Shown: in pieces, positions 1 to 64,000 of the stretch
Layout: every line of letters begins with the position of its first letter
How positions within the stretch are numbered: the stretch's first letter is position 1
From: Ignavibacteria bacterium
GTDB lineage: Bacteria > Bacteroidota > Ignavibacteria > Kapaibacteriales > Kapaibacteriaceae
NCBI GenBank assembly: GCA_016191145.1
Contig: JACPPD010000004.1
Span: forward strand, 1 to 64,000
Direction: 5' to 3'
DNA length: 64,000 bases
Notes under the pieces: generated by a model
Database searches by the model: none
Seen by the model: only the letters and a program-made list of their open reading frames with translations
What the model was told of the DNA's origin: nothing
Made by a program: the position numbers and the translations under genes

Positions 1-300
1 CGTCCCCCTCTCCGTGAGGAGAGGGGTGCCCCGCAGGGGCGGGGTGAGTTCCTAAACACGTCCCCCTCTCCGTGAGGAGAGGGGTGCCCCGCAGGGGCGG
101 GGTGAGTTCCTAAACACGTCCCCCTCTCCGTGAGGAGAGGGGTGCCCCGCAGGGGCGGGGTGAGTTCCTCAACACGTCCCCCTCTCCGTGAGGAGAGGGG
201 TGCCCCGCAGGGGCGGGGTGAGTTCCTAAGAAAAAAACACCCCGCAGGGGCGGAGTGAGTTCCTAAGAAAAAAACACCCGCAGGGGCGGGGTGAGTTCCT
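1..300. repeat. Tandem palindromic repeat array (58-bp units)
   Basis: Four near-identical 58-bp units start at 1, 59, 117 and 175. Two shortened units about 36 bp apart follow, up to about 300. Each full unit holds a perfect hairpin (CCCCTCTCC-gtga-GGAGAGGGG) and a second short one (GCCCC-gca-GGGGC), then GGGGTGAGTTCCT. The array lies just downstream of the stop codon of the first minus-strand gene and continues off the left edge. It resembles dispersed REP/MITE-like palindromes found in many environmental bacteria. The hairpins could stop transcription, but there is no strong T tract. The identity of the units suggests recent expansion. No ORF is present. Confidence 0.9.
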
Positions 301-316
301 AAACGAAATCTACCCC

Positions 317-1882
317 TTAATTATTCCTGCGCGCAGTCTCTATCCATGCGCCTTCGTTCGCGTCCCAGATCAGCGTCATGCTGTCGTTGTTGTTCATGTT
401 GAAGGCACCTGAAAGACGCATGTTGCCGGCGTCGAGGAACTGGACGCCGTTGGCGCCTGCGGCCTGAACTTTGATGGTGAGCACCTGACCGTCTGTGGTG
501 CCGTTGGCAATGGTTGTGGTCCGGTTCGCTGCTAAACCGTCGGGAACAAACCGAATGTAGGTTGTATTTGCGGCCTGTACGATTGCAGTGTTATCGGCGG
601 GGATTGCAAACTGCTCCACAACGGGCGTTGCAACGGCTGTAACGGTTGCCCACTCCAGCGTGGCCGATGTAACACCTGGGACAGGCAGCGCTGCTATGCG
701 CAGAAACTGATTTGCGGTACCGATGGTGGAGGGAAGTGTATATGTTTCGGCGTTGGCAAGAACATCGGCTGCCTTGAATGCTACGTAGTCTGTTCCGTTT
801 GCACTGAGCTCTAAAAAGCGCTCCTCACCGGTGTTGCCAGCGGCAGCGCCCCATGGGTCTATCTGGAGGGCGTTGCCAGAGGTAGTCGAAGAATTGATGC
901 GGAGTTTCGAAGTACCGGCCGACGTAACGCCAATGCCGAAGTCTCCTTCGTTGTCAACCATGGAAAGTACTGTTCCAGCACTGTTGTTAAACTGTTGCTG
1001 GTCGGCCGTCATGCCAGCTGAACCGGTAATCACCAAGCCAGGCGAAGTGGTACGCGTAACGATGAGGTTTAGAGTTGCATCGGTTGCTGCTCCCCCCACA
1101 AATGCAGGATAGCCGGCACCACCCTGGTTGCCGTAAAATCGCATGCCCCAGTACGAGCCCATCTGAAGCATCTGCCCGCCGCCCCCTTGCCAAAATATGT
1201 CGGTACCATCGCTGCCGATGCGGAAGCGTCCGCCGCCGCCGCCTGATGTGCCGCGGAAATAAATCCCACGGACGATAGCTGAGTTATTTTCAGAATTCAG
1301 CGACAGATCTCCACCGAGTATGGTTAACCTGTCTGGAGCCTGTGCCACTGTTGCGTTGAAGGGGGCTATAGCATCTGTTCTATAGCCAAGCACCAGGTTG
1401 CCTGTGTTTACAGCGCCGCCTACAAGCCGCGCCCGAAAAATGCCGTTGGTGTTAAGTACAAGATCCTGCGCAGTAGTAGTACCCAGGAAGCTCCCGGCAA
1501 TGCCATCCCAACTGCTCGCCGTTGCATTGCCTGTGAGCGCCCAAAATGTTCCACCCATGTTTGCCCACGTTGGCATGCCGCCGGCCAGCTGGAGTACGAA
1601 TCCATCGGAGGAAGGGGGCAGCCAGCTAAGCGTTGCCACTGTTCCCGCAACACTCGATGTTAGTAGTGAACCGGTACTGCCTGCGCCGGATGGTAACAAT
1701 AATGACCAGTTTGAAAGCTGACCGTTTACTGCCTGCACACTGGTGTAGTTGACGTTGTTGTTGGAGATGAGCTGTAAATCGCGCGTACGCACAGGAAGCT
1801 GTGCAAACATCTGTGCACAACTTGCCACCATTGCTGCTATGGCAATGGAACAACGGATAATATGGTTCTGTCTGCTGCTCAC
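317..1882 (-). CDS. Secreted tail-fibre-like repeat protein
   Basis: The predicted secreted protein is about 521 residues. It has an N-terminal signal peptide (hydrophobic IAIAAMVA core, cleavage after FAQ) followed by LPVRT, the same mature start as the next gene upstream. The body is rich in Gly, Ala, Thr and Asn. It contains one WALTGNA...FLGTTTAQDLVL module that is also repeated in the giant protein at 3565-8277, so the three genes share building blocks. The C-terminus (WDANEGAWIE) looks like the tail-fibre/adhesin type and no T9SS tail is seen. I chose a GTG start at 1882: the ATG at 1996 overlaps the upstream gene and would translate two hairpins at 1894-1948. Function is unknown; a surface adhesin or fibre is a reasonable guess. 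Confidence 0.6.
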   Translation of the reverse strand: MSSRQNHIIRCSIAIAAMVASCAQMFAQLPVRTRDLQLISNNNVNYTSVQAVNGQLSNWSLLLPSGAGSTGSLLTSSVAGTVATLSWLPPSSDGFVLQLAGGMPTWANMGGTFWALTGNATASSWDGIAGSFLGTTTAQDLVLNTNGIFRARLVGGAVNTGNLVLGYRTDAIAPFNATVAQAPDRLTILGGDLSLNSENNSAIVRGIYFRGTSGGGGGRFRIGSDGTDIFWQGGGGQMLQMGSYWGMRFYGNQGGAGYPAFVGGAATDATLNLIVTRTTSPGLVITGSAGMTADQQQFNNSAGTVLSMVDNEGDFGIGVTSAGTSKLRINSSTTSGNALQIDPWGAAAGNTGEERFLELSANGTDYVAFKAADVLANAETYTLPSTIGTANQFLRIAALPVPGVTSATLEWATVTAVATPVVEQFAIPADNTAIVQAANTTYIRFVPDGLAANRTTTIANGTTDGQVLTIKVQAAGANGVQFLDAGNMRLSGAFNMNNNDSMTLIWDANEGAWIETARRNN

Positions 1883-1893
1883 GTTTGTCGCAT

Positions 1894-1948
1894 GCGTCCC
1901 GAAGGCATCCTTAAATGACTTCGGGATGCCGGGGAATGCTATCCCCGG
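1894..1948 (-). terminator. Two adjacent hairpins between minus-strand genes
   Basis: Stem 1 pairs 1894-1904 with 1919-1929 (11 bp, one G-T pair, 14-nt loop). Stem 2 pairs 1929-1935 with 1942-1948 (CCGGGGA/TCCCCGG, 6-nt loop). They sit between the stop of the upstream gene (1969) and the signal-peptide start of the next (1882). No T tract follows, so they could be a weak terminator, an mRNA-stabilising element or relics of palindromic repeats. Confidence 0.4.
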
Positions 1949-1968
1949 ACATCGTTTGAGATGTTGGT

Positions 1969-3165
1969 TTATGGAGGAAGCGGAATAAAGATCCACGCAA
2001 TCCGTTCACCTGCAGTAAAGGGACCTGATGCTGTAACGGTGAAGCCGTTAGCTACAAATCCTGTTACTGCATAGATGTTACCGATACCACCGCCATCGAT
2101 AACGGTTACCATGATAAGGTCCGTGGCATCGGGATTCGCAACGAGACCTGTCACATTATAGGTATACGCAGCGTCTGTAGGATCCGCCACTCCACGTTCG
2201 ATACCGGTAAATGGGTTTACTGAAAATGTAGCAGTCCCATCGGCGTTCGACATGTAGAGGTAGTCCAGCGTACCTGCGCCAGCCTGATTCGTGGACGGAG
2301 TGAAGAAGAACGGTCCTGCCTGTGCTGTGGTAGCTGCTACCGTTGGGTTATCGTACGTAAACGTCTGTGCTGCTAACTGCGTTCCGGGATCAACCGTTAC
2401 TGTAAAGCCACCACCATCGTTCATTACAAGCTGACCATCATCAGCGGCAGAACCCAGTGTTGCCGTACCGGTTGCCCCAGCAAGGTTGACATTGGTTGTA
2501 CCAGTTGCATTAGTTAGGATTGCCGAACCGGCATTTGCAGCATTACCCAATGTAGCCGTTGCAGTTACACCATCAAGGTCAATCGATGTACCACTGGCGT
2601 TGCCACGGTTCAGGAGAACGGATCCGGCAGTGGTGGCATTACCAAATGAACCTTCGCCGGCAACAGCATTTAATTGTACCTGAGCATTTGTGCCGTCTCC
2701 GATCACAATGTTGCCGGGACCTGCTGCGGGATGGCCATCTGTAGAGTTGGCTTCATTGTCCATACCGACTCCGAGCCTTGTTCCGTTCCACTCGAAGTTT
2801 ACAGAGTAGTGGAGCGTCTGACCATCCGGATCCCAATACGTAACGTGGTTGGGCGCGCCATGCCCATCAACGAATCCATTTGACTTCATCCACGTTAAAG
2901 TCCACGTATTGCCCGCCGTGTATGTGCCGAACAGAATGGCATTGTCGCCTAATACTGGCGCACCCACGTCAGTGTTCGACGATGACGGCCAAATGACGCC
3001 ATAGTCAACAGTAACTGCTCCGGTTTGCTGCGTTAGAGCACCAGAAGTGCTGCCTTGCAGAATAAGCCGTTGCGTACGAACAGGAAGCTGAGCATACGCG
3101 TCAGTTCCTAAAACTAGAAGGGCTGCTAAAATGACCGCACCCTTCAATAAAGTTGATAACCGCAT
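1969..3165 (-). CDS. Secreted repeat protein, fibre-like
   Basis: The predicted protein has 398 residues and a clear Sec signal peptide (MRLSTLLKGAVILAALLVLG...AYAQ) followed by LPVRT, like the gene downstream. The middle has short repeats of the type GTATLGxAADxG / GSVLLNxGNASGT (about residues 160-240), suggesting a beta-solenoid or fibre. The C-terminal ~80 residues (…TVTASGPFTAGERIAWIF…) resemble the C-terminus of the giant protein at 3565-8277. The ATG at 3165 has GGAGG 6 nt upstream. A second in-frame ATG at 3234 also has a good GGGAGG (7-nt spacing) and would add 23 residues. The reading frame stays open to 3534. The product is not recognised; a cell-surface or extracellular structural role is inferred. 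Confidence 0.65.
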   Translation of the reverse strand: MRLSTLLKGAVILAALLVLGTDAYAQLPVRTQRLILQGSTSGALTQQTGAVTVDYGVIWPSSSNTDVGAPVLGDNAILFGTYTAGNTWTLTWMKSNGFVDGHGAPNHVTYWDPDGQTLHYSVNFEWNGTRLGVGMDNEANSTDGHPAAGPGNIVIGDGTNAQVQLNAVAGEGSFGNATTAGSVLLNRGNASGTSIDLDGVTATATLGNAANAGSAILTNATGTTNVNLAGATGTATLGSAADDGQLVMNDGGGFTVTVDPGTQLAAQTFTYDNPTVAATTAQAGPFFFTPSTNQAGAGTLDYLYMSNADGTATFSVNPFTGIERGVADPTDAAYTYNVTGLVANPDATDLIMVTVIDGGGIGNIYAVTGFVANGFTVTASGPFTAGERIAWIFIPLPP

Positions 3166-3564
3166 GGAATTCCTCCATGATTTGTGAATAAGAAGTGTGG
3201 GTTGTTTACCCGTGTTTCTATGACTTGCATTCATAGGGATGCCTCCCGAATTGTGAGTGAAAGATGTTTCGGGAGTGCCTCCCGGATGATTAAAAAAAAC
3301 TGAATCCATAAAACCCGTCCCCAAACAGTTAGTGAATTGTGATTGTGATTCGATCTGACCCGACATTTTTTGCATGCTCCTCAATGACTTTCGCTGGCCC
3401 TCAATTGTCCTCAACTGTTCCTTGATTATCCTAGCCTGTATCTCAAATCTCCCAGCGTGTATCTCAATTGTCCCAGCCTGTGCTTCGATTGCAATAGTCT
3501 GCACCCTATCCGCCGCTGTCCTTCTCATAATCATTTTCTTATCCTCTCTTCCTCTAATGCGTCC
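3166..3564. other. Intergenic region with in-frame 21-bp repeats
   Basis: This 399-bp gap between two minus-strand secreted-protein genes stays open in the frame of the downstream gene up to an ATG at 3534. That ATG has AGAGGA about 7 nt upstream. 21-bp units at 3433-3453, 3454-3474 and 3475-3495 translate on the minus strand into heptads (AGTIEIH, AGRFEIQ). Two CGGGAGGC/TCCCG elements lie near 3244-3286, one of them serving as a possible ribosome-binding site for the ATG at 3234. Whether this is a leader peptide, a coiled-coil N-terminus or only repeat DNA cannot be settled here. Confidence 0.45.
3433..3495 (-). repeat. 21-bp tandem repeat
   Basis: Three consecutive 21-bp units begin AGC(C/G)TGT on the plus strand. 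The first two (3433-3453, 3454-3474) are nearly identical and the third is diverged. The 21-bp period equals seven codons and keeps the frame open on both strands. Confidence 0.6.
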
Positions 3565-6500
3565 TCACGGACTCATCACCAACCAATTAATCGCCTCTCC
3601 GGGATTTAGTCCACCCGGAAAATTGATTGTGAAAGAATTTGCTGTTCGCGATCCGGCAACGATGAATGGTGTTATGGAAACACTTTGCGATGCTTCCGGT
3701 GTGACAATTATCGCGGCCTGTGCATCCAGCGTAAACCCGACCGGAGTTGTGATAACAACGTTGTATTGAGCTGTGGTACCGGTGTTCTCATACCTGCCCC
3801 TTGCCACTCCGAGCTCTGAGAGGAAGAGGGATTTGTCTCTCTTTGTAAATGTCCCTGCGTTGTCGGCAACAACAATGCCGTCGTTAACACCCAATGGAGT
3901 CAGCGATGGCGGACCCGAGAGGTTGGCAACCGTCACATCTCCGGTGGTTGCCCCCACGGTAAGCCTAAGTGTGTTGTTCGTGGCTAATCGCAGGTCGTTG
4001 GCATCTGTTGTTCCTAGGAAGTCTGTTGCGCCGATGCCTGTATTACCAGTCAGGGACCAATACGAGCTCTGGTCAGAAGCAACCCAGGTGGGGGCTCCAA
4101 AGGAAATCTGGAGGATGGACCCTTCCGAGCCAGGTGGGAAAGGCGCAGCAAGATTATTACTATCACCCACAAGCATGTAGTTGTATTGCAGCGGCATCTT
4201 GGGCAGCAGTGTGAACTCAGCCGTGTCAACAAAGAAGGATTCGCCTGTAACTGTGAGTGATGATAACTGAAGTGTGTCGGTCCACTTGGGCGTTACGCCT
4301 GGTCCTTCGGACTGAAGAACCTGGTACTTGGAACCAGGAACACCGTTCATTGAAAACGGAATGTTGCCGCCGGCGAGATTTACCGGCCCCTTTAAATCAA
4401 TAGTTTTTGCAGTGCCGTTGAGCAGAATAAGCGATGTACCACCTGCATAGATGTCTACATCGCGAATTGCTCCCGTTGCATCGAGGTTGCCAAGGATGGG
4501 GCTTGCCACAGAGTCGTTACCGCCAACTTTCCAGTCTTCCTGGTTGAGGATACCGCTCAGGTCGAACCAGGTTGGAGTTGCGCCCGGACCTTGTGAGATC
4601 AGAGCAAAACCTACGCTGCCGGCATCGCCGTTGAGGACGATAGGAGAATTTGGCCCGATGAGAGAGAATGAGCCCGTGACCTGCGTTGGCGAGACGATGT
4701 CGACGATGCCGCCCGACGTAACCGTCATGCGCAGTGTAGAGTTTGTGGCCAGGCGTAAGTCGTTGGCATCGGTTGTGCCCAGAAAGTCTGTGGCACCTAT
4801 GCCAGAGTTACCCGTTAGCGCCCAGTACGAACTCTGGTCGGCGGCAACCCATGTTGGCGCTCCAAACGAGATTTGTAAAACTGAACCCTCTGTACCCGGT
4901 GCAAATGGTGCTGCAAGGTTGTTGCTGTCACCCACAAGCATGTAGTTGTATTGCAGCGGCATCTTGGGCAGCAGCGAAAACTCGGCAGTGTCTATGAAAT
5001 ATGATTCGCCGGTAACGGTGAGCGAACCAAGCTGTAGAGTGTCTGTCCACCGCGGTGTGAGGCCCGGTCCTTCGGACTGAAGGACTTGATATTTAGCGCC
5101 AGGTGCGCCATTCATCGAGAGTGTAATGTTTGGTCCGTCGAGGTTTACCGGTCCCTTGAGATCGATGGTGTAATTGGTACCATCGACAAGAATCATGGAC
5201 TTGCCGCCGGCGTAGATGTCTACGTCGCGGATAGCTCCGGCACCATCGAGGTTTCCAAGGATGGGGCTTGCCACTGTGTCGTTACCACCAACCTGCCAAT
5301 CGTTATCGGTGAACACTGGCGTAAGGTCGTACCACACGGGTGTTGCACCCGGACCCTGCGACATCAGAACGAAGTTCGGCTGACCGGCATCGCCATTTAC
5401 AACGAAGGGAGAATTCGGTCCGATCAGGGACAGGGATCCAGTGATTTGAGTGGGAGTGACGATGTCGACAATGCCACCAGCAGTCACCGTCATTCGCAAG
5501 GTTGAATTGGTTGCAATCCTCAGGTCGTTGGCATCTAGCGTCCCAAGAAAATCCGCTGCGCCGATTCCTGCATTGCCAGTTAGCGACCAATAATTAGACT
5601 GGTCTGATGCTACCCATGTAGGCTCACCGAATGAAATCTGCAGAACGGATCCCTCTGTTCCCGGTGCGAAAGGTGCTGCTAGATTGTTGCTATCGCCAAC
5701 AAGCATGTATCCTCGCTGCAGAGGCATCTTTGGCAGAAGACTAAACTCGGCGGTGTCGATGAAAAAGGACTCGCCTGTAACGGTGAGTGAGGAGAGAGTA
5801 AGTGTATCGGTATATGCAGGAGTTAACCCCGGACCGCGGGAGATGAGTACGTCCCCTGCTGCACCGGGATCGCTGTTCAGCTCTAAAGGCACGTTCGAGC
5901 CATCTAGGTTGAACGTTACCTTCTGACGTGTTTTGTACTGCGTTCCGTCGTAGAGCACCATGGTACGTCCACCGGCGCGCAGGTCAACGTCCCGTATCGG
6001 TCCCAGCGAATCAGTAACACCAAGTATGGGGCTCGACAGCGAATCATTGCCCCCTACCAACCATGGCTCCAAATTGAGGATCGGCTCAAGGTTGTACCAT
6101 TGTGGGGTAGCACCCGGACCCTGCGACATCAGAACAAAGTTGGGCTGACCAGCATCACCGTTTGCAACGAGGGGAGAGGTGGGTCCGATGAGAGAAAGGG
6201 AACCTGTGATTTGCGTTGGCGAAACGATATCTATGATGCCACCCGCCGTCACCGTCATCCGCAAAGCTGAATTAGTTGCTAGGCGTAAATCATTAGCGTC
6301 GGTGGTTCCCAGAAAGTCAGTAAGGCCAAGTCCGGCGTTTCCCGCCAGCGACCAGTAGTTTGCCTGATCGGGCGAGACCCAGGTTGGCACTCCAAAGGAG
6401 ATTTGCAGCAGAGCTCCTTCGGTACCAGGAGCCACCGGACTCGCGAGATCGTTGCTGTCTCCCACCAAAATACTTCCATATTTCAGCGGGAACTTTGGCA

Positions 6501-8277
6501 GGAGGTCGAACTCTGCGGTGTCGATGAAGCGCGATTCACCGGTAACGGTAAGCGATGAAAGCGTAAGGGTATCTGTGTACTTTGGAGTAAGGCCGGCACC
6601 GCGCGAAATCAGAACCTGGCCGGCAACACCGGCGTCGCCATTCAGCGAAAGAGAGATGTTATCGCCATCCAGATTCACCGGTCCGCGCAGATCGATGGTG
6701 TACTGCGTCCCGTCGGCAAAGATCATAGACCTTCCGCCGGCCGTAATGTCAAGATCGCGGATACCGGTGGTATCGAGGTTTCCCAGAACGGAGCTCGAGA
6801 CGCCTACGTTTCCGCCAACAATCCAGGCAGTGTTTCTAAGGAGGATGCCAAGGTCGAACCACAACACCTGACCATTCATGATGGCAAGGAAGGTGGAGTC
6901 GGCGCCTGGGATCAGCGGACGGGCAATGTTGTTTGAGTCACCAACAAGGATGTTGCTGAAGTCGAGTGGGAAAACAGGAAGCAGATTAAACCGAGCTGTA
7001 TCCTGAAAGAGCGATGTGCCGGTAACCGTCAGGTTGGCGAGTGTAAGAGTATCGGTATACCGAGGCGTGGCACCTGGTCCCTGAGAAACCAACACCTGAC
7101 CCGCCTGCCCTGGATTTCCGTCCAGGATTAGTGGAGAAGTCGGCGATACAAGTGACAGCGACCCTGTAATTTGCGTTGGCGAAATGATGTCTACCACGCC
7201 CCCTGCCGTCACCGTCATCCGCAGCGTAGAATTCGTTGCAATGCGCAGATCGTTGGCGTCCGTTGTCCCAAGAAAGTTGGTAAGTGCCACGCCTGCATTG
7301 CCGCTCAGCGACCAATAGTTAGCCTGGTCTGGTGCTATCCATGTAGGCGCACCCAAGCGGATCTGCAGAAGCGATCCTTCCGTACCTGGCGGCACTGGTT
7401 TTGCGAGGTTTGCTGTATCGCCAACCAGTATGTTGCCAAACATCAACGGAATTTTCGGTAGGAGATCGAACGTTGCCGTATCAACAAACCGCGTTTGCCC
7501 TGTGAACACCGTCGATGCCCCCACAGTAACGAGGGTATCGGTAATGTTCATGGCTGTGGACCAAAACGGCGTGCGGCCGGGCCCTAAAGAAACCAGCGGG
7601 CTGCCCTGAGCGCCCGGCTGACCATTCATCATGAGCGAGGTTGTGTCGCCCGTGAGGTCAAGCGAACCGGATATAAATGTTGGCGCATAGACGTTGATCT
7701 CTCCCGTGGGCTGGAAGATCATCCGCGTAACTGAATCCGTTTTGATGATAAGGGGCCTGTCGTTCGTTGTCCCGAGGAAATTCCGGACGACATCAACGGA
7801 ATCATTTCCCAGCAGCGACCAAAACACGCCTGAGCTCGAGCCGCCATCAATATTGATGTAGAGCATCGATACCCATATCGGAGCCGTTGGCGGACCGATA
7901 TTATACTGGAATGTGGCTGCTGATGTGTTGTAAATCATCAGCCCTGTGGCAGGAAGCACTATAGCATCGCGCTGCAACTGCGTCATGCGGGTAATCAGAA
8001 AGCCTTTGTCGGTGGCTTGCAATTCCAACAGAGCCGAGGGATTGGGCGTGGTGGTGCCGATACCAACGTTGTCGGTGTATTGAGCGTGTGCAGGGGAGAA
8101 GAAAAGAAGTAGAGCGAGAATGCTTGAGAGCGCCAGAGGTAGGGGTATTGCCGGCTTTGTGTTTAGGTTTAGGCAAAACACCCTATGGACGCTTTTCCAG
8201 CCCCCGTGGAAAAAGCATCGAAAAAATGCAAAAACCCGCATATGAGCGGATTTGCGCCCTCTTTGCGAAAGCTTCAT
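3565..8277 (-). CDS. Giant secreted modular repeat protein
   Basis: The protein has up to 1,570 residues. The N-terminus carries a signal peptide (PLALSSILALLLFFSPAHAQ). Next comes the VGIGTTxPxPSALLELQATDKGF block common at the start of Bacteroidota surface proteins. The rest is a super-repeat of three modules: WSLxGNxG...FLGTTDANDLR...LRMTVTAGG; ITGSLSLxGPxSPxVxNGDAG...QGPGATPxW; and VGGNDSxxSPILG...IRDVDxxAGGxSM...LTVTGES. The DANDLR codons recur at 3996, 4761, 5526 and 6291, exactly 765 bp (255 residues) apart, then at 7251. The C-terminus resembles that of the 1969-3165 protein. The true start is uncertain: ATG 8277, ATG 8241 and GTG 8181 are in frame, and the last gives the most normal signal peptide. 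It is probably an adhesin or fibre; no enzymatic domain is seen. Confidence 0.75.
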   Translation of the reverse strand: MKLSQRGRKSAHMRVFAFFRCFFHGGWKSVHRVFCLNLNTKPAIPLPLALSSILALLLFFSPAHAQYTDNVGIGTTTPNPSALLELQATDKGFLITRMTQLQRDAIVLPATGLMIYNTSAATFQYNIGPPTAPIWVSMLYINIDGGSSSGVFWSLLGNDSVDVVRNFLGTTNDRPLIIKTDSVTRMIFQPTGEINVYAPTFISGSLDLTGDTTSLMMNGQPGAQGSPLVSLGPGRTPFWSTAMNITDTLVTVGASTVFTGQTRFVDTATFDLLPKIPLMFGNILVGDTANLAKPVPPGTEGSLLQIRLGAPTWIAPDQANYWSLSGNAGVALTNFLGTTDANDLRIATNSTLRMTVTAGGVVDIISPTQITGSLSLVSPTSPLILDGNPGQAGQVLVSQGPGATPRYTDTLTLANLTVTGTSLFQDTARFNLLPVFPLDFSNILVGDSNNIARPLIPGADSTFLAIMNGQVLWFDLGILLRNTAWIVGGNVGVSSSVLGNLDTTGIRDLDITAGGRSMIFADGTQYTIDLRGPVNLDGDNISLSLNGDAGVAGQVLISRGAGLTPKYTDTLTLSSLTVTGESRFIDTAEFDLLPKFPLKYGSILVGDSNDLASPVAPGTEGALLQISFGVPTWVSPDQANYWSLAGNAGLGLTDFLGTTDANDLRLATNSALRMTVTAGGIIDIVSPTQITGSLSLIGPTSPLVANGDAGQPNFVLMSQGPGATPQWYNLEPILNLEPWLVGGNDSLSSPILGVTDSLGPIRDVDLRAGGRTMVLYDGTQYKTRQKVTFNLDGSNVPLELNSDPGAAGDVLISRGPGLTPAYTDTLTLSSLTVTGESFFIDTAEFSLLPKMPLQRGYMLVGDSNNLAAPFAPGTEGSVLQISFGEPTWVASDQSNYWSLTGNAGIGAADFLGTLDANDLRIATNSTLRMTVTAGGIVDIVTPTQITGSLSLIGPNSPFVVNGDAGQPNFVLMSQGPGATPVWYDLTPVFTDNDWQVGGNDTVASPILGNLDGAGAIRDVDIYAGGKSMILVDGTNYTIDLKGPVNLDGPNITLSMNGAPGAKYQVLQSEGPGLTPRWTDTLQLGSLTVTGESYFIDTAEFSLLPKMPLQYNYMLVGDSNNLAAPFAPGTEGSVLQISFGAPTWVAADQSSYWALTGNSGIGATDFLGTTDANDLRLATNSTLRMTVTSGGIVDIVSPTQVTGSFSLIGPNSPIVLNGDAGSVGFALISQGPGATPTWFDLSGILNQEDWKVGGNDSVASPILGNLDATGAIRDVDIYAGGTSLILLNGTAKTIDLKGPVNLAGGNIPFSMNGVPGSKYQVLQSEGPGVTPKWTDTLQLSSLTVTGESFFVDTAEFTLLPKMPLQYNYMLVGDSNNLAAPFPPGSEGSILQISFGAPTWVASDQSSYWSLTGNTGIGATDFLGTTDANDLRLATNNTLRLTVGATTGDVTVANLSGPPSLTPLGVNDGIVVADNAGTFTKRDKSLFLSELGVARGRYENTGTTAQYNVVITTPVGFTLDAQAAIIVTPEASQSVSITPFIVAGSRTANSFTINFPGGLNPGEAINWLVMSP

Positions 8278-8695
8278 ACGCTTTCTTTAACGTGTCCCAT
8301 TGCTGCTATAGGATGCACCCACCTCTTGACAGCAATGATACGCGACAAAATGAATATGTCCAATACGTAGATGTGTTCAATTGCCTTAAGGATAAGAAGG
8401 ATGCACAATTTCCTCTCCCGAGCCCTCGCATCCTTCCACCGCCCCTTTCCTCGTACGTTTACGACTTGTTAGTGGGTGAAATCACCAACTTCGAATAAGC
8501 AAGATACGTAGAAATACGTACGCATCAAATTATTTTTCCACATTCGAAGATTGTGTTTGTTTAATGCTGTTTTTGAGTCTGTAAATTCCTTGTATCATAA
8601 ATTCCGGAAAATCTAGATGAATTTCACCCGCATCCGTGTCGTGCTGCCAAATTGGCAGCGGGCTTAGACTTGTTCGCAGATTGTTCTCAGAATTA
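8278..8695. other. Divergent intergenic region
   Basis: This 418-bp gap separates the minus-strand giant protein gene from plus-strand pth, so it should hold both promoters. It contains a 17-bp near-perfect palindrome (8643-8659) and two nearby ATACGTA words around 8504-8521. I see no convincing protein or RNA gene; the short ORFs here lack ribosome-binding sites. Confidence 0.5.
8643..8659. promoter_or_regulatory. 17-bp palindrome upstream of pth
   Basis: GCTGCCAAATTGGCAGC has two 8-bp arms around one central base. Its right edge lies 36 bp before the pth start codon. The size and symmetry are typical of a dimeric repressor operator, and it lacks a T tract that would make it a terminator. 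The binding protein is unknown. Confidence 0.4.
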
Positions 8696-9298
8696 ATGAA
8701 GACACTCATAATTATTGGCATGGGTAACCCTGGCGAGCAGTATGCTCACACCAGGCATAACATCGGGTTTATGGCTGCCGACGCATGGACGCAGGGGGCT
8801 AAGGCACCATGGCGTAACAGGTACAAGGGGTTATTCAGAAACATGATTTATCAAGAACAATCATTCAGGGCTAAGGATACAGATATTTACATAATCAAAC
8901 CACAGACATACATGAATCGTTCTGGAGATGCTGTTGTTCAAGCATTAAAAAATATTAAAAAAAAGACTACAGACGAACAGACGGATATCATCGCTATCGT
9001 AGACGAATACAATTTCCCCGTAGGAAGAGTACACTTAAGGCGAGGGGGCAGTTCCGGCGGACACAACGGAATAGAGTCCGTGATTACTTCACTTGGGACA
9101 GACGACTTCTGGCGCTTACGCTGTGGCATTGGGCGCGAGTTCGGAACAGGAGGTCTTGTCGATTATGTGTTAAGCCCCTTTTCGGCCGATCAAAAATTTC
9201 TAGTACCAGCCATGATTGAAAGAGTTTGTTCATCTCTCGACACAATTGTTGATGTTGGACCGGAGAGAGCGATGAACATCATCAATTCTTCAACCTGA
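8696..9298 (+). CDS. pth: Peptidyl-tRNA hydrolase
   Basis: The product (200 residues, family normally 180-200) would cleave peptidyl-tRNA released from stalled ribosomes and so recycle tRNA in the cytoplasm. The N-terminus IIGMGNPGEQYAHTRHNIGF carries the family signature and catalytic His21. TYMNRSG (near residue 70) and GSSGGHNGIESV (near 120) are the substrate-binding motifs. The ATG at 8696 gives the family N-terminus; the frame is open upstream to 8636 but that extension has no homology. The stop lies 2 bp from the stop of the convergent phosphatase gene. It is monocistronic, with a palindrome in the promoter region. Confidence 0.95.
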   Translation: MKTLIIIGMGNPGEQYAHTRHNIGFMAADAWTQGAKAPWRNRYKGLFRNMIYQEQSFRAKDTDIYIIKPQTYMNRSGDAVVQALKNIKKKTTDEQTDIIAIVDEYNFPVGRVHLRRGGSSGGHNGIESVITSLGTDDFWRLRCGIGREFGTGGLVDYVLSPFSADQKFLVPAMIERVCSSLDTIVDVGPERAMNIINSST

Positions 9299-9300
9299 TA

Positions 9301-10548
9301 TCAAACAGACATCTCTGAATTAGAATGGGATCTCTTTGCTACCATGAGAGTTTTATCGTCAGAGTATTTCGACTTCGCTGAGAATTGACTTACATCGGTA
9401 AGTATTGCCTGCGCGATGTGTTCGGATGTGCTGCCTGCGTTAGCAGACACAACGTCTGCAAGCCGTTGCTCTCCATACAACTCACCAGCGCGGTTCTGTG
9501 CTTCGGTAATACCATCGGTATACAGCACAAGCAAGTCTCCCTTTGCCATATTGATATTCTCGAGACGGAATTGTTGCTCGGGAACAATTCCCAGAATCCC
9601 GCCCGTTGGGGAAAGGAATGTGTGTGTATTAGTGCTTGCATGATAATGCAACGGCGGACAGTGTCCCGCATTAACATAAAGCACCAGTCCAGTTTCAGAG
9701 CTCATCAATTCCACAAAGCAAAGAGACACAAAGCGCTCGTTTGGAAATGTATCGTAAATAAGAGTATTTAAGCGAGAAACGAGAGACGTCATCTTTGTAT
9801 CGAACGATGCAGCCATTCGCAGTGCACCACTCACAAAGAGTGCCTGAACCGCTGCCGGCAAGCCCTTGCTGGCGGCGTCGCTAATTACAAGACCAAGTCT
9901 ATCGCCTTCGGCAGTGCGTTGCAGGTAATCAAAATAATCGCCTCCTACCACTGACTCCGGTACCGAGATCCCAAAGATGTCGTAGTCAGCAAACGTTTTG
10001 TGATGTTCCGGCACAAGACCGCGCTGAATTTGCCATGCCTGGTCTAAATCCCTGCGCATCTTCTTATCCTGATGAGCTGCCTTCATATTTCTGAGAGCAG
10101 TTGATGCAGCACTTCCGATAACAAGCATAGAGTCTTCAAACACGTCTGTGTGTTCGCGCGATGTAAATGCAAGCGCAAATGGTGGCAGGGGGCCAGGAGC
10201 ACGATGCACAAGTTCGCCAACGCCCGAAAGTGAAAACACGCGTAAACCTCGGTCTCCAACCTCGATCTGCGGACTTGTAAGCGTGGAATGCGTTGCAAGC
10301 GACAGCATTTCAGGCATCTCACTGACAGGGACCCTTGTGTTCAGAATAAGGTTCTCCATCTCGCCGTATTGATATTTCAAAACGTATGAATCTTCATCGG
10401 CATCGAGTTCCCAAACCCGACCACCCGTCATCACAATTCTGTCGCTGTCCACAATGTGCTGCACGAGCTGTGAAAGCATTTCGAGCGGCTCACTGACCTT
10501 AGCAACAAGCAATGCATCGACGAGCTTGTAAATCGAACGCTGTGTCAT
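9301..10548 (-). CDS. SpoIIE/RsbU-type PP2C serine phosphatase
   Basis: The 415-residue protein has a divergent GAF-like sensor region (about 1-170) and a C-terminal PP2C/SpoIIE phosphatase domain (about 190-410). Metal-binding motifs are visible: VVGGDYFD, LVISDASKG-like, NAGHCPP and LLVLYTDGITEA. RsbU-type enzymes dephosphorylate anti-sigma-factor antagonists in partner-switching pathways. No HPT/STAS or anti-sigma partner is encoded nearby, so the target is unknown. It is the last gene of the long minus-strand SUF/redox operon, 19 bp after the Lon-N gene, which suggests a role in stress signalling. No transmembrane segment is seen. The convergent pth gene ends 2 bp away. Confidence 0.85.
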   Translation of the reverse strand: MTQRSIYKLVDALLVAKVSEPLEMLSQLVQHIVDSDRIVMTGGRVWELDADEDSYVLKYQYGEMENLILNTRVPVSEMPEMLSLATHSTLTSPQIEVGDRGLRVFSLSGVGELVHRAPGPLPPFALAFTSREHTDVFEDSMLVIGSAASTALRNMKAAHQDKKMRRDLDQAWQIQRGLVPEHHKTFADYDIFGISVPESVVGGDYFDYLQRTAEGDRLGLVISDAASKGLPAAVQALFVSGALRMAASFDTKMTSLVSRLNTLIYDTFPNERFVSLCFVELMSSETGLVLYVNAGHCPPLHYHASTNTHTFLSPTGGILGIVPEQQFRLENINMAKGDLLVLYTDGITEAQNRAGELYGEQRLADVVSANAGSTSEHIAQAILTDVSQFSAKSKYSDDKTLMVAKRSHSNSEMSV

Positions 10549-10567
10549 GTTTGTCTATTACGGATCA

Positions 10568-11194
10568 CTAATCTCGGTTAATAATATATCCGTCGCTTCT
10601 AATTATGCGTTGCACTGTTTCTGCCTTTTGTATGGCTGGGATAATTTCTGCCAAATGATCTCGCAACATTTCCAATCGCGAATTTTCAGAATTCATTTCA
10701 AGGAGCTGTTGCTTTTGTTCACTAGTCAAGCCTGATTTCGGAGCCATCAGGAATGCAGGAGATTTATCGCCAATCGTCTCGGCATCGAAAACCGAACCGC
10801 TTTCCCCATATACAAGCTCAATAATCTGATTGTACATCTCGGCACACGAAGCTACGAGCAGCGGATCGGTTGGACCTTCGTCGTCGGTAATGGGCTCTGT
10901 TTCGCCAACAACATAAGTATGCTGATCTTCATGAACGTTAAGAAGACGGAATCGGTTTACTCCTTCAATCACAACATTAATGCGTCCGTCCGGGAACCGT
11001 TCTGTGACGGACGCCACCCTAGCCGTGCAGCCAACGGTATGCAGATGTCCCTGCTCGACAAGATTAATTCCAAACTCTGAACCTTGTGTTATGCACTCGT
11101 TAATCAGAGCCCTATAACGCGGCTCATAGATATGAAGCGGAACCTGCGAATGCGGGAAGAGAACAATATTCAGTGGGAAGAGGCCCAACGTCAT
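10568..11194 (-). CDS. Lon N-terminal-domain (PUA-like) protein
   Basis: The 208-residue protein begins LGLFPLNIVLFPHSQVPLHIYEPRYRAL, the typical start of the Lon substrate-binding (LON/PUA-like) domain. It lacks the ATPase and peptidase domains of Lon. Such stand-alone proteins are widespread and their function is poorly known; a substrate-recognition or regulatory role is usually assumed. The C-terminal ~60 residues are helical and charged. It lies 15 bp downstream of the sod gene and 19 bp upstream of the phosphatase, so it is co-transcribed with them. Confidence 0.88.
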   Translation of the reverse strand: MTLGLFPLNIVLFPHSQVPLHIYEPRYRALINECITQGSEFGINLVEQGHLHTVGCTARVASVTERFPDGRINVVIEGVNRFRLLNVHEDQHTYVVGETEPITDDEGPTDPLLVASCAEMYNQIIELVYGESGSVFDAETIGDKSPAFLMAPKSGLTSEQKQQLLEMNSENSRLEMLRDHLAEIIPAIQKAETVQRIIRSDGYIINRD

Positions 11195-11209
11195 CGCAGT
11201 GTCCGATTT

Positions 11210-11830
11210 TTACTTGAATTTTTTGTACCGATCGTTGATTCGCCCCCAATGCAGATTGTTAATGAAATTGTCGACATACTTTGCCCGGCCCGGACCATCC
11301 TTGTGATAGTACGCATGTTCGAAAACATCGCATGAAATGATGGGAATGCCTCCCCAGATTGCTCCATAGTGATGTTCATCTACAAGCACATTGAGCAGGC
11401 GGCCAGAGTATAATTTGTCCAAGCACAGCACACCCCATCCCGAAAGTTTTGCGGCAACTGCAGTCGCCTTAAAATCTGCCTTCCAGTTGTCGAGAGAACC
11501 AAATTCCTTTCCAATTGCATCAACGATTTCTTTACCTTTCGAAGCATCTCCATCGCCCCCTAACACTTCCCAGTACACATCGTGCAACAGCGTACCAGCG
11601 TGATTCCACGTCTGCCTGCGCTTTAATTCGCCAAACTCGCTCCAGTTGCCGTTTGCAGCAGCTTTATCGGCATTGGGAAGCGCTGTTTCAATTTTATTAA
11701 GAAACGTTACATAACCTTTGTGGTGTGTATTGTAATGCCAGTCCGATGTTTCAGCCGAGACAACATCTTTTAGTAATTCCTTTGCCTCATCGTCTGAATA
11801 TGGGCGCGGATTAAACTTCCATTCAAACAT
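11210..11830 (-). CDS. sod: Superoxide dismutase (Fe/Mn family)
   Basis: The product (206 residues) would dismutate superoxide to oxygen and hydrogen peroxide. Metal ligands can be placed by motif: His32 (HYNTHH), the His of LLHDVYW, and the Asp and His of DVFEHAYY, where the usual Trp is Phe. Tyr40 corresponds to the conserved gateway Tyr. The second-sphere Gln region reads VDEHHYGAIW, so His probably replaces Gln; metal preference cannot be called. No signal peptide is present, so it is cytoplasmic. The ATG at 11830 has GGAGG 7 nt upstream; the longer frame to 11920 overlaps the upstream gene and is rejected. It sits in the SUF operon, which links Fe-S repair and superoxide defence. Confidence 0.92.
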   Translation of the reverse strand: MFEWKFNPRPYSDDEAKELLKDVVSAETSDWHYNTHHKGYVTFLNKIETALPNADKAAANGNWSEFGELKRRQTWNHAGTLLHDVYWEVLGGDGDASKGKEIVDAIGKEFGSLDNWKADFKATAVAAKLSGWGVLCLDKLYSGRLLNVLVDEHHYGAIWGGIPIISCDVFEHAYYHKDGPGRAKYVDNFINNLHWGRINDRYKKFK

Positions 11831-11889
11831 TTTACCTCCGTGAATTCGTGGATCGGTTTTTGTTACTGACTTTCTATCCCATGCTTGCG

Positions 11890-12288
11890 TTAAACACCGA
11901 ACGACGACCCACAACCGCATGTTCGGGTTGCATTAGGGTTGTTGAAGGTGAACCCTCTGCCCATGAGTCCATCGCTGAAATCAAGCGTAATACCCATGAG
12001 ATAGAACATACTTTTTGGATCGATGAAAATATTTACGCCATCGGCGTCTAGTATTAAGTCGGACTCCTTTCGTGAACCGTCGAAACCAAGTGTATACGAC
12101 ATCCCCGAACATCCGCCCCCCTTTACGCCAACGCGAAGTCCATAGTCATCGGGAATATTGTTCTGCGCCCTAAGCTCCTTCACCTGCTCAATAGCTTTGC
12201 GGGTGATGGTGATGTTGTCGTTAGCATCCGTACCTGTGATCCCTGTTGGGATTGACATGGCATCCGTACCAAGAATTGCTACGCTCAT
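11890..12288 (-). CDS. A-type Fe-S cluster carrier (HesB/IscA/ErpA/SufA family)
   Basis: The 132-residue protein has the family domain from about residue 27 (ITITRKAIEQVKEL). The three invariant cysteines are present in GGGCSGMSY and CGCGSSF near the C-terminus. A-type carriers receive Fe-S clusters from the SUF scaffold and pass them to apo-proteins. The first ~25 residues are extra and Ser/Thr/Asp-rich; a later start cannot be excluded. It lies in the SUF operon between the Rrf2 regulator (50 bp upstream) and the superoxide dismutase (59 bp downstream), as expected for a SufA. The family cannot be resolved to IscA, SufA or ErpA by eye. Confidence 0.92.
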   Translation of the reverse strand: MSVAILGTDAMSIPTGITGTDANDNITITRKAIEQVKELRAQNNIPDDYGLRVGVKGGGCSGMSYTLGFDGSRKESDLILDADGVNIFIDPKSMFYLMGITLDFSDGLMGRGFTFNNPNATRTCGCGSSFGV

Positions 12289-12338
12289 AATGGTGATCTG
12301 AAATTAGTGGACAATGGTTTGTGGTTAGTGGTTAATTC

Positions 12339-12782
12339 TCAAAGGTCGATGATTAAGGGGACAATGTTCTGTGGCGTGAGTTCTGCTACCGTCATACTAT
12401 TGAACGTAGCAGCGATTCGTTCCTGCAAAATGGACAACGGTTCTCGAATCGTGCACGTGCTTAAGACGTTGCAGTTGGCTTCATCGTGGCCATGATGGTC
12501 CTGACATTCAACGATTGCCCCACTGCGCCCCTCAATCGCTTCGATAACATCTGCAATACTAAGGCACTGTGGTTCAAGCGCAAGCTCGTATCCGCCATGA
12601 ACTCCGTGAAACGATCGGATGATATTCTTTTGAGCAAGCTGCTGTAGTACCTTAGCAACAAGCGTCTGAGAAATCTCGAAACGCGTGGCAATATCCTTTG
12701 CCGAGACAACATTGCCCCTTCTCCGTGCCATTTCCTGCACGGAAAGCAAGGCGTATTCAACACGTTTGGAAAGTTTCAACAT
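12339..12782 (-). CDS. Rrf2-family transcriptional regulator (IscR/SufR-like)
   Basis: The 147-residue protein has an N-terminal winged helix (YALLSVQEMARR ... DIATRFEISQTLVAKVLQQLAQKNII) and the GVHGGYELA wing typical of the family. Cys93, Cys104 and Cys110 lie in the cluster-binding loop, as in IscR, which uses three Cys and one His. The C93-C104 spacing is longer because of a His-rich insert (DHHGHDEAN). Family members with this triad hold a [2Fe-2S] cluster and sense Fe-S status or oxidative stress. It is within the SUF operon, so autoregulation of the operon from the sufB promoter is likely but inferred. Confidence 0.93.
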   Translation of the reverse strand: MLKLSKRVEYALLSVQEMARRRGNVVSAKDIATRFEISQTLVAKVLQQLAQKNIIRSFHGVHGGYELALEPQCLSIADVIEAIEGRSGAIVECQDHHGHDEANCNVLSTCTIREPLSILQERIAATFNSMTVAELTPQNIVPLIIDL

Positions 12783-12799
12783 TTACGATGTTTCAATTC

Positions 12800-13939
12800 T
12801 CATTGGTCATAGTCGGCAAAAACGTTTTCTGTGAGCGGATGTGACTGACATGTTAACGCATACCCTTCTTCGATCTCATCATCAGAAAGTGCCTCGCGTT
12901 CGTCCATCTTAACACGACCTGAAACAATCTTTGCCCGGCAGGTGCAGCACGCTCCAATCTGACATGCATAAGGTGGATCCAGATTTGCTCTCTGTGCAGC
13001 AAGCAGAATTGTTTCGTCGGGCTGTACTTCGAACTCATGTTCATCGCCGTACAATCTGATTTTTACAACTCGCGAAATGATTTCTTCCCGTTGTGAATCT
13101 TCCATTGCAGTTGTTGTCTGTTGTTCACTACCCGACGTTTGCATTTCCTTCTCCGTAACCATCGTTTCACTTCCGTTCACCCGAGTTCTGTCGAGAGTAA
13201 AGTACTCCCGATGAATGTGCTTATCATCCATGCCATGACCGTGCAGCGCTCCAACCACGATGTCCATCATGGCAACAGGACCGCACACGAAGGCCTCCGC
13301 ATCGTTGAATGTTGGTACGAAATCCAAAATTAAGCGTCGCACCATGGCATCATCCATGCGGCCCAAGTACTTCGAATTGGATTGGCTTCCGTTTTCCTCA
13401 ACGATGTTGAGGATTTTCAGAGCGTCTCTGTTCTTATCGGCAAGATCGGCAAGCGTACCGCCGAAAATGATTGAGTCCGCGTTACGGTTTGCATAGAATA
13501 ACGTAACGTGGCTTCTTGGTTCAACTCTCAGAATTGTCTTGGTTATCGAGAGCACAGGAGTGATACCACTGCCGCCGGCAAACATCAGGTAATGTTTTTT
13601 ATGATCGGCAGACATCTCCTTGGTAAAGTTTCCCATCGGTGGATACACATCAATCGACATACCGGGGTGAGCGTGTTCATTAAGCCATTGGCTTACAGCT
13701 CCATCCTTAACTTTTTTTACTGCAATACACATTGGTTCGTTATCGGCCGGACTGGAGCATAAAGAATAGTTGCGTCTGTGCTCAACTCCCTCAATTATTG
13801 CGCGCACGGTGAGGTACTGTCCAGCCTTATATAAAAACACTGGTTTCAGCTCATCGGGCACGTTAAAGGTCAGCGAGATTGCATCCGTTGTTTCCCGCGT
13901 AACATCGGCCACTGTAAGTGTATGGAATTGGACTGCCAT
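12800..13939 (-). CDS. PaaE-like ferredoxin-NAD(P)H oxidoreductase
   Basis: The 379-residue protein has three parts. There is an FAD-binding barrel with RRNYSLCSSP (about residue 58), an NAD(P)-binding domain with FAGGSGITPVL (about 125) and CGPVAMMD (about 220), and a C-terminal plant-type [2Fe-2S] ferredoxin domain. The ferredoxin cysteines are in CQIGACCTCRAK plus LTCQS. This is the architecture of PaaE, the electron-transfer subunit of phenylacetyl-CoA epoxidase, and of related reductases. No paaABC genes are nearby. Its start codon overlaps the stop of sufT (TAATG), so it belongs to the SUF operon. Supplying electrons for cluster assembly or repair is plausible but unproven. A ~35-residue Ser/Thr/Glu-rich linker joins the last two domains. 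Confidence 0.85.
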   Translation of the reverse strand: MAVQFHTLTVADVTRETTDAISLTFNVPDELKPVFLYKAGQYLTVRAIIEGVEHRRNYSLCSSPADNEPMCIAVKKVKDGAVSQWLNEHAHPGMSIDVYPPMGNFTKEMSADHKKHYLMFAGGSGITPVLSITKTILRVEPRSHVTLFYANRNADSIIFGGTLADLADKNRDALKILNIVEENGSQSNSKYLGRMDDAMVRRLILDFVPTFNDAEAFVCGPVAMMDIVVGALHGHGMDDKHIHREYFTLDRTRVNGSETMVTEKEMQTSGSEQQTTTAMEDSQREEIISRVVKIRLYGDEHEFEVQPDETILLAAQRANLDPPYACQIGACCTCRAKIVSGRVKMDEREALSDDEIEEGYALTCQSHPLTENVFADYDQ

Positions 13940-14340
13940 TAATACAATCCCATTGAAAACAGCGCTGCTTCCGACATCATTGTTTTATCCCAAGGCGGAT
14001 CGAATGTGATTTCAACCACAAGGTCTTTGACGCCTTCGACATTACGAACAGCGCGGTTGACGTCGCTGGGCAGAGTTTGTGCCGACGGACAGTTGGGCGT
14101 TGTGAGCGTCATCACCACATGTGCTGTCTGATCGGCATTTACACGCACTTCATAAATTAGACCAAGTTCATAAATATCTATAGGGATTTCCGGATCGTAT
14201 ACAGTCTTCAGGGCTGCGATAATCCTATCTCTCAGGCTTTCAGTTCCACTGCTGGTCACAAATCCTTCTGCCTGTATAGTATCAAGTGCTTTTGCAGATC
14301 TCTCTGTTTCTACATTCTCTATGTTGCTATTCTCTTTCAC
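13939..14340 (-). CDS. sufT: SufT/MIP18-family (DUF59) Fe-S assembly protein
   Basis: The 133-residue protein carries the DUF59 signature DPEIPIDIYELGLIYEV (about residues 49-65) and the Cys-containing TTPNCPSAQ motif, whose Cys is conserved in SufT and PaaD. SufT proteins help deliver or mature Fe-S clusters. The GTG start at 14340 follows the sufE stop by 24 bp; the first ~35 residues are an extra acidic region. It overlaps the start of the PaaE-like gene by one base. A PaaD identity is less likely because the other paa genes are absent and the gene is inside a complete SUF operon. Confidence 0.88.
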   Translation of the reverse strand: MKENSNIENVETERSAKALDTIQAEGFVTSSGTESLRDRIIAALKTVYDPEIPIDIYELGLIYEVRVNADQTAHVVMTLTTPNCPSAQTLPSDVNRAVRNVEGVKDLVVEITFDPPWDKTMMSEAALFSMGLY

Positions 14341-14364
14341 ATCAAAATTCTTTTCCGATCTTAC

Positions 14365-14886
14365 TCACTGGCTCTTGAGTTCTCTAGCTCGTTTCCTCTC
14401 TTCATCAATTCTTCCATACGCAATCGCATACAAATGGATTTGCTTCATCATGCTCGCCAGTCCATTTGTTCTGTTTACTGTTAGGTGCTGATCCAATCCA
14501 AGCTTTTGAATAAAATCCGGTGGTACACCAAGTATTTCCTGAGGTGTTCTATCGTTGTATATCTTCATCAAGATTGCAATCAGCCCCTTAACAATGGCAG
14601 CATCGCTATCTGCTTCGAAATGTATTACTTCTGACACTACATCTTTGTGTCCGTTTGCTTCGCCGTCCACGGTTCCCTGTGTATCCTGATCCCCACGTCC
14701 CTTTCCGCCTGCATAGAGCCAAACCTGAGACTGGCATCCGCTCACCTTGTATTTGTCCTTGCGGTACTCTTCGGGGTATGCTGGCAGCGCACGGCCTAAA
14801 GCGATTATATGAGCGTAGCGGTCTTCCCAATCGGGGATTGAAGCAAACTCATCAACGAGTTTTCGGATGGTTTCGGCGCTTGTCAT
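14365..14886 (-). CDS. sufE: Cysteine desulfuration protein SufE
   Basis: The 173-residue protein accepts sulfur from SufS on a conserved cysteine (KVSGCQSQVW, Cys51) and passes it to the SufBCD scaffold. The N-terminus (LVDEFASIPDWEDRYAHIIALGR) and the IVKGLIAILMKIYNDRTPQEI region match the family. An insert of about 20 Gly/Asp/Asn-rich residues (about 60-80) follows the active-site strand, making the protein longer than the usual ~140. The ATG overlaps the sufS stop (ATGA), so translation is probably coupled. Confidence 0.93.
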   Translation of the reverse strand: MTSAETIRKLVDEFASIPDWEDRYAHIIALGRALPAYPEEYRKDKYKVSGCQSQVWLYAGGKGRGDQDTQGTVDGEANGHKDVVSEVIHFEADSDAAIVKGLIAILMKIYNDRTPQEILGVPPDFIQKLGLDQHLTVNRTNGLASMMKQIHLYAIAYGRIDEERKRARELKSQ

Positions 14887-16157
14887 GAAAGCATCCTTAC
14901 TGCCTTCCCGACGCTTGTAACTAAGGCGTCGATTTCACTGTGCGTGGTGTAAACCCCTGCCGAGGCTCGGGCAGTGGAACCAACGCCAAAGCGTTTCATC
15001 AGTGGCATGGTGCAATGATGGCCAACACGAAGCGCGACGCCTTGTTCATCACACAATACTCCGATATCACTGGCATGGATGCCATCCACAACAAAGGAAA
15101 TAATTCCAATCTTGTTGGGAGCGTTGCCGATTATTCGTAAACCCTTGATTGCCGATAGCCCTTCAGTGGCACGACGAAGCAGCGACTGTTCGTGTTTGGC
15201 GACAGCACTGTGGTCCAAACCGCCGAACCATTCCAAGGCGGCGCCTAATCCCACAGCGCCTTCAATGTTTTGTGTACCGGCTTCGAAGCGATATGGGAGA
15301 TCGTTGTAGGTAGTTCCCTCGAAACTGACAGAAGCTATCATTGAGCCGCCTCCCTGGTATGGAGACATAGAACTCATGATTTCAGCTCTGCCGTACAGCG
15401 CTCCAACTCCCGTAGGACCATACAGTTTGTGCGCCGAAAAAACATAGAAGTCGCAATCGATATCCTGTACATCAACCTTCAGATGGGCAACTGCCTGTGC
15501 ACCGTCGATGAGCGTGGTAATTCCGCGAGGCCGTGCAAGAGCACAAATGGATTTAACATCATTGATCGTACCCAACGCGTTGCTAACATGATTTACAGCA
15601 ATTAACTTTGTCCTGTTATTTATCAAATCCGGCAGAGCATCCAAATCGAGCGTTCCATTGTCTAACACAGGCAGAACACGCAAGGTGGCTCCCTTTCTCT
15701 GGCAGAGCATCTGCATTGGCACTATCACAGCATGATGATCCATTTCGGAAACAATCACTTCATCTCCGCTCTTAACATTATCGTCGCCCCATGCCGATGC
15801 AACCAAATTGACAGATTCGGTGGTTCCTCTCGTATAAATAATTTCTTCTGGTAAGGGGGCATTAAGAAACGCTTGAATTCGGCTCCGTGTGAGCTCGAAC
15901 AGTCTTGTTGCCTCCATAGCCAAGGCATGTCCGCCACGATGAACGTTACTGTGACTGTGGAGCAGATAATCTGTGGTGGCATTGATAACGGGAATTGGAC
16001 GCTGTGTTGTTGCCGCATTGTCCAGATATACTAACGGCACATTGCCATGGACTCTCTGATTGAGAATTGGGAATTCGTTACGCAGAGCGCTCACGTATAA
16101 TGCGTTATCTGCAACTGCCACAGGGGCGAAACCAGCATCGACGTTTGATGTGTTCAT
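14883..16157 (-). CDS. sufS: Cysteine desulfurase SufS
   Basis: The product (424 residues) is a PLP enzyme that takes sulfur from L-cysteine to give alanine and a protein persulfide. Visible motifs are YLDNAATTQRP, SEMDHHAVIVP (the cofactor-stacking His), the Schiff-base Lys in SAHKLYGPTG, RFEAGTQNIEG and the active-site Cys in RVGHHCTMPLMKRFG. These place it in the group II (SufS) desulfurases. It has an extra ~20 N-terminal residues. It overlaps sufD upstream and sufE downstream by 4 bp each. Confidence 0.96.
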   Translation of the reverse strand: MNTSNVDAGFAPVAVADNALYVSALRNEFPILNQRVHGNVPLVYLDNAATTQRPIPVINATTDYLLHSHSNVHRGGHALAMEATRLFELTRSRIQAFLNAPLPEEIIYTRGTTESVNLVASAWGDDNVKSGDEVIVSEMDHHAVIVPMQMLCQRKGATLRVLPVLDNGTLDLDALPDLINNRTKLIAVNHVSNALGTINDVKSICALARPRGITTLIDGAQAVAHLKVDVQDIDCDFYVFSAHKLYGPTGVGALYGRAEIMSSMSPYQGGGSMIASVSFEGTTYNDLPYRFEAGTQNIEGAVGLGAALEWFGGLDHSAVAKHEQSLLRRATEGLSAIKGLRIIGNAPNKIGIISFVVDGIHASDIGVLCDEQGVALRVGHHCTMPLMKRFGVGSTARASAGVYTTHSEIDALVTSVGKAVRMLS

Positions 16158-17260
16158 AGTGTTAATGGAATTGTTCCAAGTTTTTGCGCGATACGACGCT
16201 CAATCGAATTTCGTATTAAAGCGCTTGAAATATGCTCCACTACCTCGGCCGCATGAGCGTAAGTTATCAACGCTCGGGCATCATCATAGGTCAGGCCTCG
16301 AGTCCTCAGGTAGAACAACGCTTCCTCATCAATTTTCCCCGTTGTAGCGCCGTGTGAACACTTCACGTCATCTGCCCAAATCTCAAGTTGCGGCTTTGCG
16401 TTAACCTGTGCACTCTTACTCACCAGAATGGATTTACAAGACTGATATGCTGTTGTCTTCTGTGCGTCTGGCCGCACGTAGATCTTTCCGTTAAAAACCC
16501 CTACTGATTTGCCATCATATACACCCTTATACAATTCCTCGCTATGACATCGAGGAATTTCGTGATCGACTACAGTGTGATTATCTGCGAATTGTGACTC
16601 AGTTAACACAGAAACCCCGTAGAGATAAGCATTCGCACCTTCACCTTTGAAGGAAATCCTGAGGTTATTGCGAATAAAGGCGCCATCGATACAAACAGCA
16701 AACGAAGTAAAGCGTGATTCTCTGGCTAACGTGGCCGTTGTATGTCCAAGGTGGCGTATTGAACCGGGCGAATCAAAAATCTTGATGTATTCAACACTGG
16801 CGTTTTCATGAACGTCGAATTCAATCTCGAAGAGATCGAGAAATACGTTGCTGCCATTAACGCTGTGTCGTTCCACCACGGTCACTGACGCGCCCTCTTC
16901 AACTACAACCCTAAACCGATTTGACTGAGCAACATTTTCCGTCTGGCAATCAGCCACAACATTAAGTTCAATCGGTTGTTCAACTGCTGTGTTCTTTCCA
17001 ATAATTGCTGTACTGATGCCCTCACTGAGTGAACGCCCAAGAACTAAGAAGGGGTCTGCACCATTGCTTACGGTTGTTGCTGCTTCGGCGCTAAAAGTGA
17101 ACAAATTCCCTTGGTATGGCACCCGTTGGTGGACAGCATACGTGTCTCGAGACAGGAATTGAACGTTTGTATACTTCCACTCTTCATTGCGCACCGTTGC
17201 AGCGACAGATTTTTTTATCATGTCGCTGACGGATTCATTATCTCTGACAGATATTTCCAC
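16154..17260 (-). CDS. sufD: Fe-S assembly scaffold protein SufD
   Basis: The 368-residue SufD/SufB-family protein has a C-terminal beta-helix core. The conserved C-terminal motif is present: KTTAYQSCKSILVSKSAQVNAKPQLEI, then DDVKCSHGATTGKIDEEALFYLRTRGL. The His of CSHGAT is conserved in SufD. SufD pairs with SufB and SufC in the SufBC2D scaffold complex. The GTG start lies 2 bp after the sufC stop; an internal ATG 13 codons later is the alternative. Confidence 0.94.
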   Translation of the reverse strand: MEISVRDNESVSDMIKKSVAATVRNEEWKYTNVQFLSRDTYAVHQRVPYQGNLFTFSAEAATTVSNGADPFLVLGRSLSEGISTAIIGKNTAVEQPIELNVVADCQTENVAQSNRFRVVVEEGASVTVVERHSVNGSNVFLDLFEIEFDVHENASVEYIKIFDSPGSIRHLGHTTATLARESRFTSFAVCIDGAFIRNNLRISFKGEGANAYLYGVSVLTESQFADNHTVVDHEIPRCHSEELYKGVYDGKSVGVFNGKIYVRPDAQKTTAYQSCKSILVSKSAQVNAKPQLEIWADDVKCSHGATTGKIDEEALFYLRTRGLTYDDARALITYAHAAEVVEHISSALIRNSIERRIAQKLGTIPLTL

Positions 17261-17262
17261 TT

Positions 17263-18030
17263 TTAATCCTGTTCAACTGCTTCCTGCCTGATCCAATCGT
17301 AACCTCGTTCTTCCAATTCATAGGCAAGGTCCTTACCGCCCGAGCGCACGATTCGTCCGCCGATTAATACATGAACAAAGTCGGGAACGATGTAATTCAG
17401 CAGTCGCTGATAGTGTGTAATTATCACAAAGGCATTGTCGGCCGTTCGAAGTCTGTTCACTCCGTCGGCCACAATGCGCAGAGCATCGATATCCAGTCCG
17501 GAATCCGTTTCATCCATCACTGCAAGCTTCGGTTCGAGCATTGCCATCTGAAAAATTTCATTCCGCTTTTTCTCACCCCCTGAAAAACCTTCATTCAGGG
17601 ATCGCTGTAAGAACGACGGATCCATTTCCACAAGCTTCATGCGCTCTCGCATGAGGTTGAGAAATGTCTGAGGATCGATTGGCTCAAGACCCTGATACCG
17701 CCGGTGTGCATTCACGGATGTGCGAAGAAAATTTGCTGTGCTCACGCCGGGGATTTCAACTGGATATTGAAATGCAAGAAACAATCCTTCTTGTGAGCGT
17801 TCTTCGGGTGACATTTCAAGTAAGTTTTTTTCAAGAAACGTCACCGATCCCTGCGTTACCACATAATCATTTCTCCCTGCAAGGACAGATGCCAATGTTG
17901 ATTTACCCGAGCCATTCGGTCCCATTATGGCATGTATTTCGCCCGCGTTGACCCTCAGGGTCACGCCTTTCAGGATTTCATTGTCATCTACCTTGCAATG
18001 CAAGTTGTTTATGTGAAGCAGTGGAGTCAT
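17263..18030 (-). CDS. sufC: Fe-S assembly ATPase SufC
   Basis: The product (255 residues) is a soluble ABC-type ATPase that powers the SufBCD scaffold. It shows Walker A (GPNGSGKST), a Q-loop (LAFQYPVEIPGV), the SufC-type signature (EGFSGGEKKRNEI) and a Walker B-like AVMDETDSGLDIDAL. The ATG at 18030 gives the family N-terminus (LLHINNLHCKV); an in-frame TTG at 18051 would add seven residues. It lies 29 bp after the sufB stop. Confidence 0.95.
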   Translation of the reverse strand: MTPLLHINNLHCKVDDNEILKGVTLRVNAGEIHAIMGPNGSGKSTLASVLAGRNDYVVTQGSVTFLEKNLLEMSPEERSQEGLFLAFQYPVEIPGVSTANFLRTSVNAHRRYQGLEPIDPQTFLNLMRERMKLVEMDPSFLQRSLNEGFSGGEKKRNEIFQMAMLEPKLAVMDETDSGLDIDALRIVADGVNRLRTADNAFVIITHYQRLLNYIVPDFVHVLIGGRIVRSGGKDLAYELEERGYDWIRQEAVEQD

Positions 18031-18059
18031 TGAGCTAGGTATAGTTTTCAAATAGTGGA

Positions 18060-19505
18060 TCAGCCTACGCTTCCTTCAAGTGAGATTGCCAGGAGCTTTT
18101 GTGCTTCCACTGCAAACTCCATGGGAAGTTGGTTGAGAACCTCGCGTGCGTAGCCATTAACGATTAGAGCTACAGCCGCCTCTGTGTCGATACCTCGCTG
18201 ATTACAGTAAAACAAAATATCTTCTCCAATTTTCGAAGTTGTGGCTTCGTGCTCTACTGTAGCCGTTGAATTAGCAACTTCGAGGTATGGAAATGTATGT
18301 GCACCGCATTTGTTGCCAATTAAAAGTGAATCGCATTGTGAATGATTGCGACAGTTCTCTGCACGCGGATTAATCCGAACGAGTCCCCGGTACGAGTTTT
18401 GCGACACACCTGCAGAGATACCCTTGCTTACAATTCGAGAGCGGGTATTGTTGCCGATGTGCGTCATCTTAGTTCCGGTATCAGCCTGCTGATGATGATT
18501 TGTCATGGCAACACTGTAAAACTCACCTATAGAGTTATCACCTTTTAAAATTACACTGGGATATTTCCATGTAATTGCAGAGCCTGTTTCAACCTGCGTC
18601 CAGGAAATTTTGCTTTTAGCCCCTTCACAAATTCCTCGTTTCGTAACAAAGTTGAATATCCCACCACGGCCTTCCTTGTCGCCCGGATACCAATTCTGCA
18701 CTGTCGAGTATTTAATCTCTGCACGTTCATGCGCAACCAATTCAACTACTGCTGCATGAAGTTGATTCTCATCGCGCTGTGGCGCTGTGCATCCTTCGAG
18801 GTAGCTGACGTATGCGCCCTCATCTGCAATGATGAGCGTGCGTTCAAACTGTCCTGAATTTCTTGCATTGATACGGAAATACGTGCTGAGTTCCATCGGA
18901 CACCGCACGCCTTTTGGCACATACACAAATGAACCATCGCTAAACACTGCAGAATTCAGAGCCGCAAAGAAATTATCGTTCGTTGGAACTACACTTCCGA
19001 TGTACTTGCGCACCAGATCGGGATACTTTTGAATTGCTTCGCTTATCGGACAGAAAATGACGCCCTTTTCCTTAAGTGCATGCTGGAATGTTGTCTTGAC
19101 ACTTACGCTATCCAACACTGCATCAACGGCTACTCCAGAAAGCAGCTTTTGTTCTTCGAGTGGAATGCCAAGTTTTGCAAACGTTGCCAGCAGTTCGGGA
19201 TCTACATCATCTAACGAAGCCGGACCTTCGCGTTGTTTAGGCGCCGCCCAGTAGATGATGTCCTGATAATCAATCAGTGGAAATTTTACATTCGCCCAAT
19301 GAGGCTCTCGCATTTTAAGCCATTGAGTATATGCCGCCAGCCTCCATTCCAGCATCCACTCTGGCTCGTTCTTTTTCTGCGAGATAAAACGAATTACATC
19401 CTCATGTAACCCCTTTGGCAGCAATTCTTGTTCGATGTTCGACTCAAAGCCGTACTTATAATCGCTGGCAACAACTTCGTTAAGAATGGTTGGTTCGGAA
19501 GCCAT
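18060..19505 (-). CDS. sufB: Fe-S assembly scaffold protein SufB
   Basis: The product (481 residues) is the main scaffold subunit on which Fe-S clusters are built. Typical SufB segments are [90 protein letters not shown] and [14 protein letters not shown]. The Cys of the last is the cluster/persulfide site. The ATG at 19505 is preferred over an in-frame TTG at 19517. It is the first gene of the operon, and a TATATTTG box lies 10 nt upstream of the ATG. Confidence 0.96.
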
Positions 19506-19514
19506 ATATTCTTG

Positions 19515-19522
19515 CAAATATA
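19515..19522 (-). promoter_or_regulatory. TAnnTTTG box upstream of sufB
   Basis: TATATTTG on the minus strand matches the -7 element of Bacteroidota primary-sigma promoters. It is 9 nt from the sufB ATG and lies in the only gap (57 bp) in front of the operon. No clear -33 TTG is present at the expected distance, and the transcript would be nearly leaderless. Confidence 0.35.
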
Positions 19523-19562
19523 CGACTTTTTTGGTCCTATATTGCCCCTCTACCCTCTTACT

Positions 19563-22094
19563 CTACCGTACAACCAATAAGCCTAAAAAGATACTTGGTC
19601 TATTCTTTGGCATTAACACAATGGTATACCGGCCAGCGCTTACTCGCGATAGATCTAACCGAATGTTCGTCACCTCAGATGAAAATTCCAGTGACGTAAT
19701 CTCGCTTCCAAGTTGATCAAACAGTTTTACTGTCCCAATAAATAATGGGGTTGAAATCAGCACTTCCTCGAAAGCAGGATTAGGATATAAGGCGATTTGA
19801 GCATCGTGGTTTTCACCCACGGAAGTGCCTGGCTGAACGATTACTTTGAATTTTTCACTGATCTTATCGCCGCAGGTTCCGCTTACACGCACGAAATAAT
19901 CACCGGCATCCAAACCTGAAATACTTGCAATCGTTAGTTTCGACGATGTTTCAAATGGAATTAAAACAGTGTTTCGGTACCATGCATAGTTAAGTGCATT
20001 TCCCTTAGCAACAACAGAAAGCTCCAATCCCTGCCCTTGATAGACCGTTGTGTCGCGTGGCACTGATACAATTTCAGTGTTATCAGCAACTAGCACGTTG
20101 GCCGGATCGCTCGTCTCACTCAGGCCGCAAGCTGCGGTGACAATAACTTGGTACCGTCCCGACGAAGAATATGCAGCTGGCCCAAGGAACAGTACTGGCT
20201 GTGTTTGACCAGGGATAACGTTACCGTCCTTTTGCCAGACATATCTGAGTCCAGTACCTCTTGCCTCCACGCCAAGCTGATAAGAATCGCCAGCACAAAG
20301 TGTTGCCCCAATGGGCGAAGTAACGATGTCCATCCGAGGATCGACGGTAAGGGGCGAAGACATTCGCGATGCATGCGAGCGCGAGGAAACCACACGGAAT
20401 GTAGTTAGGCGATTAATTAACGATGAATCACTAATGGTAACCTGTATAGAATTCCCGTTAGTAAATGCGCTCACCGGGAACCATGTCTCGAGATCGGTTG
20501 ATGCTTCAACACGGTATTTGTCGGTAACATCCATGTCGATTTTCGACCACGCAATGTTAATCGGTTGGTCAATGCAAAGATGTTCGCCTCCCCTGGGCTC
20601 ATATAAATCGAGCAATCCACGCTGATATCTGATCGACAATGCATCGGATGACGGATACTCGCCAACAGCTTCAAGATTTTTATTATCGATGTTTATGAAG
20701 GGTGAGGTTGAAGAACCTACGAAGATCACGCCACCATCGCCGTCAGTAAGCGCTCTCGTGAAATGCTCGTCTTTAGAACCTCCTATTGTCGAGCGCATCG
20801 ATGTGGAATACGCCGATGTAATAGTGATGAAAGGTTCCAGGCCGCCATTCAGAGTGGAACGTGAGCCGGAACCTACAGTTTGTAAATCTTGCGATGTTGT
20901 TGTACCAAAGATTATAAACTGATCGCCCTTAAATGGCACGGCGCCGTCGACGATTTCTCCGCCCTCACCGCCAAGGTATGTTGATGCCAGCAACGTCATC
21001 CCAGTTGCATTGAGCTGGGCAAGGAATGCATCGGAAGGACCTAGCAGATACATTTGCGAGCCGGAAGCGACAGGGAGATCTACTGAAGTTGTTGTGCCAA
21101 TAATCGACAACTCTCCCACAGAATTCAAGGCAATGGATTTACCCTCGTCCTCGCCATTTCCTCCGAAATACGATGCTACAATTACGCGGGCACCGTCGTC
21201 GCTAAAGATGGTAAAGACTGCATCTGTTTCGCCGCCATTATACGTCCAGTCGTACGGTCGTTCCCTTTGCCACCACCAATAAAGCGGATTAACCTTGGGG
21301 TATGTTGGAAAATCCTGAGACCTAGTTGTGCCAGCACAGGCAAGACTGCCTGAATTGTTAATGGCAACGTCGTTGAATACATCGTCTGATGTACCGCCAT
21401 AATAGGTCGAAAATATGACTGTCGAAAGCCCGGGAGTAAGACCAGCTAAAAATGCATCGTATCCGCCGTCGTAGGTTTTATCGTATCCGTTGGTTACAGG
21501 AAAACCGTTAACAGATTTTGTTGAGCCGCAAAAGAACACATTCCCAGCTTCATCGCTTATGATGTCGACTACTTCATCGTCGTTAGTTCCACCAAAATAA
21601 GTACACGCAATCAGTGTAGATAAATCTGAAGTAAATGAAGCCACGAAGCTATCAACGTACCCTGATTTTATAACAGCGAACGCACCAATTGTCGTTGGTA
21701 GATTCACGCTCTCAGTAGTACCGGCAATAACAATTACTCCCGCTGGTGTTATTGTGAGTCCAACAGCTTTATCGTCGCTCGATCCGCCAAGGAATGTAAA
21801 TGCCTTTACTATTTCCAGGTTGGGAGATAAGACTGCAACAAATGCATCTGTGGAACCATTATGTTCGGTATCGTAACCCGAAGCATTGTCCCACACTTCG
21901 TAACCATCTGTCCAACCGCACACCACAACGTCACCATTTAATGCTCGCCCAACACCAGTAATGTGATCGTTGCCTAAAGTGCCCCGCAAAAAGCCCCCCA
22001 CAAAAGGCCCGCCACCCGTACCGGCGAAAGCCGGAAGGGCTGTAAGGCCCAACATTGTTAATGCAATACTGGTTTGTAAGGCAAGCTTCTTCAT
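19563..22094 (-). CDS. Secreted SBBP beta-propeller / Ig-like protein with T9SS tail
   Basis: The 843-residue protein starts with a signal peptide (MKKLALQTSIALTMLGLTALPAFAG). About 450 residues of SBBP-type repeats follow (TYxGGTxDDxxxDI...GNVFFCGST...DAFLAGL). Then come a short PRGGE domain (about 500-590), two Ig-like domains (about 600-750: Cys pairs, YVWQKDG and YAWYRNT) and a C-terminal T9SS sorting domain (IALYPNPAFEEV ... SAGRYTIVL). Such proteins are exported by Sec and then carried over the outer membrane by the T9SS. The ligand is unknown. It lacks the N-terminal domain of its two upstream paralogues. The ATG at 22094 is chosen over the preceding GTG. Confidence 0.9.
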   Translation of the reverse strand: MKKLALQTSIALTMLGLTALPAFAGTGGGPFVGGFLRGTLGNDHITGVGRALNGDVVVCGWTDGYEVWDNASGYDTEHNGSTDAFVAVLSPNLEIVKAFTFLGGSSDDKAVGLTITPAGVIVIAGTTESVNLPTTIGAFAVIKSGYVDSFVASFTSDLSTLIACTYFGGTNDDEVVDIISDEAGNVFFCGSTKSVNGFPVTNGYDKTYDGGYDAFLAGLTPGLSTVIFSTYYGGTSDDVFNDVAINNSGSLACAGTTRSQDFPTYPKVNPLYWWWQRERPYDWTYNGGETDAVFTIFSDDGARVIVASYFGGNGEDEGKSIALNSVGELSIIGTTTSVDLPVASGSQMYLLGPSDAFLAQLNATGMTLLASTYLGGEGGEIVDGAVPFKGDQFIIFGTTTSQDLQTVGSGSRSTLNGGLEPFITITSAYSTSMRSTIGGSKDEHFTRALTDGDGGVIFVGSSTSPFINIDNKNLEAVGEYPSSDALSIRYQRGLLDLYEPRGGEHLCIDQPINIAWSKIDMDVTDKYRVEASTDLETWFPVSAFTNGNSIQVTISDSSLINRLTTFRVVSSRSHASRMSSPLTVDPRMDIVTSPIGATLCAGDSYQLGVEARGTGLRYVWQKDGNVIPGQTQPVLFLGPAAYSSSGRYQVIVTAACGLSETSDPANVLVADNTEIVSVPRDTTVYQGQGLELSVVAKGNALNYAWYRNTVLIPFETSSKLTIASISGLDAGDYFVRVSGTCGDKISEKFKVIVQPGTSVGENHDAQIALYPNPAFEEVLISTPLFIGTVKLFDQLGSEITSLEFSSEVTNIRLDLSRVSAGRYTIVLMPKNRPSIFLGLLVVR

Positions 22095-22202
22095 CACATT
22101 GTAAAGTTAAGTGAAATAATCGTAAGAAGCTGTGATAATTGTCACCATCTGCGTGACGCAAATGTTCCAATTTTAATTAAAAGTTCCAGGTGCCAGGTGC
22201 GG

Positions 22203-25200
22203 TTAATGCGTCACATTGATCGCACTGCGCAGACTCTGCCTGCCGATAACAGCTTCGATACCATAGACTCCACTGATTAGTTTGAAAACAGGAATGTATA
22301 GAATCGACTGACCAGCCGGATAAAGCGTCTCATGCATCGCCCAAACAACACCACCTCGAAAGTCAACCAACCTAATCGTCAGATCTGATGCCGTATGAAG
22401 TGAAAACTCAACAGCAATCTCAGTCGAAGCAGGATTGGGGCCAATAACATGCATGGTGGCAACATCTCTACTGAAATCCGTATCTACACTGCTTATTGGG
22501 CTAACCACAACGGTTGCTGCGTCAGACGTATCAATACCACATCGGCCTGTAACGACGCATCTGTACAGTCCTGCGTCGTTCATCGCAGCAGAGGTTACTG
22601 TATACACAGCAGATTTCGCACCGCTGATTTCATATTCATTAAGCTGCCACTGATAGGCTAAATCGGTTCCGGCGGCAGAAACTGTAAGAGTGAATGGTTC
22701 GCCAGAATTAACCGAGACTCCGCTGGGCTGCTGTGTAATTGCTGTTACAGGCGCAACTCCAACAGTGGCTATAGTGCTTGTTACGGAGGGTGAACACGTG
22801 CCCGAAACAACTACATCGTACGATCCAATATCGGATTGTGAAATGGATGATATTAAATATACTGAATATATTGCTCCGCTAATATTTGCGCCATTTTTTC
22901 TCCACTGATATCTGAGGTTCGATCCGGTTGCCGTTACGGACAAGGCGTAACTCATGCCGAGACATGTAAGCATACTCGAAGGCGAGGCAGTGATAGAAGG
23001 GGGCGTGGCAATGGTAAAGACATTGCTTTCCACCTGGTGTCCTCGCTGCGTTGTCACAGCCATTACATAAGCGGTACCTGCATCTAAAGTGGCAGGAATT
23101 TCCCAATTGTAGCTTTGGGTAACAACATCGTTAGCAATCAGCTTCCATGTTGCACCGCTATCAGCAGAAAGCAGCACGTCATACGTTTCGTTTGGGTTCA
23201 TTCCCTGGCCCGCCCATGAGATATTCTTGGTAGTGCCTCCGCACCAGGTTTCCCCACCGGAGGGAGATGCCAGCGACAGTGTTCCGCGCGCCCATTTACC
23301 AACGTATCCGTCCAACCCGTCGGACTTCTTGTTTTGCAGAGCCGAATCGTGAACAAACAAGTCTTCCGAATCGCCTGTCCAAGTAAAATAAATGTCAGCC
23401 TTTGAGTCGAGAGAGACACCAATAATCGTGTCGGCACTATTACCGGTAATCAACGTATTTAAAATGTTGGTTACCGTGTTGATTTCAGCAAGGAATCCAT
23501 CTGAGCTGCCGCTTCGGTCCGATACTGAACCAGTACCAGTAACAGGGAAGTCATTCGACGACGTGGCACCATACATTACACCGGAGTTGAATGATGGCAT
23601 GGGCTCTATTCCAAAGACATCGTCGTCGCCTGTACCACCATAATATGTACAGGAGCTAAGCCCCCTTCCATCATCGGTGAATACAGCCATGAAAATGTCG
23701 CGTTGCCCAATTGGAGCAGTGCTGATAGTTCCAATTGCTGGAAGGTCTGTCGATGTTGTGACACCTACAAGCACTGGTCTGCCTGTGGCATCAACGAATA
23801 CACCCCGACCCTCATCCTCGGCATTGCCTCCGAAAAACGTCGAAAACGTGCCGTCGTCATTCTTCGAAAGTGTACCATCGGAAAAGAACTTGATGAGGAA
23901 TGCATCTGTGGTGCCGCCATTGAATGAACGGTCGTATGGCAATCGCCCAGAGCTGAAGTGACCAGGCGTTGGCGCCGTCTCGAAATCCGGCGATGTTGTC
24001 CAGCCTGTTACATATGGAGATGCGGCGGCGTCGAGTGCGAGGGCTGTAAATATCTCATTGCCTGACTTTCCGAAATATGTACAAAAATTGAATGATCCTC
24101 CCGTGGCGGAGAGGCGAGCCAGGAAGCCATCGGTTTGACCGCCAATAGCTGACTGCTGAGCAAGGGTAACTGGGAATCCCGTAACTGATGTTGTTCCGCC
24201 AGCAATGAACACGGTTCCACCTGTCTCTGCAGCAATAGCAGTTGGTTTGTCGTCCTTGTTCCCGCCGATATAGGTTGAAATAGTAAGAGAATTTAATGAA
24301 GGGGGCATTTTCAGAATGAAGCCGTCTATTTGCCCCTTATAGATTTGCCCTACAGAGCCAATACTAATCGGCATATCATCTGATGTAGTTTCGCCGGTAG
24401 CGTAAACGTTCCCGTCGGAGTCAACATCGATGTCTGCTAAGCGCTCAGTGCCATCGCCTCCAAAATATGTGTAGACGATAACGGAACTCAAGTTCGCCGA
24501 CAGTTTCGCAATAAAGGCATCGGTTTGGCCACGGACTTCATACGAGTATGCGCCGAGATTTTCTGGGAACGACAGAGAAGACGTTGTGCCGCCCACAAAG
24601 ACACCATCACTAACAGTTTTTATTGCTTTAACTTCATCGTCGTCGTCTCCGCCAAGATAGGTTCCATAGACAACAGGATCAACGCGTAGCGGAACCTTGC
24701 CAGTATTCATTGGAATCGAGAAACTGATGCCGTTGGAATTCGCAACGAACGTTGCAGGTACTCCAAGCGACTTTCTTCCAAGTACGTATGCGTACAAATC
24801 CGTCATCGCAATCGTTCCGAGTGTTGTGCTTAAACTCACCTCTGTTGGCGAAATATTTAATCCAACATCTCCTTCGACTGTGAAGCCCACAGCCTGAACA
24901 TTGGCTTCTGGGTGAACGTCGAAGTCGTAGCGTACGCGACCATCCTTATCGAGGTAATAGATCAGATCAATTCCCGGATACAGGTTACGCATGCGAATTT
25001 CATTAGATATCTGGATATCGGTGATCCACTTTTTCCTGTCGGATGAAGTAAAAAAAGATACTCTACGTGCGTCACCTGTCTGCTTAGCTTCGATATTCGG
25101 CATTACCGAAGCATTCATCCACTTCATTCTGAGCACATGCCCCTTTCGTATCCCATCCTTAATCTGGTATTGGTCGTACACGACTCCTGACCATGTTACC

Positions 25201-25370
25201 CATATATCAAGGTTTGGTTGTCGGTTCAGAAACAGGACTTTATGAGGCCACTGACCGTTATTACCGATGTATCCTGTAATACGGGGGAATGCTGCGGCAC
25301 ATTCCAAAACCGATAAACTAATAAAAGTTATTATTATGATTGAAATGTTGAGAAGCAATTTGATCCTCAT
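22203..25370 (-). CDS. Secreted SBBP beta-propeller / Ig-like protein with T9SS tail
   Basis: The 1,055-residue protein has a signal peptide (MRIKLLLNISIIIITFISLSVLECAAA). The N-terminal domain begins YIGNNGQWPHKVLFLNRQ, a DUF7948-like domain that often precedes SBBP repeats. SBBP repeats (TYLGGDDDDEVKAI, TYFGGDGTERLADI and others) span about residues 240-680. A GGETWC Ser/Thr-rich domain, two Ig-like domains (YQWRKNG, YQWQLNE) and a T9SS-type C-terminal domain follow. The ATG at 25370 has GAGGAG 6 nt upstream. It is a close paralogue of the next gene (25473-28475). A secreted or surface-anchored structural or binding role is inferred. Confidence 0.9.
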   Translation of the reverse strand: MRIKLLLNISIIIITFISLSVLECAAAFPRITGYIGNNGQWPHKVLFLNRQPNLDIWVTWSGVVYDQYQIKDGIRKGHVLRMKWMNASVMPNIEAKQTGDARRVSFFTSSDRKKWITDIQISNEIRMRNLYPGIDLIYYLDKDGRVRYDFDVHPEANVQAVGFTVEGDVGLNISPTEVSLSTTLGTIAMTDLYAYVLGRKSLGVPATFVANSNGISFSIPMNTGKVPLRVDPVVYGTYLGGDDDDEVKAIKTVSDGVFVGGTTSSLSFPENLGAYSYEVRGQTDAFIAKLSANLSSVIVYTYFGGDGTERLADIDVDSDGNVYATGETTSDDMPISIGSVGQIYKGQIDGFILKMPPSLNSLTISTYIGGNKDDKPTAIAAETGGTVFIAGGTTSVTGFPVTLAQQSAIGGQTDGFLARLSATGGSFNFCTYFGKSGNEIFTALALDAAASPYVTGWTTSPDFETAPTPGHFSSGRLPYDRSFNGGTTDAFLIKFFSDGTLSKNDDGTFSTFFGGNAEDEGRGVFVDATGRPVLVGVTTSTDLPAIGTISTAPIGQRDIFMAVFTDDGRGLSSCTYYGGTGDDDVFGIEPMPSFNSGVMYGATSSNDFPVTGTGSVSDRSGSSDGFLAEINTVTNILNTLITGNSADTIIGVSLDSKADIYFTWTGDSEDLFVHDSALQNKKSDGLDGYVGKWARGTLSLASPSGGETWCGGTTKNISWAGQGMNPNETYDVLLSADSGATWKLIANDVVTQSYNWEIPATLDAGTAYVMAVTTQRGHQVESNVFTIATPPSITASPSSMLTCLGMSYALSVTATGSNLRYQWRKNGANISGAIYSVYLISSISQSDIGSYDVVVSGTCSPSVTSTIATVGVAPVTAITQQPSGVSVNSGEPFTLTVSAAGTDLAYQWQLNEYEISGAKSAVYTVTSAAMNDAGLYRCVVTGRCGIDTSDAATVVVSPISSVDTDFSRDVATMHVIGPNPASTEIAVEFSLHTASDLTIRLVDFRGGVVWAMHETLYPAGQSILYIPVFKLISGVYGIEAVIGRQSLRSAINVTH

Positions 25371-25403
25371 TTTCAGCTCCTCACAAAGTTGAACACAAAA
25401 CAT

Positions 25404-25442
25404 AAGGGTAATCTCCATCAATGAAAAGAGGAGATTACCCTT
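25404..25442 (-). terminator. Hairpin after SBBP gene 25473-28475
   Basis: A perfect 13-bp stem pairs 25404-25416 with 25430-25442 (AAGGGTAATCTCC / GGAGATTACCCTT) around a 13-nt loop. It lies 30 bp beyond the stop of the upstream minus-strand gene. The following minus-strand bases (ATGTTTTGTG) give a weak T-rich tail. Confidence 0.65.
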
Positions 25443-25472
25443 GGAGGGGAATGAGGATTTTTTAGTTGTTTA

Positions 25473-28400
25473 TCAGCGGCTGACGCTTACCAAAGTGTTG
25501 AGCGCGCCTCTTTCTGCAAGCGCCACAACACCATACACGCCAATCGGGACGGACCCTAACGGGATTGGAATTTCTGTTGTTCCAGCCGGATAGAAATACA
25601 GGCCAGATCGCCAGACAACTGCCCCGCGTTGGTCAATAAGGCGCATTTCAATGTTCTGCGGATGCTGTAGTTCAAGTGTCAGTACAACAAAATCATCCGA
25701 CGGGTTTGGACCTTTTACTCTTAACGAGGCCGATCCTGCAGTGAATTCCTCATTGACGCTGTTGGGTGTGTTGATTACGACTTCCGCTGCGTTAGTCGTT
25801 GCCGATCCGCACAAGCCTTTAACCTGACATACGTACTGCCCTCCGTCACCCTTTTCGGCGCTCTGTACTGAGTATGTTGCCGACGTTGCTCCAGCGATGT
25901 CATAATTATTTTTTTGCCACTGATACGAGAGACCTCCGCCAGCGGCTACCACAGTCAACGTGAATGATTTGCCTTCGTCAACTATGACTCCACTCGGCTG
26001 CGATGTGATGCTCGTTGCAGCAGCCATGCTTACAACTACTGGCACACTTGTTACCGTAGGCGAACATCGTCCGCTGATAAAAACATCGTACGATCCAACA
26101 TTGTTGCCTGAAAGATTTTCTATGTTATACGTTGCGTTGGTTGCACCCGCGATATTGGTTCCGTTGCGACGCCACTGATATTTTAGGTTAGCTCCAGTTG
26201 CACTAACACTTAACGTGACGTTACCACCTTGGCATCCGCTAGTGTTAACAGGAGGCGATGTTATGGAAGGGGGCTGAACAAACGTAAGATTGGATGTGGT
26301 GGAAACATGTCCTCGTTTAGTACTTACCCTGAACTGATATCGATCTCCCGCAGGCATCGTAGCAGACGATGGCTTCCATTGATAGTTCGATGCCGTGATG
26401 TCCTTGACAAGTACGTTCCAAGTTGTTCCACCATCGCTGGAATATTCTACCATATATTTCTCACCGTCGAGCATGCCCGCGGTCTGCCACGATATCGATT
26501 GGTTCGACCCGGTACACCAGACTTCACCACCGCGAGGCACTGCCAATTCCAGTGTGCCAAACGCATGCTTGGCAACGTAGAATGAGGAACCTTCGTCACC
26601 CTTCGAAAACGCAGAGTCATGTGTTGGTAAATCTGATGATGAGGTTTCAACCGAGTAATACAAATCGCCCTTAGGATCAACCGTTATATAACGTACAGCA
26701 TCCGTTCCTAAACCAGAAACAAGAGTTGTGTAGTTGTTTGCAAATGTGTTAATCACTGCAAAAAAACCATCGTCCAATCCTGCTCTGATATTTATAGATC
26801 CGGCGCCCAATACTGGAAAATCTGACGACTGAGTGGAGCCATACATCACACCAGTATTCAGACCGTTGTACGATTGCACACCATACACATCATCAGCGCC
26901 TGAGCCCCCAAAGTATGTGGAGCTGGCCAGTTCACGTCCATCGTCGCTAAACACTGAAAGGAAAATATCCTGCTGCCCGACAGGTGTTGTTTGAATTGTT
27001 CCAACAGCAGGAAGGTTTGTTGAAGTCGTTACACCAACCACGTATGCGCGTCCAAGCGCATCGACAAATACTCCGCGACCTTCCTCTTCGGCATTGCCTC
27101 CGAAATATGTTGAGTAGGTTCCATCATCAGATTTTGCCAGCGCCAACTCACTATTAAATTTCACTACAAAGGCATCGGTATTGCCGCCATTATATGTTCT
27201 GTCGTATGGCAGACGATCTGACGCAAACCGATTTGGCGTTGGAGAAGTCTCAAAATTGGGCGACGTTGTCGATCCTGTTAAGTATACTCCACTCGAAGCA
27301 TCTAGCGCCATGGCTGTAAACTTCTCCACTCCCTCTACTCCAAAGTATCGGCATTGAATGATGCGCCCCGCCGCTGATAAGCTAGCAACAAAGCCATCAA
27401 CCTGACCTCCGTTGGCGCCACCGCCTGGGAGTGTGATGGTCTGTCCAAACCGGTTCCTGGATGAAATAGTAACTGGGAATGTAACGGGGAAATTCACGTT
27501 CGATGAAGTGCTGCCGGCAACATAAATTATTCCATTCTGATCAACCGCCAACGATGTCGCATTATCATCTTTATTCCCCCCAAGGTATGTGCTCATGGTC
27601 AGGTTGCTCAGGGTGGGGTCGAGCGAGGATATAAATACATCTATTTGAGCCTGATAAATCTGACCAGTAACACCGATAGTTAATGGGAAGTCATTCGACG
27701 AGGTTTCACCTGTTATGTAAATATTGTTAGCGCCATCAATGGCGATGGCTTTAATTCTATCATCGCTACTGCCGCCGATAAGTGTGTAGGCTTTCAGCGT
27801 CTGCAGTTTTGAATCAAAACGGGCAATGAACGCATCTGAGGCACCGGCTAGGATGGTTGAATAACCACCCGTAACCGTCGGGTAAACCATACTTACCGTT
27901 GATCCGGCAACTGCCACATCTCCGTTGCTAAGGTACCTGATACCGCCCGGGATATCGCTCTCGTCGGCTCCAAGGTAAGTTCCATACACCGTCGACGTCG
28001 CCGGAGTAACTGTGAGCACATCCTCAGCAGTTGTTTCCTTTCGAACAATATCGCCTGAGGATGTATAATGATACTGAACCGTTCGTCCAGTATTTGTATA
28101 TGCAAATGAGATGTTCTCGTAAATGGGAACGGATACCCATTGTCTGGAATCCTGACCTTTGAACATCGACAGCCGACTGACTTCATTCCCTGGTTGAACC
28201 GATGCGGCATCGAAGACCTCCTGAGAAGCAGATCTGCTTACACTGTGCGTTATTAGTCCCGCTTGCCGATTAATTGTGTAGTGATCTACAATCGTTCCGG
28301 ATTTTGTTATCCATACGTTGGCACCCTGCTGTCTTGCAGCAAACAGAACCTCTGCAGGCCACTGTCCATGGTTAGGTATAAAACCGCGAACCTGAACGGG

Positions 28401-28475
28401 CGTGCCCGCCGCCAACGAGGTGAGTGAACCAAGTCCAACAAATACCACAATAAAAAAAGTACATTTAAGCATCAT
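25473..28475 (-). CDS. Secreted SBBP beta-propeller / Ig-like protein with T9SS tail
   Basis: The 1,000-residue protein has a signal peptide (MMLKCTFFIVVFVGLGSLTSLAAG), then a DUF7948-like domain (FIPNHGQWPAEVLFAAR). SBBP repeats follow (TYLGADESDIPGGI, LIGGSSDDRIKAIAI, TYLGGNKDDNATSLAV, TYFGGNAEEEGRGV and others, about residues 190-620). Next are a PRGGEVWC domain, two Ig-like domains (YQWRRNG, YQWQKNN) and a T9SS tail (VKGPNPSDDFVVL ... PIGVYGVVAL). The ATG at 28475 has GGGAG at 5-nt spacing, better than the ATG at 28487. The order of domains is the same as in its downstream neighbour, so the pair arose by tandem duplication. Confidence 0.9.
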   Translation of the reverse strand: MMLKCTFFIVVFVGLGSLTSLAAGTPVQVRGFIPNHGQWPAEVLFAARQQGANVWITKSGTIVDHYTINRQAGLITHSVSRSASQEVFDAASVQPGNEVSRLSMFKGQDSRQWVSVPIYENISFAYTNTGRTVQYHYTSSGDIVRKETTAEDVLTVTPATSTVYGTYLGADESDIPGGIRYLSNGDVAVAGSTVSMVYPTVTGGYSTILAGASDAFIARFDSKLQTLKAYTLIGGSSDDRIKAIAIDGANNIYITGETSSNDFPLTIGVTGQIYQAQIDVFISSLDPTLSNLTMSTYLGGNKDDNATSLAVDQNGIIYVAGSTSSNVNFPVTFPVTISSRNRFGQTITLPGGGANGGQVDGFVASLSAAGRIIQCRYFGVEGVEKFTAMALDASSGVYLTGSTTSPNFETSPTPNRFASDRLPYDRTYNGGNTDAFVVKFNSELALAKSDDGTYSTYFGGNAEEEGRGVFVDALGRAYVVGVTTSTNLPAVGTIQTTPVGQQDIFLSVFSDDGRELASSTYFGGSGADDVYGVQSYNGLNTGVMYGSTQSSDFPVLGAGSINIRAGLDDGFFAVINTFANNYTTLVSGLGTDAVRYITVDPKGDLYYSVETSSSDLPTHDSAFSKGDEGSSFYVAKHAFGTLELAVPRGGEVWCTGSNQSISWQTAGMLDGEKYMVEYSSDGGTTWNVLVKDITASNYQWKPSSATMPAGDRYQFRVSTKRGHVSTTSNLTFVQPPSITSPPVNTSGCQGGNVTLSVSATGANLKYQWRRNGTNIAGATNATYNIENLSGNNVGSYDVFISGRCSPTVTSVPVVVSMAAATSITSQPSGVIVDEGKSFTLTVVAAGGGLSYQWQKNNYDIAGATSATYSVQSAEKGDGGQYVCQVKGLCGSATTNAAEVVINTPNSVNEEFTAGSASLRVKGPNPSDDFVVLTLELQHPQNIEMRLIDQRGAVVWRSGLYFYPAGTTEIPIPLGSVPIGVYGVVALAERGALNTLVSVSR

Positions 28476-28588
28476 GTAAACTCCCATTCCCTATTGACAT
28501 AGCAAACCCTACCGGTTTTCCCGATGTTTGCGTGAGTTCAGCAACCGTAATTTATCTGTTTCGTTACACTTTGTTCATAACATTCATC

Positions 28589-29308
28589 ATGAACCTTGCA
28601 GTCAACATCGATCACATTGCCACACTGAGGGAAGCGCGCGGAGGTCTGGAACCCGATCCCGTTCACGCCGCAGTATTAGCTGAACTGGCTGGCGCTTCCG
28701 GAATTGTCTGCCACCTGCGCGAAGACAGGCGCCATGTTAACGATCGGGACGTTCGTACACTTAGAGAAGTTGTTACTACCAAGCTCGATCTTGAGATGGC
28801 TGCAACAACGGAAATAATCTCAATTGCTCTCGATATTGTGCCGGACACGGTGACGCTTGTTCCGGAAAAACGGCAGGAACTGACAACTGAAGGGGGCATT
28901 GACGTTGCGGAAAACAGATCATTCTATTCCGACGTCATCGGCATGTTTCATAACAAAGGAATTGCTGTAAGTCTTTTTATCGAACCTGATCAGACTCAGG
29001 TGGAAGCTTCATTGGAGTGCGAAGCCGACATTGTGGAGCTGCATACTGGTATGTATGCCAATGCGCGCACTCGCGCAGAAGCTGATGTCCAGCTCGTCCG
29101 CCTGCGTGCAGCCTCTGAACTTGCGGCGGACTCAGGGCTTACCGTCACTGCCGGACACGGCCTCGATCTGCGTAACCTGGCGCCCCTTACCACCATTCGG
29201 CATATCGAAGAGGTGTCGATAGGGCACGCACTCGTTTGCCGCGCAGTATATGTCGGAATCGGAGAAGCTGTTAGAGAATACCTGGACTGTATGCGGCAGG
29301 GATGCTAA
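28589..29308 (+). CDS. pdxJ: Pyridoxine 5'-phosphate synthase
   Basis: The product (239 residues) condenses 1-deoxy-D-xylulose 5-phosphate with 3-amino-2-oxopropyl phosphate to make pyridoxine 5'-phosphate, the last ring-forming step of DXP-dependent vitamin B6 synthesis. Family motifs are NLAVNIDHIATLREARG, HLREDRRHVND, LEMAATTEI, TLVPEKRQELTTEGG, ELHTGMYA, TAGHGLDL and EVSIGHALV. The ATG at 28589 matches the family start; the frame is open upstream without homology. It is monocistronic and divergent from the SBBP cluster. Its product serves PLP enzymes such as SufS and glycogen phosphorylase in this window. Confidence 0.96.
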   Translation: MNLAVNIDHIATLREARGGLEPDPVHAAVLAELAGASGIVCHLREDRRHVNDRDVRTLREVVTTKLDLEMAATTEIISIALDIVPDTVTLVPEKRQELTTEGGIDVAENRSFYSDVIGMFHNKGIAVSLFIEPDQTQVEASLECEADIVELHTGMYANARTRAEADVQLVRLRAASELAADSGLTVTAGHGLDLRNLAPLTTIRHIEEVSIGHALVCRAVYVGIGEAVREYLDCMRQGC

Positions 29309-29320
29309 ACACTTTTATGG

Positions 29321-29346
29321 AATCTCTCACATGCTGAGATTTTCTT
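29321..29346. terminator. Convergent terminator between pdxJ and sdhB
   Basis: AATCTC (29321-29326) pairs with GAGATT (29336-29341) around a 9-nt loop and is followed by TTTCTT on the plus strand. It fills the 40-bp gap between the two convergent stop codons. The stem is short, so efficiency is uncertain. Confidence 0.5.
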
Positions 29347-29348
29347 AA

Positions 29349-30089
29349 CTAAAGCAATGAAGTAATCACGAACTCAGTGTTCAATTTTGCAATGAACAGC
29401 GAAGATATACCTTTGGGACATGCTGCTTCGCATTCAAGGTGATTTGTGCATGCGCCAAACCCTTCATCATCCATGGCAAGAACCATGTTGTACACGCGTG
29501 CTCCTTTTTCTGCATGTCCCTGAGGCAGTGCGTGAAGATGTCCAATCTTAGCTGCAGTAAAGAGCATGGCCGATGCGTTAGGGCAGGCAGCAACGCAGGC
29601 GCCGCAACCGATGCATGAAGCGGCATCCATAGCAAGATCGGCATTTACCTTCGGTACCGGAATTGCATTTCCATCTGGAGCATTGCCGGTGTTAACGCTT
29701 ATATAGCCCCCCTTTTGGACGATTCTATCGAATGCAGACCTATCTACAACAAGGTCCTTCACAACAGGGAATGCAGAGGCGCGCCATGGCTCGATGGTGA
29801 TTGAATCTCCATCGTGAAACGACCGCATGTGAAGCTGGCACACTGTAGTTTTAGGTTCAGGTCCATGAGGCCTGCCGTTAATCACCATTCCACATGTGCC
29901 GCAGATACCCTCCCGACAGTCATGTTCAAACGCAACAGGGTCTTCGCCATTCTCTAAGAGGCGCTCATTCAACACGTCCAGCATTTCGAGAAAGCTCATG
30001 TGCTCGCTCACATCAGCAACGTCGTACGCCTTCAGCATCCCCTGTGCCCCGGGTTCTTTTTGACGCCATATGTGCAATCGTAAATTCAT
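29349..30089 (-). CDS. sdhB: Succinate dehydrogenase / fumarate reductase iron-sulfur subunit
   Basis: The 246-residue protein carries three Fe-S clusters. The [2Fe-2S] ligands are Cys58, Cys63, Cys66 (CREGICGTC) and Cys84. The [4Fe-4S] motif is [12 protein letters not shown] (Cys159-169), and the [3Fe-4S] site is in [14 protein letters not shown]. It passes electrons between the flavoprotein and the membrane cytochrome b. The sequence type (C-terminal ITSLL, insert [21 protein letters not shown]) is that found in Bacteroidota complexes. It is 12 bp downstream of sdhA. The direction (succinate oxidation or fumarate reduction) cannot be read from sequence alone. Confidence 0.95.
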
Positions 30090-30101
30090 TCTGTCTCTCA
30101 G

Positions 30102-32021
30102 TTACTTATAACTCCTGGTTGCTAATTCCACATTCTCAAAATGCAAGTGCTCCTTATGCATTAAGGGGGCATTGTTACCATTGTACTCCCACGCGGCCAC
30201 ATAGGTGAAATCATTATCATTTCGTTTAGCTTCGCCATCTTCTGTTTGGAACTCTTCTCTAAAGTGGCCTCCGCAGGATTCTTTACGATGTAGTGCATCC
30301 CGAACCATCAGCTCGGCGAATTCGAGAAAGTCCGCAACACGCGAAGCATGTTCGAGCGACTGATTCAGTTCCTCGCCAGTACCGGGCACCCTGAGGTTGT
30401 TCCAAAACTCATCGCGCAGTTGTGGAATTTCAACAAGGGCGCTTTGAAGGCCCTGTTCGTTGCGCGCCATTCCGCATTTGTCCCACATGATTTTTCCTAA
30501 TTCCCTGTGAAACGATGTGGGCGTGCGTTTGCCATTGATTGCGAGCAGACGCGTGATCTTCTCTTCGGAATGCTGAACCGCTTCGGCAGCTTTATTTCTC
30601 ACCGCCTCTGTGTGCGTTCCAGGGCCTGTCGAAGCCAAATATCCTCCAACAGTGTAAGGGATGATAAAGTATCCATCTGCTAAACCCTGCATCAGTGCCG
30701 AAGCGCCAAGTCTGTTGGCTCCATGGTCTGAAAAATTTGCTTCGCCAAGGACGAAGAGACCGTTAACGTTCGACATCAAATTGTAATCAACCCACAGACC
30801 ACCCATGGTATAGTGAACGGCAGGATATATCCGCATGGGCACTGAATAGGGATCTTCGCCAGTGATGCGCTGATACATTTCAAACAGGTTGCCATACCGA
30901 TCCTCAATAACTTTACGACCCAACCGGCTGATTGCATCGGCAAAATCCAGATACACACCCTTGCCGCCTGGCCCCACGCCCCTTCCATCATCGCAAACTT
31001 CCTTTGCAGCTCGCGATGCAATATCGCGTGGAGAAAGATTTCCGAACGAAGGGTATTTGCGTTCCAGATAATAGTCACGTTCGATTTCAGGAATCAGGTT
31101 TGGTAGGCGTGTGTCGCCCCTTTCCTTCGGTACCCAAATTCGACCGTCGTTGCGCAGGGATTCACTCATTAGTGTGAGCTTGCTTTGATAATCGCCGCTA
31201 ACGGGAATACATGTGGGATGAATCTGCGTAAAACATGGGTTGGCAAATAGAGCACCGCGTTTGTATGCACGATAGGCTGCTGTAACGTTGCACGCCTTGG
31301 CGTTTGTGCTAAGATAAAAAACGTTACTATATCCTCCGGTGCAAAGAAGGACGGCATCGGCCGTGAGCGATTCTATCTTGCCGTCCACCAGGTCGCGGAT
31401 AACAACTCCATGAGCGCGGCCATCAACTACGACGACATCCATCATTTCCTTCTTCGTAAGAAGATTTACCTTACCAAGGCCTACCTGACGCGACAATGCC
31501 TGATATGCGCCAAGCAGCAATTGCTGTCCTGTTTGCCCCCTTGCATAAAACGTTCGCGAAACCTGCGCTCCACCAAACGATCTATTAGCCAGGTAGCCTC
31601 CGTACTCACGAGCAAACGGAACTCCTTGTGCCACACACTGATCGATGATGTTCCCCGAGACTTGTGCAAGGCGGTATACGTTCGCTTCGCGAGCCCTGAA
31701 GTCACCGCCTTTAATTGTATCATAAAACAATCTCCAAACGGAGTCGCCATCGTTTTGATAATTCTTAGCTGCATTAATGCCACCCTGTGCTGCAATGGAG
31801 TGTGCGCGCCGCGGTGAATCGTTGTAGGTGATTGCGGTTACATTATAGCCCAGCTCAGCAAGCGTTGCAGCTGCAGAAGAACCGGCAAGTCCCGTCCCGA
31901 CAACAATGACAGAAAATTTACGCTTGTTAGAAGGGTTAACGAGCTTGAGTTCATTCTTATGCTTTTCCCATTTGTCTGTCAAAGACCCCAATGGTGTTCT
32001 TCCTGAAAGTTCCATAATCAT
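30102..32021 (-). CDS. sdhA: Succinate dehydrogenase / fumarate reductase flavoprotein subunit
   Basis: The 639-residue catalytic subunit oxidises succinate to fumarate. It has an N-terminal FAD-binding motif ([21 protein letters not shown]), the covalent FAD site His in [18 protein letters not shown], a substrate site with HPTCIP, the active Arg/His region ([17 protein letters not shown]) and [25 protein letters not shown]. The C-terminal helical domain includes [20 protein letters not shown]. The ATG at 32021 overlaps the sdhC stop by 4 bp, and an ATG at 32015 is also possible. Confidence 0.96.
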
Positions 32022-32701
32022 TGAACTAATCCAAATATGATGGCCATTGGCACACTAATAAATCCTATTACAATCAATATCGATAGCAAAGTCCCACCCA
32101 TTTTTATCGATGGTGAGTACCGCGGATGATTGATACCCAATGTTTGAAATGCACTTGCGATAGCATGCTGTAAATGAAATCCTGTTACGATTACGGCAAC
32201 CACGTATAGGATGGTGATGACGGGCTGCCTGAAACTTTCTACCACCATACGATAGACGTCGTGCCTGCCCATGGAGTCGATGTAGTGGTAGTACTCTGTA
32301 TGAATTGCGCCAAACGTAAAGTGTGCAAGGTGATACAGCACATACGAAAGGATCAGCAGCCCAGTAAGCAGCATCGACCGCGATGCCAGAGTCGATCGCT
32401 GATACGATGTTACCGCATATCGTCCTCCCGATGCCGTGCGGTTGCGCTGGGCAAGAACAATTCCGGCGCGAACATGCAGCACAAGGCTTATCACAAGAAC
32501 GGCACGCATCACCCAAATCGCCGAACCATGCAGCAGTTCACGCAGCTCAACAGCATAGGCATTCATATCATCCGCACCGACGAAGATCAGCAGATTGCCT
32601 GCAAGATGCGCAAGCAGAAATCCGCCAAGCATCACACCTGTTATAGCCATCACCCACTTTTGAAAGACCGTTGAACGCCAAACTTCTATTAACCGACGCA
32701 T
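32018..32701 (-). CDS. sdhC: Succinate dehydrogenase cytochrome b subunit
   Basis: The 227-residue membrane anchor has five hydrophobic segments (roughly 17-38, 58-80, 105-130, 155-178 and 200-225). It contains the His residues expected for two b hemes ([29 protein letters not shown]). A single large cytochrome b subunit is typical of B-type complexes of Bacteroidota and Epsilonproteobacteria, which react with menaquinone. It is the first gene of the sdhCAB operon, with TATTTTTG upstream. Confidence 0.92.
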
Positions 32702-32724
32702 GGTTTTCCTGAAATGTAACCGCG

Positions 32725-32732
32725 CAAAAATA
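32725..32732 (-). promoter_or_regulatory. TAnnTTTG box upstream of sdhC
   Basis: TATTTTTG on the minus strand lies 23 nt before the sdhC ATG, in the 53-bp divergent gap with the ABC ATPase gene. It matches the Bacteroidota -7 element. No clear -33 element is seen. Confidence 0.35.
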
Positions 32733-32754
32733 CGTGCGGTGTATTTTAGCCTCC

Positions 32755-33675
32755 ATGTTAACCGTTACCAACGTTACGAAACGGTACGGAACACATCTTG
32801 CCAACGATGGTGTTTCGCTGTCCGTTAAACCAGGAAGAATCTTCGGATTATTAGGTCCAAACGGTGCGGGAAAAACGACACTGATCAGAATGATAACGAA
32901 CATCATTGTGCCCGACGAAGGTGAGATACAGCTCGACAATAAGCCTCTGAGCAGCCTGGCCCAGGAATCTATTGGTTACTTGCCGGAGGAAAGGGGCTTG
33001 TATAAGAAGCTCAAGGTAGGTCAGCAACTCAATTATTTCGGACGCCTCAAAGGTCTGACGTCAGCCGTTGCCTCGCGCCGCACAACAGAATGGCTTGATA
33101 GGCTTGACGCATCCGGGTGGGAATCAAAGAAAATTCAAGAATTATCGAAGGGTATGCAGCAGAAGGTACAGTTCATCAGCACCGTTCTGCACGATCCATC
33201 GCTTATCATTCTCGACGAACCATTCAGCGGTCTCGATCCTATCAATTCCCAATTGTTAATTGATACAGTACGCAGCCTTAAAAATGAAGGCCGAACGATT
33301 ATCCTATCAACGCATCAGATGGATCAGGTTGATAAATTATGTGACGATATCGCATTGATCGACCGCGGACGTGTGGTGTTAAACGGATCGGTGCGCGATG
33401 TGAAATCCAGACACAGGAACGACAAGGTAGTCGTCGAGTTCCATGGTGATGAACACGCTCTCGGAAACGCAGACGGTGCGGAAATTTTGTCGAGAACTGC
33501 TGGCCGCATCGAATACAGGTTATCGGAAACGGGCATCAACGCCGACGACTTGCTTCGAAGCCTGATTGGGCGTGTGAGTATAACAAAGTTTGAAGTATCG
33601 GAACCGTCGTTAAACGATATATTCATCAGCACGGTTCATCACCATTCCGTGGATCCGACAATGAATAATCCGTGA
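32755..33675 (+). CDS. ABC transporter ATP-binding protein (NatA/CcmA type)
   Basis: The 306-residue ATPase shows Walker A (GPNGAGKTT), the Q-loop region (IGYLPEERGLYKKL), signature LSKGMQQKVQF, Walker B LIILDEPFSGLDP and the switch His (STHQMDQ). The C-terminal ~80 residues match the DUF4162-type extension of exporters such as NatA. The partner permease, usually the next gene, is missing: the following plus-strand gene is mltG. The ATG at 32755 is preferred to an in-frame GTG at 32734. The last 37 bp overlap the 3' end of the antisense OMP gene. The substrate is unknown. Confidence 0.9.
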   Translation: MLTVTNVTKRYGTHLANDGVSLSVKPGRIFGLLGPNGAGKTTLIRMITNIIVPDEGEIQLDNKPLSSLAQESIGYLPEERGLYKKLKVGQQLNYFGRLKGLTSAVASRRTTEWLDRLDASGWESKKIQELSKGMQQKVQFISTVLHDPSLIILDEPFSGLDPINSQLLIDTVRSLKNEGRTIILSTHQMDQVDKLCDDIALIDRGRVVLNGSVRDVKSRHRNDKVVVEFHGDEHALGNADGAEILSRTAGRIEYRLSETGINADDLLRSLIGRVSITKFEVSEPSLNDIFISTVHHHSVDPTMNNP

Positions 33676-34220
33676 TATGCAACAGGATTAACATGATCGA
33701 GGAAATACTTGCCAAAGACATTCGAATATCTGAGTTTTAGGGACCCATGTTCAAAGATTCCGGCCGCAATATCGATGTTAAAGAACGGTCTGAGGTCAAT
33801 GTAATCGCGAACAAATGCCCCAAAGGTCGCTCCGTATCCCAAGGTAATCGCTCCGGCTACAGCATACCGTTTTGCTCTGCCGCCGTTATCTCCAATTCTT
33901 AGAATCATGCCAATCGGTATACTCAGTCGTTGAAAATTTACCGAACGATCATCGGGAGTTGGTCCTAGTGCAAGCAGAGGCGGCACGGAAATACCCAGCG
34001 ATCCGGCGCCAAAACGAAGGATGTGTGCATTCACCGAAATACCAAAGGCAATACCTCCATAGCTTTCGAGAGTTGGCCCACTTCCGACAGACGTTACTGT
34101 CGGCCCCAAAAACACTTCGCCATCAACGACCGTTTGAGCTTGAATGTGACGGCAAAACACAATCGTAAACAATGCAACTAACGTAATATAAATGAATAAA
34201 CTGCTGTATCGTTTAGCCAT
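33639..34220 (-). CDS. Small outer-membrane beta-barrel-like protein
   Basis: The predicted 193-residue protein has a signal peptide (MAKRYSSLFIYITLVALFTIVF...IQAQ), alternating-residue beta strands and a C-terminal aromatic (GSTEW). All three fit an outer-membrane barrel of about eight strands. Family not recognised. The ATG at 34220 is chosen because it begins a normal signal peptide; the frame is open to 34427. Its 5' end overlaps the start of mltG by 29 bp (head to head) and its 3' end overlaps the ABC gene by 37 bp (tail to tail). No clear ribosome-binding site is seen. The overlaps lower confidence, but the signal peptide and barrel pattern argue it is real. Confidence 0.6.
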   Translation of the reverse strand: MAKRYSSLFIYITLVALFTIVFCRHIQAQTVVDGEVFLGPTVTSVGSGPTLESYGGIAFGISVNAHILRFGAGSLGISVPPLLALGPTPDDRSVNFQRLSIPIGMILRIGDNGGRAKRYAVAGAITLGYGATFGAFVRDYIDLRPFFNIDIAAGIFEHGSLKLRYSNVFGKYFLDHVNPVAYHGLFIVGSTEW

Positions 34221-35175
34221 GCTTTTCGTTGCTATGATTGTTTTAAGCTGCGGTTTCGTGGTGTATTTGCTTTCATTACGTATCGGCATTTCGGGTAGCA
34301 CAACAGTTTTAATACCTCGTAACTCCCCCATTATTGAAGCTGTGGATAGCATCAATGCAAGGTGTAAACTACCGACTCCGTGGTTTGTTGCAATACTTGC
34401 CCGTGGCGCTGGACGGATATCCGACATGAAGATTAAATCAGGCTGGTATGTATTTACTGCCGAGGATACTCAATTTGATATTCTTAAGGCTCTCTTTACC
34501 GGGAAACGGCGCAAAACGGTATGGGTAACAATTCCCGAAGGGCTCACTTTTCGCGAAATCGCCGGCATTGTTGAAAAAAATGTTGGAACCGACTCGGCCG
34601 ATTTTGTCCAATGGTGCGACAGTTATTCAGTACGCAACAACAAAGAATCAGTCGAGGGTTATCTGATGCCTGACACCTATGAATTTTATTGGAAGGAGGA
34701 TGCATCTGTAATAGGCATCAGGCTGCTCGATAATTGGACAGCAAAAATGGGAACGTTGTCGGCGTCCAGCTCGGATGTCATTCTTGCCTCAATTGTACAA
34801 GCTGAGGCAGCCACTACCACAGAGATGCCTAGAATCGCAGGTGTGTACCGCAACAGAATGAAGGCAGGGATGAAACTTGAGGCTGATCCTACAGTGCAGT
34901 ATGGTATCGGTCAGAAGCGAAGACTGTCATACAATGATTTAGCAAACACAAATCCGTGGAATACCTACCGCGTTGACGGGTTACCTCCAACGCCCATCAA
35001 TAACCCTGGTTATGCGGCACTCAAGGCTGCGATGAACCCCGAGGAACACAACTACCTCTTCTTTGTTTCGAGAGGCGACTCTACACGTGAACACAGGTTT
35101 GCCCGAACGGCCAGTGAGCATGCGCGGAATGTGATGTTGTATCGGAAGCAAAAACGTCTCGGCAAACTCGAATGA
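34192..35175 (+). CDS. mltG: Endolytic murein transglycosylase MltG (YceG family)
   Basis: The 327-residue protein has one N-terminal transmembrane helix (about residues 7-30), a LysM-like region (WVTIPEGLTFREIAGIVE) and the YceG catalytic domain. The catalytic Glu sits in ASIVQAEA. Other motifs are RIAGVYRNRMKAGMKLEADPTVQYGIG, NTYRVDGLPPTPINNPG and NYLFFVSRGD. MltG cuts nascent glycan strands in the periplasm and sets their length. No ribosome-binding site is obvious; the start overlaps the antisense OMP gene. Confidence 0.94.
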   Translation: MNKLLYRLAMLFVAMIVLSCGFVVYLLSLRIGISGSTTVLIPRNSPIIEAVDSINARCKLPTPWFVAILARGAGRISDMKIKSGWYVFTAEDTQFDILKALFTGKRRKTVWVTIPEGLTFREIAGIVEKNVGTDSADFVQWCDSYSVRNNKESVEGYLMPDTYEFYWKEDASVIGIRLLDNWTAKMGTLSASSSDVILASIVQAEAATTTEMPRIAGVYRNRMKAGMKLEADPTVQYGIGQKRRLSYNDLANTNPWNTYRVDGLPPTPINNPGYAALKAAMNPEEHNYLFFVSRGDSTREHRFARTASEHARNVMLYRKQKRLGKLE

Positions 35176-35193
35176 ATTCAAAAAAAAACCTCC

Positions 35194-35221
35194 ATGCCGG
35201 GTATCTCTTGATACCCGGCAT
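35194..35221 (-). terminator. Rho-independent terminator of the GldLM-like unit
   Basis: A perfect 12-bp stem (35194-35205 with 35210-35221, ATGCCGGGTATC / GATACCCGGCAT) encloses a 4-nt loop. On the minus strand it is followed by GGAGG and nine T residues. It lies directly after the stop at 35228 and may also stop the convergent mltG transcript. Confidence 0.85.
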
Positions 35222-35227
35222 CATCCT

Positions 35228-36703
35228 TTATTCATTTTCAGTCCATACCCGCGACGTCCATCCCCGCTGATCCCGCGCCTGAAGCTTAAACGTAAACGGT
35301 CTGTTGTTATCCTTTCTCAGAACGAGAAATTCTTCTAACCAAGTAACGGTGGGGGCCTCGCTTGGATCTGCTGCATGTCTGTTGCCATACTGCTTACGCG
35401 GTGGCTGGGCGTTGCCTTCTACGACTTCGAGAAATGGTCTGTCGCGGTTAGGATCTCCATAGAACTTTACGATAACTTTCTTTCGGTCCCCCTGTCCGAC
35501 GCTGCGAACATCGGTGATTTCCGGACCGGGAAACGATCGCACACGGATTGACGTGGAAGGACCGGCACGCTGTCCGTCGACGAGTCTTTCCAGAATGTAT
35601 ACACTGCCTGTATCGTTTGTTGGCGCTGTAAAACGCATTGTGCCCGAGCGCACGCTAACGATTTCTCTATCCCCGCTTCGGAGTATTGCCTTTACATCTT
35701 CAAGGTCGGGAAGCTTGGGATCGATGACGTACTCAATTCCTGGATAAACAACGTCTGGTACATCTATCGTCGGAAGTGGAATGCTAGAAACAAGGAAGCT
35801 GGCTTCTGCTGTCTGACCGTCTCGCCGCTTAGCGAAAACCGAAACGGTGTATGATCCGGTTCGTGGTGCGTGACCGCGAATAACAACGGATCGCTGAGCA
35901 GTGTCGAACGACTTGTCGACGTCTACGCCAGCCATACTCACTCGCACTACGGGCATTCCGATCAAATCCCTGCGGATATCTGCTCCACCAATGCTTATCC
36001 TGTTCGCCCATTCACGCGTTGGGAGTGTGATGATCCTCTCTCGGGCCACGTCAATCCAGAATGTACCAAGGTCCGATGAAGAACGCAATAAATCGGTAAT
36101 CCTGCCTGTATCGTAGATCGTCTGTGTGGCAATTAATCTCGAAGGACCTTCGTTTTCAATCGATGTGGTGAGAAGGAACTGCGCCGATCCGTTGAGGCGC
36201 AGCCCGGGTGGTATCCTGTCGGCGTCGGCACTGTTGGCGCCAACGGTCCCTGGTGGAGCAGCCGATCCATTGATGGTGACTCTGAACGTCCTCGGAGAAG
36301 GAACAGAAACGTCGGGCCTCCAACGAAACATTACAGCCTGACGCTCAGGCTGCCGCACCAACTCGAATAAGCGTGTTGTTGTTTCGCCGGGTTCAATCGT
36401 CATAACCTGACCTGTTTCCACTTCTTCGATACGGGCGGTAATACGCAGATCGGAAATCTCTCCTGTATATCGGATGACGTTGATGCTGTCCAACGTGCGT
36501 AACCGAATGCCCCCTACAGAATCGCGGATTAAACGCAACTCCATACGCACACGCTCGGGCTGTAAGTCCAGGCGAAGGTTTGGCAGTGAGGATACAACGT
36601 TTTCGCCGTTGTTAGACCAATCTGGAAGTAGTAGGACTAACGCAACAATGTATAAAACGAAGTATATCTCTACGCGTCGGCGTGGTTGGCGTCGATCAAT
36701 CAT
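35228..36703 (-). CDS. Candidate GldM-like T9SS motor subunit (divergent)
   Basis: The 491-residue protein has a short Arg-rich N-terminus (MIDRRQPRRR), one transmembrane helix (about 11-28) and a large all-beta periplasmic part with several Ig-like segments (for example PLPTIDVPDVVYPGIEYVI and FPGPEITDVRSVG). GldM of the type IX secretion motor has the same size (about 510), a basic N-terminus, one helix and four periplasmic beta domains. The gene overlaps the preceding two-helix gene by 8 bp, the gldL-gldM order. Overall sequence identity to known GldM is not obvious to me, so the call rests on architecture and context. An ExbD/TolR-like role would be the wider alternative. It is followed by a strong terminator. 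Confidence 0.5.
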   Translation of the reverse strand: MIDRRQPRRRVEIYFVLYIVALVLLLPDWSNNGENVVSSLPNLRLDLQPERVRMELRLIRDSVGGIRLRTLDSINVIRYTGEISDLRITARIEEVETGQVMTIEPGETTTRLFELVRQPERQAVMFRWRPDVSVPSPRTFRVTINGSAAPPGTVGANSADADRIPPGLRLNGSAQFLLTTSIENEGPSRLIATQTIYDTGRITDLLRSSSDLGTFWIDVARERIITLPTREWANRISIGGADIRRDLIGMPVVRVSMAGVDVDKSFDTAQRSVVIRGHAPRTGSYTVSVFAKRRDGQTAEASFLVSSIPLPTIDVPDVVYPGIEYVIDPKLPDLEDVKAILRSGDREIVSVRSGTMRFTAPTNDTGSVYILERLVDGQRAGPSTSIRVRSFPGPEITDVRSVGQGDRKKVIVKFYGDPNRDRPFLEVVEGNAQPPRKQYGNRHAADPSEAPTVTWLEEFLVLRKDNNRPFTFKLQARDQRGWTSRVWTENE

Positions 36704-37493
36704 TGCTCTCAAGGATCCGACGACTTAACAATCGTTCCAATTCAATGCGAACGAGTCGTTCAACTTCTTCGTGCTCAATGATGTGCATACTCTTGCTCAA
36801 TGCATCTACGGCTTCGGCAAAACGATTTAGCGCAACGGATGTGGACTGCATCGACGTCATCAATTCTGGATTTGGCGCAACAGCATTTACTGCAGCATTA
36901 ACACTCTCACGCATTGCATGTACCATACCGTCCTGCCGTTCCACAAGATCAGTCAGCGATTCGGCAATTGATTCCAATTGCACAGCCATCGCCGCATAAT
37001 CGCGTCCGATTTCGCCAATCTCTCTCAGCAGTTCTTCCGTTGCAACCGATCCATCGGGTGTCTGCCCCTTACCATCGGGCTCTTCAGGTGGTGTGAAATA
37101 CATCACCAGAAACAGCAGCAACAACAGAAGGGATTCGATGATGATGCCGGCAACAACAACCGATGGAGCTTTAATGACTCCGGTACGGTTCAGACCTACA
37201 ACGAGGAGAAGAAGTGCAGCGCCAGCATATACAAATGCGTTGATGACAGAATAGAAGAATCGGTTGACGACTTCTTCCATCCATAACTTTGTGCCGGAAA
37301 GTATGCCAAGTGGATGCAGGACTACGACGTCACGGCGTGTTAATCGTATAAGCTCCTGCTCCTTCGTGCAAATACGCCAGCATACGGCAAGAGCTTCTAA
37401 TGCACCAAGTTGCCGTTCATATCTAAGTTCACGATAAATTTCGCGTAAGAGCGAGCGACCGTTAACACTCGCAAACGACTCGAGTTGCGTCAT
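36696..37493 (-). CDS. Candidate GldL-like T9SS motor subunit (divergent)
   Basis: The 265-residue protein has an N-terminal cytoplasmic region of about 80 residues, two transmembrane helices (about 84-101 and 111-133) and a C-terminal coiled-coil-like cytoplasmic region. The second helix holds Glu120 in AGIIIESLLLLL, followed by PPEEPD. GldL also has a membrane Glu in its second helix (GLVTEALIF), followed by an acidic FEP-type end, where it serves the proton path. The N-terminal extension is unusual for GldL. The ATG at 37493 is preferred over a TTG at 37526. It is co-transcribed with the GldM-like gene. The window encodes many T9SS cargos, which supports the idea; the call is inference. 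Confidence 0.5.
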   Translation of the reverse strand: MTQLESFASVNGRSLLREIYRELRYERQLGALEALAVCWRICTKEQELIRLTRRDVVVLHPLGILSGTKLWMEEVVNRFFYSVINAFVYAGAALLLLVVGLNRTGVIKAPSVVVAGIIIESLLLLLLFLVMYFTPPEEPDGKGQTPDGSVATEELLREIGEIGRDYAAMAVQLESIAESLTDLVERQDGMVHAMRESVNAAVNAVAPNPELMTSMQSTSVALNRFAEAVDALSKSMHIIEHEEVERLVRIELERLLSRRILESND

Positions 37494-37576
37494 GTACCCG
37501 TAACGTTCATTACCTGTTGCAGTCAATGATACGGTATTTTTATGGCTTAAGCCGAATCAATTTCGAAAGATGATCA

Positions 37577-40500
37577 ATGTTTAGACTTCTACTTTCTGCC
37601 ATCTTTGTTCTATGCACATGTATCAGCTACGGCTCAACCCTGCCTAAAAAGTACAACGTCCCGGCAGCTTTCGAAGCCAACGTCGGCCAGGCCTTGTACA
37701 CGGACGGAACCCCTGTTGAACACATTGATGCACTGTTATCGGCTGGCTCTGTAAGAGCGTTCATTCACAACAAGGGCATGTTTCTGGCCCTGTCGGCAGT
37801 CCGGAAGGTACACCCCGATTCGTCAGCCTCCGTCGACATCTTTCGTACCGACATTGAACTCATTGCTTCGAATCCCTTTGCGCGCCTCGAGATTTTGGAA
37901 GGGGGCGATGGTTTCGTGCGGTTTATCGGCATGGGCGATGGGAAGGCAGGACGCATAGCCCAGCGATATCGTACCATTATTTATAAGAATGTGTACCGAT
38001 ACATCGACATGCGATTAACTGCATCGGATCGGGGACCTAAGATTGATTTCATTGTGCACCCGGGTGGCAACCCTTCCGACATTGCAATCCGGTACAGCGG
38101 CACCGAGTCTATGTCGGTTACAACAGCAGGTGAATTGATTGCGGCAACGCCATTGGGATCGCTGATAGAATCAGCCCCTATATCATGGACGGAAAGTCGC
38201 AATGGGTACAGGACAACCTTGAAATCCTCTTTCAGGTTGTCGGGCTCAACAATCAGATTTACTATTGATGATTATAATCCAAATGAGCTTTTAGTTATCG
38301 ACCCACAGCGCGTGTGGGCAACTTATTACGGAGGCAACAGTAGCTTCTCAGAACCGCTCGTTTCTATGGATACGTTCGGAAATGTTTTCATGGCAGGCTC
38401 TACGTCGGCAACCGATCTGCCTAAGAGCACCGGAGTCTTCCAAAGAAATTACCGCGGTAATCAGGATGCTTATGTTGTAAAATTCAACGATAAGGGAGTG
38501 TTCCAGTGGCACACATATATGGGTGGGACGGGTGCAGAGCTTTTGTATGATGCTACAACAAACGACGCTGGCGAGTTGTGGATATGCGGACGCGGTGATT
38601 CACCCAATACACCACTGTTCGCTCTTGAAACAAGCGGCAGCGGACCGATAGGGTATCTGCAGGATGATACACTGACGTGGACGTCGCACGGTTGGGTGAT
38701 GAGGGTAAAGGCTGATGGCTCGTGGGGTGATAGTTGGCTGCTTGACAGCGATGGATACGATGCTGTAACGGGAATCGATTACAGCAATAACAGGCTTGCC
38801 CTGATAGGCACTACTCGAAGCCGCCGGAACGTAAACAACGTTGCAGGGAATCCATACAAGCGGGATTCTTCAAATAATTACAATAACAGAGATGCCTTTA
38901 TCAGCAAGCTGATCCTACGAACAGGTACCACAGATAGATGGGAAAGTGATTGGTTTACCTACTATGGCGGAAAATCCGATGATGATGGCATTAAGGTTTC
39001 GGTTGATATTAATGGAAATGTCGTTGCCGTTGGCGAAACTATGAGTAATAATATCCCGGTATCCGACGCTTCCACGTTCCGCGGAATCGTTGATTCGTGG
39101 GTCATTAAATTTACCACACCTACCAAATACACGCCGGCACGTGCATGGGCTTCGTATTTCGGAGGTACCGAACTCGACAAAGTAACTAACATTACTATCG
39201 ATAATCTCGGATTTCCGGTAATAGTGGGTTACACGGCGAGCGTTGATTTCCCTGTGTCGAATGCGCTTAAGGGCACACTCACAACATCATATGATGGATA
39301 CATCCGCAAGCTGAACGGCGCGAACGGAGCTGCTGTGTTTTCTACCTATTTCGGCGGTAACAAGACCGAAAAACTGACCGGCGTGATGACTGACCGAAAT
39401 AATAGAATTTGGGTATGCGGGGAAATTGTGAGTACAACAAATATGCCCGTTTCTTTAAATGCGTTTCAGGCAGCACCAAATCTCGACCCCGGAGGTTGGC
39501 CATTAACCGATGGCTACTTTGCGCAGTTGTCTGCCGATGGCGCTAATGTTCTTTATGGTTCGTACTATGGAGCCCCGCCACAGGAGACCTTGCCACCGTT
39601 CCCTCCACCAGATCCGCCAACAGATCCTCCTCCGCCAAATACTGATTGGGGCTCCGATAACATCGCCGACATTTGGATTGACAACAATGCCTACGTCATT
39701 CTGGGTTCGTATGTCAATTCGATCCGTATGTCAACAACGCCAGGCGCGTATCAGGATTCATCGTCCCTGCGAAAAGACACGATGCAATCTTCGAACTTCC
39801 TATCGTACTTTACCAACTGCACCGATTCAATAATAAAAATTATTATTAACGGCACTAATGCTCTATGTGCATCCGACTCTCGCCAATTAATTGCGCCGGC
39901 TGGGTTTGCAAAATATCTGTGGTCAACGGGCGATACCACGCGCCAGATTGTTGTAACAGATTCGGGTAGATACATTGTTACCAGCACAACGCTGGACGGA
40001 TGCCGGTATCGAGATACCGTGTTCATGACGAAGAACCCGCAGCCAAGTGTTAGCGCCGGCGCCGACACTTCTGGATGCGTGAACACACTGATACAGCTCA
40101 CCGCAACTCCTTTGGGTGGAACGCCCCCTTACAAATACAAATGGAAGCGTATAGAAGCAGGACCCGGATACATCAACGACGACACACTGCAAAGTCCGGG
40201 AGTAAATCCTAATACAACGTCGCGATACATTGTAACACTCACGGATTCGGTTGGATGTACCGCAAAGGACACGGTGTTGGTTAATATCATTAATCCTAAA
40301 CCAACATTCACCCCCGACACCGTAAGGTTCGGTCAAATGGATGCTTGTGAATCAGTAAAGGACACGTTCTTGTTCGTGAAAAATCCGATGACGTATCCGA
40401 TAACAATAACGGAATTCAGCAGTAGTTGGACAATTATAAACTTAGTTACCTCGGTCTCCCCACCGCCCGTCCTTGCTCCCGGTGATTCAATCAAACTCAC

Positions 40501-42529
40501 CGTTCGCATTTCGCCAATTACCGCAGGGTTGTCTGCCGGTACATTCACTATCAAGGGATCGCCTTGCAACTGGACACTTGCCGTTCCCTTTTCGGTTACG
40601 AAGCAGACATTGCTTGCTTCGGTGTCTCCCAGCGTTATCGACTTTGGTTCATGGCCCGATTGTGAATCAATCAAACGCGATTCGACATTAACAATATTTA
40701 ATGGTTCGCCCGATCCTATGATTCTTCAGCAGCCAATTGTTGGTCTGCCTTTCAGTGCAACTGCCTCGATAACAACTATCCAACCCGGCGATTCAGCCAT
40801 CATCGATGTTTCGTATGATCCCACTACAACGGGACAGTTCACCGACGTAGTGCGTATTGCTTACACGGCAGGGACTTGCACTGGTGAATTTAAGATTGAT
40901 GTTAGAGGTGCGGAGTATCCTGTTAGCGCAACGCTAACTCCAAACACCATTGATTTCGGATCGCTGGAGGGCTGCCAAGAGGGCAAGGACTCAGCTATTG
41001 TTATCAGTAACACGAGTCAGGTTCCGATAACAGTAAATCTTCAGCCAACTGCCGAAGTTACATTTGTACCATCGGGGATGCAGACCATAAATGCGAATGA
41101 ATCCGTTACTATTCTGGTTACAATTCGTCCTGCCTCACCCGGTATTTTCTCAGCCACCATTCCTATTACGTTCACACCTTGTAACGGGCAATTCCCGCTT
41201 ACTCTTACAGCGGAAAAGAATGGCATTGCATTTTCGACGCCAGACAATGTTGAATTTGGAGAACTGAACTCGTGTACCGATCCGCCAACCTCAACGAAGT
41301 CCTATTCAATTTCGTTTGAAGGAACAGGTTCGAGCTTAGTAACTTCTGTTACATATGGAGCTACTCTCTCCACTACGCTTGGAGCAGGCACAGTATTGCA
41401 GTCTGGAGTTCCTCAATCATTTGATGTAACATGGAGTCCTGGTGTTGATGGAGTGCTTGACGACAGCATTGTAGTTGTCTTCAGTCCCTGCGCCGTTAGA
41501 CGCGTGATTCGGGTAGGAGGCGTTAGAACAACACCAGCTCTTCGAGCTACAACTCCGGTAATAAATTCTGTTAACGTCAGCAATGGCCTCATCGGAACAC
41601 TTGAATTCGAAAACATCGGAACAGATACAATTCGCGTTAACGTCTTATCTCTTTCTCCGGACATCGTTGTTAGCAATCAGAATCCCGACCAGCTTACCGA
41701 TATCCTGCCAGGAGAATTCGTTTCCGTAGACTATGCGCTTAACTGTAGGGGGCGAATTGATTTTGCCGACAGCATTGTTGCCAGCACAACGGGAACGTGC
41801 AAACTTGATGCAACATCTGTTTTAACAGGAAACTGTTTACCAGCAACGCAAGGAACAGCTTCCGTAGTAATCGATACTGCAGCCGTCAACATCGGCACAA
41901 GATTCAAGCTTCCAATGCGGTTGGTTTCTTCAAGCGGATTAAACGCTGTAGGCTTGTATAATTGGCGTGCAGAGGTAACATACGATCCCTTAGTGGTGGT
42001 CGGCATGGGTTCAACGCCAGACTGTTATGTGAGTGGACAAGACCTTCCATGCACAATAACAGTAAGCGGTACACGCACCGACACTGTTGGCACACTGTAT
42101 GAATTCGATTTCACGGCTGTGCTTGGCCCGCGAGAAGTTGGCAAGGTTGAACTGAGCTCGTTTGTTTGGGTCGACGACACTACCATTGCATCGCAGACGC
42201 AAAACGGATATGTGCGTTTAGCAGACATTTGCTATGCAGGCGGACCACGCTTGCTGACGGCAAAGGCAAGCGCCTTTTCCATCAACGTATATCCAAACCC
42301 TGCGAGCGATGTATTTAATATTAAGATTCTCGGTATGGGGCAGACACCCGGATCTTGGTCGATGTACAATTACATAGGCTCGCTTCTCGACGCAGGTCCT
42401 CTTGTTGCAGACGTTAATGGTGATGTTTTCGAGACCATAACCGTTACGAAGTATTCGTCGGGCACATACTTTCTTACGATTGATGCGCGAGGCAGCATTT
42501 TTAGAACACCACTCATCATTTCGCGATAA
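37577..42529 (+). CDS. Very large T9SS-secreted SBBP / immunoglobulin-like protein
   Basis: The 1,650-residue protein has a signal peptide (MFRLLLSAIFVLCTCISYG), then a DUF7948-like domain (AFEANVGQALYTDG ... IYKNVYRYIDMRL). SBBP repeats cover about 255-700 (WATYYGGNS, TYMGGTGAEL, TYYGGKSDDDGIKV, SYFGGTELDKVTNI, TYFGGNKTEKLTGV). A Pro-rich linker lies near 675-690. PKD-like segments (YLWSTGDTT, YKWKRIE) follow at about 760-910. Repeated ASH/choice-of-anchor-like domains (DFGSWPDCESIK, DFGSLEGCQEGK, EFGELNSCTDPP) cover about 910-1410. A cohesin-like domain precedes the T9SS tail (INVYPNPASDVFN ... SSGTYFLTID). It is likely released or attached at the cell surface; the ligand is unknown. The OMP gene follows 9 bp later. 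Confidence 0.9.
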   Translation: MFRLLLSAIFVLCTCISYGSTLPKKYNVPAAFEANVGQALYTDGTPVEHIDALLSAGSVRAFIHNKGMFLALSAVRKVHPDSSASVDIFRTDIELIASNPFARLEILEGGDGFVRFIGMGDGKAGRIAQRYRTIIYKNVYRYIDMRLTASDRGPKIDFIVHPGGNPSDIAIRYSGTESMSVTTAGELIAATPLGSLIESAPISWTESRNGYRTTLKSSFRLSGSTIRFTIDDYNPNELLVIDPQRVWATYYGGNSSFSEPLVSMDTFGNVFMAGSTSATDLPKSTGVFQRNYRGNQDAYVVKFNDKGVFQWHTYMGGTGAELLYDATTNDAGELWICGRGDSPNTPLFALETSGSGPIGYLQDDTLTWTSHGWVMRVKADGSWGDSWLLDSDGYDAVTGIDYSNNRLALIGTTRSRRNVNNVAGNPYKRDSSNNYNNRDAFISKLILRTGTTDRWESDWFTYYGGKSDDDGIKVSVDINGNVVAVGETMSNNIPVSDASTFRGIVDSWVIKFTTPTKYTPARAWASYFGGTELDKVTNITIDNLGFPVIVGYTASVDFPVSNALKGTLTTSYDGYIRKLNGANGAAVFSTYFGGNKTEKLTGVMTDRNNRIWVCGEIVSTTNMPVSLNAFQAAPNLDPGGWPLTDGYFAQLSADGANVLYGSYYGAPPQETLPPFPPPDPPTDPPPPNTDWGSDNIADIWIDNNAYVILGSYVNSIRMSTTPGAYQDSSSLRKDTMQSSNFLSYFTNCTDSIIKIIINGTNALCASDSRQLIAPAGFAKYLWSTGDTTRQIVVTDSGRYIVTSTTLDGCRYRDTVFMTKNPQPSVSAGADTSGCVNTLIQLTATPLGGTPPYKYKWKRIEAGPGYINDDTLQSPGVNPNTTSRYIVTLTDSVGCTAKDTVLVNIINPKPTFTPDTVRFGQMDACESVKDTFLFVKNPMTYPITITEFSSSWTIINLVTSVSPPPVLAPGDSIKLTVRISPITAGLSAGTFTIKGSPCNWTLAVPFSVTKQTLLASVSPSVIDFGSWPDCESIKRDSTLTIFNGSPDPMILQQPIVGLPFSATASITTIQPGDSAIIDVSYDPTTTGQFTDVVRIAYTAGTCTGEFKIDVRGAEYPVSATLTPNTIDFGSLEGCQEGKDSAIVISNTSQVPITVNLQPTAEVTFVPSGMQTINANESVTILVTIRPASPGIFSATIPITFTPCNGQFPLTLTAEKNGIAFSTPDNVEFGELNSCTDPPTSTKSYSISFEGTGSSLVTSVTYGATLSTTLGAGTVLQSGVPQSFDVTWSPGVDGVLDDSIVVVFSPCAVRRVIRVGGVRTTPALRATTPVINSVNVSNGLIGTLEFENIGTDTIRVNVLSLSPDIVVSNQNPDQLTDILPGEFVSVDYALNCRGRIDFADSIVASTTGTCKLDATSVLTGNCLPATQGTASVVIDTAAVNIGTRFKLPMRLVSSSGLNAVGLYNWRAEVTYDPLVVVGMGSTPDCYVSGQDLPCTITVSGTRTDTVGTLYEFDFTAVLGPREVGKVELSSFVWVDDTTIASQTQNGYVRLADICYAGGPRLLTAKASAFSINVYPNPASDVFNIKILGMGQTPGSWSMYNYIGSLLDAGPLVADVNGDVFETITVTKYSSGTYFLTIDARGSIFRTPLIISR

Positions 42530-42538
42530 GGAGCCCAC

Positions 42539-43378
42539 ATGAAATCACAAATAGTGTTGCTCCCCATCGCGCTTTACCTCCTTGTTTCAGCGCCGCAGAT
42601 TCTCTCAGCACAAGAGACCTTGGCAGATACTACGTCCAAGCAGGCTGCGAAAACCGCCCCGGCAACATCTCGCAATTGGATGAACGTGGGATTGATGGGA
42701 GGACCAATCGTATCGCTGCACAGCCTCAACAAAACAACCATACCCGAAGTGCCATCGTGTTGTCCGGGATATTCAAGTACATCAGGCGGAGGATTTGTCT
42801 TTGCTGGCCTTGCCGATTTCGTCATTTCCGATAAATTCAATATCACTACAAGATTAGCTGTTGATAATAGTAACGTAAACATGTCGGCAACAGGAACAGT
42901 CACTGTTAGGGTCGACAGTGTTCCACAGAATGCAACAATTACCTATAGCAACACTTCCACGTTTACTATCATCAGTTTGGAACCCGGTTTCGAGTATAGA
43001 GTTGTGGGAGGATTGGGTGTGTTGGCGGGCTTGCGCGTTGGATTGCTAACAAAAGCGACGTACGATCAGAAGGAAGTTCTCGATCCAACAATTCCCTACG
43101 ACTATTCCAATGGTGAATCGGGTATACGAAATGCCTATAGGGGAACGATGAGCAATACGTCCAATTTGCAATTCGGCTTATTCCTGGGAGCAAGATATCA
43201 TGTGGGTTTGAACCCGCGAAATTCTATTGAACTGGTTCCGGAGGTTCAGTATGCGCCGCTGTTTACGAATGTGATAAACGATCAGACGTGGTCTATTACG
43301 TCGTTGCGCTTCATGTTAGGTCTATCTTTCTCACTGTTCACGAAAACGGATTCGAATCCACTTGCACCAGAACACTGA
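42539..43378 (+). CDS. Outer-membrane beta-barrel protein
   Basis: The 279-residue protein has a signal peptide (IVLLPIALYLLVSAPQILSAQ) and a barrel-like pattern of alternating hydrophobic strands (WMNVGLMGGPIVSL, GGGFVFAGLADFVI, LEPGFEYRVVGGLGVLAGLRVGLL, LQFGLFLGARYHVGL, LRFMLGLSFSLF). This resembles the OMP_b-brl/PorT-like group. AAGGAG lies 5 nt before the ATG. It is 9 bp downstream of the giant T9SS cargo, so the two are co-transcribed, and a role in displaying or exporting that cargo is a fair guess. The last 17 bp overlap the start of prfC. Confidence 0.8.
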   Translation: MKSQIVLLPIALYLLVSAPQILSAQETLADTTSKQAAKTAPATSRNWMNVGLMGGPIVSLHSLNKTTIPEVPSCCPGYSSTSGGGFVFAGLADFVISDKFNITTRLAVDNSNVNMSATGTVTVRVDSVPQNATITYSNTSTFTIISLEPGFEYRVVGGLGVLAGLRVGLLTKATYDQKEVLDPTIPYDYSNGESGIRNAYRGTMSNTSNLQFGLFLGARYHVGLNPRNSIELVPEVQYAPLFTNVINDQTWSITSLRFMLGLSFSLFTKTDSNPLAPEH

Positions 43379-44948
43379 AATTTCACGCCGAAGAACTGTC
43401 GCAATCATCTCCCATCCCGATGCAGGCAAGACGACACTCACAGAAAAGCTCTTACTGTATTCCGGTGCCATTCACCAGGCGGGAGCGGTAACCGGCGGCA
43501 AGCATGCGGCCACAACATCGGATTGGATGGGCATCGAGCAGCAGCGCGGTATCTCCGTGTCGTCGAGCGCTATGCGCGTCTCCTACAACAACACATTGCT
43601 TAACATCCTCGATACGCCCGGACACCAGGACTTTTCTGAGGATACATTTCGTACTCTAATGGCAGTGGATTCGGCCATCATGCTCCTGGATGCTGGCCGT
43701 GGAGTGCAGGAGCAGACCATAAAGCTGTTCAAGGTATGTCGGGATCGGGGTATTCCGATTATAACATTTATGAATAAAATGGACCGACCCTCGAGAAGTC
43801 CGCTGGAACTTCTGGATGAGGTAGAAAAGGTTCTTGGCATCACTGCCATACCAATAACATGGCCGATAGGCGATGGACTGGATTTCCGCGGCATCTACGA
43901 TAGAGAGCAACACAAATTCCACGAATTTGAACGAACTGTGGGGAATCGGTACAAAGCGCCAGCTACTATCAGCGATACACGCTCCGAGGAACTTAGAGAA
44001 GCAATCGGCAGTTCATCGCACAACCAATTACTCGAAGATCTTGAATTTGTAGAACACGTCATCCCCACTTTTAACCGCGATGAATACCTGGCAGAACAGT
44101 GCACTCCTGTCTTTTGGGGAAGCGCTATCACAAACTTTGGTGTCGAGCATTTCCTGCAGCACATCCTCACACTTGCCCCTTCACCGCAAGCTTTTTCGAT
44201 GTTGAAAGGGGCTAACAGAAACGGTAATGTGGTTGAGCTTGATGCCGCAGGCGACGAGTTTGTTGGCTTTGTTTACAAAGTGCAGGCTAACATGAACAAA
44301 GCGCACCGCGACAGAATTTCGTTTGTGCGGATTGTAAGCGGAAAATTCGAGCGTGGTATGTCGGCCTTCCACCCGCGCACAGGTAAGGAAGTCAAGCTCA
44401 ACTACCCATTCGAAATCTTCGGTCGGGAGCGCACGATTATCGACGAAGCATTCCCCGGCGATGTAATTGGACTTACGAATCCAGGATTGTTCCGCGTGGG
44501 TGATACAATTACGGAAGGCTCGATGCTGGATATTAAATCATTTCCGCGCTTCGCACCCGAAATTTTTGCTAAGGTTCTTCCTGCAACGGGATCCTTCTCC
44601 AAATCTTTCCGCAAAGGTGTTGAGCAACTAAGAGAAGAAGGCGTCATTCAAATCTTCAGCGAAATAAGTGGCAGTCCCATACCACTTGTTGGAGTTGTTG
44701 GTGAGCTGCAGTTGGAGCTTTTTGCGTGGAGGATGGAAAATGAATACGACGAAAGGATTAAGCTCGACCGCCTGCCGTTCACCCGTACGCGCTGGATTAT
44801 TGGCGATACAAAACCGAAGACGTCTGTCCCTGTTGTGCTCGATGAACAGCAGCGTCCGGTTGCTCTCTTTAAAAGTGATTGGGAAATAGACTATACCATT
44901 GAGCGTTCCGAAAACCTGATCCTCTCGGACACGCCACCGAACATTTGA
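43362..44948 (+). CDS. prfC: Peptide chain release factor 3
   Basis: The 528-residue translational GTPase recycles RF1/RF2 from the ribosome after termination. GTPase motifs are SHPDAGKTT (G1), ISVSSS (switch I), DTPGHQDF (G3) and NKMD (G4). The RF3-specific stretches TGGKHAATTSDWMGIEQQRGIS and PVFWGSAITNFGVEHFL are present. No ATG is available. The TTG at 43362 gives an N-terminus of the expected length and overlaps the OMP gene by 17 bp, so translational coupling is possible. It is followed by the CCCGG repeat element. Confidence 0.95.
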   Translation: MHQNTEISRRRTVAIISHPDAGKTTLTEKLLLYSGAIHQAGAVTGGKHAATTSDWMGIEQQRGISVSSSAMRVSYNNTLLNILDTPGHQDFSEDTFRTLMAVDSAIMLLDAGRGVQEQTIKLFKVCRDRGIPIITFMNKMDRPSRSPLELLDEVEKVLGITAIPITWPIGDGLDFRGIYDREQHKFHEFERTVGNRYKAPATISDTRSEELREAIGSSSHNQLLEDLEFVEHVIPTFNRDEYLAEQCTPVFWGSAITNFGVEHFLQHILTLAPSPQAFSMLKGANRNGNVVELDAAGDEFVGFVYKVQANMNKAHRDRISFVRIVSGKFERGMSAFHPRTGKEVKLNYPFEIFGRERTIIDEAFPGDVIGLTNPGLFRVGDTITEGSMLDIKSFPRFAPEIFAKVLPATGSFSKSFRKGVEQLREEGVIQIFSEISGSPIPLVGVVGELQLELFAWRMENEYDERIKLDRLPFTRTRWIIGDTKPKTSVPVVLDEQQRPVALFKSDWEIDYTIERSENLILSDTPPNI

Positions 44949-45068
44949 TGTCGCCCTGGTAAAAATCACCCGGCGTTTCTCCCGGTCATTGTCCCGGTCA
45001 TTGACCCGGTCATTGTCCCGGTGATTCTCCACGCAAATGTCTCTTAACTTGTTGTACCTTAAAACAGG
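44948..45068. repeat. CCCGG 12-bp iteron-like element, copy 1
   Basis: Five CCCGG words start at 44969, 44981, 44993, 45005 and 45017, exactly 12 bp apart (units such as CCCGGTCATTGT). The left flank ATGTCGCCCTG (44948) and right flank CCTTAAAACAGG (45057) recur in copy 2. The array lies between the prfC stop and the stop of the thioredoxin-like gene. Function is unknown. Confidence 0.7.
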
Positions 45069-45074
45069 CTGACT

Positions 45075-45626
45075 TCATTCTGTCCGCAATTGATGTTGCG
45101 TACTGAATTCACTGAGCCTTTCGTATGCTCCAAGGATGAAGTTCGAGTTTACCGTAAGCTGTCCATTCACATCATCCGAGAAAAGCTCAACGTATGATAT
45201 CAGGATATTAGTATTTGCGATTTGAATGAATACATACGGGGAGCCAACGAGGTCCGACGGTATTCCCAGCTTTTCAGGAACAGTTAAATCCACAAAGCGA
45301 AGTCTGTTAACATCATGAATCATGCGACGCAGAACAGCAAGTTCATAGTTCACATAACTCTTCTTAACTGATTTAGCAACAAGGATTAAATAGTTCCTTC
45401 CGAGAATCTCATGGGAGGCGAGAAAATCATCAAGAGCCGTAAGACATTTTGAACAAAAAACCTCTTTCACAAAAACGAGAATGTGTGGGCTGTTTACTGC
45501 GACACACATGGAGTCACTCGATAACGTCGCTGATCGATAGGGAAAACATGTTGCCGAACGATCATTCTGAGTCATGCAGCAGACAGATGCTATACAAATC
45601 AGAATCAGAACAAGCTGGAATCTCAT
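45075..45626 (-). CDS. Exported thioredoxin-like protein with CxxC
   Basis: The 183-residue protein has a hydrophobic N-terminus (MRFQLVLILICIASVCCM) that looks like a signal peptide, possibly lipidated at one Cys. A thioredoxin-fold segment follows: HILVFVKEVFCSKCLTALDDFLA with a CSKC pair (about residues 58-61), and a cis-Pro-like GSPYVFI (about 128-134). It may act in the periplasm as a disulfide reductase or oxidase. The match to known TlpA/AhpC families is weak. Its ATG overlaps the stop of the 421-residue propeller-like gene by 4 bp, so the two are coupled. Extra Cys residues at 31 and 41 are present. Confidence 0.65.
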   Translation of the reverse strand: MRFQLVLILICIASVCCMTQNDRSATCFPYRSATLSSDSMCVAVNSPHILVFVKEVFCSKCLTALDDFLASHEILGRNYLILVAKSVKKSYVNYELAVLRRMIHDVNRLRFVDLTVPEKLGIPSDLVGSPYVFIQIANTNILISYVELFSDDVNGQLTVNSNFILGAYERLSEFSTQHQLRTE

Positions 45627-46876
45627 TTTAAACTCCGCAACTGTATGCTCAGTGAATATTGCGAAACTTTGGTTGCTTCCTCATTGTCCCGTGCCAATTC
45701 ACTGTAAGAGTTGAATTCCGACCATCGTACGTTACAAGGCTCAATAACAATAGCATAACCTGCGCGTATCGTCATGTGTTGCGAAAGCGGCGCTGCCAAA
45801 GCTGGTTTATCGTGCTCAGATGGATTGACTGATGAAATCAGCCCGCCTGGTGACACTATTCCACCAGAATATCGAAAATAGTAAAGCTTTGTAATGTTCC
45901 TCCCCTTATTTAATCCAGTATCATACTTTTCACCGTGAACGACGTCGATGACAAGTAACGAGTCGGTTGCAAAGCTGACCCTTCGTATTAGATCGTAGTT
46001 CTTGTAAAAAGCCCGGATGTGTTCAATTGCCGTTGCCGGAGTGGGCCGTCTCATCCAGTTGGTATCAGTTATATATCGTTGAAGTTTTTCTGAAATCTGA
46101 GTGTTGCAAATGTCGTTCAAACTATAAGAGGTGATCCTGGCGCCGCGTGACTCAATTATTAAAGAGTCTCCAAGACTCTTAACCCATGCTACCAAAGAAC
46201 CTCTCAATGCCATGAACGATCGGGGTTGGAAGAGCCCCATAACCAAACCTAACGGCTCCTCAACCGGCCAGTACTCGACCGTGGTTTCTTTCTCACTTAA
46301 AGGAACATATCCATAGAATCCGCGGGATGTCCATCTCCCGAGTGGCGCATTACTCTCATCCAGTTTATCGGCGCCGAAGTACAGAGTGTCATTTCTTACT
46401 TCCAGGTGAGTAGCAGAAACCGGCAGATTTATTATACGCGAGAGATGGGCGTTGTTTTTAAGCTGGTACACGAAGATATCCGTTGAAACAGCGATGTCGA
46501 TAGTTGAGTCCCTGACCGTGACACTCGAGGGCTTATACCGACCCAGCGAATAACCCGCCTCCAAGGGCATCTCGAGATAGAAAGTACGCCAATCATTGAT
46601 TGCTGATAGCGGATCGCGCCAGTAAAAAGCTACTATCGTGTCTGGACCGATGATACCATTTATGACAACAAACTCTTCTGAACCGCCATAGGTAAGATCT
46701 GGAAAAAAGTTGTCCGATTTTGTCGTAAGCAAGGTCTCAGCAAGAATGATATTCGCGTGTGTGTTTTCCTGAACCAATCCACACCTTGCCGTACCAGTGG
46801 AGAACAAGGCGAATACAATCAATCCAACAATCACACCGCTATTCACTTCGAGTGGACTGTGCGCCCATGTATTCAT
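45623..46876 (-). CDS. Exported beta-propeller-like protein, family not recognised
   Basis: The 417-residue protein has an N-terminal hydrophobic segment (VIVGLIVFALFSTGTARC) fitting a signal peptide. The rest is beta-rich with short repeated strands (DLTYGGSEEFVVING, DTLYFGADKLDE, DSLLVIDVVHGEKYD), in the style of the six-bladed propeller proteins often found next to thioredoxin-like genes in Bacteroidota. I see no catalytic motif. The ATG at 46876 is chosen over a GTG four codons upstream. It is coupled by ATGA to the CxxC protein and preceded by a 31-codon peptide ORF. The whole block is bracketed by the CCCGG elements. Confidence 0.6.
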   Translation of the reverse strand: MNTWAHSPLEVNSGVIVGLIVFALFSTGTARCGLVQENTHANIILAETLLTTKSDNFFPDLTYGGSEEFVVINGIIGPDTIVAFYWRDPLSAINDWRTFYLEMPLEAGYSLGRYKPSSVTVRDSTIDIAVSTDIFVYQLKNNAHLSRIINLPVSATHLEVRNDTLYFGADKLDESNAPLGRWTSRGFYGYVPLSEKETTVEYWPVEEPLGLVMGLFQPRSFMALRGSLVAWVKSLGDSLIIESRGARITSYSLNDICNTQISEKLQRYITDTNWMRRPTPATAIEHIRAFYKNYDLIRRVSFATDSLLVIDVVHGEKYDTGLNKGRNITKLYYFRYSGGIVSPGGLISSVNPSEHDKPALAAPLSQHMTIRAGYAIVIEPCNVRWSEFNSYSELARDNEEATKVSQYSLSIQLRSLK

Positions 46877-46949
46877 CTCGCTTGCCACTTACTTCGTTGT
46901 CCGTTTGATCATCTGCTGAGAAACCAGGCTGATTACACGGTTGAGACTG

Positions 46950-47045
46950 CTACTGAGTTTTCCTCCAAATTTCTCCGGTAGCATCGTATGCATTAAAAGT
47001 ATACAGAAGAACTGACAAGCCTAGAAGAGAGCAAAACTTGAACAT
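46950..47045 (-). CDS. Short secreted peptide ORF (31 residues)
   Basis: On the minus strand an ATG at 47045, preceded by AAGGAG at 9-nt spacing, opens a 31-codon ORF. It begins MFKFCSLLGLSVLLYTF and ends IWRKTQ at a TAG. A short basic start and hydrophobic core make it look like a signal peptide with a tiny mature part. It heads the peptide/propeller/thioredoxin unit, 73 bp before the propeller gene. The frame stays open for about 36 more codons after the TAG, so a nonsense mutation in a longer peptide is possible. Confidence 0.4.
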   Translation of the reverse strand: MFKFCSLLGLSVLLYTFNAYDATGEIWRKTQ

Positions 47046-47118
47046 GGCAATAGTCTCCTTGACTTTGAAAAATCGAAACATTTTAGAATGCATTGTACAA
47101 AAAAAAAATAATTCCCAC

Positions 47119-47271
47119 ATGAAATCTGCAAAAAGGTTCTCAATAGACCCGGCAGTGATCAGTTGCGATGAGGATGGTGAAAAAGTGCTCTTGGCTGTTG
47201 TCGATAGTGAGTGCGAAAATGAGTTTTATGTCGCCCTGATAACAGGTACAGAATTTACAATCACCCGGTGA
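47119..47271 (+). CDS. Possible small protein overlapping repeat copy 2
   Basis: A 50-codon ORF begins MKSAKRFSIDPAVISCDEDG; in-frame upstream starts exist at 47044 (ATG) and 47038 (TTG). Its composition is protein-like (FSIDPAVISCDEDGEKVLLA...). The C-terminal codons are the left part of the CCCGG element, so the ORF may be an accident or a gene fragment. No ribosome-binding site is seen. No known family is recognised. Confidence 0.2.
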   Translation: MKSAKRFSIDPAVISCDEDGEKVLLAVVDSECENEFYVALITGTEFTITR

Positions 47272-47346
47272 TTGACCCGGTCATTGTCCCGGTGTTTCTC
47301 CCGGCGTTTCTCCCGGCGTTTCTCCCGGCACCTAAAAACAGGGCGG
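47228..47346. repeat. CCCGG 12-bp iteron-like element, copy 2
   Basis: Six CCCGG words start at 47264, 47276, 47288, 47300, 47312 and 47324, exactly 12 bp apart (units such as CCCGGCGTTTCT). The left flank ATGTCGCCCTG (47228) and right flank CCTAAAAACAGG repeat those of copy 1, in the same orientation. The outer words CGCCCTG and CAGGGCG form a short terminal inverted repeat in this copy. It ends 14 bp before the stop of the hydrolase gene. Confidence 0.7.
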
Positions 47347-47359
47347 TTTTAGATAACAC

Positions 47360-48610
47360 TTAGCGTAACGTTGTTACAACGTATACAGACTTCGGCAAGG
47401 AGCTGAAATCTGTACTGTTTACAGATTCCCAGATAACACAATTGCCCAGAAGATCGTAAACCGAATACCTCGCATTGATTGGGATTGCTGTATCGCTGTT
47501 AACCATTAATCTGGTCTCGGTTTGTTGTTCAACAGTCTCATCAAAGCTTGAAACGGTGCATATAACTCCACGTAGCAAAGCCCACATTTCATTAACGAAA
47601 TTTGTTGGTACATCCGGACCGTCTGGATTAGGTGCATTGCCCATGCGCACAACAACTAAATTCTCACTCGGAACTATGCTGAGTATCTGACTGTTTTTTC
47701 CAAGTCCGAAGTATGAGTCTGGCGGTGCACTTGGCACAATCGGACCAGGGAAGATTATTTGAACAGTAGGGAGCATGAAGCTTGGCTGCCCGTTAAGCCA
47801 CCACAGATAACCGTAAGACAGGTTGAGCTCCTGAGACCTGCTAACCGAGGCTCGTGCATAAGCGGTGTCGGAGACAACAGCAACTCCATCCCAAGCAAAT
47901 CCACCTAAGGCAAGCAAACCGAAACGAGCCATGGCTCGGGGTGTGGTTACAAGGACATTATTGTATCCACTTTTAATAAACAAACCGTCCATTCCCGTCG
48001 TTGACTTCAGTTTCTTGTCGTAATACACGTTGAGTGCATCGCCAGTCGCATTCTCAATAACCTTATCAAGCAGGGTGTAGGGGGCATTGTGATACGCCCA
48101 TCGGGTACCGGCATTAGCCAAATAAACAAGACACGTTGGAAGAGTACAGTACGGGTCTGAACCTAAGTCATTGAGTCCCGACGTCATTGTTAGCTGATTC
48201 CAGACCGTAATCCGATCCTCCTGCTCTTGCGAAAGTGACGTCCAACCACTCCCAAGGTATTTGCTTGATTTATCGGTGATTGATAAAAAGCCTTCCTGCT
48301 GAGCAATACCAACCAACACTGAAGTCACAGTTTTTCCAGCGGAAGCCCAGTACCAGATGCTATCCTTTGTTCTTGGTTCCGGGTACCATTCAATAACCAT
48401 CTTACCGTCTTTCAAAACAAGAAATGCCTTGGTTTCATTTCTTTCCAAATAGCGAATCAGTGTGTCGAGGTTTGCGGTGCACCAACCCAGTTCCTGCATT
48501 GTGATTTGAGCCCACGAGCTGTCGTTTTTCGGTGGATAGTATAAATTCTGACTATATACATTCTTTGCTATTCCGGAAAACAGAATCAGTACGAGAGCGA
48601 TTTTCGCCAT
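47360..48610 (-). CDS. Secreted serine hydrolase (beta-lactamase/class C-like)
   Basis: The 416-residue protein has a signal peptide (MAKIALVLILFSGIAKNVYSQ) and a serine beta-lactamase-like/PBP4* domain. The SxxK motif is SAGKT (about residue 90) and the Tyr-containing second motif is AYHNAPY. Such enzymes act as esterases, peptidases or lactamases; the substrate cannot be predicted. The last ~55 residues (ARYSVYDLLGNCVIWES...PKSVYVVTTLR) look like a T9SS sorting tail without the usual PNP start, so it may be exported by the T9SS. It is the last gene of the operon from 54899, 20 bp after pirin. Confidence 0.85.
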   Translation of the reverse strand: MAKIALVLILFSGIAKNVYSQNLYYPPKNDSSWAQITMQELGWCTANLDTLIRYLERNETKAFLVLKDGKMVIEWYPEPRTKDSIWYWASAGKTVTSVLVGIAQQEGFLSITDKSSKYLGSGWTSLSQEQEDRITVWNQLTMTSGLNDLGSDPYCTLPTCLVYLANAGTRWAYHNAPYTLLDKVIENATGDALNVYYDKKLKSTTGMDGLFIKSGYNNVLVTTPRAMARFGLLALGGFAWDGVAVVSDTAYARASVSRSQELNLSYGYLWWLNGQPSFMLPTVQIIFPGPIVPSAPPDSYFGLGKNSQILSIVPSENLVVVRMGNAPNPDGPDVPTNFVNEMWALLRGVICTVSSFDETVEQQTETRLMVNSDTAIPINARYSVYDLLGNCVIWESVNSTDFSSLPKSVYVVTTLR

Positions 48611-48630
48611 AAGAAGACCCCTTCAAAATT

Positions 48631-49485
48631 CTATTCCAGAGTACCGAATTTCCCACCTGCATAATCCCGAAAGGCTTCTCGTATTTCTTCTTCTGAATTC
48701 ATAACGAACGGACCGTACGTTGCAATGGGTTCGTTTAAAGGCTGTCCGGAAAGTAGCAGCAGACGTCCTGCTTCCCTTGCCCTGATGCTCACCTCATCGG
48801 CTTTGTTATCAAAAACTACAAGCTGATGAGCACTGGCAACGTGCTCATCGTTAATCTCGAGCGTTCCGGCCAGAACGTAAAGGAGCATACAATCATCATG
48901 GATAAAGTCAATCATGCCGTTGGCGCCTTCCTCGAACCAACCCATTGCAGCACTAATCGGTGTCTGCGTAACTGCAGGACCAACAATGCCTTTCATATCT
49001 CCGGCAACAACGGCGAGTCGAAGCTTACCGTTACACAGCAGTAGATCCGGGATTGCAGTCTTATGCAATTCCTGATACGCAGGTTCCATCATTTTCTTTT
49101 CTGACGGGAGATTGATCCACAACTGAATTAATTCTAAATCAACACCAGTAGATGAACCGTCGAGAGATGGTCCCTCTTCGTGCAGGATGCCTTTACCGCT
49201 CGTAATCCACTGCACTTCTCCACCCGATATCTTTCCTACATTGCCAAGTGAATCTCGGTGAATGACGGTGCCGCTAAAAACAAACGACACCGGCTCAAAT
49301 CCTCGGTGTGGATGCGATTCAACCTTATGTACCTCAGAACCCGGTTCAATTCTTTGCGGTCCGGCATGATGCAGTAGCACAAATGGATCTGCATAACGAA
49401 GCTCGCCTACCGGCAGTGGCTGATTAATGATCAATGGTCCAACCGAAGTTGGTATCCCATTGGTGATTATGCGAATATTTCTCAT
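48631..49485 (-). CDS. Pirin family protein
   Basis: The 284-residue bicupin protein has the pirin N-terminal metal site HPHRGFEPVSFVFSG and HRDSLGNVG, then GEVQWITSGKGILHEEGP. The C-terminal cupin starts about residue 175. Bacterial pirins bind iron and some have quercetinase activity or regulate metabolism; the function here is unknown. It has no signal peptide. It lies 23 bp downstream of deoC and 20 bp upstream of the hydrolase gene, in an operon. Confidence 0.92.
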   Translation of the reverse strand: MRNIRIITNGIPTSVGPLIINQPLPVGELRYADPFVLLHHAGPQRIEPGSEVHKVESHPHRGFEPVSFVFSGTVIHRDSLGNVGKISGGEVQWITSGKGILHEEGPSLDGSSTGVDLELIQLWINLPSEKKMMEPAYQELHKTAIPDLLLCNGKLRLAVVAGDMKGIVGPAVTQTPISAAMGWFEEGANGMIDFIHDDCMLLYVLAGTLEINDEHVASAHQLVVFDNKADEVSIRAREAGRLLLLSGQPLNEPIATYGPFVMNSEEEIREAFRDYAGGKFGTLE

Positions 49486-49508
49486 TAGTAAATTCCTTTA
49501 ATATAAAG

Positions 49509-50159
49509 TTACAACGACGCAACAATTGTGACTCCACTACTTGTGCCTAACCGATCTGCTCCGGCATCAATCATAGCCATTGCAGTAGCAAGATCTCTGA
49601 TCCCACCGGATGCTTTTACCCTTACAGCCAACCCAACATGTTCCTTTAGAAAGCGTACATCGGCAACTGTTGCGCCCCCCGTCGAAAAACCTGTAGACGT
49701 CTTAATAAAGTCGGCGCCAGCTTGGGTAACGGTAGCGCACATGCGTTTCTTTTCATCATTGGTAAGCAGACACGTCTCGATGATTACCTTAATGATTCCA
49801 CTGTCGGCATGTACGGCTTCGGTAACCGTATGGATGTCTGCAAATACTTCGTCGAAACGTTTGCTTTTCAGCGCAGTGATGGAGGCAACCATATCAATTT
49901 CGCGAGCACCGTTGGCGAGAGCCTGACGGGCTTCCGCAACCTTAATTTCCGTTGTTGAAGCGCCAAGCGGAAATCCAACAACGGTGCAAACGGGAACATC
50001 GGTTACAGCAAGGTTTTCGGCGGAAAAGCGGACGTAACACGGAAGAACACATACACTGGCAAAACCGAATCTGGCTGCTTCGGCACATAAACCAGCAACC
50101 TGTGCACGAGTGCAGTCCGGGTTCAATAGTGTATGATCGATTAGTGCAGCAATGTTCAT
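49509..50159 (-). CDS. deoC: Deoxyribose-phosphate aldolase
   Basis: The 216-residue class I aldolase splits 2-deoxyribose 5-phosphate into glyceraldehyde 3-phosphate and acetaldehyde in deoxynucleoside breakdown. Motifs are LIDHTLLNPD, VCVLPCYV, VVGFPLGAS, EIDMVASI (Asp), IKVIIETCLL (Lys) and RVKASGGIRD, whose Lys forms the Schiff base. Length fits the family. It starts 9 bp after the stop of the BamA-like gene and is followed by pirin. Confidence 0.95.
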   Translation of the reverse strand: MNIAALIDHTLLNPDCTRAQVAGLCAEAARFGFASVCVLPCYVRFSAENLAVTDVPVCTVVGFPLGASTTEIKVAEARQALANGAREIDMVASITALKSKRFDEVFADIHTVTEAVHADSGIIKVIIETCLLTNDEKKRMCATVTQAGADFIKTSTGFSTGGATVADVRFLKEHVGLAVRVKASGGIRDLATAMAMIDAGADRLGTSSGVTIVASL

Positions 50160-50168
50160 GACGCTAAA

Positions 50169-51863
50169 CTATTGAACGTCGAGTCTGGAGCCATAGACAT
50201 CGGGAACCTTATAGGAGTGTCTACCAAACGCACTGAAGAGTTGGTTGGTGGAAAAGATGAGTCCGGCGAATCTTTTCTCGTCCAAATTGAATGCAAAATC
50301 GAAACGGTAAATGGCGTCGGGACCCGACGCTTTAAGGTTATGTATTCTGAATCCCAGTCCTATTGAATGGTGATATCGGGTTTTGGATAATTCAACACCC
50401 TGATTCCATGCGCTTCCTACGTCGTAAAATGCGACACCCGATACACCAACAATCCACAATCGCCACGCTGGAAACCAGCGAAACTCAACATTGCCCACAA
50501 TGCGGTTGTCGCCTGTTATGCTGTTTGCCGCATAGCCACGCAGACCCGACTCGAAGTCCAATACAAGCTGCCTGTAGGCCGTCCAGTTCCACGCTGTCTG
50601 CGTGCGAAGCCGGCTGGCAATCACTAAGTGGTTGGAAAGACGCCAGTGCCCCAATCCGTTTATTTCTAAATATGTATAGCGTGGTCTGGACCCCTGCGTC
50701 CCAGTTCCCTCTGATGCAGATCCAAATCCTGATGCGCCGTTTACCTGACCGAATAAGTGGATGTTATTATTTACCGAAACAGATTGCTCGGCAGTCCCTC
50801 CCACGTACCACATTGTTTCGCCTCCATTCCCAAGCGAGAAAATGCGACCAATGACTACGGTTCCCCACGCTCCTTCCTGCAGGTCCTCTGTCTCGTAACC
50901 ATCAAGGAAGACTGTTTGAGTGAACGCCTGCCTAAGTGATGAAAATGAAATCAGAATTTGTCCTGTATTATCAAATGCCTGCCGCGATGCAGGCACTGTT
51001 CTCTGAACGTTGGAAACTTTGGTGGAGCCGCTGACGAATAATCTGTCGCGCACTCCATACGATTGGCCAATCCAAGCAAACAGGCTTCTGTCGTGAAACG
51101 GAAGCAGCAATGTTGTATCCGGTCTGTACGCGAAGTCCTTACCAAAAGCATTAGCTCCCGAGATGCCGTACCCCAATTTTGTTTGAATTGTCCGAAATGG
51201 TTTCGTGAAGCCGAGAAATTGGTCTGTACGATACTGATTGGCTCGCAGCGCAGCGGTGAATCCGATTTCACTGCGGAAGAGCCGTAGTTGTGAAATCTGG
51301 CCCATGCCTTCCCAACCGATATTATTCTCCGTTCTGTATAGTCCATACACCATAACCTGCGTTGCCGTACCCATCAGGTTAATCTCTTCCAGCTTGGCGC
51401 CAAGATTGGTAATGCCTCCGCCTGTACCAAATAACAAGGCTGGGCGCAGCGACCACCGATCCTGAGCAAACACATGCACGTCGACGCTGTCGGTACCCAC
51501 AGGTGTTACAGTGATATTCACTACGCTAAACAACCCTGTCCTTCTAAGATTTCGCTCCGTTTCTGCTATCAGGAAAGAGTCTGCATCGCCCCCTTCAAAA
51601 AACAGAAGCTCATCTTCGATAATATATTCTTTTGTAAGAGTGTGAAAAGAATTTGCCAAGGGGGCTGCAAAGAACCAGTCATCCTGATTGCGGTCAAAGA
51701 TATCGCGCTGATCAAAGTAAATTGCTCGGATAACCGGCCACTCGAATTCCCCATCGTCGGTGTTTTCGATTGTTGCGCCTGCCTGCTGAGGGAGACTATG
51801 GCATAGATTCGGGAGGATTACGAGGGCGAGCAATCCTGCTGCGACCCGCACGATACGGGTCAT
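50169..51863 (-). CDS. Omp85/BamA-like outer-membrane protein
   Basis: The 564-residue protein has a signal peptide (MTRIVRVAAGLLALVILPNLCHS). One POTRA-like region (about 90-150: YIIEDELLFFEGGDADSFLIAETERNLRRTGLF...VNITVTPV) precedes a C-terminal beta-barrel (about 160-564) with an RGYAANSITGDNRIVGNVEFRWF segment resembling the VRGF/Y motif of the surface-antigen barrel. It is shorter than BamA, which has five POTRA domains, so it may be a TamA-like or a lineage-specific Omp85 paralogue. The ATG at 51863 overlaps the ptsI stop by 4 bp. Confidence 0.82.
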   Translation of the reverse strand: MTRIVRVAAGLLALVILPNLCHSLPQQAGATIENTDDGEFEWPVIRAIYFDQRDIFDRNQDDWFFAAPLANSFHTLTKEYIIEDELLFFEGGDADSFLIAETERNLRRTGLFSVVNITVTPVGTDSVDVHVFAQDRWSLRPALLFGTGGGITNLGAKLEEINLMGTATQVMVYGLYRTENNIGWEGMGQISQLRLFRSEIGFTAALRANQYRTDQFLGFTKPFRTIQTKLGYGISGANAFGKDFAYRPDTTLLLPFHDRSLFAWIGQSYGVRDRLFVSGSTKVSNVQRTVPASRQAFDNTGQILISFSSLRQAFTQTVFLDGYETEDLQEGAWGTVVIGRIFSLGNGGETMWYVGGTAEQSVSVNNNIHLFGQVNGASGFGSASEGTGTQGSRPRYTYLEINGLGHWRLSNHLVIASRLRTQTAWNWTAYRQLVLDFESGLRGYAANSITGDNRIVGNVEFRWFPAWRLWIVGVSGVAFYDVGSAWNQGVELSKTRYHHSIGLGFRIHNLKASGPDAIYRFDFAFNLDEKRFAGLIFSTNQLFSAFGRHSYKVPDVYGSRLDVQ

Positions 51864-53590
51864 GCGTCCAAGTCGTCCTTTCCACGCCAAGTGCCGATGG
51901 TGTTAAGAACAGAATACACTTCCTGAGTGGTATTGCAATGTTCAAGCTCATGGTCGAGCTGTTTGCATTTCTCCGCTGAAGCGTTTCTGATACGCTGTTT
52001 GAGTTCGAGAAGCAGACGCGGAGCAACACTGAGCTCGCGCAAGCCTAGTCCAATGAGCATTTCTGTGGCCGCAGCATGGCCCGCCATTTCTCCGCAAACG
52101 CTTACAGATTTATTATGGCGGTTCGCTGCGTCTACTATCATTCTAACCATTCTTATCACTGAAGGGTGCAATGCATCAAAAATGTCCGACACCAATTCAT
52201 TCAGCCTGTCTGTGGCAAGCGCATACTGAGCCAAGTCGTTTGTGCCAATGCTGAGAAAGTCTGCATGCTCTGCAAATGTATCGGCACTCAAAGCAGCAGC
52301 GGGAGTTTCAATCATCACGCCAATTTGAATATTGGGGTCGAACTCAACACCGTCATTCGCAAGCCCTTGCTGACAGAGCTTCACCAGGCGTCGCGCTTCG
52401 TCAAGCTCTTCAACCATCGACACCATTGGAAGCATGAATCGAATATTTCGATACATCGAGGCTCTTAGGACAGCACATATCTGTTGTTCAAAAATGTCCG
52501 GCCGGTACAACAGAAACCGTATTCCACGCAAACCAAGAGCAGGGTTCTCTTCCTGATGCGGGATTCCCTGACGAAATTTATCGCCCCCAACATCAAATGC
52601 TCTGATGGTAAGGGGCATGGGATACATCCTCTCTGCCATGTCGCGATACCACTCAGTTTCTTCTTCCAGCGTTGGATACCTGCCGAGGTGCATGAGAAGC
52701 ATCTCGCTGCGGACGAGGCCTGCGCCTTCGGCGCCCGTCATCACTGCCGAATCAACCTGGTCTGGAGTGTCGACATTTGCCAGCAATGATATCTGCACTC
52801 CATCTGTAGTGATTGTAGGTTTATTTATTAACTCGCCGAGCTTCTGCTTGTACTCTTCAGCCTTTAGGGCCTTGTGTCTGTATCGTTCAAGCGTCTCCTC
52901 GTCCGGGTTGGCTACAACCCACCCTGAGTATCCATCGACGATGATGACATCATCCTTTTGAATTTCACCGGTAACATCGCGCAGACCGATTACGGCAGGG
53001 AAGCCCATATCGCGGGCCATGATGCATGCATGGGAATTGATGCCGCCAACTTCTGTTGCGAAGCCAAGTGTTTGTGTTTGTTTAAAAAACAAAATATCCT
53101 GAGGCGTAATGCTCGATGCAACAATTACGCTGTCGGCTTCAACCATGTGTACAAGTGTTCTATTTCTAATTGCGGCGATCAGCCGTTCCTTGACGTCTTC
53201 AAAATCCTGCGCCCGCGAACGCATGATTGGGTCGCGCGCATTGTACATGAGCGTCTTGTGGACGTCGAATTCACGCGCAACAGCGCTTTCGGCCGACATG
53301 CCGGATTCAATGCGCCGTACGATGGTATCAACGATGGCAGAATCGCGAACAATCAGGAGGTACGATTCAACAATACCGCTCACGGTAGCGGATTCGCGCT
53401 TAGCCAGTTCCATGGCATTCATAAGTTCGGCCGATGCTGTTTCGACCGCATTATAAAATTTTGACAACTCGCTGGCTACACGTTCGGGTGCGATGTGCTG
53501 TGAGTCGTCGACTGGCAGATCAGGATCGAGAACAAAGGCTCGCCCAACAGCTATACCGGGAGATGCTGCAACTCCTTTAAGGATACGCAT
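51860..53590 (-). CDS. ptsI: PTS enzyme I (phosphoenolpyruvate-protein phosphotransferase)
   Basis: The enzyme (576 residues) transfers phosphate from phosphoenolpyruvate to HPr. The N-terminal domain carries active-site His187 in GGINSHACIMARDMGFPAVIG. The C-terminal PEP-binding barrel has GAEGAGLVRSEML, RAFDVGGDK, MIETPAA, SIGTNDLAQY and active-site Cys in SVCGEMAG. The ATG at 53590 gives the normal family length and places the His where it lies in other enzymes I. ATG 53656 and TTG 53701 are in frame upstream; the latter overlaps the ptsH stop. No EIIA/B/C gene is in the window, so the pathway may be regulatory. Confidence 0.95.
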   Translation of the reverse strand: MRILKGVAASPGIAVGRAFVLDPDLPVDDSQHIAPERVASELSKFYNAVETASAELMNAMELAKRESATVSGIVESYLLIVRDSAIVDTIVRRIESGMSAESAVAREFDVHKTLMYNARDPIMRSRAQDFEDVKERLIAAIRNRTLVHMVEADSVIVASSITPQDILFFKQTQTLGFATEVGGINSHACIMARDMGFPAVIGLRDVTGEIQKDDVIIVDGYSGWVVANPDEETLERYRHKALKAEEYKQKLGELINKPTITTDGVQISLLANVDTPDQVDSAVMTGAEGAGLVRSEMLLMHLGRYPTLEEETEWYRDMAERMYPMPLTIRAFDVGGDKFRQGIPHQEENPALGLRGIRFLLYRPDIFEQQICAVLRASMYRNIRFMLPMVSMVEELDEARRLVKLCQQGLANDGVEFDPNIQIGVMIETPAAALSADTFAEHADFLSIGTNDLAQYALATDRLNELVSDIFDALHPSVIRMVRMIVDAANRHNKSVSVCGEMAGHAAATEMLIGLGLRELSVAPRLLLELKQRIRNASAEKCKQLDHELEHCNTTQEVYSVLNTIGTWRGKDDLDA

Positions 53591-53697
53591 GCCCGTGTTG
53601 GCGGATCGATGATGCACCACCTGGATAATTCCCCTAAGATTGATTTCTTCTTGCATAGCACAAACTGCACAACATGCAACGGCACTGTTTACCAATT

Positions 53698-53964
53698 TCA
53701 AGGTTCGCCGAAACCACTTGCAAACAATTCCCTGACGGCTTGTACAGCTTCAGCTTCATCCTTGCCTTCAACCTCAAGTCCAAGTTCGCATCCATGTTCC
53801 GCTGCGAGAGTCATCACACCGACGATACTTTTCGCATTTATTTGAAATCCATCGCGAATAAGATATATGTCGCTTAAGAACTTGGATGCCACCTTTACCA
53901 ACATCGCTGCAGGCCTTGTGTGAAGACCTGCGCGATTTGTTACGAGTACAGTTGTCTCGATCAT
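53698..53964 (-). CDS. ptsH: PTS phosphocarrier protein HPr
   Basis: The 88-residue HPr has the phosphorylated His15 in AGLHTRPAAMLV. The regulatory Ser is in NAKSIVGVMTLAA, the Ser46 site used by HPr kinase in some phyla. It accepts phosphate from enzyme I (next gene). The ATG overlaps the stop of the threonylcarbamoyl-AMP synthase gene by 4 bp, so translation is coupled. A bare EI/HPr pair without permeases is common in regulatory PTS branches. Confidence 0.96.
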   Translation of the reverse strand: MIETTVLVTNRAGLHTRPAAMLVKVASKFLSDIYLIRDGFQINAKSIVGVMTLAAEHGCELGLEVEGKDEAEAVQAVRELFASGFGEP

Positions 53965-54899
53965 GTGCCGATATCGTTTGTTCCCAATTCCGACGCCTTC
54001 ATTAACCGGTCCATCAACGCTGGGTTTGAACGTACGGCAACGTCACAATGTACAAGAATTTCTTTCACTCCCAATGCGTCGGCTCTCCGAAGTTCGGAAT
54101 AAATTGTAGTAGCATCCAATTGCCTCCACGGGATTTCCAGTCCGGGGTTAGAAACAGCCAGGATAACAACCGATTCTAATGTTTGCGCGGCGATTAACAA
54201 ATCTGCCATGTTAAAATATAGCTTCACATTAGCTACCGGCGCATAGTGGCGATATCGCGTGCCCGGCGAACGATGATACTCACTGGGCTGAGAGCGCACA
54301 TCGAAGCCCAGTTTAACAAAGTCCTCTGCAATTACAGCTCCGCTGCGAAGTATTGCAATGTTATTATCTGTCACTCTTACAACAGTCGATTCCAAGCCAA
54401 TTCTACACGGACCACCATCGACGACTGCCACAGCTCCTGCAAAGTCGTCCACAACGTGCTGAGCTACTGTGGGGCTGGGTCTTCCCGATTTATTTGCACT
54501 GGGCGCCACAAGGGGTTTGCCAACAGCCGCGATGATATCCTGTACGTCGATATGGTCGGGCAATCTTACGGCGACTGTGTTCAGGCCAGCTCTGGCAAGA
54601 CTGCACACATCATTTTTATATGGAAGAACTAGTGTCAACGGTCCTGGCCAAAACGTTTCCATAAGTAGGGTGGATTGATTGTCTACCCATGCGATTCGTT
54701 CTGCCTGATGAATGCTTGAAACGTGGACGATAAGGGGATTATCTGAAGGTCTGCCTTTTAACTGAAAGATTGTAGAGACGGCATCCTCATCGTCGGCAAT
54801 AGCAGCAAGACCATACACCGTCTCCGTAGGAACGCCTACCACGCCCCCTGACAAAAGAATTTCTACTGCCTTAGATTTCGAAATATATGCATCGCCCAT
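53961..54899 (-). CDS. Threonylcarbamoyl-AMP synthase (Sua5/YwlC type)
   Basis: The 312-residue enzyme makes threonylcarbamoyl-AMP for the t6A modification of ANN-decoding tRNAs. The YrdC domain (about 1-200) has VVGVPTETVYGLAA, FQLKGRPSDNPLIVHV, FWPGPLTLVL, RLPDH and APSANKSGRPSPT. The C-terminal ~100 residues (SPGTRYRHYAPVANVKLY...) are the Sua5 extension, absent from the short TsaC. The ATG at 54899 is preferred to a GTG two codons upstream. It heads the operon with ptsH and ptsI and is divergent from glgP with a 52-bp gap. Confidence 0.94.
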   Translation of the reverse strand: MGDAYISKSKAVEILLSGGVVGVPTETVYGLAAIADDEDAVSTIFQLKGRPSDNPLIVHVSSIHQAERIAWVDNQSTLLMETFWPGPLTLVLPYKNDVCSLARAGLNTVAVRLPDHIDVQDIIAAVGKPLVAPSANKSGRPSPTVAQHVVDDFAGAVAVVDGGPCRIGLESTVVRVTDNNIAILRSGAVIAEDFVKLGFDVRSQPSEYHRSPGTRYRHYAPVANVKLYFNMADLLIAAQTLESVVILAVSNPGLEIPWRQLDATTIYSELRRADALGVKEILVHCDVAVRSNPALMDRLMKASELGTNDIGT

Positions 54900-54936
54900 G
54901 AGCACAAGATAGCAGAGTCTTCAGCGTCCTGCTCCC

Positions 54937-54944
54937 TAGCTTTG
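54937..54944 (+). promoter_or_regulatory. TAnnTTTG box upstream of glgP
   Basis: TAGCTTTG ends 7 bp before the glgP ATG, in the divergent gap. It matches the Bacteroidota -7 element and would give a leaderless or near-leaderless transcript. No -33 element is evident. Confidence 0.3.
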
Positions 54945-54951
54945 CACGTAC

Positions 54952-57501
54952 ATGAGACCCGTAACTACTTTCATCGTTTCGCCGACGATGCCGCCGGCAT
55001 TAGAACCTCTCAAGGAACTCGCATACAATTATTGGTGGTGTTGGCACAATGATGCTATTGAGTTGTTCCGACGAATCGACACAACACTGTGGGAAGAAGT
55101 TCACCACAATCCCGTAGCACTGCTTGCCAGATTATCTCACAAGCGACTAGAGCAGCTTGCAGAACGAGTTGAATTCGTTAACAGTCTGTCAGAAGTGTAC
55201 GAAAAATTCAGGGCATACATGGAAGGCAGGGGCTGGTGGTCGGATCGGCACCAACGTCCCGGATATATTGCGTATTTCTGCGCTGAGTTTGGTATTCACG
55301 AAAGTTTTTCAAGTTATTCTGGTGGCTTAGGTGTTCTTGCAGGAGACCACTTAAAAAGTGCGTCCGACATGGGGTTGCCGCTCGTCGGAGTTGGGCTATT
55401 GTATCAAGAGGGTTATTTCAGACAATACCTCACACAGAACGGGTGGCAGAATGAGCAGTACCTGGAGGTCGACTTCTATTCTCTGCCATTAACAATGGTT
55501 ACTAAATCGGACGGAACGCCGATAACCGTATCCGTAAACATGCCCCTTGGGACATGTCATGCACAGATATGGAAATTAAATGTTGGGCGTGTACCTCTTT
55601 ATCTTTTAGACACCAACATTCCGCTGAACGAGCTTGAACAGTTACGCGATTTAACCGATCGGTTGTATGGCGGAACAATAGACACACGAATCGCTCAGGA
55701 GCTGATGCTGGGCATAGGTGGCATGCGCGCGCTTGAGGCTCTCGGCATCGAACCATCAACTGTTCACATCAACGAAGGCCATGCCGCGTTTGCACTGCTC
55801 GAGCGAACACACTCATTGATGCAGCGTTACCATTTGACGTTCGAAGAAGCGCTTCGCATTACACAGTCTACAAGCGTATTCACTACGCACACGCCGGTTC
55901 CTGCTGGAAATGAAGTGTTCTATCATGATATTTTACAGCCTTACTTCGAGGCCGGCATGGCAGACCTTGGGCTTACGTGGGACCAATTTATCATGCTTGG
56001 AGCTCAGGCTGATCCTAAAAATGAAGAAGGTTTTTCGATGACGGTTTTGGGACTTCACTGTGCTGCATACCGCAACGGCGTTAGCAACCTGCACGGAAAC
56101 GTTGCCAGAACGATGTGGCATAAAGTATGGTCAGATTTCCCCGTGAACGAAGTGCCCATCTCGGCAATTACCAACGGCGTTCATGCTGAGACGTGGGTTG
56201 CTAGCGAGCTCGGAGAATTATACGATCGGTATCTCGGGCCCCAGTGGCGCACGGAACCTCACCTCGAAGAGTCATGGCGCAGCGTTGACGACATTCCGAA
56301 TATGGAGTTGTGGAGAGTGCATCAGCGCCGTAGGGAGCATCTGGTAATCGGAGCCCGCGAGCATATTCTGTCCAAGCACAGTGCCTCTCTTACTCAGGAG
56401 CAGGCTTCGCGCATTCATGAATGCCTCGACCCCGACGTACTCACCATCGGTTTCGCCCGCCGATTTGCATCCTACAAACGCGCCGATCTCATCATGCGCG
56501 ATATGGATCGGTTAACGAAAATCCTTTCAAATGAAGACCGTCCGGTGCAGATCGTCATGGCCGGAAAATCTCACCCTCGTGATGGTGAAGGAAAAAATCT
56601 CATTCAGAGTGTTCATCTGAAGATCAAGGAACATGGATTGGAGCACAGAGTAGTATTCCTCGAAGACTACGATATGGACGTGGCACGCCTAATGGTAAGG
56701 GGCTGTGACGTTTGGTTAAATACGCCGCGCAAGCCGTATGAAGCAAGCGGGACAAGTGGGATGAAGGCAATCCTGAATGGAGTGATTCACTGCTCGATAC
56801 TGGATGGCTGGTGGGCCGAAGCCTACGACGGTGAAAACGGTTTCGCCATTGGCAGAGGCGAGGTTTTCGATCCAAGCGAACAGGATGATGCTGATGCAGC
56901 AACTCTGTATGACGTTATTGAGCACGGAATCGTAGCATCGTTCTACGATATCGGCAAGAGCAGGATACCTGAACGCTGGCTCGCGCTGATGAAATACAGC
57001 ATCCGTACAAATGCATGGCGGTTCTCCGCAATCCGCATGGTGAATGATTATGCTAACAATGCTTATCAACATGCGATTGAAACATACCAATCAATGATTG
57101 CCGATTCCGGGAAAGCCGCACGCGAAGTTGTTGCATTTTTTGCACGAATTGAATCAGCATGGCCTCAGGTTTCGATTGCAGACGTTACTGCACATGGTAC
57201 GTCGGGAGCCTACGTAGGGAAGAACATCCAGGTCTCCGCGTCGATCCACCTGGGTGAATTAAGTCCTGCCGACGTCATCGTCCAGGCAGTATATGGTAAG
57301 GTTGATTCAAAGGGCGAAATCAATCCGGCCTCGACAACAGAAATGATTCCATCGGAAATTAAGGATGGTACTTCTTTGTATAATGGAGAATACACATGCT
57401 TAGAAAGTGGAGTTCAAGGCTGTTCTGTGAGAGTGATGCCGCGGCATTCAACCCTTGTAAACTTCGCTGACTCCCACAAAGTTGTGTACGCTACTAATTA
57501 G
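54952..57501 (+). CDS. glgP: Alpha-glucan phosphorylase (GT35)
   Basis: The 849-residue enzyme splits alpha-1,4-glucans with phosphate to glucose 1-phosphate. An N-terminal DUF3417-type region (LKELAYNYWWCWHNDAIELFRRI) marks the short, thermophile-type branch of the family. Core motifs are EFGIHESFSSYSGGLGVLAGDH, HINEGHAAFALLE, TTHTPVPAGNE, ITNGVHAETW, GFARRFASYKRADL and EASGTSGMKAILNG, whose Lys (about residue 605) binds PLP. The C-terminal ~120 residues are an extra beta domain. It is a single gene; the glycogen synthesis genes are not in the window. PLP would come from the PdxJ route. Confidence 0.94.
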   Translation: MRPVTTFIVSPTMPPALEPLKELAYNYWWCWHNDAIELFRRIDTTLWEEVHHNPVALLARLSHKRLEQLAERVEFVNSLSEVYEKFRAYMEGRGWWSDRHQRPGYIAYFCAEFGIHESFSSYSGGLGVLAGDHLKSASDMGLPLVGVGLLYQEGYFRQYLTQNGWQNEQYLEVDFYSLPLTMVTKSDGTPITVSVNMPLGTCHAQIWKLNVGRVPLYLLDTNIPLNELEQLRDLTDRLYGGTIDTRIAQELMLGIGGMRALEALGIEPSTVHINEGHAAFALLERTHSLMQRYHLTFEEALRITQSTSVFTTHTPVPAGNEVFYHDILQPYFEAGMADLGLTWDQFIMLGAQADPKNEEGFSMTVLGLHCAAYRNGVSNLHGNVARTMWHKVWSDFPVNEVPISAITNGVHAETWVASELGELYDRYLGPQWRTEPHLEESWRSVDDIPNMELWRVHQRRREHLVIGAREHILSKHSASLTQEQASRIHECLDPDVLTIGFARRFASYKRADLIMRDMDRLTKILSNEDRPVQIVMAGKSHPRDGEGKNLIQSVHLKIKEHGLEHRVVFLEDYDMDVARLMVRGCDVWLNTPRKPYEASGTSGMKAILNGVIHCSILDGWWAEAYDGENGFAIGRGEVFDPSEQDDADAATLYDVIEHGIVASFYDIGKSRIPERWLALMKYSIRTNAWRFSAIRMVNDYANNAYQHAIETYQSMIADSGKAAREVVAFFARIESAWPQVSIADVTAHGTSGAYVGKNIQVSASIHLGELSPADVIVQAVYGKVDSKGEINPASTTEMIPSEIKDGTSLYNGEYTCLESGVQGCSVRVMPRHSTLVNFADSHKVVYATN

Positions 57502-57590
57502 GTTGAAACTTTTACCTGCATAAGGCATCTTGTAAGGGTGCCGAATATTACCGACATTAAAGTCCTGTTAATAACCACTCATTGATTGAC

Positions 57591-59384
57591 ATGATGAAAC
57601 GAATTCTTCCCATCGCTTTTGCCCTGCTCATTTCTTTCAGTCTGTCTGAATTGCAGGCACAGACATCGGCGATCACCTTTGTTAACAGCAGTCCCGACCC
57701 TGCACTCGCAGTTGTTGATGTGTATATCACACAGGGAACAGAGGTAAACAAGGTTGAAGATATTGCCTATCAAAGTGCATCGAATTTCGATCAAGTGGCA
57801 ATTTTCGGAGATTTGGAAGCATTCTTTTCGGTATCTCCCGGAAATAGTACCAGTATCGCAGATGCGATTGTTTCTTATTCCTTTACTCCTTTGGCTGATG
57901 CCGGCTACATACTCATTCTTTCGGGTGTTTCTAATGAATCCGGATATGCACCCAATCCGGATCAGAAGTATATCACATTAAGCATGCAGCACATGGAGGT
58001 ACCAAAATTTTCCGGGCAACCAAATCAAATTGGCGTTATGATGGCACACGCAGTTACCGATCTTGAAACAGGCAATGGCTATATCAGAGGTACTGTAAAA
58101 GAAATCGCTAAGGATTTGAGTTATAAAGGAATCACATCTACGCTGAGCGCTGTAGCAAGAGTCCCGGTGATAGTGGACTTTACCAAGCCAACCGATAAAA
58201 ACATTGTTTATGCTTCATTCGAAGCCAACCTGTCTAACTATCAGAGCGAGAATGTGGTGTTTATCCTTGCAGGCTTTAAAACACCCTTAGACAATAACCA
58301 AAGTGATAATAATCTTGTACTGCTTGCCGTGCTGGAAAACGGTTCGGTAATAGTTAATTCATTGATTGCAGGTTCTCAGAAAGCTTCGGTTCAATGGGTA
58401 AACGACTGCCCGGATCCCTCACTCGGCGTAATGGACGTGTGGGTTGATGGAACTAAAACTATTGACAATCTTGGCTTCCGCAAAGCGACGGGCTTCCTCG
58501 AAGTTGGCGCTGGAACGGAGATGAAGATTGGATTTGCCCCCGCAACATCGAGTGCATATCGCGATACCATAAAAACCGTTACGATGCAGTCTCTCCGTCC
58601 GGGCAGAGCCTATCACCTTGTGATCTCAGGAGTGAGAGATACAGCACGGTTTGCCAAGAATCCCAATGGTCAGGATCTGTCGTTGAACGTGCTCGTTGCC
58701 GAAAATGCTCTGAAGAGATCGGACAGAGATGGTAATAGTGCCGTGCGTGTGGTCCACACATCACCAGATCAGGCTGCGATCTCGATAAAGAATTCTGCAA
58801 CGACCTATGGCACGAACCTGACGTTTAACACAACGTCGCCAGAATACACGTATCTGGAACCGCGCATCGACACTATGTGGGTTTACATCGACTCAACTGG
58901 CATCACAAAAAAGGGATGGCTTGCTGATCTCCGCGGAAGTAATCGAGCTGCACTCGTGCTTGCCAGTGGATTCGTTAACCCTGAAGTGAACCAAAATGGA
59001 CCGTCATTTAAGCTTGTTCTTGTCGATTCTGCAGGTAATGTAAACTCCAACCTCCCAGAGCTCCTCCGCGATACCATCAACTCGGTAGAGTCCGACATCG
59101 TTCCGTCTACTTTATGGCGGATTGCCCCCAATCCGGCAACAGATAAGTTTACTATTGTTGTTCCCCTTACGTCTGACCTTGTTGCTAAGCACGGTACACT
59201 ATTAACAGCATCTGTATACACGTCCAGCGGCCTGTTCCTTGGCTTCTATCCAATGAACTTTGGAGGCTTACAGGCTTCAGTAACCATTCCAACTACAGCC
59301 GTTGCCAATGGCGCATATTTCGTTCAGGTGAGCACTGCAGACGGCGTTAGAGTCGGCTCTGCAACGATAATGGTCTCCAGATAA
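57591..59384 (+). CDS. Secreted DUF4397-domain protein with T9SS tail
   Basis: The ~597-residue protein has a signal peptide (MKRILPIAFALLISFSLSELQAQ). At least two DUF4397 units follow (TFVNSSPDPALAVVDVYIT; VQWVNDCPDPSLGVMDVWV) and a third, weaker one (VRVVHTSPDQAAISI). Then comes a T9SS C-terminal domain (WRIAPNPATDKFTIVV ... NGAYFVQVS). DUF4397 domains are found in secreted bacterial proteins and their role is unknown. ATG 57591 and ATG 57594 are adjacent, and a TTG at 57582 is less likely. It is followed closely by ffh but on functional grounds it is independent. Confidence 0.9.
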   Translation: MMKRILPIAFALLISFSLSELQAQTSAITFVNSSPDPALAVVDVYITQGTEVNKVEDIAYQSASNFDQVAIFGDLEAFFSVSPGNSTSIADAIVSYSFTPLADAGYILILSGVSNESGYAPNPDQKYITLSMQHMEVPKFSGQPNQIGVMMAHAVTDLETGNGYIRGTVKEIAKDLSYKGITSTLSAVARVPVIVDFTKPTDKNIVYASFEANLSNYQSENVVFILAGFKTPLDNNQSDNNLVLLAVLENGSVIVNSLIAGSQKASVQWVNDCPDPSLGVMDVWVDGTKTIDNLGFRKATGFLEVGAGTEMKIGFAPATSSAYRDTIKTVTMQSLRPGRAYHLVISGVRDTARFAKNPNGQDLSLNVLVAENALKRSDRDGNSAVRVVHTSPDQAAISIKNSATTYGTNLTFNTTSPEYTYLEPRIDTMWVYIDSTGITKKGWLADLRGSNRAALVLASGFVNPEVNQNGPSFKLVLVDSAGNVNSNLPELLRDTINSVESDIVPSTLWRIAPNPATDKFTIVVPLTSDLVAKHGTLLTASVYTSSGLFLGFYPMNFGGLQASVTIPTTAVANGAYFVQVSTADGVRVGSATIMVSR

Positions 59385-59389
59385 TTTCG

Positions 59390-59397
59390 TACTTTTG
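59390..59397 (+). promoter_or_regulatory. TAnnTTTG box upstream of ffh
   Basis: TACTTTTG lies 19 bp before the ffh ATG and just after the stop of the DUF4397 gene. It matches the Bacteroidota -7 element; no clear -33 element is present. Confidence 0.35.
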
Positions 59398-59416
59398 CGG
59401 TTCTCTAAAAACCGCC

Positions 59417-60775
59417 ATGTTTGAATCTCTCCAGGAAAAACTCGAAGACGCTCTCAAGAGAATTCGAGGTCAAAGCAAGCTCACCGAGGACAATGTTGCA
59501 GAAGCATTGACCGAGGTGCGCCGTGCATTGCTCGATGCAGACGTAAATCTTGGAGTTACGACTGATTTCATAAATAATGTTAAAGAGAAGTCGCTTGGCT
59601 TAGAGGTTAAGGGGAGTCTGCTTCCAGGGCAGCTAATGATCAAGCTGATCCACGACGAGCTGGTAGCTCTCATGGGAACGGAGCGATCGGAATTAGCGCT
59701 GGCTCCCCAGCCCCCTACCATCGTGATGGTTGCAGGACTACAAGGATCTGGGAAAACAACTTTTTGCGCAAAGCTCGCCTACTCGTTGAAGAAAAAGGGT
59801 CGGCAACCGCTCCTGGTTGCTTGCGATATTTACAGACCAGCCGCCATCGATCAGCTTAGAATGCTGGGTCAGCAGATTTCGCTCCCTGTTTTCAGCAAGG
59901 ATGACGCCAAACCGCTCGAAATTGCCAAAGATGCTCTTACGTATGCGCGGAAGTACGGACGCGACGTTGTAATCGTAGACACTGCCGGGCGCTTAACCAT
60001 CGACGAAGAGATGATGCAGGAAGTCGCCGATTTGAAGGGGGCGATTAAACCGCAGGAAATTTTCTTTGTCTGCGATGCAATGACGGGGCAGGACGCAGTG
60101 AATACAGCCAAGGCATTTAACGATCGGCTGGAACTCACAGGCGTGGTTCTTACAAAACTCGATGGTGACACCAGAGGCGGCGCCGCGTTGTCCATTCGCT
60201 CAGTCCTTGGCAAGCCAATCAAGTACGTTGGCGTCGGCGAAAAAATCGATCAGCTCGAACCCTTTCATCCGGAGCGCATTGCTTCGCGCATTCTTGGCAT
60301 GGGCGACGTGATAACTCTTGTGGAGAAAGCTCAGAGCCAGATCGACGAAAAAGAAGCCGAGAGACTCGAAGAAAAAATTCGCAAGAATCAATTCACATTT
60401 GAAGATTTTCTTGATCAGATGAAAATGATTAAGAAGATGGGATCCTTGCGCGACCTCATTGGCATGCTTCCAGGCATGGATAAAGCATTACGTAATGTTC
60501 AGCTCGACGATAAAGCCTTTAGCCGGGTTGAAGCAATGATTCTGTCGATGACCATTCACGAAAGGCGAAACCCGCGTGTACTTAATGGCTCACGCCGACG
60601 CAGAGTTGCTGGCGGATCCGGCACCACTGTGCAGGACGTCAACAGACTTATCAAACAATTCGAAGACATGCAGAAAATGATGAAGAGTATGTCGTCCGGA
60701 CACAAAGGCGACATCGCTCGACTTCAACAACAGGCCGCGTTGAAAGGCAAAATGCGTCAGCGCGCATTTCGCTAA
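59417..60775 (+). CDS. ffh: Signal recognition particle protein Ffh
   Basis: The 452-residue SRP GTPase targets membrane and secreted proteins to FtsY and the Sec translocon. The N domain is followed by a G domain with GLQGSGKTTF (G1), DIYRPAAIDQLR, DTAGRLTID (G3), TKLDGDTRGGAAL (G4) and GVGEKIDQLEPF. The Met-rich M domain (about 330-452: FLDQMKMIKKMGSLRDLIGMLPGMDK, GSRRRRVAGGSG) binds signal peptides and SRP RNA. It is well suited to the many exported proteins here. rpsP follows 77 bp later. Confidence 0.97.
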   Translation: MFESLQEKLEDALKRIRGQSKLTEDNVAEALTEVRRALLDADVNLGVTTDFINNVKEKSLGLEVKGSLLPGQLMIKLIHDELVALMGTERSELALAPQPPTIVMVAGLQGSGKTTFCAKLAYSLKKKGRQPLLVACDIYRPAAIDQLRMLGQQISLPVFSKDDAKPLEIAKDALTYARKYGRDVVIVDTAGRLTIDEEMMQEVADLKGAIKPQEIFFVCDAMTGQDAVNTAKAFNDRLELTGVVLTKLDGDTRGGAALSIRSVLGKPIKYVGVGEKIDQLEPFHPERIASRILGMGDVITLVEKAQSQIDEKEAERLEEKIRKNQFTFEDFLDQMKMIKKMGSLRDLIGMLPGMDKALRNVQLDDKAFSRVEAMILSMTIHERRNPRVLNGSRRRRVAGGSGTTVQDVNRLIKQFEDMQKMMKSMSSGHKGDIARLQQQAALKGKMRQRAFR

Positions 60776-60852
60776 CAATGCTGCTACTCCCGTGCTGATC
60801 TGTTTGGGTTTTCACGGGTATTCGGTTTTTACATTTTTCTTGAAGGAATTAT

Positions 60853-61314
60853 ATGGTAAAACTCCGCTTGCGTCGCCGCGGTCGTAAGAAACATCCGTTC
60901 TACGACATCGTTGCGATCGACGGACGCGCACGTCGGGACGGCGCATCAATTGAACGTGTCGGATATATCGATCCGATGACGTCGCCCAAACATGTTGTTC
61001 TCGACGAGCAGCGTGCTCTGTACTGGCTTGGGGTAGGCGCCCAGCCCACTGAAGTTGTTCGGCAGATTCTGAGTCGCGAAGGCGTACTTCTGCGGCAACA
61101 TCTGTCGTTCAAAGACAAATCGCCGGAAGAGATAGATGCAGCAGTTATTCAGCACAAGCTGAATGCAACAGAACGCTATCAGAGGCTTAAGAAACGTCGT
61201 GCTGAACGAGCTGCAAAGCCTGCTCCTGCCGAGAAACCAGCAGAAGAACCTGCTGCACCCACCCCAACGGCTCAGGAAGAGCCGCAAGGAGAAGAGACGG
61301 CATCTGCCGAATAG
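60853..61314 (+). CDS. rpsP: 30S ribosomal protein S16
   Basis: The 153-residue protein starts VKLRLRRRGRKKHPFYDIVAIDGRARRDGASIERVGYIDP, the S16 signature. The core ends near residue 80. A C-terminal extension rich in Ala, Pro and Glu (about 115-153) is typical of Bacteroidota S16. AAGGAA precedes the ATG by 6-7 nt. In many genomes rpsP lies with rimM, trmD and rplS, but here ffh is upstream and a terminator follows at once. Confidence 0.96.
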   Translation: MVKLRLRRRGRKKHPFYDIVAIDGRARRDGASIERVGYIDPMTSPKHVVLDEQRALYWLGVGAQPTEVVRQILSREGVLLRQHLSFKDKSPEEIDAAVIQHKLNATERYQRLKKRRAERAAKPAPAEKPAEEPAAPTPTAQEEPQGEETASAE

Positions 61315-61340
61315 TATTCAAACAACCTGACGTATGTTCG

Positions 61341-61378
61341 ACGCGCAGAATTCCCAAGTGTTTTCTGCGCGTTTTTTA
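61341..61378 (+). terminator. Rho-independent terminator after rpsP
   Basis: A 10-bp stem (61341-61350 with 61363-61372, ACGCGCAGAA / TTCTGCGCGT) with a 12-nt loop is followed by TTTTT. It lies 26 bp after the rpsP stop on the plus strand. Confidence 0.88.
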
Positions 61379-61400
61379 TCATTCATACACCAATCTATCA

Positions 61401-61853
61401 ATGATTCATCCGACTATCGGTAAGCGCTACGAACGACAGAAAAAAACTTTTAATAACATCGTGCGCATTCTTTTCTCCTTTGCGGGCATTTATTGGATTG
61501 TGATTTATCTGCTGCAATGGATGGGAATGATTTCTAATTATGAGCTGAGCGATCTTCGATCTGGTCAGACCTGGATATATTTTATTCTTCTCACTACATG
61601 GGGCGTGGAATATCTTCGTGAATCTAAACGGTATAAATCAATAATGAATCAGGCAAATTCGCATCGAATCCCACCCGATGAAGTTACACTCGAGAGCATC
61701 GAACAGTCTTTGCCATCGTTTGCCATCATGCATCCAATTGCGCAAGGCTCGAGGGCATGGACTATGCCAATTGTAAACATCGTGATGCTCGTATTGTCCC
61801 TAACGCTTATTATCAAACAATACACGGCGTTAACAATCGCATCAATCCAGTGA
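61401..61853 (+). CDS. Small membrane protein of unknown function
   Basis: The 150-residue protein has three likely transmembrane segments (about 23-43, 58-73 and 122-143) and charged loops. I do not recognise a family. It overlaps the following CDF-family gene by 4 bp (GTGA), so the two are translated together and may work together. It begins 23 bp after the rpsP terminator, with no clear ribosome-binding site. Confidence 0.65.
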   Translation: MIHPTIGKRYERQKKTFNNIVRILFSFAGIYWIVIYLLQWMGMISNYELSDLRSGQTWIYFILLTTWGVEYLRESKRYKSIMNQANSHRIPPDEVTLESIEQSLPSFAIMHPIAQGSRAWTMPIVNIVMLVLSLTLIIKQYTALTIASIQ

Positions 61854-62815
61854 GACGTAGTCTATACAAGTATTTCCGACGTGATACACCTTTGTATTCG
61901 TCGTCCATGTCGCTTTTAGCGTGTATTATCCTCGCAGGCATCAGCCTCGTGGTGGGGATTTGGGAGCATTCCCTTGTTGTGCGCACCAACGGCTTTATTT
62001 CACTGATCGACATCGGCAATTCGCTTCTCTTTCTTGCCGCAATCGAACGTTCTATGCGTTCTCCGGATTTTGCGTTCAATTACGGCTATGGCAAGTACGA
62101 GAGTCTTGCCATCCTCGTTAGCGCCGTGCTTCTTACCATCCTAACCATCGTTACAATCATTGAGGCGGTGGCTTTGGTGCAGGAACCTCCACACGATACA
62201 AACACTACCGTTCTGGTAATCTGGAGCGCTATTTCATTTCTGATATTGAGAAATACTTCTCATCGGCTTCAAAAAAACGCACTCCGGTTTCACCAGCCCA
62301 TGCTTCATTACGATGCAGAGCTGTGGCGCATGGACTCCTGGGTTGAAATTGGAGTGGTAGGGGGCATCATCATCGGAGGACTATTTCGGTGGTTCGACTC
62401 GTTTCAGGGAGCTGTTATTGCAGATACCATTACGTCCATTGCGCTTCTGCTTTTCGCGCTCAACGTCCCTATCCGACATGGTCGAGAAGCGTTCCGGCAA
62501 CTTCTCGACCGCACACTGCCCGATAGCATGCAGTATGAAATCCTACGCATCATTGCCGATAAACACAATCGCATGTGTGAGTTTAAGAGTGTGCACACCA
62601 GACAGTCTGGCCGCGATATCTTTATTGAAATTGATTTAGTGATGCCGTACGATTATAATCTGGAGACGCTGTATCTGCTCGAACGAGACATATTAAAAGA
62701 ACTTAGCGATCAGTTTCCAACTGCGATACCGCGTGTGTATGTTACTCCATGCGACAAACGCTGCGAACTGCATGGGAAAACCACATGCCCCGTTAAGCTT
62801 AGCGCGAACGTATAA
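61850..62815 (+). CDS. Cation diffusion facilitator family protein with altered metal site
   Basis: The 321-residue protein has about six transmembrane helices and a C-terminal cytoplasmic domain (IRHGREAFRQLLDRTLPD...VHTRQSGRDIFIEIDLVMP), as in FieF. Typical CDF elements such as FNYGYGKYESLA are present. The FieF transport site uses D45, D49, H153 and D157; by alignment the protein keeps the two Asp (LIDIGNS, RMDSW) but has Ile and Leu at the D45 and H153 positions. The substrate is thus unclear and the protein may not transport Zn/Fe. The C-terminus has Cys and His (PCDKRCELHGKTTC). The GTG at 61850 is chosen; an ATG at 61757 would overlap the previous gene by 97 bp. The last 17 bp overlap the convergent OmpA-domain gene. 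Confidence 0.8.
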   Translation: MRRSLYKYFRRDTPLYSSSMSLLACIILAGISLVVGIWEHSLVVRTNGFISLIDIGNSLLFLAAIERSMRSPDFAFNYGYGKYESLAILVSAVLLTILTIVTIIEAVALVQEPPHDTNTTVLVIWSAISFLILRNTSHRLQKNALRFHQPMLHYDAELWRMDSWVEIGVVGGIIIGGLFRWFDSFQGAVIADTITSIALLLFALNVPIRHGREAFRQLLDRTLPDSMQYEILRIIADKHNRMCEFKSVHTRQSGRDIFIEIDLVMPYDYNLETLYLLERDILKELSDQFPTAIPRVYVTPCDKRCELHGKTTCPVKLSANV

Positions 62816-64000
62816 CTTCTATCTGAACAGTTCTGCTTAAGAAACGCTCCTCCGGAGTTTTATAGGAATCAATCCCTGGAGGAAATTTGTCTGTTGCCAC
62901 TTCAGAGCAATCAATGTTAACTTTTTTCCTGAGATATTTTTGAATGGTACTGCAAACGGATTGGGCACGCCGAGCCGAAAGTTTTCTGTTGAATTCCGCA
63001 TTACCCAGCATGTCGGCAAAGCCGCGCACAATCACTGTAGCACCAACAGGGACATGGTCGATAAAGTCTTTTATCTGATTTTCAGAAACCGGAGTAACTT
63101 CATCACTCGATACATCAAAGAGCGTTAAGGTGAGCCGCTCAATCTCCGTCTTCAAAGTATCCTTGCGTACGCTCAGTTCGGCTTCTGCAGACCCATGTGT
63201 TCCCTGCAATGCTTCCACAGTGAGTCTGATCTTCATCGGTACATCTTCGCGCATCAAATCCGCTGTAGCAGGCGTCAACTGTTGTGTAATTGATTGCGGC
63301 GCCCCCTGGCCTGTCTGACTAAACAGAATCTTTGCACCTGAAGATCCTTCGACCTTCCAGGATGTGAAGTATTTCTGTGTTGGCTCTGCGTCGTGTCCAC
63401 TCACTGCATGCGTTCCCGATGGATCGAGCACGATACTGGGAGGCGTAACAGACCGAGCCTCATTGAATCGCCGCTGTGCAACGGGTGCTAACAATTCCAG
63501 ATCGGCTGTTTCAATTTCAACTCTGCGGTTTTCGGAAAATCCATCCTCGCTGGGTTCGCGCGTCACCTTCGATGGGGCACAACTTCCGCTGCGTTCTGCC
63601 AGTTGAATTCTCGATGATTCAATTCCCCATACATTCACCAGATAGTTCTTTACTTCGTTTGCTCTCTTCTCGGCAAGACTGCAGTCTGCGCCTTCAGTAG
63701 TGGGATCGGAATTTCCAATTAAGCTGATGCTGCTTGCCGGACGCTCAAGCATTCGCTGCCCGATGATGTTTAGCACATCTCGGTGGACCGACGTTGTTCG
63801 AGGTTCAATGGCTTGAATATCAAATTCTTTAGCACTCTTAACCTGGTGATATCGGAACGAAATTGAGATAGACTGCGATTCAAAGAAAACTACAGGGAGT
63901 AATGGCAATGCTTCCGTAATGAATTGCGTGCTGATGTTCACTGTATAAACATCGGCTAACACACCGTCGGGATGCAAGGCGCGTGCAGAAAATTTTGCGA
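62799..64000 (-). CDS. OmpA-domain protein (partial at window edge)
   Basis: The reading frame stays open to the right edge, so the 5' end and any signal peptide lie outside the window; about 400 residues are visible. Two OmpA-like peptidoglycan-binding domains are seen. The first (about 70-160 from the TTG at 63977) has SISLIGNSDPTTEGADCSLAEKRANEVKNYLV...SENRRVEIE. The second lies at the C-terminus (VIVRGFADMLGNAEFNRKLSARRAQSV...RFLSRTVQIEV). Between them are about 130 residues with a beta-rich region. Two tandem OmpA domains are unusual. The product probably links the outer membrane to the cell wall. The gene is convergent with, and overlaps, the CDF gene by 17 bp. Confidence 0.85.
   Translation of the reverse strand, partial: AKFSARALHPDGVLADVYTVNISTQFITEALPLLPVVFFESQSISISFRYHQVKSAKEFDIQAIEPRTTSVHRDVLNIIGQRMLERPASSISLIGNSDPTTEGADCSLAEKRANEVKNYLVNVWGIESSRIQLAERSGSCAPSKVTREPSEDGFSENRRVEIETADLELLAPVAQRRFNEARSVTPPSIVLDPSGTHAVSGHDAEPTQKYFTSWKVEGSSGAKILFSQTGQGAPQSITQQLTPATADLMREDVPMKIRLTVEALQGTHGSAEAELSVRKDTLKTEIERLTLTLFDVSSDEVTPVSENQIKDFIDHVPVGATVIVRGFADMLGNAEFNRKLSARRAQSVCSTIQKYLRKKVNIDCSEVATDKFPPGIDSYKTPEERFLSRTVQIEVIRSR

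Follow-up and report, generated by a model that had tools for sequence, protein, structure and literature searches.

Two published findings put in question what powers type IX secretion in lineages such as the Ignavibacteria. A survey of Melioribacter and Ignavibacterium lists, in the excerpt cited here, PorV, SprA, and Plug and no other protein of the type IX secretion system (T9SS) (PMC11705866). A widely used T9SS detection model, which includes GldK-N profiles, was reported, likewise in the cited excerpt, to find no T9SS outside the Bacteroidetes in a 2013 genome set (PMC4793230). We analyzed a 64,000-nucleotide stretch of DNA from an Ignavibacteria bacterium of the order Kapaibacteriales, here called the window, in which two adjacent genes, A and B, had been read from the sequence alone as a diverged GldL/GldM-type motor pair for type IX secretion. 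We put the probability that A and B form a highly diverged, proton-driven T9SS motor of the GldL/GldM type, working without a recognizable PorK/N ring, at about 70%, the function being one that we infer from homology.

Architecture of the A/B gene pair

The reading frames of A and B share 8 bp, as the sequence-only reading had described for two coupled genes (Table 1). It had likewise been right to give A two helices, with Glu120 in the second and PPEEPD after it (the sequence there reads FTPPEEPD), and about 80 additional N-terminal residues relative to GldL. The AF2 model of A has two membrane helices followed by a long helical tail. B begins with MIDRRQPRRR and continues into one hydrophobic helix, and its AF2 model (mean pLDDT, 86.4) is mostly beta apart from that helix, in agreement with the basic start, single helix, and beta part attributed to it. 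The helix region of B is strongly conserved: residue 8 is Arg or Lys in 55 of 56 sequences, with His in the remaining one, and Tyr14, Phe15, and Tyr18 are each present in 56/56. Scanned against Pfam and NCBIfam, A and B returned sub-threshold matches only; the sequence-only reading had judged the pair too diverged for easy annotation.

TABLE 1 Coordinates of the A/B pair, its divergent neighbor, and two paralogs (window positions unless a locus is given)
Feature	Position	Strand	Remarks
Gene A, GldL-like, 265 aa	36696..37493	-	ATG at 37493, stop ends at 36696
Gene B, GldM-like, 491 aa	35228..36703	-	ATG at 36703, stop ends at 35228
Layout of A: ~80-residue N-terminal extension, two membrane helices, then long helices	36696..37493	-	Long helices probably cytoplasmic
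Membrane helix 1 of A, residues 83-101	37191..37247	-	Hydrophobic stretch; Y89-x-G91-A92 matches YGxGAA of GldL helix 1
Membrane helix 2 of A, residues 112-130	37104..37160	-	Hydrophobic stretch
Glu120 codon of A, inside helix 2	37134..37136	-	Aligned with GldL Glu49
Single membrane helix of B, residues 11-29	36617..36673	-	Basic residues before it
Beta domain of B, residues ~44-184	36152..36574	-	Where GldM has helical D1; AF2 model
B residues 225-397, aligned with GldM D2-D3	35513..36031	-	hhalign; ends in shared (F/I)PxP stretch
C-terminal beta domain of B, residues 398-491	35231..35512	-	AF2 model; probable GldM D4 position, by position only
SBBP/Ig-like protein, 1650 aa, divergent neighbor of A	37577..42529	+	C-terminal T9SS sorting domain
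Paralog C, 447 aa	L051 7879-9222, own genome C15		A-type hairpin, about four hydrophobic stretches; beside porU-like gene
Paralog D, 325 aa	L054 8894-9871, own genome C19		A-type hairpin, about four hydrophobic stretches

Relationship of A to GldL

HMM-HMM comparison, the check that the sequence-only reading had proposed for both proteins, placed A and B above their respective controls. For A, an alignment of 64 rows matched 20 canonical GldL sequences in hhalign with a probability of 91.4% (E 9e-7, score 51.9). Reversed GldL scored 22.0, the best of 28 decoy families drawn from the loci scored 20.3, and 60 local column shuffles peaked at 31.6, none being as high as the real score. The alignment places Glu120 of A on Glu49 in helix 2 of GldL. 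Glu120, Tyr89, Gly91, and Ala92 are each invariant in A (64/64), and the matching residues in the 20 GldL sequences are Glu in 20, Tyr in 17, Gly in 20, and Ala in 20. According to the cited part of PMC8986121, the E49A change in Flavobacterium johnsoniae GldL abolishes SprB secretion. Homology of A to GldL in the membrane hairpin, with the proton-linked Glu kept, is supported by these computations.

The features that A shares with GldL and PorL are the two membrane helices, a YxGAA-type helix 1, the invariant Glu in helix 2, long helices thereafter, and, in most relatives, a gene position directly before a GldM-like gene. The differences are the N-terminal extension, the absence of a match to the GldL model TIGR03513, and the absence of Lys27 and His30, and the alignment covers no more than the hairpin and the beginning of what comes after it. 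Lys27 and His30 are important in GldL, where they occur in 20/20 and 18/20 of the sequences, respectively. Neither is kept in A, in which position 102 is Arg in 38 sequences, Asn in 15, Tyr in 7, and another residue in 4; position 103, near the places of the two GldL residues, is Arg in 60/64.

Other comparisons gave less. TIGR03513 had no match in the genome at E <= 1e-3, and it was not listed for A at a limit of E 10. A smaller comparison made earlier, with 23 A rows and partial GldM, put A-GldL at 65.6% and B-GldM at 25.6%, a pooled hairpin profile reached GldL at only 46%, and A against the single divergent GldL sequence of genome G112 gave only 4.5%. A Foldseek search with A listed PorLM/GldLM chains at ranks 7, 8, 14, 17, and 22, every one at E > 2, and VIA did not separate PorL/GldL chains from unrelated helix hairpins. 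A sequence search of the PDB with the A profile found GldL chain 7sax_C at 1.1e-4, with the best stretch in a coiled-coil region; we discounted this match as evidence because designed coils and chemoreceptors score equally well or better.

Relationship of B to GldM

Residues 225 to 397 of B aligned with domains D2-D3 of GldM at a probability of 23.5% and a score of 38.0. The controls were lower, at 22.4 for the reversed profile and 24.1 for the best of 60 shuffles (0/60 as good); the best decoy scored 24.7, setting aside the B1 family of other orders, which scored 36.7 and which we read as a relative of B. We regard the D2-D3 match, a result of sequence comparison, as probably specific but weak. 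No significant alignment was obtained between the N-terminal helix of B and that of GldM (0.6%), and the GldM model TIGR03517 had no match to B. PorM (6ey5) matched B at E 1.0. In two structure searches with B, PorM was absent from the best 50 matches of each, and strings of Ig domains filled both.

B resembles GldM and PorM in its basic N terminus, its one membrane helix, its similar length, and its D2-D3-like beta region. It differs in lacking a TIGR03517 match, in a conserved Glu12 at the helix start, and in having beta structure in place of the helical D1, as the AF2 model indicates; in several genomes of other orders, moreover, the partner is short and the gene after it encodes another protein that is apparently exported. 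Glu12 lies at the start of the sole membrane helix and is Glu in 55/56 sequences and Asp in one, and ten full-length GldM starts that were compared have no acidic residue at its place. The sequence-only reading had credited GldM with four beta domains, which was mistaken, since D1 of GldM is helical (PMC5790014, in the excerpt cited). In G112, the alignment of a divergent, 380-aa GldM to canonical GldM begins only at about D2, and D1 may therefore be open to replacement. At the locus of this GldM, L213 (G112:C1:3885000-3900000), divergent gldL and gldM genes cluster with a GldK-like gene, and there are matches to the GldL and GldK models. Of the proposed GldL/GldM identity, then, the A-GldL part stands on a controlled match and the B-GldM part on a weak match above controls, and the absence of a helical D1 from B speaks against it.

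Distribution and gene neighborhoods

A match to A was found at E <= 1e-3 in 119/119 genomes of the order, including the genome studied here, and A and B are therefore not chance reading frames. At E <= 1e-30 the count is 110/119, and the remaining nine may be paralogs. We collected 75 related loci from named genomes, mostly metagenome-assembled genomes of Candidatus Kapaibacterium, Ignavibacteria, or Bacteroidetes, and examined 64 of them, leaving out 11 cut or duplicate-looking matches. A is complete in 63 of the 64 and runs off the contig in the other (L106). B follows A directly in 57 of the 63 loci, complete in 55 and cut by the contig end in 2; the available DNA of the other six (L099, L100, L101, L105, L114, and L116) holds no B near A. 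For those six, B may be at some other place in the genome; a parallel is genome G105, where A and B lie on different contigs. The coupling of the two genes that had been proposed is thus the usual arrangement, with unlinked genes in some relatives. The A alignment of 64 rows includes the window's own protein, and the eight of the 63 loci without a complete B were omitted from the B rows.

In a sample of 148 genomes from the phylum, matches were confined to the class, with 16 genomes for the A profile and 12 for the B profile. Both were found in 11/11 order genomes of the sample and in G124, which lies outside the order. Among the matches listed in a search of open-licence titles and abstracts, no GldL/GldM-type pair was described for Kapaibacterium or Ignavibacteria relatives.

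The 1650-aa divergent neighbor of A matches the sorting-domain model PF18962 at 32.8 bits (cut-off 27) and TIGR04183 at 22.0, slightly below the cut-off of 23, and is likely a T9SS cargo. Its cluster adjoins A on the opposite strand in 14/79 loci. A second likely cargo, at 19566-22097, is above the TIGR04183 cut-off; the sequence-only reading had placed several T9SS cargos in the window. No core T9SS genes lie beside A/B in the window. The gene at 34192-35175, presumably mltG-like, faces B; related genes come next after B on the opposite strand in 20 loci, and a similar protein was noted by eye near B in G124.

T9SS components in the genome and the phylum

The genome (completeness, 99.96%) encodes SprA at C3:160134-166616, at 872 bits with neighbors in frame (cut-off 200), and a C25-peptidase PorU-like protein (PF01364, E 2.5e-55) that scores 205 bits with the PorU model NF033707, below its cut-off of 420. 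It has no match to the GldL, GldM, GldN, or GldK models; TIGR03525, TIGR03523, and PF03781 are without a match, and a strongly diverged GldN could escape them. Of the T9SS genes that the sequence-only reading had proposed to look for in the same genome, SprA was found, along with a PorU-like protein, and GldK and GldN were undetected. Among observations that would count against the assignment, it had named a canonical gldKLMN cluster elsewhere together with matches of the pair to another family such as ExbB/D. Neither was found, there being no detectable canonical gldK, gldL, gldM, or gldN in this genome and no MotA/ExbB or ExbD family listed for A or B at a limit of E 10. A/B resembles a gldKLMN cluster in that the motor pair is encoded in tandem, and differs in that no GldK or GldN is found beside it or detectable in the genome, which has no PF03781 match.

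Across the phylum sample, SprA was detected in 117/148 genomes, including 36/36 of the class. Model matches numbered 39 for GldL, 39 for GldM, 36 for GldN, and 36 for GldK above cut-off; inside the class there was none except a weak GldL match in G009 (E 2.4e-4). General FGE proteins in 21 class genomes were picked up by the GldK model at scores under its cut-off. The FGE-fold model PF03781 detects true GldK strongly (in G130, for example, at E 3e-50) and had no match in 12/36 class genomes, including the one studied here. The hairpin profile matched 20/36 class genomes (in one case at E 7e-4), leaving 16/36 SprA-positive class genomes without an A-like match. Cross-tabulation over the whole sample showed that a GldL-model match and an A-like match are both missing from 60/117 SprA-positive genomes. 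The motor of many T9SS escapes these GldL and A profiles.

Other orders of the class

In six of seven genomes from other orders, A is accompanied by B1, which is short and has a YFxxY helix, and by B2, a second apparently exported protein. Genome G055 has an unsplit B of 446 aa that links B1 (99.2%) and B (75.5%), and it also carries a second, split set (L162). The A-like proteins of these orders reached GldL on their own at only 3.1%.

In four of the six (L215, L218, L219, and L220), two apparently exported proteins, X (~510 aa) and Y (~460 aa), are encoded after A, B1, and B2, and three of these four loci carry another X-Y pair. A Pfam scan of one X and one Y gave no match. It is possible that X and Y are a ring substitute in these orders; in the window, no genes of the X/Y type follow B.

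Paralogs and alternative explanations

The genome encodes two further proteins with an A-type hairpin, C and D. Paralog D lies, by eye, beside a P-loop ATPase-like gene. Paralog C is homologous to A (profile-profile probability, 96.8%) and keeps the helix-2 Glu in 9/9 sequences. A porU-like gene follows C in 10/11 sampled genomes of the order, and in the eleventh the contig ends just past C; in G124 C has no porU-like neighbor. The porU-like neighbor ties the hairpin family to the T9SS, and it also makes C the main rival to A/B. C could be the T9SS motor of the order, with A/B a related motor for surface movement, outer-membrane upkeep, or a similar task, and the lack of core T9SS genes beside A/B is in keeping with that arrangement. 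However, no GldM-like open reading frame of at least 170 aa lies beside C in this genome, the C profile misses GldL (0.4%) while the A profile reaches it, and the divergent neighbor of A is itself a likely cargo, and we consider this explanation unlikely. The role of A/B in type IX secretion is a predicted one, for which the porU-linked C is a competitor.

Two-helix hairpins are common, structure searches did not discriminate among them, and the A-like proteins of other orders miss GldL, all of which would fit A and B being membrane and periplasmic proteins unrelated to GldL and GldM, with a chance similarity between hairpins. What makes this very improbable is the outcome of the controls (reversed, decoy, and local shuffle), together with the alignment of an invariant Glu and the separate weak match of the partner B to GldM. 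A motor of the ExbB/ExbD, TolQ/TolR, or MotA/MotB type deserves hardly any credence: these motors have a general 5:2 logic in common (PMC9389320, in the part cited) and B carries a conserved Glu where its helix begins, but Pfam/NCBIfam scans of the pair gave no MotA_ExbB or ExbD at a limit of E 10 (the filters of HMMER remove most matches weaker than about 0.1), there are two membrane helices in A and a long beta string in B, and A matches GldL well above the controls.

A proposed ring-free motor

Under the preferred reading, A and B as a GldL/GldM-type motor, the inner membrane would contain a ring of five A subunits around two B helices. A would be the proton-conducting ring and B the axle and periplasmic arm, with proton passage by Glu120 of A turning or bending the B dimer. 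The beta string of B would span the periplasm and hand the work to the outer-membrane machinery of the T9SS (SprA). Since no GldK, GldN, or FGE-fold protein is detectable, B would act on another partner or on the translocon directly. A broader proposal, which we offer tentatively and would not yet bet on, is that a whole class-level branch of the Bacteroidota dispenses with the PorK/N ring in its T9SS, which would be driven by the branch's own GldL-type motors: A/B, A plus a split B, and C with its porU link.

In the current model GldM drives a GldK/N ring, and the missing ring is a challenge to it. If the broader proposal is true, the PorK/N ring is not universal in T9SS energy transfer, and force reaches SprA in another way. 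A/B is a concrete candidate motor for such lineages, with Glu120 as a single testable residue.
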